Shown here one piece after another: positions 1 through 64,000 of a stretch of DNA of 64,000 nt; the stretch's first letter is position 1, and every line of letters starts with the position of its first letter. The stretch spans positions 4,600,501 through 4,664,500 of the forward strand of contig NC_091675.1 of assembly GCF_042453785.1 (NCBI RefSeq), given 5' to 3'. The translations under genes and the position numbers were made by a program. A model generated the notes under the pieces. The model made no database searches, had not been told where the DNA came from, and was given only the letters and a program-made list of their open reading frames with translations. The stretch is from Malus domestica. Lineage: Eukaryota; Streptophyta; Magnoliopsida; Rosales; Rosaceae.

Positions 1-99
1 ACTGCGCAGTTCTTCCCTTTGTGTTGAAGGATGACATAAACATAGGCTTCTTTCCCAGTCTCGGTGTCTCCAAGAATTCGGATCACAGAAACTCCGTTT
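1..99 (-). other. 3' UTR of the ECA3-like gene (partial)
   Basis: The stretch lies directly after the TAG stop at 100-102 on the minus strand. No coding signal continues, so it is taken as 3' UTR cut by the window edge. Confidence 0.6.
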
Positions 100-11915
<11,816 letters not shown>

Positions 11916-12265
11916 TGAGGGACGACGAAGAGCTTGGACGCGATCGGAGCCTTTGGCACTTTTTCTTCTTCTTCGTCTACCTCTTCCTCTTCAAGTTTCT
12001 GTGTTTTGTACCAGCCACTGGACGAGTAATGGGTGAGAGATCTGATGAGAAAGGGGGAATTTTGGAGTGAAGCGTTGCGTTTAAGCAACGTCGTCGTTTC
12101 GGCTTGTGGCCTTTACGTTTCTTAATTCGTAAAGGCTTTTGACCCACGAGACTCACGCCTTTGGTTTTTTGGCCGGAATTAGGCTGATTTTCGGATCTGG
12201 ATCGTGGCCCGCTTGAAATAAATGGTTTCTGCCTTCTCGCATCGGCAAGCGGAATTGATCTTGCT
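11916..12265 (-). promoter_or_regulatory. 5' UTR and upstream region of the ECA3-like gene
   Basis: Moderately GC-rich sequence between the ECA3 start codon and the left end of the nested transposon. It should hold the 5' UTR and core promoter, but I see no clear TATA box. The transposon insertion begins about 350 bp upstream of the start codon. Confidence 0.45.
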
Positions 12266-12415
12266 TAAGAGCAACTCCAACCATGAAACCCTCCCCTGGC
12301 AATCCACTATTCAATCCACCATATTGAACAGTAACTGCCTTAAATGAATAGTAATTACCATTAATGAACAGTAATTGTCATTTACATCTCCACCCTTGGA
12401 ACCCTCCCCCCTGGC

Positions 12416-13633
12416 TAGGGGTGGATTTTTTTGCCAAATTGCCGTGCCAACCGAATTGCCAACTGTGCCATACCGATTTTGTGCCAAATTTTTTGTACCA
12501 ATCGGTAATGGTACGGTAGTGTACCGTACCGAAATTTCATGGTACGGTATTGGTAATGGATACCATTACCATGGTATTACCGTACCATACCGAAAATCCA
12601 ATATAATTTATAATTTATAAATTATATAATAGATAATTATATAATACATATTTATAATATTCCAATAATTTGAAAATAAAACTCTACTTATATTAGCATT
12701 GTTGTTGGTGACTTTGATATCTTAAAATTGTGGAAATCAAACACAAAAGAGTTCCTAATTCTTTCACACATAGCCAAAATATCTTTGTAACCCCCACTTA
12801 TACTGTTGCTAGTGAAAATGCATTTAGCCTAAGGAGGAGGGTTGTGGACCCTTTTAGGGTATCCTTGACTCCTAAAATAATGGAGGCACTAGTGTATACT
12901 AGTGGTTGGCTTAGGGCAGATAAAGGAAACTTCTACAAGAAACCAACGGAAGATATGCTTCAATTTTACAAGGAAATGGAAAAAGAGAAAACAAGAAATA
13001 TATGCTTTAATTTTTTTAGTAAATTTGTTATTAAATGGTTTTTAACTTTAATTCTTCTTGCTACTAATTAATATGTTTTATTTGTTTGTAATGTAGGCTT
13101 GACACAAACTCAATCTTCTACAAGTTCAATGCGTCCTCCAAAAGCTTCGACATCTCAAGCTTGAATAACTGATCAATGAATTCTCCTTTTTGAAGTTTAC
13201 TTCCAATTTTCATTTGGTTTGAAACTTTAATTTCTATTTGGATTGTTAACTTCTATTTGTTTTGGTTCGTAACTTCTATTTGGATTGTAAGCTTAATTTT
13301 CATGATGAATCTTGATGCATCATTTGAATTATTATGTGTGTGAATTGTGAATGATGAATAATAGATGAATTTAATCTATAATGTATGAGATAAAGGTACA
13401 AAAAAAAAATGTTTTGCCCTTGAATTAGGTTAAAAAAACAAAAACATATTTTGTCCCAAAACAAAATGGCAATTACCATTGCCATACCATGCCAACCGAA
13501 CTTTTGGCAATACCGAACTTCGGTATACCGAAAGTTTGGTATGGATTAGGTAATAGATTTTACCAAACCGAAAGTTTGGTACGGTAATTGGTACAAAGGT
13601 TTTTGTACGGTAACCGTACCGAACCCACCCCTA
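12416..13633 (+). mobile_element. Non-autonomous hAT transposon nested in the Harbinger-like element
   Basis: The ends match TAGGGGTGGGTT-like inverted repeats. A perfect 8-bp target duplication, CCCCTGGC, lies at 12408-12415 and 13634-13641; 8 bp is diagnostic of hAT. Both flanks are packed with palindromic GGTACGGTA/TACCGTACC subterminal repeats. Only the C-terminal dimerisation part of a transposase remains (next entry), so it needs a transposase in trans. It inserted after the surrounding element. Confidence 0.9.
12730..13071 (+). pseudogene. hAT transposase C-terminal dimerisation-domain remnant
   Basis: The reading frame contains TVASENAFSLRRRVVDPFR and a GWLRADK-like end. This matches the hallmark hAT C-terminal block (S-x-x-x-FS-x-x-x-R...DP-R-x-x-L-x-P...W). 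The BED zinc finger and the DDE catalytic core are absent, so this is a short remnant inside the 1.2-kb element. Confidence 0.8.
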
Positions 13634-13903
13634 CCCCTGGCAATAAGCAATAAAAATAATAGTTTTTTATGTTTGTTTAAATAATAAAAAATTACAAAAG
13701 CTATCTCTCTCTCTCTCTCTGACACAAAAAAAATAAAAAATTACAAAACCCTCGGGCCACAGGCCCGTCGACTCCCCACCCCCCCTTCGCCCGACCTCCC
13801 ACCCTCACTCGGGCCCTTCCCCGCTGGATTTGCTCCCACCGGCCCGAGGGCCCTTTCTCCTCGCCTGACGCCCGAGCAACCAGCAAGGCTGGAGTTGCTC
13901 TAA

Positions 13904-14700
13904 AGAGAGAAATTGTTTTGACTGATTTTAGGTCTACCAGTTAACAAATCGGACCATTATCAAGTTACCCGTTAATAATTCATTAAAAATACATTGAGAT
14001 GACGAGTATGACATGAATATGACTTGTTTGCCAGGTCATATTAAGCGTGACAATTGCTTACATGACTTGTTAACTCAATACGAGAATAACATGTTCCAGG
14101 TCAACTCGTTAATGAGTCGGATAATTATTAGATCGCTTATTAAAAACTCATTAAAATACTAAATATTACACGAATACGACACGAACAGGGCAAACACAAT
14201 CTACTTGTCAAGTCTACTCATGCCGAAATGTAAAATTAATGTATTCGCCTAACTCTAATATACTTGATCATAAAAAAAAAACAAAAAAAAAACTCCAATA
14301 TTCAAGTTTCCAATACATTCAACAACTCAACAAACTCAAATTTAATTTAACCCTTTGATGCAACCCATTCTAAGTTGAATTAAATCATTAGGGATAATCA
14401 TGGTTTTAGGCATTCTATAAAATTTATCAAGCGCTAATCATTCGGTTGGCCCACTCCGCAACGTCATCTCTTAATACGTTGAGTCCATTTTTCCTCTTAC
14501 AAAGTAACCCGAGATTTTTCTTTATACGCGGAACACAAGCAAATATATCAGTTTTTTCATATATTTGAAACATAAGTTGATATATCAGTGTCCTAAAATA
14601 ACTAAATAGAGATTCAGTGTTGCTTAACTTGAATATACCATATGGTATACCGATTGTGTTTCGATTAAACTTCAAAAAAATCTCTAGAAGGTAAAGTAAA
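13904..14700. other. AT-rich intergenic DNA, no gene seen
   Basis: Low-complexity AT-rich sequence with short repeated CATTAAAA-like words. Open frames on either strand are short and resemble nothing. Confidence 0.5.
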
Positions 14701-14754
14701 GGGATAATTTGGAATAAAAGAGTGGCGTTCCATACCTTGACATATGTAAAGCGG

Positions 14755-15105
14755 TGGGCCGGAGCTTTCATTCCATCAAAGGCCACGTTTTCAACAGCGT
14801 GGACCAATCCGCAATGGGCCTTTGGATTCGCCTCTAACTTGACCTATAAATACACACAAGCACCACAATTAAACCGGTCCGATCCGGTTCACACGTCCCA
14901 TCAAGAAGACCTATCATTCAACCCGCGCCGCGCTTAAACCCTCGAACAAAAACCTAGCTTCATTCTTCTTCGTCTTCTCTCTCTCATGCCCTCGCACCTC
15001 CATCACACTCCCTTCACTCTCGGAGTCACTCGCAGACACACCAAACCCTAACCCTAACCCTAATCATTTGCAGGGGCGCTTCCGGACTTAGAGTCTCAGA
15101 CGAAA
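14755..15105 (+). promoter_or_regulatory. Promoter and 5' UTR of UTP4/PCN with site II motifs, TATA box and telo-box array
   Basis: TGGGCC (site II) motifs lie at 14755-14760 and 14815-14820. A TATAAATA box is at 14845-14852. A telomere-like AAACCCTAACCCTAACCCTA run lies at 15043-15063, about 40 bp before the start codon. In plants, site II plus telo-box is the known signature of ribosomal-protein and ribosome-biogenesis gene promoters, which fits the product. A CCAAT word lies at about 14804. Confidence 0.75.
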
Positions 15106-18100
15106 ATGTCTGAAGCTTACAGGACCAGCTCCGTCGATTGGAAGCCCTCTCCCTTGGTTGCCCTAGCCACCAGCGTCGACGACTCCCAAGTCGCCGCTGC
15201 TCGCGAGGATGGCTCCCTCGAGATTTGGCTCGTCTCCCCCGGCTCCGTCGGCTGGCACTGTCAGCTGGTACAATTACAACCGCGAGCTCTCTTTCTATGT
15301 ATACATATATAGCTATTGAATTGATAATCTTCAGTAATTGATAGCTTAGCTGAATTTAAAGGTTGAAATATCAATGTTATGTTTTGTTTTGTTTTTTGCT
15401 TAGACGATTCATGGCGATCCTGAATCGAGAGTATCGTCGCTTATTTGGTGTCGTGCCGGCTCGAAAGGATTGCCTTGTGGACGGTTGTTTTCCTCGAGCA
15501 TCAATGGTTCAGTTTTGCAGTGGGATCTTTTCCATTTGAAGCAGAAGGTATGCTTTTATGTTTGTAATGAAGCTAAATTGAGCATTTCCAATTTTTGGCT
15601 TGAAAGGCAAATTTTATGCAAACAGTCAATGAACATTAAGAGTTACTAAAACTTTCATAATTCTTCTTAATTTTTAGTTCTCGAAGCACTCACTGTGATG
15701 AATTATCAGATGCTGTGACTAAATATTGAATTTCATTCTCAGACCGTGTTGGATTCTATTGGGGTCTCGATCTGGCAAATGGCTGTTGCACCATGTAGTA
15801 GTGATATAGAATCAAAGGACTACCCTATTGGAAATGGGTGTTTAAAAGCTAATAGTACCGAGGGGGGTGATCCAGAAACAAGCGATAGCGAAGATGATTC
15901 CGACTCCGCTGAGATTAATGAACAATCAGTTGTTGAGGACCAGCTTGTGGCATTAGCTTGTGATGATGGTTGTGTGCGAATATACAGTATTACTAAAACA
16001 GATGAGTTTGTTTACACTAGATCGTTGCCTAGGGTCAGTGGTGAGATATCTACTCTTCAACGTCCTTCTAGTTCTTGTAGTTTTGTTTCTCTTCCATATT
16101 TAATTCTCTTCGTAAGTTTCCATTTTGATGTGTGATGTTCTATATTTCAGGACGTGTCTTGAGTGTGACATGGAGTCCTGATACTAAATTTATATATTCG
16201 GGGAGTAGTGATGGGTATGTATGAACATTGACAGCAACTTACTTGTTGTGAACTTGTATAAATTAATGTGTTATATTATTGTCATTTCTATCATGCATTT
16301 GATGATTTTTTTTTTCGTTGGGTAGGATGATAAGATGCTGGGATGCTAAATTGGGCCATGAAATCTATAGGATTACAGTTGGGCTTGGAGGTCTGGGAAG
16401 TGGACCTGAACTTTGTGTTTGGTCGTTACTTTCTCTGAGGTAAAAACGAGGCACATCTTTATTATTTTCTGCAGCTTCAAATTGATTTTTCAGTTTGTCG
16501 CATCTAGTGGTGTTTATTAGCTGCTGAACTACCTTTTTGAAAATTGAGTTCTTTCTTTACACCAGGTGTGGGAACCTTGTCAGTGCAGACAGTACTGGCA
16601 GTGTTCAGTTTTGGGACAGTCAGCATGGAACTCTATTGCAGGCACATTCGTACCACAAAGGTGATGTAAATGCTCTGGCAGCAGCCCCCAGCCATAATAG
16701 GGTGTTTTCCGCTGGTTCTGATGGTCAGGTACAGGTTATGGGTTATGTTTTGGAGACAAAAATCATTGGTAGTTCTGGATAGTTATTCTGCTATTTGTTT
16801 TAGGAATCACAAATTTGATATGTCTTTCCAGATTGTGAGGAAATTATAAATCACTTCAGTTGTAGCAACATATGCATTCATTTCTCTTTCTTTTGTTGTG
16901 GATTGTTTGAACCCTGCATCTTATGTTGCATACAGTACCATTAGACTGTTTTTATGCCATAATTGGATTTTGTTCAATCATTTCTTATTGCATTGAAGTG
17001 AAATTCTGTGGCGGTAGTTATAAACTTATGAGTAGTAACAAGAACAGTTTCTTATTTTCTCTAACATCTTGAACTAATTGAATAAAAATGGATGTAAGTT
17101 AGAGACATCAAACTCACTTGTGAAAGGATAGGTATATATTCATGCTAATAATTCTTTATTGCTGAAATTCACTTTTTTTATCGTTTTGAATTTGATAATT
17201 TTATCAAGTAATATTCTGTTGTCCAATTCGCTGATTGACTACAATAACCTCAATGGTTCACTATTTACTTTTGTCAGGTTATTCTTTATAAGCTCTCTAG
17301 TGTGACGGTGGGATCTAGTGATGACAAGTCTTCTTCTGAGTTATTGAAGAAATGGATCTATGTTGGTCTTGTAAAAGCTCATACACACGATGTTAGGGCT
17401 TTGACAGTGGCTGTACCAATCAGCAGAGAAGGTTTGCCCATATCTTATGCATGATTTATTGATTTTCCTTGTTTTTGCTGTTATTTAATCTTTCCCTTTT
17501 CACACATAAAAAGATTCATTAGTTTATGCTCTTTGTTACGTCTCAACTATTTTCCAATTCTTAAATCAAGTCATTCTCTAATTTGCAGATCCCTTGCCAG
17601 ATGAAGGTATAAAAATACACCGTAAAGAACGTCGTAAGATAACGCGTAATAATATTAATGAGTTTAGTTATCGTAAATGGGCACATTTGGGTGTTCCCAT
17701 GCTTATATCTGCTGGTGATGACACAAAGTTAATCGCATATCCTGTTAAGGAGTTCACACAGTTTAAACCTCATGATATCTGCCCTGCGCCTCAGAGACTA
17801 CCAATTCAACTGGTGCTTAATAGAACATCCAAACAGTCATTGCTTCTTGTACAAGCTTCTAGTTGGGTGGATATTCTTCTTGTACGTGCACAAAGTGGCA
17901 CCTTTTCCAAGATAGCTCCTGTCTCCAAATGGGGCCAAGCCTCAACAGATCTTTTGGTTCGAGTCAAGAGTAAGGCATATCGGAAGATCATTTGCAGCAC
18001 AATTTCTAATACGGGAGTGCTTTTTGCATATTCTGATCATGTGAAACCTAGCCTATATGAACTGAAGAAGAATAAAGTTGGCAAAAGTGCACTGACTGTT

Positions 18101-19743
18101 AATAAAAGACAGCTTCCACAGAAACTACCATTTGCCCATTCCATGGTTTTTAGTTCTGATTCTTCTCGCTTGATGATAGCTGGGCATGATAGAAGAATAT
18201 ATGTAAGCTATTTCCTTCTTGTTGCTCTATTTCATCTATTGTTTCAAAGATTTTTTTTTTTTTTTTGGGGTTTGACTGTAAAGAGATTGATTATTTGAGA
18301 CATGATAACCTGTAAAACACGTTGATTAGATAGGGACAAAACCTGCGTATTCATTTAATGTTATGTGGCTTCCATTTCTTGACTTACCTCACATGATATA
18401 GGTTGTGGATGTGAGCAGAGAAGAACTAGTGCACAGGTTCACCCCTTGTCGCGATTTGCAGGATCAAGAATTACCACCTAGTGAGCCTCCCATAACAAAA
18501 CTGTTCACCAGTTGTGATGGGCAGTGGTTGGCTGCCATCAACTGCTTTGGAGATATTTATGTATTTAATCTGGAGATACAAAGGTATGAAACTATACTTG
18601 GTGTCTCTTTTTCTGGTCGGTGCCTATGATAATAAATTTCTTTTTTATTTTTTACTAGGACCTTGACGAATTTACTATTATAACTCTTTTTTATCATGTA
18701 AAACAGGCAGCACTGGTTCATTTCAAGACTAAATGGCGCATCTGTGACAGCTGGTGGTTTTTCTCCTCGAAACAACAATGTGCTTGTAATCACAACCTCT
18801 TCAAATCATGTATATGCATTGGATGTTGAGGAGAGAGAACTGGGAAACTGGTCGAGGCAGCATACGTATTGTCTACCAAAGAAATTCCAAGAATTTCCAG
18901 GCGAAGTTATTGGGCTCTCTTTCCCACCCTCCTCAAGTTCATCTGCTGTTATTGTTTACAGTGCCAGGTGCGCTCCTTTTTCTTTGTCTATGAATGAGGT
19001 GTGATTTGCGCATGTTATAGAGCTCAAAACCATGGAAGTTGCTAATGTGAAAAAATGAAAGATAATCCCTTGTTATGTTGGTATCCAGAGGTAACACAAT
19101 CTTCGGTTGAATCCGAGTCCGGTTTAGGCATTAGATTTTATGTTGTGAGGATTTTACAATAAACACTAGACCTGCCCTAGGACATGAAGGTGGTGGTACC
19201 ATATGCCGGAGTCGTGTCTGAGGGGATGGCATTGGAATGCCATACCCATTCTAGAGCCAAGTCAGTTAGTGATATTTAACTGTGTAAATGTTACCATTTT
19301 GACGGACTCGCGTGTCCCATGGTTTTTTTTTGCTATCTCCTTAATGAGTAGTGCAGCTTATAGTAGATTTTGGGGATATCAGTTTTTATGATATAACTAA
19401 TTTCAAGGTTATCTTATGCTTTAGGGCAATGTGCTGGATTGATTTTGGGAAGCCCATTGATCCAGACGATGAAAGTGGCATGCCAAACGGTCAGAATCCG
19501 ACATCGATGAATTTGCAAAGTAGTAATTCGATTAAGAAGATTCTAAAACGTAAATTGACAGACAGTGAAACTGAGAGTAGACTTATGGCTATGAAGAATT
19601 TTGATTTTATTTGGTTCCCAAGTCCAGCTTTATTTTTGGGTCATCTTTCGAATAGTTCTCTGTTGATGATAGACAAACCGTGGATGGAAGTGGTTAAATC
19701 GTTGGACTCTGCACCTGTACACAGACATGTTTACGGGACATAA
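15106..19743 (+). CDS. PCN: WD40-repeat U3 snoRNP protein UTP4/Cirhin homologue (POPCORN), 11 exons
   Basis: UTP4 is part of the t-UTP/UtpA subcomplex of the nucleolar small-subunit processome, which acts in early 18S rRNA processing; the Arabidopsis homologue POPCORN is needed for embryo and auxin patterning. Exons: 15106-15267, 15404-15547, 15743-16040, 16151-16214, 16326-16439, 16566-16728, 17278-17431, 17589-18202, 18402-18583, 18707-18967, 19425-19743. They sum to 2475 nt (824 aa), close to the family length. The N terminus reads [14 protein letters not shown] and [14 protein letters not shown]-type units ending [13 protein letters not shown] and [10 protein letters not shown] follow. 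An acidic Asp/Ser/Glu-rich insert lies near residues 140-160 (exon 3). All introns are GT-AG and in frame. The gene appears intact, and its promoter matches the role. Confidence 0.95.
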
Positions 19744-22220
19744 TGCCATGGATGGTTTAGCCTTCGAGAGAGTGAGAGAGCGATCAAATGTGGCATTCGA
19801 TCTCTTTTACATTTTGCCATCGTTTCTTCTCTTTGGTTACGAAGGGCTAAAGCATGTTGTGTAATTTTACTCTTCAAAATTTTGTTCTTGTTAACCAGTT
19901 TAAAGAAGTTTGTCTTACGATTCTTTTAGGTTTGTGCATTTGATGGGTACGTCCCTTTCGGTTCCTTGTAGGCTTTGGAGCGGTATGATTTCTTATCTTT
20001 TGCATTTTTAAGAGACTGTAAAATGTATATTTGTAGGTTCCATTTATTGAAGGAACTGGGAAGTTATCCTTGCTTGTGAACGGTGACATGAGATGTTACG
20101 GCAAATTTTGCTTTTCGGCCGACGAATTTGCGAGGTTTGCTCTTGTTCTGAGTTTTACACGGTCAATTCCATCGAGCTGTATTTTCTCGCCGGTTTCACC
20201 CTGCGCTGATAAAGTTTTGGAGTCCGTAGAAATTCCACGGTTCGAATAACCCGAAACAAGGGGGATGGGACCTGAGAGTACGCATACCAATGTAAGAGAC
20301 AAGAGGGATCGACCATTTTAGTTGGAAATTTTCGGCTCTCCTTTTTCTTTTGTAATGTTGCACGACGGTCAAAACAATAGGCTTTTCAAGTTCATTATGC
20401 AAAAAATCAATCAAATTAAAATCATGTAACCATTCAATTAGGTTTCATCTTCAATTGAATAACATGGTTCACTTATTTATGGATAGTTTTTAGATGATTA
20501 GACAATTCATTATCGGTGGATTTTGACCTTTAAAGGGTGACCTATAAAATAAACAATTCGAATCATCGTATAACATTTCAGGATAAAAATGAGAATCAAG
20601 AAAGTAAAACTAAAGAGAGAATTGACCGATTAATATTTGGTGGAATTTTTAGATGATTAGACAATTCATATTTGGTGGATTTTTTAAAGTTGAACTTTAG
20701 AGTGACCTAGAAAACAGACAGTTCAAATCATTGTTTAACATTTCATAATGAAAATGAGAATCGAAGAAGTAAAACTAAAGAAAGAATGACTGATTAAATA
20801 GGAAGCGAAGCAGTATTGACTTTTAAAATTTTCAGTAAAAATTAGATCAAAATCCCTTCCCAAGATGTGGACTACTAAATTTGAGGATGGCAACCTTTCA
20901 ATAAAATAATTGTCAAGGGAAAAATCTGCCAAAACAAATTCAATAGTTGCACCAATATTTTCTAATGAGTATCATAAGATTAGAGGGTAGCTATCACAAT
21001 GTGGTGGGGTGCCCCTTTTGGTTGCAAATGAAGCTTACCTTTTGGTTCCATTTCATCGACAAATTATCTTTTTTCTTAGATCTTTGTTGGCTTGAAAATT
21101 GCATTGCCAAATTTTACGAGAGAAATCTCTCATGCATCCAAGATATCAGATAGCTATCTCTTATTAATTTTTTTCTCTCTCTTCTATTAGTAGTTAGTTT
21201 TTATCAATAAAAAATGAAAGAGATGTTACTGATATTATGTATTGGACGCATGAGAGATTCTCTCCAAATTCACCCACCTAAAAGTTGTTGTGAGCTAGGC
21301 TGGCAAGCTGGAGTAGAAGAATAAAGTTGAACCATTATTGCTCCTCTGGCTTTGGCTTTGGCTTTTTTTTTGGTTTGAAATGCTTAATCATAGTGTGTGG
21401 GTGCAAATGGTCATCTCATCTCATCTGTTTATAAATGGAAAGTGCAGGTTCACTCTTTGGTCTTGAGTGGACCACAACTCTTTCTATACTTAGCTTTATT
21501 CCCTACACCCTTATTTAACCTAAAACTATGGGATTATTGAGAAGCAAACACTTTATAGGTCACTTATTCTTAATATTATACACTATTTTAACACATCACG
21601 TCCTTTTAGAAATGTTGGTCGGTTATGTAGAGTTAACTAGTCATTCTTCTTTATTTTATAAATTATCGGCTGACACACATACTGAAGTGACTTACACTGT
21701 AAAATTTTATAGGACAGAAAGAAGTAAGTATTTTTCGTTCCTTAATATGCATTTATTTATTTTTTTGTCTAATCTAGGCGGCAGCTGAACTTAATGCATG
21801 TAAAATGAATACGTGGGAGAAATGAGAGATCAATAGGGCGATAATTTACTAATATTTTTTTTTATGTTCCTTACGTTGTTTCCCACTGCGTTGACAAGAA
21901 GAAATAAAATGTAATTTATTGGAAAGAAAGGTAGCAAAAAAGCAAGGAACAAGATCCCACGGGATCTAAATCTAATTGCGTTTTAGCTTTTACATTGTTT
22001 GTTTCCCGATCTCTTCTCTCCCCAACTGCAGCAGATGAAATGAGATACTTCATTCCTGTCATTATATATATCACTCCCAACTTTCACCTTGCAAATCACC
22101 TGTTTGATAACTATTTCGTTTTTAGTTTGTGGTTAGAGATCTAAGAGAAATACGGGCAGAAACGAGGGAAAAGAAGAAGGGAGTAATGCGGAAGAAATAT
22201 ATTTGAAATGGTAAGCAAAA
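19744..22220. other. PCN 3' UTR followed by AT-rich intergenic DNA
   Basis: The first few hundred bases after the PCN stop are probably 3' UTR. The rest is AT-rich and has no convincing gene. It contains the tandem duplication listed at 20488-20800. Confidence 0.5.
20488..20800. repeat. Imperfect tandem duplication, ~155-160 bp unit
   Basis: Both copies (about 20488-20645 and 20646-20800) begin TTTTTAGATGATTAGACAAT. They share a later GAGAATC-AAGTAAAACTAAAG block. Scattered differences indicate an old duplication. Confidence 0.75.
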
Positions 22221-22953
22221 TTATCGGTTTTTGGCTTTACCTGGTTTTTGTGAAGCTGGACTTTTGGGTAGAGATGACTTCAAGAAACCAAAGTGCTGCA
22301 GCAATGCAGATTTTCCCTGAAAGAAATCAACATTTGCACCACATTCTTTAAAGAACAGAAGCAGATAACAAAAAACCGGAATTACGAAAAAGTGCAAAGA
22401 AAGAACCTTCTTGTGTGTTGCAGAAAAACCCTCAGAGTAACCCAATACATTCTGCATTGAAGATTCATCTTTTGAGAAATTAGTACTCAACTTCTTCTGT
22501 AAAATAAGAGCACATTTATGTAAATACATCGACCCGAAAAACAAATATATACATTTATGCAAACATGTTGCTATTAATTTTTGCCTTGGAATAGTTGAGG
22601 ACTGGGGAGCTAGCGGTGTCATCAAGGTGGAGCTCTCTGCTGCCATTTCCTTTGCTCTTCTTCTTGCTTTTCTTTCCCAATTTGGAACCCCACGAAACCG
22701 AAAAAGAAGATCCGTCTTCGTACACGCAGTCTTCGTCAAAATCGTGGTAATGTGGAGGTCCAGAAGAAGCATCAGAAACCATTGAAAGATCCTCTTCCTC
22801 TTCTTCTTCTTCTTCTTCTTCTTTTGTCTCCACATAATCAGCAAAACCCCCAGGTTTTTGGAACTGACTTTGAGAAAGATAAGAGGACTGATCCAAGTAA
22901 CTTGTCCATCCAGATTCACATCCACTATTGTATTGTGATGGTGATATATTCAT
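22221..22953 (-). CDS. SOFL: SOB FIVE-LIKE (SOFL) protein, three exons
   Basis: SOFL proteins are small plant-specific regulators linked to cytokinin level and response. Exons: 22953-22585, 22496-22407, 22316-22221; 555 nt, 184 aa. The two family boxes are present near the N terminus: CESGWTSYLD (domain A) and DLSMVSDASSGPPH (domain B), separated by a poly-Glu run. The C terminus carries EGFSATHKKGKSALLQHFGF, also typical. I chose the ATG at 22953 because it just precedes the SQYNSGCESGW box; the in-frame codon upstream at 22986 is GTG. The first intron has a GC donor (AAG|GCAAAA) with a normal AG acceptor, and the frame is kept. If that donor is not used, the protein would read through to a stop eight or nine codons later and lose the conserved C-terminal box. 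Confidence 0.88.
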
Positions 22954-23152
22954 CTCCACTCTCCTCAGCCCAAAACGGACTTTCACACTTAACTTCGAGC
23001 GGTATTTCTAACAGGGTGCTGTTATTGAGGCTCCAAAAAACGAAGAAAGTGTGTATTTTGCAGTAGTACAATTAGCTGCTGCTCTGGCAATCTCCCTTTC
23101 TTTTCTTTTCTTTTCTTTTCTGTTACTGTCGCTGTTATTGTGGTTGTGGTTG

Positions 23153-23160
23153 TTTATATA
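23153..23160 (-). promoter_or_regulatory. TATA box of the SOFL gene
   Basis: TATATAAA on the minus strand, 200 bp upstream of the chosen start codon. A (TTTTC)n pyrimidine repeat lies between them at about 23096-23120 and would fall in the 5' UTR. Confidence 0.55.
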
Positions 23161-24129
23161 AACACAGTTGAGAGGGAGGGAGGGAGGAAAAAAACCAAAC
23201 AAATCACATTCAAATCCTAGACTGCATGTGTCCTTGTTCTTATCTTTTGGCCTTGTTATTTTATCTCTTTGTGGGTGAATCAAATTTGCCAGTTGGTTGT
23301 GAGTGTGTGTGGGGGAGGGAGAGGAAGAGAGGAAACAATGTCAATTGGTAAAGTGTTGTGATGAGGGATGTGGTTATAATTTTGCATACAATTTTAGCAA
23401 TAAACAGCTTGTTTCTACTTTTTTGATCAAAAGAGAGATCTATAACATTTCTCGCTATTTACTTGTGTTTTTGCCTTTTTTCCCCAATTGCCTAAACCTT
23501 CCTTCCTAACCACTACTCTATGAAGTTGAAGAGTTGAACAAATAATTAAAGTAAATTAGATGGTGACCACTTATTTAATATCGTATTTCATTATTTTTAC
23601 CTTGTTGTCCAAGACTCTAATAGCTCATTTGGTGTCAAATGCTTGTTTGGAAATGCTTTTAAAATAACTAAAAGTATTTTTGGTGAAAATTTATTTTGAG
23701 GTTCCAAAAGTACTTTAAGTGTTTTCTACAAGAAACACATTTCATGAAGTACTTCAAGTGTTTTTCCATGATTAATTTGCATTTGTAAGGATTAGCACTT
23801 CGAAACGAACCTAGACTACATTAAATTGGATAACTCAAAAAATTGTTTGGTGCCATGGATTGTTTGTTACCCTGTTTTGATATCCAAGACTCCAAGGGCT
23901 CATTGTGTCCATGATTGATTTGAGTTGAATAACTCATAAGATTCAAGATATGTTAAAGGCGTAAGGGTTTAGAGAATAAATGTGTTCTTATTTTACCTAT
24001 TGCATAAATAAACAAGATTGTATACATCAAATATGTACACTCTTTCTCTCAAACACTCATATTTATTTATGGCTTAAAAAATGAATGAATGAATAAATAA
24101 ATAAATAAAAGAATTTCTTGTATATATTT

Positions 24130-24285
24130 AGGGATGTATTATCCACACACTCTTTTTTACTTCTCCCACACCCTTATTAATTTATGTTCTTTGATCTTCT
24201 TCAATTCATCCGATCCGACGGTCGAAAATTGAAAGGGTGTGAGAGAAGTAAAAAGGGATGTGTGGATATCACACCCCTATATTTA
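24130..24285. mobile_element. Short MITE, family with GGGGTGTGATATCCACACA-type ends
   Basis: About 40-bp inverted ends: left GGGATGTATTATCCACACAC...ACTTCTCCCACACCC, and the right end as its reverse complement with a few changes. The element is about 155 bp with no coding capacity. Related copies lie at 32688-32810 and 33990-34078. Confidence 0.6.
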
Positions 24286-26001
24286 ATATATTTTTTTATT
24301 TTTTCTTCAAAATACCTTGAATTTGGTAAATTATTCAACTCATTTTTATTTAGATGCCCCAAATATTGTAGAGCAGGAGTGAAAAGACATATAACTGACT
24401 TGTCCATAGATGGTTTTTGCTAGAGAATCTAGCAAGAGAGAGGAAATTGAAATTAAAAAAATTTCCTGCTGCGCCCATGTTGGTTTAGAGTTCACTACAT
24501 ATAAAAATTTTGTGATGCTCTTGTTAGAAAATATGACACAGAAGTTCAGAGCAAAACGGATAGAGGAAGACTTTGGAAGACTTGAAAAGAGACTTTAAGA
24601 AGAAAAAAACATGGAGTATTTAGAGTTAACGAAAGACTTAATGCAAAATCGAGCGCAGTGGTGTTTTAAAATTCATACAACCGACCTTGGTTAATGTACA
24701 TGTATAACAAAAATATCCTTGATTCGTTTGGTTTTTGACCTACATTTGATTTGATTTGAGGACCCAAGTCTTCAAAGACATCCACACTAAACAAGACATT
24801 GGTGCTTGACAATAATTCTCCATGATTTAATAACAATAATTTATATAAATAAAAAAAACCCAAATAACTAATCAGTTTGGGAAGAAGCAGAATTGAATAT
24901 TTGCTGAATTTGCTTGACGACAGAACCCTTTTTTCATTAGAAGGTAGAAAATCTGGTCGAATACATCCATTATGTATCTTGTTGGGGCCCTGCTGGGATA
25001 TAATAATTCCCATTGGCCAACACTTTTTTTTCTGGTTGAAAAATAATGCAAGAACAAAACAGAAAAATCAATAATATGTCACACATATTTGTGCTGAATC
25101 TTTTGGATTAACTTTAGTTGAGATCATCATTTGTGAACGTTTGTTTTTCTGCTGTAAAAATTCGAAATGTGAGTTTTAATTTGACCCAAGTTAGGAGGTT
25201 TTTACAAGATAGAAGAAGGGCTAAATGACACCCTTTGAAACTCTACAATTCTCACCCCTTTTGTATGTGAAAAGTGCCAAAATTATAAAGAAATGATCGA
25301 ATAATAAAGGAGAAGCTCTTGTGTCTGTTAGACGTATATGACAACACACTTGATTAGGTATATGACCAACGTGAGGTTGGTTCGAGTCAAAATAGACGGT
25401 TGTTATTTTGTGCATAAAATTGTATAAGTAACTTGGTCTGGATAGTCAGACATTAGAATTTCTTTACATAAAAAATCAAACATTAGAATTTCTAACGTCT
25501 TTGATCGAATAAAGGGTTGAACAGTCGAAAGAAAGTTGACAACACTCATTAAATGGGATCATGTGAAGTTAATTCCATATATCTCCGATGGAAAATCAAA
25601 TGTGGTGACAATGTGAATGTGACATGAATCAATGATTTGAAATGTGACTATTTAGAAGGATCCAAATTTCTAACTTGATGAGCACATGCCCTTTTTATTG
25701 CTTGTGGACCTTACTTAATTCATCCTCCACAATTTATGTACGAAAACACAGTCGATGATCAATTTGGTTTTTTGGCTTTTCCTCCCCCCCTTGCTTTATA
25801 GGGTCCAGTGCCATTCGTTTCCTCCTCAAAAATTTCCATGTACTTTCTTGAGTATATTTCGGGTGACACATCTCACTACTTTTTTAGTACTTCTGGTTAG
25901 GTGTGTGAATAAGATTGATTACATTAATTCATTGTTTATTTTCTGTTCGAAAATGGATATGCGTACAGGCCGATGCTTGAGTCCCAACAGTGTGCTCGGG
26001 C

Positions 26002-26322
26002 GTTGAATAGTAAGTTTAGCCCTAACGAGAGCCTATGGAGACTCAAACCAAGGCATTGAGGGAGAACACAAAAGTTTTATTTGTTGAAAGTGATAAGGGG
26101 GTAACCCAATTTCTAATAAGTTCTTGCGAAGTTTTTGAACTTTGCAAATAGTCCCATAACATGTTGTGAGTGTTAAAGAGTAGATTTAGCCCCAACAAGT
26201 GGCTATGGAAACTCAAACCCAGGCATAGAGCGAGACTCTCAAAGTCTTGCCACAAACAGCAGTGAGAGGAGTAGACCAATTCCTAATAATAATAAGCCCC
26301 TTTAAAGTTTTCAAATTTTTGG
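26002..26322. repeat. Imperfect tandem duplication, ~170 bp unit
   Basis: The shared order is AGTTTAGCCC-AAC, GCCTATGGAGACTCAAAC / GGCTATGGAAACTCAAAC, AGGCAT, CAATTTCTAATAA / CAATTCCTAATAA, then AAGTTTT. The copies run about 26002-26145 and 26172-26322 and are diverged. Confidence 0.6.
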
Positions 26323-26714
26323 ATGCGAGACAAGTCGTCAATGCATATATATCCTCACGTGAACCAAAGATTTGTTGGTGAAATATCTAATTTTGCTGGC
26401 TAAATATCAACGGAACCAAACCCTAGTTTTGTTAGCTCCTTGGTGGAATATCTAATGAAACTAGAGAGGAATGGTATGGGCTCTCTTGCCCTGCAGCTTG
26501 AGCTTTTGCCAATTAACATGGTCCCCTACAAATATATGAAAATGTCAAACAATGCCAGTTGCTAGTACTAGTTTAGCTATAGCAAAACCCACTGTGAGTT
26601 GTATAAATATCGCACCACCGGCCTACACCCACAGTATATGTGTGTGGAATGGAAGACCTAAAGTAGTTTCAAATTTCAGTGATTTTTTTTGTAGAGATTA
26701 TCTTTAAAGGGAAA

Positions 26715-26830
26715 CCTAAATTAAAGATGAACAGTTGAATCGTCAAAATACGATGTGGAATGAGTTTTACAAACCTAAAAGATGAATAGTTAGATAGTTG
26801 AAATACGATATGAAATGAGTCATACAAAAA
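26715..26830. repeat. Imperfect tandem duplication, ~57 bp unit
   Basis: Two diverged copies of AAAGATGAA-AGTT-GAT-GT, AAATACGAT, AATGAGT and ACAAA. No coding signal. Confidence 0.55.
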
Positions 26831-28111
26831 CGGAAAATGACTCTACAATGTGTGCGTGCGCTTGTGTATAATCAAACACCTAGAAGGCTCTCCCTTCCCT
26901 CCTAAAAGACAAGTTCACTTTCTCTCACTTTCAAGGCCTAAACATAACAATCCCAAAGTCTGGCTCAAGAAAATGAAAGTCAAACCTCCCTTTCTATTGG
27001 ATTTTGTCTTTCTGGAGAAGGATGGTAACAAACCGCCCATTTCTTGGCCTTTTTGACCAAATTCAAAGAGTGAATAATAATGGCTTCATCTCTTGATGTA
27101 TTTGTACGTCTCTGCCCCCACTAATTTAATTTGGCTTGCTAATGAGTGAAAGAAGTGATTGGAATTTGAGGATTTTTAGCCACACAAATTTGTATTGCCT
27201 TTTTGTGACTGTCGTTGTGGCTTAACGAAGATCTTGTATTCTAAATGTTGTTGATTAATTTTTCTAATATCTTTCGCATCAAAATCGCACTTACGTCTTT
27301 GTGACCAGATTATGAATGCAATGTCCATTTGATTCACCAAAAAATAAATCTTTTTTTTTTATTAAGTTTTTCCCTTAATTTCTTGTGGGGGATGTAGTCT
27401 AGAATTAGATAGACGGCATTTATTTGGAGCCATATATAAATGTGTGTAGCTTAATTAGCTTGTGACCAAGAATATACTTGTCACATCCCACGTATGAGGC
27501 CACATGGGATCACAACTCAGGCTGATGAATAATGCCACCGAGAGCCATATTTTGCAAATTATTTCAAGAAAACAAAAACTACGTTTCAAGGGACCATGAA
27601 TTTATTGTTTCTGGGCACCAGAAGGGACACACATCACACAACTCATTGCAAGTTTCAAACAAATCCTTCTCGTCTTTGCATGAGTGGAAGTGTCGGAGAG
27701 CTTATGCGACTCGAAATTTATATGAATATAAGATTCAACGTGTACACGATAAACCAATCGACACAGTTCAACTAATATTATTGAATAAAATGATAACATT
27801 CAATTTTTTGAGAAGTATGAGCTATTAATTTACCAATGGACACGACACAGACATAAATGAGTAAATCCGAACAAGATCCATTTCAAACCCTTGCACATAT
27901 GAAACGGTTCGACGGTTTTGATTTGATATGCTTTGTGTTTTTTCTCTTTCATATCAGAGTTTGATTTGTCATTCATTCCATAAGTCACGTTCAAAAAACA
28001 GTCGCCCAAATTGCGCAATCATGTGTTATGTGGATAACAGCTACCAACAGCAAACGAGTACTACTCTTCAAAGAGGTTAAAGTGGGACCTCTCTCTCTCT
28101 CTCTCTCTTTA

Positions 28112-28638
28112 CACCATCTTCAACCCTCTGATCCTTCAAGATATTAATATTTTAATGTATAGTACATGAACATATTTGTCTTCATCTCCAACCAAAGGTC
28201 ATAGGGCTCGTTTTAGCCCTGTCACAAAAAACCGTCTCCAACCGAGGGCTATATGACCAAACATAATTTATTATTTAAATTTAAAAACTACAACCACTTA
28301 AATTTAAAAATGGTGAAAATTATGTGAGAAATGACTTAGGTATTTATAGGAAAAAAAGGGGATATTTTTTTTAAATTTGGCCCCAAAAAAAAATAACAAT
28401 ATTGTCGGTTATATCCGACAGTAAAGAGGGAAATATTGTCGGATATTCGACAGAAAAGATATAAATACTGCTAAATCCAGCCCGACCAGGGGCTGGCTGG
28501 CGGCTCCTTTGGGCCAGCCGGTTGGCCCTTTGCCCCTTTTAGATTCCGTGGGGCCCACGAGCCATTTGGCCTAACCCTCGATTGGAGACGGTTTTCGGGT
28601 TATTTTCGGCCCTCTGGACCCTTCGGTTGAAGATGGCC
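28112..28638. mobile_element. Tourist-like MITE (TTA target duplication) with internal near-palindrome
   Basis: The ends are CACCATCTTCAACC (left) and GGCCATCTTCAACC (right, reverse complement), flanked by TTA at 28109-28111 and 28639-28641. The interior has several GCTCCAACCGAGGGC-like words and a TGTCGGTTATATCCGACA near-palindrome at 28403-28420. No coding capacity. It shares its interior with the element at 38281-39041. Confidence 0.75.
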
Positions 28639-28641
28639 TTA

Positions 28642-29869
28642 CAAAATTTGGTCTGTCATGTGGTGAGAAAGATATACACAACAAAAGGAGACATACGCCG
28701 GTTCAACAAGAGCTAACTAGAAATTTTATGTGGAGGACATTTTCCCTTCGTTAAACGATGGGGAGTTGTGTTGATAATATTGATATTTGTATCGGTAATG
28801 TTTATAAATTGAGGAAAATTTTGTAAACATGTTGGTTATGGTTATGATGAAGGATTAAAGATTGTTTAAATGCATATAAATATGCGATCTTCCAGATTCT
28901 ATTCGCCTCCACATCCAATGTGCAAAAGGGATATGCGAATAAGCCTTGTGGATAAAATGAAGCCTGACCTTACGCATATTGTTTGTCAAAGTTTTGCACA
29001 CTCCTAAGACAAATCACAAACAGTCAAAGAAATAGACAAGAACACTCAAGATTTAAATAGAAACCAATACGGCAGATCTTAGTTTCTAGAGGATTTTGTA
29101 TACGATAACCAACGTATACATGGAGGAGAATCTTAGTTAGAAAATGAATTGGATGATTTTATGTTAGTATACTATCTCTTTGTATAAATTATAACCAGTG
29201 CCGCCAATCAAGTCAAATGGCGACAGACATATTCTCTTAACAACTAGACCTTAATTTGGTTTTCACCAAATTTCGAACGTGTAAACTCAGAAGAAGGAAA
29301 AATACCCCAAAGCCAAACCCAACAAAAAAGCCCTAGAAAAGACCCTTCATTGACCTAACATACTATTTGGCCCCCAAATCATCAATCCTAACAACCTTTA
29401 CAACTTGCAAGTTCTGCCATCAGATATATACACCAGCTCAGCAAGTATTGTGTTATCAAATTGTCAATTGTCCTGCCACAACCATGACATGAAACTGCTA
29501 CCCAAAGAGAAGGATTGGAAGGAGTTCACCGTTGGCGTCTCGGTCCAATAATGCATTGTTGTAAGTATGTTTATTTTATGACAATGTATTATTGAACCGG
29601 AATACCACAATTACGGTGAATCTATTTCATATAAGTTGCTTTCACTAACCAAAGTACACACAATTTCTATTTCCTTATTTAATGTAGAGTTTGAAATAGT
29701 ACCAAAAACTGCTATATATCAAAAGTAAATAATCGAGTCCAAAATTTTGATTACAAAACTAAGCAGTCATGTCAACTGTTTGGCTCTATGGACGTCCTAC
29801 ATAGAGATTCTCTCGATATTTGAATGCATTTTGCACTTGGCTTTTATTTGAGGCAATAGTTTTATGGAC
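28642..29869. other. Intergenic DNA, including probable 3' UTR of the downstream transporter
   Basis: No coding signal was seen. The part next to 29870 should include the 3' UTR of the minus-strand transporter gene. Confidence 0.45.
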
Positions 29870-32800
29870 TCAAAAGGATGGGAAGAACTTGTCCAATCTA
29901 CAGGGCAGTTTGTAGAACTCATCGTTCCTAACATCTGAACCATATAAACCGAACTTCTCCCACCAGTTTAAACTGCTGTCTTTTCGAGCTGCATCGTTGT
30001 CACGGGACAGAGAACAATCTAAGATTAGGGCAACAAGAGCAGCTACCGTTGTGTGGGACATGAAGATCACATTCACCATGTCCTCTAACTGAAAGTAAAT
30101 GAACCGAAAAAATAAGGCGGAAGTTAGCAGTTGGACTTGATTCCAACGAAATCAAGTACAGTGACCGAACTCACAAAACTAGAACCGTGGTTACTAAAAT
30201 TGAAATCCTCACCCATCTAGGCCCGCTTTGAGTATGGTCGGACCTGTACTCTCGGAAGTATTGTGGTACCGAAATTCCCATGAAGAAAGAGAAGCCTAGT
30301 ACGAATTTCGTTCTGAAGCTGTTGAGGTTACAAAATTGGAGAAAACTAAGGCCTGCAGAAGCTGCAAGTGACTTTGAAATGTTAAGGCACTGGAATCTGA
30401 CATTGGAAAAATCAGATGTTTAAAGAACAGAAAGACTTACCAACGTAGCCAAATAAGACACAAGAAAGAGCTGCTATGATCGGTGTTGGAATAGAAGCGA
30501 AAAGTGCTCCAAATTTTCCTGATTCAAAAGAGCACCATTAGGCAACAAGAGAAACATTTAGCATACAAAAGGAGCTTCCATGCAACATGTTGTATGAAAC
30601 AATTGTCTGTTTCTTCCCTTGCGTATCACGTCAGGAGGGAGATTCATACGACATGTTCCAAAGGAGTTTTTCTGGTGGGATACTGATGAAGAATAAAATC
30701 GCACGGTTATGCCGTGTGATTGGCAGCATACCAAATATAGAGAAGAAAATCATGAAACCAGCTGATATTTGGATGACTCTTCGACTTCCAACTCTTGTCA
30801 ATGCTAATAGACCAGCGTTTTCCCTAAGCAGAAAATAACGAGCGGTAATGAGGAGATAAGTTCGGTGAAGTAAGAATCATAAGGGTAGGATCTTGCTGCA
30901 TTTTTACACATTCGTAAAGACATAAAGTCTGAAAGGATAAATTTGATCGAATTTTTCACACGAACTAATACGAGGATTCAGCTCATTACACTGATGCAGT
31001 AGTGCCAGTTGGAGAACCAAACATCCCATTAAGTAGCACTCCTACACCCTGAAATTCAAAAGCGCCTAGAATCAATGAGGGTCGAAATTCTAAACTAAAA
31101 AACAACAGCTAAAGATGTCGTACCAGCCAGCCAACGCCACGGCCTGTGACAGAAGGAGGTACGGGCGTGGCACTTCCGTATCTTGCTGTAGCAAAAAATG
31201 TACCAGAGGACTGCAGGCATTGAAGGTAAATTATCATTATAAACATATTTGGTAAATAATATTTGTGATAGGCTTTGAAAAGGCAGATTTCTCTACTGAT
31301 TCATTGCAGTTAGCTAACTATTACATATAATTTGAGCTACAAGAGATCGATGTGAACCTCAAAGATCGAAACAAAAGAAGCAGCTATCATTGCAAAAACT
31401 TCTCCAGCATTAAAAGTGGGGCTCCCCCATTGAAATGGATACGGAATATATATCCTGCATATCATAACAACAAAAAAAAGACAAGATGTATTGTTTTCAA
31501 AATGTTCAACAAAGGAAAGGAATTACTGGTCGATAATTGCAGTTTGCATTACAAATGCTCACCAGGGAGCTGCACCAATGAGGCCAGAACGATCAGTGCG
31601 GCAACTAATCTGAGTACTTGTTGGTGTGTTGTTATACACTCCACTTGAGGTTAGAATTTGCGCAAACAGCCATACAATTGCAACAGAGAACAGCACGGAA
31701 AATCTGTGGCAGATTTGCTTCTTTGTATGTATGAAACGAGAAGGAAACTGCAATGCGTAAGACTTGAATGAGAAACCTCCAGGAAAAAGACTTGTCTTAT
31801 GATTTCGTATACTTGTGGTATCGAAAACTTGCCTGTGAGATGAAAACCATGATGACCAACTCTGGAAGCCCAAGTTCAACACACCTCGCCAACTAGAAGG
31901 AGAATAGAGCTTTTTTTACCAGATGGTTTAAAACTAATAAACATCATATATGAGCAAATAATGGAGGATTAAGAGCTTTGTACCAGAGGGAAACCAAGAT
32001 TGTAGATCCCGAGTCCGGCAAAAGTTATGAATGGGACAACAGAAAGAGGGCTAAGAAACCTAAATCAGTAAGTCAAGAAACTTGGGTCACAAGAAATTCA
32101 AATTATCAAACATCTACAGTACCACTAGTTTGAGAAGTTCATGAATGAATCCAAAACCAAAAAATCGAAAACATTCCAGTTCAGAACGACTAACCTTACA
32201 ACGTTTCTCCACAACCCCAGGAAACCCACAATCATCTGAAAACAGGAAGTGATGATTAGAGCGCCTTGTATACCTCTCATTGTCTCCGAAAACCTCTGAA
32301 AAGTTCATCAAGAAGGCCAAGTCAAGAAATTGAGATAGGAAATTAATATTTCAAAAACCAAAATTATTAATTTGAAGCCTGACCTCATGAGGATCTGTGA
32401 ATGCCTTATATCTATTGGCTAGGATTATTGAAGTTGTGGGGATTATATATGTGTAGGAACCCACCACCACTGTGGGAAGCCTGGTCCCAAACAGAGATTG
32501 CAACAATGTGTTCAACCCCGAAACAAACAGCATGGTTTGCACCACTCTGGCCTTCTCAATCTGTGGGGAGGAAAAAGGAATGAATGAGTCGACGAATCTA
32601 ATAAATGGGAGTATCGAGAACAGAAATTATCTGTGAAGTCAATTCTTTGTTGAAGTATCGGTGTGACCGATATGGTCGGAAAAGAAATGATTTCTGTACA
32701 CCCTTTTCCTCCTTCTGCATACTTCTGCTATTTATGTCTCTTCATTCCGAAGGTCAGAAATAAATTGTGGTGTGCATAGGAGAAAGGGATGTCTGGATAT

Positions 32801-33610
32801 CACTTTCCTGTCGGAATTGTATCAACAACAAAGAACGGATGTCCGGTCCATTGCCACTTGCCAGACTACATCGATCACGAAAACATGACCGAGAAAAAGA
32901 AAGTGAAACTTAGTAATGAAATCCTTACATCGCCTCCGCCCATTTGAGTAACAAACATGGTTGGGATGAAGACAGTAATACCAAGAGTCAACAGATAGTG
33001 CTGGAAACCCAGCATCACAGCTTCCGCTGCAAAAACCATCAAAGTTTGAAGATTCAGAATTTGAAGAACTTGGCTAATAATTATTCCGAAAACCAAGTAA
33101 TCAAGATTGTAATTATAGTAATAAGCGAGGATTAGTATACTGACGCCACGGCGGAGGGCTGTTGACACAATACTGAACACCGGGTAGCTGCTCTTTCACT
33201 GGGTGAGGCTGCAACTCCTCTGCCTCCTTGTTGCCACCACCATTACTGTTGTTGTTGTTGTTGTTGTTGTTCCCTCCGTTGCCATTATTGGTATTGTTAC
33301 CGCCACCACGGCCACCACCATTATTGTTGTTATTGTTACAACCGCCGTCGCTACCACCACCGTTATTGGTATTGTTACCGCCACCACGGCCACCACTATT
33401 ATTGTTATTATTGTTACCACCGCCGCCATTACCACCACCATTATTGTTATTGTTGTTGCCACCGCCACGGAAACCACCATTGTTGCTGTTGTTACCTCCA
33501 CCACGGGCGCAACCATTATTATTGTTGTTGTTTCCCCCACCACTGTTGCTGTTATTAGTACCACCACCATTACCGTTGTTATTGTTACCACCGCCCCCGT
33601 TTTGGGCCAT
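29870..33610 (-). CDS. NAT: Nucleobase-ascorbate transporter (NAT/NCS2 family) with Asn/Gly-rich N terminus, 14 exons
   Basis: NAT proteins are multi-pass membrane carriers for purines, uracil or ascorbate. Exons: 33610-33145, 33026-32929, 32560-32384, 32295-32195, 32059-31984, 31892-31833, 31747-31563, 31454-31358, 31210-31124, 31048-30990, 30823-30732, 30518-30441, 30361-30213, 30088-29870. They sum to 1944 nt (647 aa). Family landmarks: PHPVKEQLPGVQYC, SPPPWPEAVMLGFQHYL, FGTRLPTVVVGSYTYI, the NAT signature ENAGLLALTRVG, and a NWWEKF...PCRLDKFFPSF end. Usual plant NATs are near 530 aa; the extra ~120 residues are an N-terminal low-complexity Gly/Asn stretch. One intron (exon 6 to 7) has a GC donor (CAG|GCAAGT). 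Exon 13 uses the acceptor before CTTCTGCAGG, which keeps family spacing. The substrate cannot be told from sequence. Confidence 0.92.
32688..32810. mobile_element. Short MITE in a NAT intron, same family as 24130
   Basis: The left end is ATGATTTCTGTACACCC. The right end, as reverse complement, is AGTGATATCCAGACATCCC. It lies in the intron between NAT exons 2 and 3 (32561-32928). Confidence 0.5.
33236..33605 (-). repeat. Imperfect trinucleotide repeat encoding poly-(Gly/Asn)
   Basis: About 370 bp made of GGT/GGC and AAC/AAT codons (GTT and ACC on the plus strand). All reading frames are open here, which explains several long shadow frames. The codons vary, so this is an aged or selected repeat rather than a pure microsatellite. 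Confidence 0.9.
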
Positions 33611-34460
33611 GTTTTTTGCTAGTTGAAGGGGTTAACGGAGGAGGGTGGAGAACCAAAGAGAGGCTAGAGTGCTAGGAAGTAGGAAGAGAGATAAGTGGCA
33701 CACCCTTTTATTGCGCGGGAATATAACCAGTAAGTCGACCGTTACAAATTTTAATTAACCAATAATAATTGAAAATTTGAAATCTTATGTGGTAATTAGT
33801 ATTTGGTCGAACAAAAATTCAGATTTTTTTCATAAAGTACATGGTCTTAAACTTGATGATTTCAAAACTGAAAAACGATTTTGTTTTAGTGGAAAAATTG
33901 AATAAAATTTGCTTCAAAGGTTTGGACAGGTCATTTTATTGAAATGATTCTAAGTAATAATAAGATACTTTCATTGAATATTAACTAGGAAATGATTTCC
34001 GCTCACACTTGCTCTATTTTTCAACCTCAATTAGAGTGTGCAAGAGGACACTTGGTGTGCGGAAATCACTTCCGTACTAATTACGGACCTCAGTTTCCTA
34101 GAAAATCGAAAATAATTCCTGATTTATGATGATTAAAGCGGAAATCATAGCATGATTGTGTATCTTAAAAATGATCGGATACACAAGAATCAGAGGGAGG
34201 GGAGAGAGCTTAGAAGACATGGAGATTTTAATGAAAGTCATGAAAATACCAACACATTTTGATAACAGAACATCACCATCTCTTCAGACATGAAATTCAA
34301 ATGCCGAGATCACGATTAGTTCCACCCGAAATCATGATCAATAATCAAGTAAAAGTACCCGAATAATGATTAGATCAATCAACAAACCGAAATATGAATG
34401 TCATCCGGTGCATTTACAAGTCATCAACTAAACCACTGCATCAGCGCGACAAGTTCTGGT
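33611..34460. promoter_or_regulatory. NAT upstream region
   Basis: This is the 5' side of the minus-strand NAT gene and holds the hairpin MITE. No clear TATA box was seen and no other gene is present. Confidence 0.4.
33990..34078. mobile_element. Short hairpin MITE upstream of the NAT gene, same end type
   Basis: GGAAATGATTTCCGCTCACAC at the left is mirrored by GGAAGTGATTTCCGCACACC (reverse complement) at the right. The element is about 90 bp, some 400 bp upstream of the NAT start codon. Confidence 0.5.
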
Positions 34461-34554
34461 TCAGATCTGTTTCGCCCCCTCTTTGTTGGATAATTCTAGC
34501 TCGTCTTCCCAGCCAACTTCAGTGAACTTGCATTCAAACATGTTCCACTCGGAC
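34461..34554 (-). other. Candidate 3' exon (UTR or coding) of the upstream repeat-protein gene
   Basis: A CTGCAG acceptor is followed by a frame that reads SEWNMFECKFTEVGWEDE and ends at a TGA at 34461. Its phase does not fit the only strong upstream donor (CTG|GTGAGT near 35305), so it may be a 3' UTR exon and the open frame may be chance. Confidence 0.3.
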
Positions 34555-35333
34555 CTGCAGAGCAATCATGAAAAAGAAAATTTACTCTTAAAGCTGCAAT
34601 TCTAAACGAAACAATGTTGCCTTCGGGTAAAGTAGGTTCATAAAGAGGAAATGGTACGCATGAAATATTGTCTGCTAAACTCCTCGTGGAAATGATGAAT
34701 CAAACTATTTTACATTCCACAACTTCGGTGGGTTGTCAATAATTTCAACCTTTTAAATCCTAGTTTAACGTTCGTAAATTCCTGTAATCATCGATAGCTG
34801 GTTGCGTGCAGATCAACTCATATTTCTGACTTCCAGTATTAATTGAAGAGAAATTTGAATCAAGAAACGAAATAACAACAAAACCATCAACCGTGTCCAG
34901 CAGCGCCTATACTTCCCTTCTGGTAACCTACAAGAATACCGGCTGACCCTGATATTACACCGCGTGTTCTCCTCAAGTCAAATCTTCTAATAACATTTGT
35001 AATTCTCCTACGAAGTTTTTAACTTTTGATCATTGCTATGCATCAAATCTTTCGCTCAAACTATCAATCCCTATTGTTCCTAATCTTATCAGACACGAAA
35101 ACTACCTTTTCCCACAACATTGTAACTTCGAAATACTCTAGTTCATGATACATTATGATTCTCAGCATACCAAAACCTTTTGTTGTTCAAATCTTGCATT
35201 CCCTATATCTAAACTCAGTTAAATAGGCAATGATCAAATAGCAAACATCCATAGCACACAATAAAACAAAGGCATTGCTTAAACACAGAGTGAATTTTGA
35301 CTCACCAGAAACAGCATTACTCCCCTCCAAGCT

Positions 35334-37290
35334 CTAAACTCCGCCACCATTGCCGTCAGCAACCTCACCTTTCTTAACCCAAACCCTAAACCCAGAACCT
35401 CTCTGTCTCTGCAAATCAAAGCGGCCATCTCTCTTACCATAACCCCTAATTTCACCATTACCGAGGCCATCAGCTCCAGTCCACCTCCTCAGCTGATCAT
35501 CCCCCTTTCCGGCCTCACCATCCACCGATAAACCCCCAAATTTGGGCACCATCTCCGTCACCGGACCCACATTCACGCTCTTTGCCCTAATTTCAGTTTC
35601 AATTTCTATTCCTACTCCCTGTTCTTCCTTTCCAGTCGCCCGATCACTTTCCTTCTCGGCACTTGCTGTATGCGCATCCACTCCACCTTCCTTCTCAGTC
35701 ACCTCCTCCTTATCTTCCCTAGCATTCTTCTTCCACTTCTTGTTACCCTTCTGCTTCTTCTTCTTCGTCCATTTCTTCTTCTCCTCTGGTTGCTCGCTCG
35801 CTTTTCTTCCCCTCCAGCTCAGCAACCTCGAGCTCCGAAACCCCCCGATTAACCGGCCGAAACTGCCCCCGATCTCTCCGATTCCTCGGCTTGATATCGG
35901 TTTCGGTTCTCTGAACGACGCCGTTTTGCTTCGGCTGTTCTTCCTCGCTTCCATTCCCCTCCATCTCAGCACCCTCACGCTCCGAGACACCACGATTAAC
36001 TGGCCGAAACTGTGCCCGATGACGCTTGTTATCGATTTTGGTTCTCTGAACGAGGGCGTTTTGCTTCAGCTCTTCTTGCTCGCTTCTTTTCCCATCCAGC
36101 GAGGGTGCCCGATTGCCCCGATTGCCCCGATTAACAGGCCGAAACTGTCCCCGTTCACTTCGATCCCTCGGCTTGTTATCGATTTTGGTTCCCTGAACGA
36201 CGGCATTTTGCTTCGGCTCTTCTTCCTCGCTTCTTTTCCCCTCCAGCGAGGGTACCCGATCACCCCGATTAACAGGCCGAAGCTGTCCCCGATCACTTGG
36301 GTTCCCCGGCTTGTTAGCGGCTTCGGTTCTCTGAACAACAGCGTTTTGCTTAAGCTCTTCTTTCTCGCTTCTTTTCCCCTCCAGCGAGGGTGCCCGACCA
36401 CCACTATTAACCGGCCGAAACTGTCCCCGATCACTTCGGTTCCTCGGCTTGTTAGCGGTTTGGGTTCTTTGGACTACGGCATTTTGCTTCGCCTCTTCTT
36501 CCACGCTTCTTTTCCCCTCCAACAAGGGTGCCCGGCCACTTCGATTCACCGTCCGAAACTGTGTCTCATTTCTCGGATTATTACCGGTTCCGGTTCTCCA
36601 AACGACGCCGCTTTCCTTCGGTTCTCCTTCCTCGCTTCTTTTTCCCTCCAGCTCAGCACCCTCACATTCCGAAACACTCCGATTAACCGGCCGAAACTCT
36701 AGCCGATTACCGCGATTCTTCGGCTTGTCATCCGCTTCTGTTCTCTTAACGATGGCGTTATCCTTGGGCTCTTCTTCCTCGCTTTTTTTCCCCTCCAGCT
36801 CAGCCCCCTCGCGCCCCGAAACGCTCCGATTAACCGGCCGACACTGTCCCCGATTACGACCATACCTAGGCTTGGAACCGGTTTCGGGTTTCCAAACGAC
36901 GGCCTTTTGTTTCTTCTGATTCGCCTCCTCTTCTCGGAGCTTCCGCTGCCGGAGCTCTTCTTCTCGCCGGTCCTTCTCCTCTTGTCGTCGTTTTTCCTCC
37001 TCTTCTCGGAGCTTCCGCTGCCGGAGCTCTTCTCCTCGCCGTTCCTTCTCCTCTTGTCGTCGTTTTTCCTCCTCTTCTCGGAGCTTCCGCTGCCTGAGCT
37101 TTTCTTCTCGTTGTTCCTCCTCCTTTTGTCGTCGTTTTTCCTCCTCTTCCTGTCGTTTCTTCTCCTCTTGCCGTCGTTCTTCCTCCTTCTGTTTTCGTTC
37201 CTGGTCTCTGAGCCAGCGCTCCTTGAGATCGTTGATGGTGACGTAGTTGGCGGGCAAAGATTGGGGCCTCTTGAATTTGGTGACCTCCAT
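35334..37290 (-). CDS. Repeat-rich coiled-coil protein, frame broken by a 4-bp duplication
   Basis: I do not recognise a named function. From ATG 37290 (MEVTKFKRPQSLPANYVT) the frame runs as follows: a short conserved-looking N terminus; a Lys/Glu/Arg-rich coiled coil with about three RQRKLREEEEKRRQEEK-type units (roughly residues 60-125); then eight ~45-residue tandem repeats built on RGQFRPVNR, LEGKRSEEEEPKQNAVVQRT and NKPRNR. The frame then stops at 35743 (515 aa). A second frame from about 35790 to 35334 continues the composition (SEQPEEKKK..., then KSVNVGPVTEMVPKFGGL and a basic GFRVWVKKGE end). The junction is GCTCGCTC at 35792-35799, a tandem 4-bp duplication; the frame offset between the two parts is exactly what a 4-bp insertion gives. 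Thus this allele appears truncated by about 150 residues, or the base call is wrong. An in-frame ATG at 37335 is a less likely start. Confidence 0.65.
35850..36880 (-). repeat. ~130-bp coding tandem repeats (8 copies)
   Basis: Eight diverged copies of a 43-48 codon unit inside the coiled-coil protein gene. On the plus strand they appear as repeats of CGATTAACCGGCCGAAACTG and CTTCTTTTCCCCTCCAGC. Copy lengths vary by a few codons, but frame is kept throughout. Confidence 0.88.
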
Positions 37291-38277
37291 TTTTGAATAC
37301 TCCGAAATGGGGCGATTTTTCGCTCCACAGTTCACTAAAGAAATGATTCAAATGAATGAGCCAATCCCAAAGACAAGGACAAAGTCTTTTTCACCATTTT
37401 TTCATCGTTTGAAGAAAAAAACAATGGCAATTTCTAATTTGTTTTTAATAAAACTAATGAAAATAATTTGAAATTTTTGAGTTTTAATTAAAATAATAAA
37501 ATAAAAGGTAAAGTGAATAGTATCATAATTGACTTTCTAATATAAAAATGTGATTTTTTTTAAAGTGAATAATACCGATAACTTTTTTTTTTTTTTTATT
37601 TGCTCTCTCGACTTTTGCAACTTTAGTAAGTTGTCATTTTTACCCTCATATTTCCGTCAAATTGAAGGTCATTTTTGTCCATTTCCATCGTGAAACTAAC
37701 ATAACGGGTGACAACTTCAATCCTTATCGTCAAATATAACTTTTTTAAGGACAAAAATTAGGTAGTATGTTTATCCGCACTAGTTGTGACTGACGAGTTC
37801 TCAGCGCATACCTGTCTTAACCGAAACCATTTGTTTGTTAAGTTTACCATTTAATGTTCATTGCCAGAATTTTAATTATTACCAAAATCATCAATTTGTT
37901 CAATGTATGTGGATTACTAATAAATTTCTAAATTTATTTTAATCTGTAATCGTGATATCGAATGAACTATTTGAACTATGAGATATAGACAATAAAGATA
38001 CGTTAATCATAATCGAAATAGATAAAAGGAGGCAATCCTAACTCCTAAGTATTGTGTTAATGTTCAAAACATAAAAGTTAACAAATTAAAATATGAAACC
38101 TTTGGTGGGCTTGAGATATAGGTTGAAATGAAATAAATACAAAAGTATACAGTGGTTTGCTCGTAAACAAAGCTACGTCCACTGTAGTCTATTTATTTAT
38201 TTATGATACATTCGAATTGGCTTGGAAGCCCTCCCCAGATCGAAGGGTCCAACCGATGGCTGGCTAGAATGCTCGTT
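37291..38277. other. AT-rich intergenic DNA with a dispersed repeat
   Basis: No gene seen. The segment 37445-37590 is related to 47015-47130 (listed separately). Confidence 0.45.
37445..37590. repeat. Dispersed repeat, related to 47015-47130
   Basis: Shared words: AAACTAATGAAAAT, TTTGAGTTTTAA, AAATAAAAGGTAAA-TGAATA, and TAATATAAAAATGTGATTTTT. It is a diverged copy of an interspersed repeat with no coding capacity. Confidence 0.65.
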
Positions 38278-38280
38278 TTA

Positions 38281-39041
38281 GCCTTCTTCATTTCATGATC
38301 CTCCAAGATATTAATATTTTAATGAACATTACATGGCCATATTTGCCTCCGTCTCCAACCGAGGGCCAAAGGGCCAGAGGGCTCATTTGAGTCCTGTCAC
38401 AAAAAATTGTCTCCAACCGAGGGCCAAAGGGCCATAGAGCCAAACATAATTTATTATTTAAAAACTACAACTTAAATGTTGTTTAAGTTTCATGTTGTTA
38501 AATATTTTTTTTATGTTGGTTAATATTATTTAATGTTGTTTCATATTGTTTAATGTTGTTTCATGTTACTTAATTTAATTTAATGTTGTATAATGACTTA
38601 GGAAGTTATAGGAAAAAAATAGAATTAAAAAAAATACGAAACAAATGGAATTTAAAAAAATATATGAAACAAATTTTGTAAAATAAAAATTATAGGAAAA
38701 AAATAGAATTTAAATAAAATAAAAAATAGAAGTTATAGGAAAAATTTTGTAAAAAAAAATTCAAAGCAGTCCGTTATAACCGACAAGAATACATTCATAT
38801 TATTTAGTATAAATGTATTACTGTCGGTTATAACCGACAGGAAATCCGACACATTTAAAAAAAGTCTTGCCAGCCCAGGGCTAGCTGACTGGAAATGGTT
38901 AGCCCTCTGGCTCTCTAGCCCTCTCTAATTCCGTGGGGCCCTCTCTAATTCCACAACCCTCTGGCCTGGCCCTCTATTGGAGACGATTTTCGGGCAATTT
39001 TCGGCCCTTTGGCTCTCTGGACCCTTCGGTTTGAGATGGAC
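38281..39041. mobile_element. Tourist-like MITE, second copy of the 28112 family
   Basis: The right end is GGTTTGAGATGGAC, followed by TTA (39042-39044); the left end is degenerate after TTA at 38278-38280. The interior matches the 28112 element (AAGATATTAATATTTTAATG, CTCCAACCGAGGGCC, CTGGACCCTTCGG). It carries a perfect 20-bp palindrome, CTGTCGGTTATAACCGACAG, at 38821-38840. Confidence 0.65.
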
Positions 39042-39049
39042 TTACATAA

Positions 39050-40489
39050 GAGCAATTCCACTGGACACAAAATTGCCCAGCACCCTATCCAAAAATCAGC
39101 CTAGCACCCTGTTAATCTGCTCCAGCCCCCAAAATAGCCTGGCACTTAGCCCAAGCCAGGCAACAGACCAACCCATTTCGGACAGACCCAAAGGCCGGGC
39201 TATTTGGCTGGCGCGTGCAGCATACTCGCGACTGGGCGTAAGTATGAGACAAGGGTGCAAGTGGCGAGGCCCACTTGTCAGCCCACTTGTGTTCACCCGA
39301 ATCAGAGCTACGTGGCCCTTCTCAGTACTGTTGGATTTCCAACGATAAAAAAAAAAAAAAAATTGACTTTTAAAATGGACCGTCCGATCACAGATCAATG
39401 GTCCACATTTTTTTCACAAAAAAATAAAAATAAAAATAATAAAAAAAAGGCCCAACTGTCAGAATTATGACCGTTGGCCATGTGGCAACGCCTTGGCTCT
39501 TGGATTTGAATATTTTTTAAATCCAACTGTCCAGATTAATTAACTATATTAAAATTTATTAAAAATTATTAAAAAATACATAACAATCATTAAAAAATAC
39601 AGAATTTTTTTAAAAAAAATATAGAAAATTTTTAAAAAAGTTATTTTTTTTTCTATAAATACCTAACCATCATCTTCCACCTTACATCACATTTCAATAT
39701 TTTCTACACTTTCATTTTAGTGTGTTTTTTTTCTTCAATTTATTTGATGAGTTTATGTAATTTTATTTTAGTGTGTTTTTTAAAGTTTATTTGATGAGTA
39801 TGTAATTTTATTTTAGTGTGTTTTTTAAAGTTTATTTGAAATTTTATCCGAAATTGGTTAAAAATCTTATCTGAAAATAAAACTATTTTATTTATTTATT
39901 CTTTTTTAAAAAATGTAAAATATTTTAAATGGGCTGGGTGCCAGCGCATTTTGTAGGGATGAAAATCGTTTGTGCTAGCTCATTTTTAGACTGGGTACCA
40001 GCGTATTTTTTTAGGGGTGGAGATGTTTTAGCCTATTACTGTTCACTGGGGTCTATTACTGTTCACTTGAGTGGATAAATAGTGCTAGCGCAAAGTCTTT
40101 AGACCATCTCCAATGGTTAGGCTAAAAGCCAAATATTTTAACCCGAAAAATTTAGCTTTTAGCCCAGAAACAGCTTTTCTGCTCCAACCGTTCTCCCCTA
40201 AAATTTTAGCCCAAGATTATTAAAGAATGAACTTATGCTTTTTTTTTTTTTTGTTAAATTATATTTTTTTAAATAAATATGTAGACTATCGTAAATTAAT
40301 TTTATGAACATTTTAATCTAAAAAAAATTAAATTCCGATTTTTGGGCTAAATTTTGAGGGGAATCTGGCATTGGTTTAGCATTTAACCCAAATTTTCCCC
40401 TTGAGTTAGATTGGGTTTGGGAAGAAATTTTAGAGGATAATTTGACCTTTAATCCACCATTAAAGTTGGTCTTAGGGGTGAAATTGCTC
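39050..40489. mobile_element. MITE-like element with GAGCAATT ends, carrying another MITE
   Basis: The left end GAGCAATTCCACTGG and the right end GAGCAATTTCACCCC (reverse complement) are flanked by TAA and CAA, an imperfect 3-bp duplication. The interior is AT-rich and non-coding. A second MITE (40102-40471) sits 18 bp inside the right end, counting the 3-bp target copy. It starts only 8 bp after the preceding element. Confidence 0.55.
40102..40471. mobile_element. Nested Tourist-like MITE, TTA duplication
   Basis: The left end GACCATCTCCAATGG and the right end GACCAACTTTAATGG (reverse complement) are flanked by TTA at 40099-40101 and 40472-40474. It is 370 bp and non-coding. Confidence 0.7.
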
Positions 40490-40736
40490 CAATGGCCTCC
40501 TTGCACAGGCTTTGAGACCTTCCACTATAAGGTGATGATGTGTGTGGGGCTAGGAAAAGTCCACACTTACAAGGTGACGTGGCATCTTTCTATCCACTTA
40601 ATAAATATCTTGACTAACAAACTCTAATAAATATCTACCTTCGTTAACGTGCCTCCATTTAATGGTCTTTCGTGGATCACTCTAGGAGGTGGTCGTCGGT
40701 AGAGCACACTACATGCCTAGCACTCATGCCTCCAAC

Positions 40737-40928
40737 AGGATCCTCTCCGGATATTTTCGGTGAGGATTCGTGAATCGTGTCCGTTCATCGTATATCATAC
40801 GGTCAGTTTTTGTTAAGTACTGTTTGTGTTTAATTTTAAATAAAAATATTTAAAATAATTTATAACTGCATGATGTAGGACAAGATTGATGAATATCCGA
40901 AATCCTCACAAAGAGGATCCGAATTCCT
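40737..40928. mobile_element. MITE with AGGATCCTC-type ends (copy 1)
   Basis: The inverted ends contain GGATCCTCTCCGGATATT...GAGGATT, mirrored at the right by AATATCCGAAATCCTCA...GAGGATCC. The core (GTTCATCGTATATCATAC through AATAATTTATAACTGCA) is shared with 42451-42615. Confidence 0.6.
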
Positions 40929-41165
40929 CATGCCTAATAGCATTCTGGTATGTTGGTCTAAGTAGAGCACCTTTCTCTAGTGGTCTCGGTAGAGCAACTT
41001 GGCCGGCACTGGATGCCCAACAATCTGCCCAGCACTGCATGCCTAGCACTCAAGAGATAACCTATCAATGCCAAAGAGTTGGTCCTCTTAATTCCTGAGG
41101 TCTTTCGCCCTCCCTTCCTCCTTTGGGTCCTAGTCTTCTCTTCTTTCCTTGGTCCTTGGTCCTTA

Positions 41166-41540
41166 GGGCTGGTTTGGTATTGCTGTGCTTTGAAAAAAAG
41201 CTGCTGTGAGAATAAGCGGCTGTGCTGTGAGAATAAGCGGCTGTGAAATAAATCAGCAGAGCGTTTGGTAAACTTTTTTGTAAAAGTGCTTTTGGAAAAA
41301 AAAAGCAGTCTGATAGTGGGTCTTTTCATTAAAGGAGCACTATAGCTCCGTGTGCTTTGAAAAAAAGCCAATTTTCCAAAGCTGCAAATAGCAGCTTCAG
41401 CTTTTTCCTTTGATTTCAGCTTATTCTCACAGCAGCTTCCAAAATAAGCTATTTTTTTTCAGTTTACCAAACACCTAAAACCCTCATAGTTTTTTTTCAC
41501 AGGTGCTTTTTTTTTAAGCACCTCACTCCCAAACTAGGTC
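41166..41540. mobile_element. MITE with GGGCTGGTTTGG ends, TTA duplication
   Basis: The ends are GGGCTGGTTTGG (left) and GACCTAGTTTGG (right, reverse complement), flanked by TTA at 41163-41165 and 41541-41543. Subterminal GCTGCTGTGAGAATAAGC repeats are mirrored by GCTTATTCTCACAGCAGC, so the whole 375-bp element can fold on itself. Confidence 0.75.
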
Positions 41541-41543
41541 TTA

Positions 41544-42450
41544 CTCGGGCCTTTTCTTAGGCTGCATCGTTTCGAGGGGCCGAAAAGGACCATGCATTAA
41601 CACATTGCTTTACTTATATTTTGTTTTTGTTTTTCATTCTTTTTTTTAAACAAATTTTTTTGAACATAATGGATGACTTATTATATGAGGGTGGTGCACA
41701 CTCACGACTTCATTTTTCTATTTTGTAAAATGTTTGCACCCCATTGGGCATTGGACTCCTCGTCAGCAGTTTATTAGTGGTTTAAGGACGGATTAACTAG
41801 AGTAATCATATTCATTGGGAAAATATTAATAGAGTAATTCATGAACATTTGATGGGTAATGCTTTAGTACCAAAAACTACTTGTTACAAAAGCAATGTCA
41901 AACTGTAGTCATGGACCACCTACATTATCTTGTATCCAAGATATTGGGCTTTATTATGGACTATGGCCATCACCATTGATTTGCAACAAAAAGAAAAAGC
42001 CCACTTACTATAGTGGCATGGGGCTCACTACCTAACCCAATAGCCTACACCAACCCCCCCCCCCCCCGCCGCATCCGTTTTTCGTCCGGCGCCTCCCACG
42101 CAACCACCACTCACTCAGTGGCCTGGCGAGCACCCAAAGCATCGCAGCGTCACGCAGAGCCCTAGCTGCACAGACCACGTTTTCAAATCGCGCCGCTCAT
42201 AGTCCGTTCTCTCCTCTCTCCCTCTCTCTGTAACGTTTTAACCTTATGAGGCCTTCACCCACCAATCTGATTCCACGTATGGCGGCCAAAACGCACACAC
42301 GTTGTCGTGAGAGGGTCCCAGTTTTAGAGAAAATTGCATGCAAAGCCAGGCGTCTGATTGGTGGGTGTACCGAGCCTTATACCCAGCACAGAAAAATGGA
42401 CCCAACCGAAGTCCTACATGGCATATTTCCTTGAATGCCTCGATTGAGTA
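41544..42450. other. Intergenic DNA with a poly-C tract
   Basis: No gene recognised. A run of about 14 C lies at 42054-42067. A GC-richer, promoter-like stretch with CT repeats (42100-42240) is present, but no convincing open frame follows it. Confidence 0.4.
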
Positions 42451-42615
42451 AGGATCCGAAATCTTTTAATCACATCTGTTCATCGTATATCGTGCAATCA
42501 ATTTTTGTCAAATATTGTTTATATTCAATTTTAAATTAAAAAAATTTATAATAATTTATAACCGCACGATATATGATGAATCGTTGTGATTGAAAGGCCC
42601 GGCGAGATCCTCCTG
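42451..42615. mobile_element. MITE with AGGATCC-type ends (copy 2)
   Basis: It has the same core as the element at 40737-40928, with eroded ends (AGGATCCGAAATC at left, GAGATCCTCCTGG at right). Confidence 0.5.
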
Positions 42616-43029
42616 GCCAGTGGCCTGGATTACCCGGTATCCACATATTTTAAATACTTGTTTGCAATTAAAAAATTAAAATATAAAGATTAAAATAATC
42701 GGAGTACCAGAGCACCTAAGAATTTTTGCCTACATGGACATATTTTCTGTGAGCCCTCACAAACACGTACCCACCGTAAAATTCCAAGTGTCAATCTCTT
42801 CTTACTCTTCCATTTATGCTGCCCTTCTCTGATTGGTCAAGTCTCACTCTTAAGAACTCCAATCCCTCTCTAAACCCCCCCCCACCAACCTCCTCCCAAA
42901 TCCCTTCCTCCTTCCTTTACATGTCTCCCAGCGCTCTCTCTTTTGCCTCCCTACCGCCGTCGCCACCACCGTCATTACCGAACAGCTGGTAGGCCGGCGT
43001 TAGCGAAGAGAACCGCCTACCGCCATAAC
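42616..43029 (+). promoter_or_regulatory. Upstream region and 5' UTR of the DUF7950 gene
   Basis: A GATTGGTCAA CCAAT-type word lies near 42830. It is followed by CT-rich sequence and a C run at about 42875-42885. No clear TATA box. Confidence 0.4.
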
Positions 43030-44115
43030 ATGATCAAGACGTTGAACCCCTACACCGACGCGGAAAAAACCGCTGAGATTATGTCCAGATACAGGCCCAT
43101 AGCGCCGCAACCTGAGATAACAGCAAACCCAGCAGGCGATAAACCGTCCATGTCTCAGAAAATCAGGGACTCTTCTTACCTTAGAAACCTCTGGCCACGA
43201 TTCCAGGCCAGACCCACCAGGACTCGAAAGCGAGGTCGAACCGCTCTCTCTCCCATCACCTTTAAGAGGCAGATGAGTCATCACATGCTAGGATTCTCCA
43301 CTCATTGTCATGTGCAATCTCCGGTGAAAAATCTGAGATTGGACGGTTTTGCTCGTGCGCTTTACGGAAGCTTCGACACCGCCAACACCGCCGCTTTGAT
43401 GACTCTGCCTCTTCTGCCATACATCCCTCCGTCGTCGGTCCCAATTGCCACAAACCAAGCAGTGGTTCCGGCAGAACTCGAGTTGATGAAACCCTGCGGA
43501 GGAGAGGAGAATTTGATTGATTTGAACATCGTAGCGGCTGAAATCCCAGAGGAAAAAGATCTGCTCAAGCAACTACAGGGGAATTCCCCTGCACCTCCAC
43601 CAACAAACAACAATGTCATAGAGCCGCAGCCAATTCGACTGGTAGGTTCCAACATAAGTGTCGGATGCATCAGCGCAGACCCAAGTCTAGCCCCGGCAGC
43701 GCAAGCTCCTAAGAAACCAGATGACGTTGAGGAGGAGATGGAGTCTAAAGCCCTGCCAGCAGTCATATCAGACTCGCACAAAAAAGTGAGGATAGCAAAC
43801 TCTGCCTACAAGGAGATGGTGGGACAGCCAGAGTGCCCATGGCTTGATGTCATCGTGGCCGGAGATGGGCGGTTCGGAGGCAAGAGGATCAGCGGGGAGG
43901 TCAGTCTGCAGCTTTCTGGTTCCGGGGTGCCCGTTTCTTCAAACGGGTTTTCGTGCTGGGTGAGGATTGAATGGGGGAACGAGATGAACAAGCACACGAT
44001 CAACACATTCTGTGACGTGATGAAGCTGTCCTGTGAGTCCAAGGACTACCTCTTTGAATGGAGGTTCCACACCCACAGCAGGGAGGGTTGTCAGTCCTCC
44101 AGGTCAAGTGCTTGA
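43030..44115 (+). CDS. DUF7950-family protein, single exon
   Basis: A plant-specific protein of unknown function, 361 aa from ATG 43030. The N terminus, MIKTLNPYTDAEKTAE then RYRPIAPQPE, is the short motif typical of this family and decides the start. The open frame extends upstream without an in-frame ATG, and the ATG at 42921 is out of frame. The C-terminal third carries the conserved DUF7950 block: ANSAYKEMVGQPECPWL (about residues 255-271), a Gly-rich GDGRFGGKRISGEV segment, PVSSNGFSCWVRIEW, and KDYLFEWRFHTH near the end. The middle is Pro/Ala-rich and probably disordered, with an LIDLN word. Nuclear or regulatory roles have been guessed for relatives, but nothing here proves one. Confidence 0.85.
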   Translation: MIKTLNPYTDAEKTAEIMSRYRPIAPQPEITANPAGDKPSMSQKIRDSSYLRNLWPRFQARPTRTRKRGRTALSPITFKRQMSHHMLGFSTHCHVQSPVKNLRLDGFARALYGSFDTANTAALMTLPLLPYIPPSSVPIATNQAVVPAELELMKPCGGEENLIDLNIVAAEIPEEKDLLKQLQGNSPAPPPTNNNVIEPQPIRLVGSNISVGCISADPSLAPAAQAPKKPDDVEEEMESKALPAVISDSHKKVRIANSAYKEMVGQPECPWLDVIVAGDGRFGGKRISGEVSLQLSGSGVPVSSNGFSCWVRIEWGNEMNKHTINTFCDVMKLSCESKDYLFEWRFHTHSREGCQSSRSSA

Positions 44116-44475
44116 AAATTTTCTACAGTAATTATGAGGAGTAGTGTAGCTAGCTCACTAGGGGAAACAATGCATCTTAGGTCCTTAAGTGTCTAGTATA
44201 TATATGTTTTATGCGTGCATATAGCCAGAGGAAGTATATGTAAAGTTTGGCCAGCTTTCTAAGAGAGAAAAAATGCTTGTTCATCTCAACTTATTTTCCA
44301 ATACAACAATCACACACAAGTACTAACACACAAGCATAAGTACTGATAGCATTGAACGAGAGAGTTACCTACACCCACGACTTGACGCCATTGTTTGCGC
44401 TATTGGTCTGAAGTACCGCGCACAATGGCATTTGCAGGTGTGGGTAAGGACATTCTGGGGGAGGAAATAACGTTC
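44116..44475. other. 3' UTRs of convergent genes
   Basis: This is the convergent gap between the DUF7950 gene (+) and the NDUFS4-like copy (-). No further feature was seen. Confidence 0.4.
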
Positions 44476-45886
44476 TCAGATGTTTACAGCATCAGCTGCA
44501 GTCTTCTCACTCTTATCAGGGCCCTTCCACTTGAAGTTGTCTGCATATGCCTTAGCCTACAAATGGTCATAAGATTTAGATGATACTTGAAGTGTTCTGA
44601 GATCCCATTGGAGAAACTAGTTATTTCATCTTCAAATAAGTTGGTAGGAGAATTTCAAACCTTCAAAAGTGGTGTGTGACGCTTCCTGACCTGCAAATAC
44701 AGTTCATTGTGTCAAGAATGTACATAATTTTGGTCAATTTCCACACAATATATTCAATTCCATACAAAAATTTTGTGGAACATTAGGATCATTTCGTGCC
44801 TAGGATTGGACTGGATAACTCATAAAATTCAAGGTCCGTTACCAGGTGGAGGTAAATGAGTTTCTATTTTGAGGTGATATAAGGGATTATACAAGGAAAC
44901 TGATCCATCCCTCATAATCTAACATTGGGGATTGGGTGGAATAGGTTTCAAGTTGGACAAAAATTGTCATTTTTTCCTTTTAACATAAGATATCTACGCA
45001 TCTTGAATATAGTGAGTTATCTAATTCAATCCAATCCTAAGCATAAAGCCTTCCTTTTTACTTAAACATATGATAAAACTACAGAAAATCCAAAACATTT
45101 TGAAGTTCTATCATCACGGAAAGATCAAAACTTAAAGATGCACAGACCGTATAATCCCAGCCATATTTCTCAGCAAATGCCCTTGCAGCTTCTTCACTCT
45201 CATATCTTGCATATTCCCTCCTCTTCACCACATGGCAGGTGTGGGGTTTTATCGCAAAAGCTCTCGGTGCAGTTAGTTTTCATATTGTGTTTTATTTCGT
45301 CAATTTTCCAATTGGGAATGTTTACATTCTTCAATAATTAGCATCCAATAATGGAATTCCAGATCAACCAATATTGCTCATAAAATTTCAAGGACGCACA
45401 ACACAGCTGAGATAACTATACTATAGATACACAATTAATTATGTAAAATCGATGAAATTAACTATAAACATCACCTAATTATGCATGCAAAACATGATTA
45501 AGACATCAATATACGTACTTTTGCGTCGAAAGAAAATTAATTTTCCATTTCCCGACTTTTCCAGAACCTTGTTGGGTCGCAGTTCGAGCAGGCGAATAGA
45601 TTATAACCTAATCACACCCAAATCCAGGATTAAATTTTCTCCAAATTTTGAAAAATAAATCAAAATTTTCAAATTTAAAAAGAATATTATTAAAATTTTA
45701 AAAACGACGAGTAATTGAAGAGCTGACCCTTCGTCGGAGATGCTGTTCGGGGATTCCCGATATCATGCCTATGTCGGAGACTTTGACCTCCACCAGTGCC
45801 TCCGCTGACTGCGACGACGCCCATCGCGGCCGCGAAAGCACGTGCGCTCGGGCGACGTTGAAGCCGTGTCGTAGAGGTCGCGCCAT
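44476..45886 (-). pseudogene. NDUFS4 (complex I 18-kDa Fe-S subunit, FRO1-like) copy lacking its central block
   Basis: NDUFS4 is an accessory subunit of mitochondrial complex I. Pieces on the minus strand: 45886-45728 (an Arg-rich presequence, then ISGIPEQHLRRR), 45607-45519 ([20 protein letters not shown] then [10 protein letters not shown]), about 45217-45148 (EYARYESEEAARAFAEKYGW), 44690-44661 (VRKRHTPLLK) and 44556-44476 (AKAYADNFKWKGPDK, ends AADAVNI). The phases are compatible, giving 142 codons versus about 154 aa in Arabidopsis FRO1. The near-invariant WENPLMGWTSTGDPY block and its flanks, about 25 residues, are not found anywhere between 45217 and 45519. The acceptor for the third piece is poor, with no pyrimidine tract. 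I therefore read it as a decaying or trimmed copy, although all remaining exons are open. Confidence 0.62.
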
Positions 45887-47611
45887 TTTTTCTGTGAGCG
45901 GAAAGCTTCGAGGATCTTCTCAGGCGAAAGCGCAACAATGGGTTCCGTGACGAAGCCAAATCGCGTGACTACGAATGCTTGATGGAATTACTACAAGAAG
46001 GTTCTGGAGTTGGTCCTTTTGCGGCATAATTATCCCCACGTCCCATGTTTCATTTTTGCTTTTGTTTTATTTGATCGTTCATTTATTTGCCAAACGCAAG
46101 GTTGGTCTAACACCAATCCGATCAGTTCGACAAGGCAAGCCCAGCCCAATGATAATTACCATTTTTTCTGTAAAGTGTTTGTGTTTCGAGGCATTTTTTA
46201 TCACCTTCATAATTAAGGTGTGCGCTTACCATACACCTAATCAATTGATATATATTCTTTTATCTTATTTTAGTTAATTGTCACATTAAATGTTTCAATT
46301 TTGAAAAAAAAATAACTAAGGTTAACTGAAAGAACACATGTCAATTGATTAGATATATGTATATGATAAACATGCACATCGTTTATAGTGGTGAGCAAAA
46401 ATGCTCCATTTGTGTTTGTGCAATATTATCTGTTTTACCATTGACAATAGGCAATTGTCACTTAATAGTACGGTTTGGTAATATTCTTAGTAAATGAGAG
46501 GTTTTAGGTTTGATTCTTGCCAAAAACGAATTTGAACCACATTATTGTTTGCCCATTGTAAGTCTATGCCCACCCCATTTTCTTAATATAGATAATAACG
46601 TTTGTTTAAAATAAATAAATAAAATAGGCAATTAAATTCACAAATATATGTATTTTTACTTTTATAATTAAGTTATTTGATCAATAGTGGACATGTTAGA
46701 TTTTTAGTGTAGGAGTGAAGAAGATGGTTTGGATTTTTCATATTTTTTTTCCAAATTTTAATTCGTATTTTAGTTATTTTTTCTTTCTAATTTTAATTTA
46801 AAATTTTGAAAAAAATTATCCGTTGGGGATATTGCTGTTGCATTTGCCGCAGGGCTTACGAGAACAGATGTTGGTTCCACTCACTCTTGCCGTGCGAAAA
46901 TTCGTCAGATAAAAAAATAAAAAATAAAAAAAAGTATGTGGCTGATCTCATGCCAAACCAGGCACCACTCAAGACGTAAACATGTTTCAAACCGGAATAT
47001 AAACAAAAGAAAACTAATGAAAATGATTTGAAAATTTTGAGTTTTAACAATAAAGACAAAATAAAAGGTAAAATGAATAATACTATGATTGATTTTTTAA
47101 TATAAAAATGTGATTTTTCATTAAAGTAAACAATACCGGAAGCTTTTCATGAAAATTTCTTATAAACAAATCACATATTCCGTTTCCAAAAAAAAAAAAA
47201 ATGCAAATCACATGTTCCTAATTATTAATCTTTATGTATCAAAAAAAAAGTTTTAATTCGGCAGAAAGCCCAAATGGCATGATTTTAATGTGAAGATGGA
47301 CCTGGCTTGCCGTAGCTGCATGGCCCGTACCCCAACAGTCACAATCGTCATTTGGATTCATTCTTTCATCCACCGGCCGGATTTTTTGGTGTATAAATAA
47401 TCCAGGCGTTATTATTTAATTTCAATTAAAACAGGTATATTTGTTTTTTTTTATTGAAAAATAAGACATAAATTAGGTCGTTCATTTATGTTATAAGACG
47501 ACGGTATACTGGCATGCGCACAATTTTTTATTGATTAAAAAGATTACTCGTGTAATGGTATTTCTTTACATAATATTATTATTTTGCTCAACTTATTTTG
47601 TGTATATTATT
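45887..47611. other. AT-rich intergenic DNA
   Basis: No gene recognised. It includes the dispersed repeat at 47015-47130 and A/T runs. Confidence 0.45.
47015..47130. repeat. Dispersed repeat, related to 37445-37590
   Basis: Same order of words as the other copy: AAACTAATGAAAATGATTTG, TTTTGAGTTTTAA, AAAATAAAAGGTAAAATGAA, AATATAAAAATGTGATTTTT. Confidence 0.65.
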
Positions 47612-49006
47612 GGGTAAATTACATAATACCAACTCAGGTTTGAGTGCAATTACAACCTCATACAACATCCTTAAAACATTTCAATTTCATACATTTACTA
47701 TTATTTTTTTTCAATTTCATACAACTGTTAAAAAAATCTGTTAAATTAACCGTTAAGTAATGACGTGACAAATATAAGGTCATCATTTGTACTGACGTGA
47801 CTGATACATTTGTGAAAAGTGACTAAATATTTAATAAAAAATTTAAAACATTAAAATAATTAATTAAAAAGAAAAAGAAAAAAGAACTCAAATCTTCATC
47901 TTCTTCTTCTCCACATGAGCTACCCCTTCTCCCACCACCACCACCACCCCTTTCCCCACCCGAGCCACCCTTCTACCATAACCACCCCCATCCCCCATCA
48001 CTTCTGCACCAACAAAGCTTCTTCCTCCATAACCACCACCATCAATTTCCTCATCTGCAAAGCCTGAAGCAACCCAGAAAACCCCAAGGCCTCACTATGA
48101 ATTTTGCCCCACCTTCCTCACCACCTCAAAACCTTGCCTTGATTTCTTCTTCCAAGTCGTGTCCTCACCTGCTACCCATTTCTTCCCCCCATCTGCAACC
48201 TAAACAACAACCAGTAGCATGATCAAACAACAACCCCTCCCCCATAAAAAAAAAAAAAGTACCCATATTTGTTTTCAACACAAGAATCAACCAAAAATAT
48301 ATATAAGATCTGAAACAAATTACCCATAAAAAAAAAGGTGGAACCTATTTCCCCTCCCTTACAAACACCATTGCTGCCCTCCCACTTGATCCTAACAACC
48401 TCATCCATTTCTTTCTCTTCCTCATTCTTTCACTCTAACCTCAAATTGGCATCGATCGAAACTGCAAGACGCATCCAGCAACGAAATCGAAGGGGAGTTT
48501 GGGGATTTTGGTATTCGACTGGTCGCTTATAACGAAATTGAAGGGCAGCGAAATCTGGGTTTTGGGGGTTTCGGCTTTAGGTTTAATGCGGCTTCGTCGA
48601 GCTCACCTTCGATGACTTCTGAACGACCTCTGCCTTCCATCAGAGGCTTAGATCTCAGTGTGGCTTCGTTGAATTTGAGGTTGAGCTTCTACTGGGACTT
48701 CTGGTCCTTGAGTGGACCAAGTGGAGATGGAAGAACATGACGAGATGAATTTTTGGGTGTTTGAAACATTTTTCTATTTTTTAATTATTCAATTATCTTT
48801 TCAAATTTTTAGTTGAATTTCTAATTAATTTTTTAATCCACATGTCCGACTTGCTTCAGCCACGTAGGCATAAGGACTAACAGGAAAAAAGACGGTTGTA
48901 TGAAATTGAAAAAAAAAAAGTAAATGTATGAGATTGAAATGTTTTAAAGATGTTGTATGAGGTTATAATTGGACTCAAACCTGAAGAGGTATTATGTAAT
49001 TTATTC
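47612..49006. mobile_element. Non-autonomous MULE (Mutator-like) with long inverted repeats
   Basis: The left end GGGTAAATTACATAATACC and the right end GAATAAATTACATAATACC (reverse complement) start inverted repeats of at least 130 bp. A perfect 9-bp target duplication, TATATTATT, lies at 47603-47611 and 49007-49015, as Mutator-like elements produce. The interior (about 47880-48780) is richer in C and differs in base use from the flanks. It has a CT/CCACCA-rich stretch and no transposase. This makes it a possible gene-fragment carrier. Confidence 0.85.
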
Positions 49007-49093
49007 TATATTATTTTTAGCTAATATATTTTAAAAAGTACGACAAATTAATGATTATTTTTATCGTATTATAACAAATAACAATAAATTTTT

Positions 49094-49236
49094 CTTTGTG
49101 ACCAAAACACGATTAATACATCACGTATTTTTATATAAGTGGTGAGAAATTTTACTTTTTAAGTTATTAACACACATATGTCTCACCATTTACATAATGA
49201 CACGTGATATATCATCCCGTGTTTTGATCACCAAAG
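49094..49236. mobile_element. Short MITE upstream of EXO70
   Basis: CTTTGTGACCAAAACACG at the left is mirrored by CTTTGGTGATCAAAACACG at the right. A further inverted match at CATCACGT/ATATCACGTG gives about 50-bp arms. Non-coding; it ends some 280 bp upstream of the EXO70 start codon. Confidence 0.6.
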
Positions 49237-49512
49237 ATCTCTCACCACTAAAATAGTACATTACAAACAACGAATTGGCACGCCTAATAATTTCTCTACC
49301 GGCGGAGTACTACTCCCCTCCACTACTTTCCAGAATTAACCATTTGTCCGTTTTGAACACACAAATGCCATTTGTTCTTAGTTTGCATCGAGATGATTTT
49401 ACTTCCTTGTCCTTTTGTGCCCCCACAAACACATCATTTTCGTCATAAACGATCATATAAACACACAGAGACACAATACAAAAAAGCCATTAAACCTAGA
49501 TTGCATTTAACA

Positions 49513-52500
49513 ATGGCGTCTAATTACAAATCAGCCGATTCAAGGCTCTCCGATCTCGAGCTAACATGTTCCGATTTGAAAACTATCCTACGAGCGACGG
49601 CGGAAATGGAAGAAAATCTTGAAAAGATGGACAACAAGTTTGAAGTCATAGACGAAACGCTTCTAACTGCGTCTAGAAGAGTAGCTCCTTTACAATCACT
49701 AGCCATGGCCTCGAAAGCCTTGGAAACCAGAATCAACCGAGCTGTCGCGCCAGCTTTGGCGCTTCTTCACAACTTCAAGCTATCTGAGACCATCCAGGAT
49801 AAGCTCTTGGATCTCTCGGAGAAGTTGTTGAGCGAGAAGTCAATGAAGAAACGGCTCAAGAAGCTTGTCAAGTACGTGGACTGCGTGGACCAATTGAAAA
49901 TTGCGATTAACTGTATTTGTGAAGAGGGCGAGCCGGTGATTCAGAGGCTGCAGGAAGTGGTGGAGTTTTTGAGCAGGACGAAGGCCACGGACCAGTACAG
50001 AACGCACCGGCTGAGGGAGACGCTGGTGACTCTCAAGGCGCTGTACGAGACAGAGGTTGACGCCATGAGGTTTGAAGGGCTGCTTGATGAGGCGCTGTTG
50101 AATTTGCAGGACGAGTATGAGAGTATATTGGAGCAGATTAGGCATCGGAATGTGGTGGATTTGCAGGCTGCTTCGGATAAAGATGATCGGAGCGATGAGA
50201 TGGCTATCGTTGGTTCGGTTTTGGGGACTGAGTTGGAGGTTGAACTTCTGAGAAGGATTTCACAAACCCTAGCTGCCGATGATTGCTTGGATATATGCAT
50301 CGATATTTATGTTAAGGTAACTTGGTTTAGATGGAGTTTCAACGAAACACTTCCAGTACTGCTCACTTTTAATGAAAATGACTTTTAGTATTATTCACTT
50401 TCAACATCTTTTTGTCATTTTGATTAAAACTCAAAGTTTTCAAGTTATTTTCATTATTTTTTTTTCCTCACTTGTAGAAATGTTTTTTGTTGTTGTTAAT
50501 TATGTGATTTGTTATCCATATATTAGGGTGAGCAGCACCCCTAGCTATTATTCCGAGGGATTAGGGTCGTACAAAATGTGACCTCAACATGATATGATAA
50601 TGAATTTTTAGTACTATTACATGTTCTCAACACTTTTTGAGACCGAAAATGATTGGGATTGCGTTTAAGATGGTTTTATAGTCTCAACGGCCTCTAATAA
50701 TTAAAAGAGACTTGTAAGACTTAATATCTTCAACTGTTCTATGATTTAATAAGCCTATGTCTTTAAATTTGTAAGTTAATCGACTAGTGACTACAATATT
50801 AGTGCAATTAAAATTGAAATAGACCACTTCAAAAACAAAAACTGTAACTTTTTTATTTTTTATTTCTAATTGTTATGCTTGTTGTCGTTCAACAGGTGAG
50901 GTACAAAAGAGTGGCCAAAGCACTAATGAGGCTAAACCCTGATTACCTAAAAACCCACACACCAGAAGAAATAGATGAAATACCATGGGAGAGCTTGGAG
51001 ACAGCCATAACCCTCTGGATCCAGCACTTCGAGCTCGCAGTCAAAGCAGTGCTCGTATCGGAGAAGAAACTCTGCGAACAAGTCCTAGGAGGAATAATGG
51101 AAGGAGTCGAAGGACTGATATGGCGAGAATGCTTCGCCAAAATCGCAGACAAAATCATGGCGGTGTTCTTCCGGTTTGGCGAAGGCGTTGCCCAAAGCAG
51201 CAAAGAACCACAGAAGTTGTTCAAGCTCCTCGACATGTTTGATTCCCTAGAGAAGCTGAAGGCTGGATTCTCAGAAGTTTTTGATGGCGAATCAGGAACC
51301 GACATTTGTACAAGATTCAGGGAGCTGGAGAAGCTTCTTGTTCATGCTTCGAGTAAAGTTTTTTGGGAATTTGGGCTTCAAATTGAAGGCAATTCTGATG
51401 GATTGCCTCCACCACCTGACGGTTCGGTGCCGAAAATAGTAAGGTACGTCAAAATTTTAGGGAGACGGATTGGCAGTAAACTAAAGGATTTGTTCTTGAA
51501 CTATGATAAAATTGTAGCTTTAGCTTTTGAATTAAAATTTATTAAAAGTATTTGATAAAAATATGTAGCATATTGGTTATTGTTATTAAACCTCAATTTC
51601 ATTAGAATGTCATCAAAATTAAGAACGCAACATGCATGCACATTCATTTCTTCGATTTGCTCTTTAAAAAGACTCACCTGCATTTTACGTGCTTAATTTT
51701 GACGAAAATTCTCACGAAGTTGACTTCAAGGACCAATGCTCTACATTTTATAAAATTCTGATATCAGTTTTAATTGATTTAAAATTTAGAGGCAAGAGCT
51801 CCAATCGTAAATTAAGCACCAATGCTTCAATGTTATGTTTCCAACCTTTATTTGACGTGCGACTTTTTACATCCTTCAACAGGTACGCAGTGAACTACTT
51901 GAAATACTTAGCAACTGAAAATTACAGCGTCCCCATGGCGAAAGTTCTCAGAACGGAGCAAATCTGGAAAGCCGGGATCTTGTCGAAACCGGAAACCGAC
52001 GAGAATCTACTCAAAAACGCCATTTGCAACATCATGGAAGCTCTGCAGAGAAACGTGGAGTCGAAACGTTCCAGCTACAACAACAACAGCCGGGACAGGG
52101 ACAAAATCGGCATTTCAATTCACATGCCACACGTGTTCGGCATGAACACGTACTGGTACATTTACATGAGGACGAGAAACACGGAGCTCGGGAAGCTGTT
52201 GGGCGACGGCTACTTGAGGAACAACTACAAGGTTGTCGCCGAGGAATCCGCTTACTTGTACCAGAAGCAATCGTGGGCTCCGCTGGTTAGGATTCTGGAG
52301 AGGGACGATTTGGAGGAGCAGCAGAGCAAGGAAGCGAAGGCGGTGCTGGTGAGGGTGAAAATCGAGGCGTTCATGAAGGGCTTGGGCGACATTTCGAAGA
52401 GGCACAGGGGATTCTGTGTAATTCCGGACGTTGATTTGCGGGAGCAGATTAGGGCGGCTACCGTTAAGCTGGTGGTTCCGGCATACACCGAGTTCGTGAA

Positions 52501-52699
52501 CTCGTTCTCGGGGTTGTTGCAGGGGAAGGTATATCTGGGTCCTGACTCGGTTCAGGAGTTGTTGGAGAAAGTTTTTGACGGTGGGGATGGGAAGCTTAAG
52601 CGGAGAGGGTCTAAGGATCGGACGGGTGGTGAGAGCTCAGGGATGGATGGTGGGGTGAAGGACTATCGACGGTCCAGATCAAGTACTAATGACATTTGA
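49513..52699 (+). CDS. EXO70: Exocyst complex subunit EXO70, three exons
   Basis: EXO70 proteins tether secretory vesicles to the plasma membrane by binding phosphoinositides; plants have many paralogues. Exons: 49513-50316, 50896-51443, 51883-52699; 2169 nt, 722 aa. The N-terminal part is helical (DLELTCSDLKTILRATAEME, then RRVAPLQSLAMASKALETRI). The C-terminal EXO70 domain shows ALMRLNPDYLKTHTPEEID, FRELEKLLVHASSKVFWEFG, NYLKYLATENYSVPMAKVLR, RTEQIWKAGILSKPE, MNTYWYIYMRTRNTELGKLL and DVDLREQIRAATVKLVVPAY. I chose ATG 49513 (MASNYKSADS); an in-frame ATG at 49372 would add 47 residues that look like UTR. An Asn/Ser-rich insert (about residues 512-530) and a Ser/Arg-rich tail are present. I cannot assign the clade. 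Confidence 0.93.
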
Positions 52700-53627
52700 G
52701 AGCTTTTGATGTCGTTGGATTTGATTACTTTTGTGTATTGTGATCACTTCGGGCATTGTTTATGATCTATGTCTATTGCGCATGGGTGTGCTTTGATCAC
52801 TAGACAGTAGACACTGATTCGAGGATAATAGCCAAATGCCGCCTTACAATGCTACTGTGACGAGGTTTGAGTGGCTCCATTAGGGCTTTTGCCCATATGA
52901 AGGAATGGGTTGCGTCATGTGGCTTGAGAGAATGCTTTGGGCAACATGCTTGGATGAGACATGTAATTCAATTTGTTTGAAGTATTTATACTTACATCTG
53001 AGTACATATAATTTATCTTTCTCTCGTAAAGTTGAGAAATTCTTAAGTTTGAATGATCAGATAGTGTGTTGTTCAACATAAGATACAAAAATACCACAAC
53101 TAGCCCCACTCTTTGGATTTCGGTCCACCCAGGCATCCACCCCGCCTCACCAAGAGAATGGTATATAAATTCCTTTGTATGACACTTGAGTGTCTTCATC
53201 TAAACGATCATGTGGTCTGATTGACTGGTTTCCTCCATCAACCTACTCATATCACGCCATGCGTGCGCGGTTGGAATTGTTGGGCCTTGGGTGAGTATTT
53301 ATCTGCTTGGGCCGTCGGGCCTCCACGTTTCAAGAGTGCCACATATGACTCGAGCTGCTAAATTACACTTGTACCCTAACAAACGCCGTCAGTTTACTGG
53401 CACTGAAACGTGGTGGTCTTCAAACTTCTGTGCTGCAGCAGGTTGAAGAAAGAGAATATTCCTTCTTGCCGAAGAATCTCGCAAATCCAATCCAACACAA
53501 CACCTTCTCATTTCCTTGTCCTAACACCCATATTTCCCACCAATTCTCCCCTCAAAATTCCCAACTATTTTCCCAGAAAATTCACAACTTTCCCAACAAA
53601 ACCAGCCCCAAGTTCCCAAATCCGAAA
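52700..53627. other. EXO70 3' UTR and F-box gene upstream region
   Basis: No other gene seen. An open frame continues upstream of the F-box start codon to 53430, but that extension is Pro/Asn/Phe-rich and looks untranslated. Confidence 0.45.
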
Positions 53628-55574
53628 ATGACGACAATCAAAGACCCAAGTCTCGCAATTGACGAATCGGCTTGCGCCATTGACTTCTCCGACTTCCCCG
53701 AGGACGTACAGCTCTGCATCCTCTCCTTCCTCACGCCTCCCGATGTCGCCAGTTTCGCCTGCACATCGAAACGGTTCGATTCGCTCTGCAAATCCGACGT
53801 CAAGCTCTGGTTCAACATGTGCTATCGCAGGTGGGGATCCAAGACCCAGATCAAGAAATGGGGAAATGGGAAAATCACGTACAGGAATCTCTACCAGACC
53901 CTCAGCGATTGGGAGAATCTGATTGGGTTCTGGCGCCAGGGCGGCGTCGAGACATCGCCGCTGTTGATTTTTTTCGAGTGGGGCCCGTCGTTCGTGACGG
54001 GGTTCCGAGTATCTCCGGCCAAGGACGGCACGTACGGCGTCGTAAAGGCGCCGTTTTTGTGGATGAGCCTCTCGCCGGAGGGGCAAGTCGTGAACTTTCT
54101 GGACCCGGAAGGCCGGCCCGAGATTTTGGAAGATTTCGCGGATTCCGACCGGTTCAAATTTCCGGAGAACGAATTGGTTCCGCTGAATGTGAGATTGGTG
54201 GGGAAGACCTATTTTGTTGTGGAGGAAGATACAGGCTTTGGGGCTCGGAGACGTTTGAGCTCAGGGAGTGGCCGCGTAAACGGCGGCGTGGTCGACGAGG
54301 ATGTGATTGGAGCCGCCGAGGGTAGTGGCTCTCCGGGGACCTCGCCAGACCAGGCGGTGGTGGAGATATATCAGTACTTTGCGAACCGGATCAGCCCGGG
54401 TGCGGATAGATCTTCCAGGAGGCAGAGGAGGAAAGAGAAGGAAAGGAAAGCAAGGAGGAAGCTGGAGCCTCAGCATTATGTCAAGATTGTTGATTGCTCG
54501 CCTACGGCGGCTAGGCCTTTGCAGGGCCTCTGGAAGGTTCCCTCTCTCTCTTTGTACTGCCATTTTTCAGCTGAAAATTTGAATAGAAGATTGTTATTGC
54601 CTCAAGAGATGTTATGCCATTTTTATATAGACAGCATTAACAGTTTGATCTCGATTTCGCCTATTGTGAAGTGTTTGTTGATTATTGGAGGACTGCATTG
54701 TATCTAGTTTGTATTTTGGAATTTAGATTTAGCACCCGAATTTATTCCGAAACAAAATAGGACTGTTCTCTCCAAGAATTTCCATTGATTGTATTTCTGA
54801 CAGTGTTATTGCTTCATTGAATTGTTGTCATGTATGAGAATTGCGAGCGAAGATCTGGCTGCATCAATCAATTTGAGTAGAATTTCCGAACTACCGAGTG
54901 TAACAAAAACACGGGACTATTTAGAAGTCTCGTTGCTGAGTTAGGAAAGTCGGATCAGCGTGCTTTAACTAACTGGTTTTGCTCTTTTCGCTCTTTGCTT
55001 ATAATGTGCCATTACAAGATGGTGGATTCGGATGAGTTTTCAAGTATAGCACAACTATTCAACTGACCCTCTCATCTTCTTCCAACTGCAGGGAATTTAT
55101 GATGACATGGCCTTGGGATTTTACCTTGTTGCATATGATAACATTGGGGGCATTTCCTGCCAAAAGATTTGCAACCCGTCGGAAAATTTATGCCATTTAA
55201 TGCGTTTTATCAGCAAGCAACCAGTGTTTTGGGCAGCGAGCCCTACTTTTATTGAGTCTCCGATTTCCCCAGAGGAAGAAAATTTGTACACTAGTCGTGT
55301 ACATCTTCGACCAAGTGCAGCAGAGGATCACACTCATCAGCATCTCCCGCTCACGGGAAATGAGGGGGTCTCCCGCATTCTGCGCATAAACTTCAGTCAT
55401 GATCTAGCTCTTCCGGACTGGGTCGGACCTAACCCACCGCATGCACATGGAAGGATTTGGCAGTATGGGGATGGAACATTTGGGTTTGGATCCCTTCAAG
55501 ATAGTTTTATCAGAGACTTGAAGCATGTTGCCAAAAATGGTTGTCTTCTTGATACCGTGGATCCTTTGTCGTGA
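53628..55574 (+). CDS. F-box protein, At3g12350/FBXO31-like, two exons
   Basis: Likely the substrate-recognition subunit of an SCF ubiquitin ligase. Exons: 53628-54536 and 55092-55574; 1392 nt, 463 aa. The F-box lies near residues 19-62 (FPEDVQLCILSFLTPPDVAS, then CTSKRFDSLC and KLWFNMCYRRWG). The FBXO31-type C-terminal region follows, containing LIGFWRQGG, EWGPSFVTGFRV and, after the intron, GIYDDMALGFYLVAYDNIGG. A Lys/Arg-rich run at about residues 265-285 could be a nuclear localisation signal. The start is set by MTTIKDPSLAIDE; the open frame also contains an ATG 66 codons upstream (53430). The substrate is unknown. Confidence 0.9.
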
Positions 55575-56149
55575 CGAATGTACTCTTTTCGGAATGTTTC
55601 ATTTTTTTGTTTATTTTTGTACAGAATTAAACTGCAGTCATAATTCCGATGACTGAATTTATTCGCATTTCAGATTTTCTCTTGTAGAATCATCTAATGA
55701 GATGTTCAATAATCAGTTGGCTCATATCTGAATTTGTATTCTAGTTTTATTGTTTTCTTTTGACACAAGCAATCTAAGATGTGGGAACGAAGATTCGAAC
55801 TCGAGTGCATAGAAGAGCACATCGGTTCTAGCCAGTGTGGGCACTCCCACATCTGCATGTTTTATTGCTTTCAAAACATGGGAATCCTCATCCTTCATTC
55901 AAAATTTCAAAGCATGAAAACAATAGGGTTTAGATTGAAAATATAGGAGTTGGCATCTCATTTGAGCATTCACAAACCTCAGAGGAAACTAAACACAACA
56001 AATGAATGAACCCACACGCTTCAATTAATACTTAAAGACTCATCTGTCTTGCAGGAAAATGATAAGGTATGAAGGACAGCAACACCACGCCTGGGCTTAA
56101 AGAACGGATGCTAAGGCAATTGAAAATAGAGTCATCCGTTGTCTTCGAA
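55575..56149. other. Convergent 3' region between the F-box and LIM genes
   Basis: 3' UTR sequence on both sides. No other feature was seen. Confidence 0.45.
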
Positions 56150-57555
56150 TCATATTTCAGCAGCAACTTCTCTGCCATTCTCATCCACGGCGATCTTTTC
56201 ATTGTCACCCTCAAGCTGGCTCAAGTTTCCCTTCTCCTTGATGAGTTGGGTGTGGTGGTGCTTGCAGTAGAGCCGGCCCTCATGTGCAATGTAGTTCGAT
56301 GGGCTGATTGTACACCCTCCATGTGTGCATTTGAAACACATCTTGTGGTAAGGAGTTCCGTTCACTGACACCTTTTCTGTTGGATAGACGGTATTCCTGC
56401 AGCCAAAGCACTTTTCTCTGGTTCCACCAAACATGCTTGAAGCCTTCGCTACTGCAGGTTTCTGTAAAACAATTCACCATCGAGACCATCGAAAGATGAT
56501 GATCAGCAGATGTTAAAAACTTGTGTAATCCATAGGCAAGCATTTAAAGATTTTCGGACGAATTTATACCTCATTATCAACAGGTCTCTCTGGTTTCACA
56601 ATTTTTGGTGTCCCTGAGAAAGGAAATTGAAACATAAGTTGATCAACTTAAGCGATGAAGAGAAGGGAAGGTTAGTTATTGAAGCGGGATTTTGATTTTA
56701 CCTTCAAAACTTTTGTCAAGACTGCCGGTTCTTTTGAAGAGCTGATCAAAATGTGGCCTGCAGTAGAGTACTCCCTCAAAGGAGTTGTAGTTGCTAAGCT
56801 GCGAATTCATCAATTTGTAAATGGAGTTGTATATGAAAACCAAAAATGCAAAGTAGTTATATAATCTTCTGTATCGGAATCATTCTTCAACAACTTACCG
56901 ATGAAGATTAAAAATCAAAGTCGATATAAGATGATTCCAGCATAGAACAATGCTAGAATAACTGGTAGAATCAAATGGCCGGAGTCCGATTTCTGACTAA
57001 TTGTTCACTCTTTGGAGTTATATGTAATAGATGAAAGTTTGTCAATCTGTGAACTCTAGTTCTGTTCTTGCATTTGAACAATTCACATATCAAATTTTAT
57101 GGTTTAATCTATGATCTTATAACATCACGATGCAGGTGAAATTTGAAATTTCTCAATGTTGAAAAAAACTTGTTCATGATAAGCATTAAGCACCACAAAG
57201 CAAGTTTACTTTAAACAAGAACGTCTATCAGATCGAAAAGTATGCAGAAAACAACCCTTAATTATTGCAGTAATTGGTTTAGTGCAAGCAATATGAGACC
57301 GGTTTTGCTACATTTTGCTTCAATTCAACATTCCGTCCCCCAAACATGAAAAACATAGATTTTAAGAGTCGTTTGATAACCATTTCGTTTTTAGTTTTAG
57401 AGCAGCGTAAGTTAACTAACCTTGAGGGTACCCCTGCAGTGGTGGCATCGGAAGCAGGCTTTGTGGTAGATTCGGTTATCAGCTGTGAGCTTGTCCACCA
57501 GATACACAGTCTTGTCACAAGCCATGCACTTCTGAGTTGTTCCTGCAAATGCCAT
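56150..57555 (-). CDS. WLIM1: Two-LIM-domain actin-bundling protein (WLIM1 type), four exons
   Basis: Plant LIM proteins of this type bind and bundle actin filaments and also enter the nucleus. Exons: 57555-57421, 56798-56702, 56613-56570, 56461-56150; 588 nt, 195 aa, the usual family length. LIM1 zinc ligands visible: C10, C13, H31, C34, C37, C40, C58, H61. LIM2 begins C110, C113 and continues H131, C134, C137 and C142, followed by CKHHH. The two domains are joined by the Pro/Lys-rich linker FEGTPKIVKPERPVDNEKPA. The N terminus MAFAGTTQKCMACDKTVYL fits WLIM rather than pollen PLIM types, although that split is from memory. All introns are GT-AG. Confidence 0.93.
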
Positions 57556-57563
57556 TTCTCCAC

Positions 57564-57590
57564 TCTCTCTCTCTCTCTCTCTCTCTCTGT
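57564..57590. repeat. (CT)n microsatellite in the LIM gene 5' UTR
   Basis: A run of CT units (GA on the transcribed strand) starts about 10 bp upstream of the LIM gene start codon. Confidence 0.9.
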
Positions 57591-59712
57591 GAGAATAAGA
57601 AGAAGGAGGGCAGATGTGAGAAATGGAATGAGAGAGATGATTAGGGTTGGAGGGGGGAATGGGAATTCAGAGACCAAAAGAGAAGCACAACTGTCATGCT
57701 GTTGGGATGAATATGATTAAAGTTAGCTGCTACAATTAGCAATCATGTTGTCCCACTTCCAAAGCACCTACCTACCGCTCTCACTAGATAATTTTTCTTA
57801 ATTATCTTCCTCGCCATCTAAACCATGCATTTGATCTGATTTTTTCTAATGAATTTTTGAAAAGAAACTCACGTAATCAAAGACACAACATGATATATAT
57901 TTTATTGAACGAGTGTTGCATTTGTAAATATGTAATAGATATATTCAACATATGATGTCTTTTTTTTTAGAAAGCATTTTAAGCGTTTCTTTTTTTTTTC
58001 ATTTTTTTTTTCAGAATCCACTTGCATGTTTATTAAAAATTAGTTCGAAAAACATTTTTGAATATAAAAAACGCTTACAGTCATTACAAAAATACTTCTA
58101 ATCGAGCTCTTAGTTGATTAGTTGGGTGGTGTTGTGTAAAGAGCCTAAATTTGTTCATAAAATGACTACTAATTAATAAGTTGGTTTGTTTTGCTTTTAT
58201 TAATTAAGTTGGAAGCTAAATTAGGGGTGGGACACTAGTAACTGGGATACATGTAAGGGTGGATATTGGCCCATTGGGTAACACCCAAAAACCCCTTTTT
58301 GAAAAAATTGAACTTAGAAGCATCAAATTTGTGACTTTTCTCCCAAGTTTGATGCCTCCATGCCATCAAATGCCAGCACTTCTTCATCATCTCATTTGCT
58401 TGCCTAGTTGGCTTGCATTGCATGCTTATATTCTCAAAGATATTTTTTTACTCCATGATTGCACTCTTTTTATAGAACAATATTTGGCTACTTAGGATGA
58501 ATAAGAACTTCTACTCAAAACTCTTTGTGTTCGAAGGATTTTGTGTTGATGGGTCAGAACCGTTCATATTATGAAACACTCTGCAAATATCATATTTGCG
58601 AAAAATGAATTAAAACTAAGATTGTTTAGTCAAAACTCTATTATAACAAATACATAGAGTGATCGTAATGATTTTTACTAATTCCGTTCATCTGTTTTTA
58701 TATAATTCAAAGACTTAGTTTTAATTGATTTTTTTCCAAATACGATCTTTATAAGGTGATTAATTTGAACGGTTATGATCGCAACATGAAGTTCTATGAA
58801 TCAACAATAAACAGTTTTGAGTAGGAGTCATGCATCTTTTGAGTAGACAAAATATTATTCATTTTTATAAAGATGGACATGGCCTCTGAATTAAGGTTAA
58901 ATCTTTTAAGTGAAATTGTCTCAACCATACTTAACAGAGCATTTTGATTGACAATCTATCAACGTATCGTAGTACTGTTTTGCTAAAAAATCATTTCCAT
59001 ATAGTTTGAATTGTGTGTAAATAGTTAGAATTGCTCGATCCTCCGAGTTGCCTAGTTTTTGTTTGATTCAAATTGATGTTATAATCTATTTTAAATTAGG
59101 CTTTCGAATTTAAGTACAGAAAAGGAAAACATGTCTTAGCTTAGGTTTCAAACATTGCACATGAGTCTGAAATGATGGAGGTACTAACCTAGTCTTTCTT
59201 TTTATCTTTCACCACACTCGATCATGGTGACAAATCTTATTCCAAATTTCATCCATGCAAATTTGTGGAAGTCCCACATTGGAGTTTTTTCTTTTGCCTA
59301 ATGTGAGCTATAATATAGTCTTCCTCCATCTATTAGTTCAAACATTGATTTAAAGGCCAGCCAAAAATCACCGGGAATGTCAGAAATTTTGTGTCCATAA
59401 CGTTTCATGTGCATTGATATCATAAAGAACAATATCAATAACATGTTAGATACGTTTTTTTAATAACAATATACTACAAAAAATATTAACACCAACATAT
59501 TGACCTTATGTTCCGTAGTAGGACCTCATCGCATGTGCATGAAAGTGAACTGACATAAAAGCTCGTCCGAATTGTGACCATGGGACACAAAAGTCCAAGA
59601 GAGAGAGAACCATGGGCCCCGCAGCCATTGGGATACCTTTTCCATGGCTACATTTACGTGTTCTTTCATATTTATGGAATAATTTATTTTACTCTCAGGT
59701 AAGAAACAGACA
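57591..59712. other. Intergenic region between the LIM gene and tRNA-Pro
   Basis: About 2 kb of AT-rich sequence with T runs near 57962-58012. The right part of it is promoter space for the tRNA/GPN2 side. No protein-like frame was seen. Confidence 0.45.
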
Positions 59713-59784
59713 GGGCATTTGGTCTAGTGGTATGATTCTCGCTTTGGGTGCGAGAGGTCCCGAGTTCGATTCTCGGAATGCCCC
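59713..59784 (+). tRNA. tRNA-Pro (anticodon UGG)
   Basis: A 72-nt cloverleaf. The acceptor stem GGGCATT pairs with AATGCCC, followed by a C discriminator base. The A box lies in TTGGTCTAGTGGTATGA. The anticodon stem CTCGC/GCGAG holds the TTTGGGT loop with TGG anticodon. The B box/T loop is GAGTTCGATTCTC. There is no intron. Confidence 0.95.
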
Positions 59785-59794
59785 TTTTTTTTTT
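59785..59794 (+). terminator. RNA polymerase III terminator of tRNA-Pro
   Basis: A run of about 10 T directly after the mature tRNA end, the standard Pol III stop. Confidence 0.9.
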
Positions 59795-59867
59795 CACTTT
59801 TATTAATTTCTACCTCCTTTTACCTTTTCGCCGCCGACTCAGTCCGTCAGTAACCGCCCCCAAATTT

Positions 59868-59882
59868 AAAACCCTAAAACCC
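59868..59882 (+). promoter_or_regulatory. Telo-box-like motif in the GPN2 upstream region
   Basis: AAACCCTAAAACCC, about 80 bp before the GPN2 start codon. Telo-boxes are common in the leaders of plant genes for translation and assembly factors. Confidence 0.5.
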
Positions 59883-59958
59883 TCTCGATTCTTCGATTGC
59901 ATTGCCCTGAACAATCACTCCTCTCGGTTTTCCGGCGACTTAACCCTGAAACCCAAAA

Positions 59959-62815
59959 ATGGTTTTTGGGCAAGTGGTGATCGGCCCGCCCGGGTCAGGG
60001 AAGACCACTTACTGCAACGGTATGTCTCAGTTCCTCCAGCTCATCGGAAGGTAAAAAATTTCACTCTGATTTATGGGTGGCTACAGTTTTTTGTTTTTGA
60101 ATCTCTCTCAATGTTTGCATCGACCATTTCATCGTTTTCGGCTCGCAGGAAAGTTGCAGTTGTGAATTTGGATCCTGCCAACGATGCATTGCCGTATCCT
60201 TTCCAGTTTTTTCGTGTTTTATTGTTCGTAATTGCACTGTTGCATTGCATTCCAATGTAGAATGTTGAGCCTTTACGTGAATATAGGTATGAATGTGCTG
60301 TGAACATTGAGGATCTTGTAAAACTCAGTGATGTGATGGTGGAGCACTCTCTTGGTCCCAATGGAGGTGAGCTCTTACTGTTCTTTATTGAATCTATAAA
60401 AGTTCAATACTTGGGTAAATTAAAGAGTAGAAATTGTTTGGTTCGGGAATGAAGAAGGAAAACGATGGAAAGATAGGAAGTTATTGGACTCTCGAATTTT
60501 TCCTTCGAAAATAGGTGACATTTGGAGAAGTTAGATGGTAGGAACAATGGTTACTGACTTATTTTTGTTATTTAAGCATTTTAAGGACGATTTCCGTTTA
60601 CTGACATCATAAAAGCTCTTCCTTTATTTCTATTTTTGGGAGTGAGCTAAATGGAGTAAAAGGTGCTAAAATCCTCGATAGATAGACAGCACGACAGTTA
60701 ACAACTGCATTTCAAGGAGCTTCTATACCATAAAACATGAAGTCACTTGATACCTTTTTTTGTGGATGTACTTGATCAAGATGAAAACATGTAAAGCTTG
60801 AAATGGTGTTGTGCATCAGATGGTTTATAATCATGTATTCCTGTTTATTTTTTGCGGAGATCCTCTTGAGTTTATGACTAACCCATTAGTTGGTGCTGAA
60901 GTATGCCCTTTTGTTAGAGTCAACAAATGATGCTTTGTCTGGGCTGCAATTACTGAAGTTTCTTTCATCATGTTCATCCAGGTCTTGTGTATTGCATGGA
61001 TTATCTAGAGAAGAATTTTGACTGGTTGGAGGCGAAGTTGAAACCTCTTATGAAAGGTTGGTGTGTTCTGCCTTGCTTTACTTGGTTAGAATGTTCAGGC
61101 TCTGGACATTGATATCATGATAATCCTTTTTTTGTTAACCTGAGGGGATGGTAATCGCGGTTATTTCCTCCCCTTCTATATTCAGACGTCCAGTCTCATC
61201 GTGATCTTTCCATGCTATATTATTGATTCTTGAACTTGTTGCAATTGTGTTTTTCATGTTGTTTAGATGAAACACTGTACGCTTGTACAGCTTTTCCGAG
61301 GGTATTCATGTATTGGCTGGTGGGAGGACTTCTGTACATGTAGTTGCATTTTATTGCAAGAAACAGTTTCCAATTGGATCTTATGATAGTTCGGTATTAA
61401 ACTTAAAAGGTTTGACCAATGATGCCTAAATATATGAATGAAAATGAAACCTGTGGAAAAAATTAACTATTGTTTGAAAGCAAAATTAGCTTGTTTCTAC
61501 TTCTTTTTTTCCGGGTATAACTTATGCATCATAATAGCACGTTTGAAAGGAATTGAATGTTGGTGTTCATCTAGTTTGTAATAGTGCCATGCTGCTGCCT
61601 ATCTTTGTTATGAACTTTGCAGATCATTATATTCTCTTTGATCTCCCCGGCCAAGTGGAACTATTCTTTCTTCACTCGAACGCCAAGAATGTCATCATGA
61701 AGCTTGTAAAGAAGTTAAACCTCAGGGTATGATTTTAATCTTCTGTATATTTATAGCTTGCACCATTCACTTGGACCATGATAGTGGATGCGCCCTTGGA
61801 TTGTTATCTTGATGGCTTCCTGATTTGATGCAGTTGACCGCTGTGCATTTGGTTGATGCCCATCTTTGCAGTGATCCTGGAAAGTATGTTAGTGCATTGA
61901 TTCTCTCTTTATCAACCATGCTTCATATGGAACTCCCTCACATAAATGTCTTGTCTAAGATTGATCTAATAGAGAGTTATGGAAAGCTAGGTATGGTCAT
62001 GGCTTGTTCTTTTGCTATTTATTTTTTTTTCATTTTTTCCTTATACATCACATTTGAGATATCTGACTCATATTACTGTTTTCTTTTTAATCTCCGCAGC
62101 TTTCAACCTTGATTTCTTCACAGATGTAGAGGATTTATCTTATCTTCAGTACAAGATTGATCAGGATCCTCGTTCGGCTAAGTACAGGTTTGATTATATA
62201 TGATCTTATGGGAAAAGACTATGAAAATCTTGCCTTGGCTTTTTTTTTAATTTTTATTAATAACGAAAATGTTTCTTGTTTATATTGCAGAAAGCTTACT
62301 AAGGAGCTTTGTGAAGTAGTTGAAGATTACAGTCTTGTCAATTTTGCAACCTTAGATATCCAGGCATGCCAGTCCCTATCCACTTTACTCCCGACCTCTT
62401 GAATTTTTTATGCCTTGTGTTCTCACATGCTACTTTTCAGGATAAAGAGAGTGTAGGGAATCTAGTTAAACTGATAGACAAGAGCAATGGGTACATTTTT
62501 GCTGGTATAGACGCGAGTGCCGTAGAATTCAGCAAGATTGCAGTCGGTCCTGTTGATTGGGATTATTACAGATATCCTTTTTATTTTGATTCTACAATAA
62601 AAAGTTTGCGGGTAGCTCCTTATCTTGTCAAGATACTTGTGAATTATACTACAAAGTATTTGGAATTGTCCTTTAGCCACATCAGTATCTGCATTATCAA
62701 GAAACGACATTTTCTGTTTCGCTTAACAAAGTAGCTCACAGTTGCAGCAGTGCAAGAGAAGTACATGAAGGATGACGAAACTTTTGACGACGACAATGAA
62801 CAGCTGAGAGACTGA
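59959..62815 (+). CDS. QQT1: GPN-loop GTPase 2 (GPN2; Arabidopsis QQT1), 10 exons with a U12-type last intron
   Basis: GPN2 is a small GTPase that works with GPN1/GPN3 in assembly and nuclear import of RNA polymerase II; QQT1 is needed for early embryo division in Arabidopsis. Exons: 59959-60050, 60149-60193, 60288-60367, 60982-61056, 61623-61726, 61834-61990, 62100-62187, 62291-62363, 62441-62571, 62740-62815; 921 nt, 306 aa. Motifs: P-loop GPPGSGKT at residues 9-16, NLDPAND, the GPN loop at 69-71 (SLGPNGG), [10 protein letters not shown] (G3), and NVLSKIDL (G4). The C terminus is [14 protein letters not shown] plus an acidic tail. Intron 8 has a GC donor (CAG|GCATGC). Intron 9 starts ATATCCTTT and ends AC. 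Both keep frame and restore the family sequence. Confidence 0.94.
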
Positions 62816-64000
62816 TAATATGTATGTATAAGAGAATGATGCTTGTCTAGTACAGCTTAGTTTGTTGGTCGCATGCTTCAGAAGTCCATGACTGTTCCCT
62901 CACTGACTTCAGATCGGAAGAATTCTCAACGTCATGGATACTTTATGCCGACAAGATCAGGCAACTCCCGCTAAAGTGACAATTTTTGTATGATGTATAT
63001 ACCTTTTAGTCATGCCGGATTATTTATACAAATATGTTACTTGCATAGAACTGTTTCCCAAAGAGATTGAGCATATGATGATGTGGGTTTTATAACAAAA
63101 CTGTGGTTTAACGGCGTAGATTAAGTTTTTATGTCGATGATCTGTTTAAGAACTCAATAATTATGCTCGCTTCTGTATACGTATAGTATAGTAGTCAGTG
63201 GATATCAAGTTTGTTTATGTAAAAGTCGCGGGAGCACACGCAGGCAGTCTGCTTGTGTGAAGTGAAGAAAATGCCTTCACTTCTGTAGATGTTGAAGGCT
63301 TCTGGAAGCCCTTAACATGGTTTAAGTGTTGTTGACATAAATGTCTGAGGGTGACGAAGTTGGGGCCCCCTTTTTCAAGTGGAAAAACTGCCCCGCTCCA
63401 AAATGAAGACTTGGGTGGGTGTAGGGACACTTGGTGAGTAGGTTGGATGTCAGAGTTTTTGTTCTAGATGGAATGAGACGGGAATGATTATCTGTATGAA
63501 TCGCGCAGATGATGATATATTTTATAATTAAATTCAAACAAATATTGTATAAAACCAGAATCATATTCGAATTAAGCAGCAATGTGACCAAATTTTCCGA
63601 CATAAGATATTTTCTTCTAAAAAAAATAATTATGATATATATTTGAATTTAGCTTATCCTATTGTAACGTAATGACTTGGCAGTTGGCCAGGATATTTAA
63701 AAAAAAATTATATTTATTTATTATTTCGGACAATGATGTCTATAAAAAGACATATTTAATTATTGAATTCATTGAAAAGATATATCGTATTAGATTTATG
63801 CAAGTCGAAGTATTTTAAATATCCTTCAATAGTTCAACCAACTAAACGCAACTATCACGAGAGCAAATACTAATTTCATTGCCTCTCGTTTTTTCAACAA
63901 TAAGATTGAGGGTTATCCTATTAGTACTAACAAACATGATTAAGACGTATTACATTTGAAATATCTCACCCATCACAATAATCTTGAGATTTCACTTCAA
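62816..64000. other. GPN2 3' UTR and AT-rich intergenic DNA to the window edge
   Basis: The first two to three hundred bases are probably 3' UTR. The rest is AT-rich, with no gene recognised on either strand. Confidence 0.45.

Follow-up and report, generated by a model that had tools for sequence, protein, structure and literature searches.

We find that positions 62572-62739 of the window, by which we mean the whole 64,000-nucleotide stretch of apple DNA that was analysed, are very probably a rare AT-AC intron of the U12-dependent class, the ninth and final intron of a QQT1/GPN2 gene. The sequence also points to a second intron of this class in the same gene, intron 2, such that QQT1/GPN2 is predicted to carry two U12-type introns of different subtype, AT-AC (intron 9) and GT-AG (intron 2). 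The first-pass annotation had proposed the AT-AC intron with a U12 donor, a proposal borne out by the exact donor, the CTCAC end and the AT-AC borders of the homoeologous copy; its inventory of U12 introns in this gene was right for intron 9 and missed intron 2. The features on which this rests are as follows.

59959-62815, + strand: coding span of the QQT1/GPN2 gene, 10 exons, 306 aa, a GPN-loop GTPase (gene model)
62364-62440, + strand: intron 8, GC-AG with a U2-like acceptor; GC-AG also in the homoeolog
62441-62571, + strand: exon 9 (gene model)
62572-62739, + strand: intron 9, 168 nt, phase 2, AT-AC, predicted U12-type
62572-62582, + strand: predicted U12-type 5' splice site of intron 9, ATATCCTTTTT, the only RTATCCTTTTY in the window
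62721-62727, + strand: predicted U12-type branch site of intron 9, GCTTAAC, one mismatch to CCTTRAY, letters unchanged in the homoeolog
62738-62739, + strand: 3' splice site AC of intron 9 (sequence, gene model, homoeolog)
62740-62815, + strand: exon 10, the last coding exon, including the stop (gene model)

The predicted protein matches the GPN-loop GTPase domain PF03029 in Pfam over residues 7-255 (E 3.7e-80) and contains the GPN motif within LGPNGG. Its closest solved structures by sequence are GPN3, which is the top PDB match, a chain named GTPase (7zhf) and GPN1; the C-terminus is covered by neither the PDB matches nor the Pfam domain. Since GPN1-like loci (L034, L048, L049 and L050) and GPN3-like loci (L046 and L047) are found separately in the genome, we take the gene, by elimination, to be probably GPN2/QQT1 rather than GPN1 or GPN3. 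A tRNA-Pro (TGG) gene at 59713-59784 precedes QQT1 on the same strand by ~175 bp, and is also present upstream of the homoeolog. Elsewhere, the window holds a 530 aa reading frame at 35743-37335 (strand -) that contains long, charged repeats in tandem, each unit measuring 72-276 bp, and has no Pfam match, and, at 50875-52699 and 53430-54707, a reading frame for an F-box protein and an Exo70 exocyst gene whose C-terminal domain is split into two pieces in different reading frames.

Exon 9 terminates in TTACAG at 62571, ATATCCTTTTT opens intron 9 at 62572 and CTCAC closes it at 62739, so that the intron reads ATATCCTTTTT...GCTTAACAAAGTAGCTCAC overall. The donor agrees exactly with RTATCCTTY (ATATCCTTT). 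The branch region, CGCTTAAC at 62720-62727, agrees with TTCCTTRAY (TTTCGCTTAAC) apart from one mismatch in the CCTTRAY core, a core that is identical in the homoeolog. The branch A is 62725 or 62726, 14 or 13 nt from the intron end, and is followed by CAAAGTAGCTCAC, without a pyrimidine tract; the spacing described as optimal for U12-type introns is 11-13 nt (PMC3584512). The branch-like motif that had been placed here at minor-spliceosome spacing thus stands as to position and distance, 13 nt from A62726, but is one core base off the consensus. Removal of intron 9 keeps the reading frame, restores a 14-residue junction sequence and leads to the stop at 62815; the earlier claim that splicing restores the family sequence holds for frame and junction, the family being represented in this comparison by the homoeolog only. 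Borders shifted by one base (TA-CA) give an identical mRNA, and AT-AC is the sensible choice between them. AT-AC introns are often missed by automatic gene models, and the C-terminus of QQT1 may therefore be mis-annotated.

The homoeolog, on C8 (L019), encodes a protein of 306 aa, 296 residues of which are identical to the copy in the window (C15), and the two genes share the positions and terminal dinucleotides of all nine introns, seven being GT-AG, intron 8 GC-AG and intron 9 AT-AC. The pairing of C8 with C15, and of C9 with C17 for other gene pairs, fits the apple duplication. Intron 9 of the homoeolog is 141 nt long, 27 nt shorter than its counterpart, and is identical in 111 of 141 aligned columns. 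None of the 29 columns formed by the ten donor positions and the last nineteen (branch to acceptor) differs, compared with 30 of 141 over the whole intron (P about 4e-4); the U2-type introns of QQT1 are also partly conserved at their ends, and we therefore read this pattern as moderate support. A search of the genome with the exon 9-intron 9-exon 10 segment returned the two homoeologs only, and found no processed retrocopy that would prove the junction.

Other readings of the interval have to be weighed against these signals. A U2-type GT-AG intron with different borders, the AT-AC reading being accidental, is in our judgement very improbable. That no GT is available here, as the first-pass annotation had it, is too strong: frame-keeping GT donors lie within the interval at 62604, 62612, 62627, 62639 and 62685, among others, and over the limited range scanned (donors 62480-62735, acceptors up to 62789) 44 GT-AG pairs keep the frame into the C-terminus. 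Every one of these pairs, however, loses exon 9 or exon 10 residues or adds foreign ones, and none restores the 14-residue sequence. The homoeolog has no frame-keeping GT donor inside intron 9, and its 18 frame-keeping pairs all begin in exon 9 and remove DWDYYR, while the donor itself is a perfect U12 site with weak U1 pairing; the GT-AG alternatives enumerated within this range were rejected.

An equally slim chance attaches to the interval being coding, or a regulated retained intron that gives a longer C-terminus (335 aa). The C15 frame does stay open through intron 9 until a TAG at 62732-62734, but the homoeolog, read in the exon frame, runs into in-frame stops soon after the donor, which argues that intron 9 is not coding, and these stops, together with the 27-nt difference in length, leave no conserved tail. 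In intron 9 the homoeologs are 79% identical, a value that falls among those of their other introns (66-90%) and below those of the exons (92-97%). Least credible of all is removal of an AT-AC intron by the major (U2) spliceosome, as described for some animal sodium-channel introns (PMC2831892), for although the class of an intron does not follow from AT-AC borders by themselves (PMC2831892, PMC3584512), those sodium-channel introns have G at +5, where intron 9 has C, and its donor and branch site are both of the U12 kind.

The preferred reading, an AT-AC intron of the U12 class, does not depend on the rarity of the donor motif. Exact matches to ATATCCTTTTT number 1281 (672 + 609) in the 651 Mb genome (19 contigs), and a reversed control pattern is commoner still at 4333 (2185 + 2148); by itself the motif is not rare. 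The shorter RTATCCTTT occurs twice in the window with both strands counted, against 2.07 expected in window shuffles, 61 of 100 of which have at least 2, while RTATCCTTTTY occurs at least once in 32 of 100. The count is thus at chance level; the location is not, as both matches coincide exactly with intron starts in one gene, forming the opening nine bases of QQT1 introns 2 and 9. Were junctions placed independently of the motif, which is not wholly so for intron 9, the per-position rate of 1.3e-5 would give ~6e-9 for matches at two of the nine junctions. When donor, branch and acceptor are required together within 1000 nt, the window yields two matches and a set of 20 second-order Markov sequences yields 0.35 for each 64 kb, a ratio biased in favour of our reading because the branch part was relaxed post hoc to admit both sites.

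The second match marks intron 2, for which the features are these.

60194-60286, + strand: intron 2, 93 nt, phase 2, GT-AG, predicted U12-type
60194-60202, + strand: predicted U12-type 5' splice site, GTATCCTTT (RTATCCTTT match, duplex energies)
60270-60276, + strand: predicted U12-type branch site, CCTTTAC, one mismatch to CCTTRAY, identical in the homoeolog

Intron 2 reads GTATCCTTT...CCTTTACGTGAATATAG, and 11 nt separate its branch A (60275) from the intron end. Its donor, branch site, spacing and GT-AG borders are all of the U12 type and all kept in the homoeolog, where the intron is 108 nt long and the nine donor bases and CCTTTAC are retained letter for letter. The conservation of its 3' half (48 of 50 columns) was dropped as a special signal, as intron 4 gives the same value. 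About 50 human genes are reported with two U12 introns (PMC3584512), and U12 introns are reported to cluster within genes in 21 of 21 genomes tested (PMC7367187); genes with two such introns are a minority, but a well-known one.

Pieces of QQT1 are also dispersed through the genome. One, corresponding to window positions 59949-60269 (exon 1 to just before the intron 2 branch site), is found at L020-L028, in 8 full-length copies at 93-100% identity to the query copy L022 (itself counted), with a partial copy on C3 at 86%; the C8 and C15 genes are 88% and 77% identical to L022, respectively. At least three copies (L022, L025 and L020) share >3 kb around the piece, so that capture of the gene fragment by a mobile element is likely. 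A second set, at L029-L033, holds fragments of the stretch that runs from the end of intron 1 to intron 3, two or three of them at some loci. As a neutral yardstick for intron 2 these fragments were set aside as little informative, being amplified repeats in which RTATCCTTTT is still intact in 16 of the 20 distinct copies. With both sets aligned, the first base of intron 2, a G after C in both genes, is A in 4 of the 20 distinct copies, and CpG decay is a possible route between the GT and AT subtypes.

Rfam searches of the genome return 9 matches to U6atac (two at 98-99 bits), 3 to U12 (2 over the cut-off) and 2 to U11, and U11, U12 and U6atac, the snRNAs expected of a minor-spliceosome host, are all represented over the cut-off. 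U4atac has no Rfam match in the genome, which is uninformative because it has none in 14 control genomes either; across those 14 genomes none of the four families (U11, U12, U6atac, U4atac) gives a match. Pairing the donors with the 5' portions of U11 and U6atac from this genome, and with U1, gives duplex energies in the C15 gene of -6.6 (U11), -7.9 (U6atac) and -1.6 (U1) kcal/mol for intron 9 and of -5.9, -9.3 and -1.5 kcal/mol for intron 2. The other seven C15 donors favour U1 (-4.5 to -9.7 kcal/mol) over U11 or U6atac, and the C8 donors behave alike. In U12 duplex energies calculated with the last 45 nt, by comparison, introns 2 and 9 do not stand apart from the other QQT1 introns.

We infer from these signals that both introns are spliced by the minor spliceosome. 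The U11/U12 di-snRNP would recognise intron 9 through pairing of U11 with the donor and of U12 with GCTTAAC, U6atac would then replace U11, and exons 9 and 10 would be joined. With intron 2 also U12-type (GT-AG), QQT1/GPN2 would need the minor spliceosome twice, and the level of the protein may be affected.

In the paralogous GTPase gene GPN3, both homoeologs (L046, L047) have a U12-like intron that opens with GTATCCTTTTT inside the codon after ...YCM and carries GTCCTTAAT (CCTTAAT), with the branch A 13 nt before the inferred acceptor.

3609-3811 of L047: U12-like intron of GPN3 on C9, 203 nt, ends TGG at the frame-keeping place
3550-3753 of L046: U12-like intron of GPN3 on C17, 204 nt, ends TAG

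On C9 the gene copy may be damaged, or else its intron may be a minor intron of GT-GG type. This intron lies at a different place in the protein from the QQT1 introns, and QQT1 is uninterrupted there; conversely, the place of QQT1 intron 2 is uninterrupted in the matched GPN1 and GPN3 exons, which argues that the U12 introns occupy gene-specific places. Among RTATCCTT matches at GPN1 loci, the one pair placed against the matched exons, in L034 and L048, falls inside the coding match.

The U12 dependence of QQT1 is already known from Arabidopsis, and the connection that the first-pass annotation drew from the gene to U12 splicing is accordingly a published one: QQT1 is described as a U12-intron gene whose splicing is impaired in a U11/U12-31K mutant and whose expression rescues the growth of that mutant (PMC5853960), a splicing defect is also reported in u11-48k (PMC4892727), and GPN2 is At5g22370 (PMC6748027). 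The apple gene resembles Arabidopsis QQT1 (At5g22370, GPN2; PMC5853960) in family and in having a U12 intron, but the passages on the Arabidopsis gene give no count, place or subtype of its U12 introns, whereas the apple gene has a predicted two, AT-AC and GT-AG. Our literature search returned no statement, in the text it reached, of two QQT1 U12 introns or of a GPN3 U12 intron. To the published work the present analysis adds a predicted second U12 intron in QQT1 and a U12-like one in GPN3. Intron 9 is also reminiscent of intron 4 of plant CBP20 (PMC5932401), an AT-AC intron with a U12 branch site that likewise divides a conserved core from a C-terminal tail, although CBP20 is another gene and its intron is described as conserved over land plants (PMC5932401).

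It seems rather unlikely, if conceivable, that the GPN GTPase genes are a point at which minor splicing controls the supply of Pol II assembly factors, GPN2 having two U12 introns, GPN3 one, and GPN1 none at the place of QQT1 intron 2. Were this so, a limiting minor spliceosome would lower GPN2 output more steeply than that of single-intron genes, which might account for the rescue of the Arabidopsis 31k mutant by QQT1 expression. The analysis gives the predicted minor-intron anatomy of an essential gene already marked as a key minor-spliceosome target in Arabidopsis, and two U12-type introns of different subtype, together with the U12-like intron of GPN3, would offer a testable reason for the sensitivity of QQT1.
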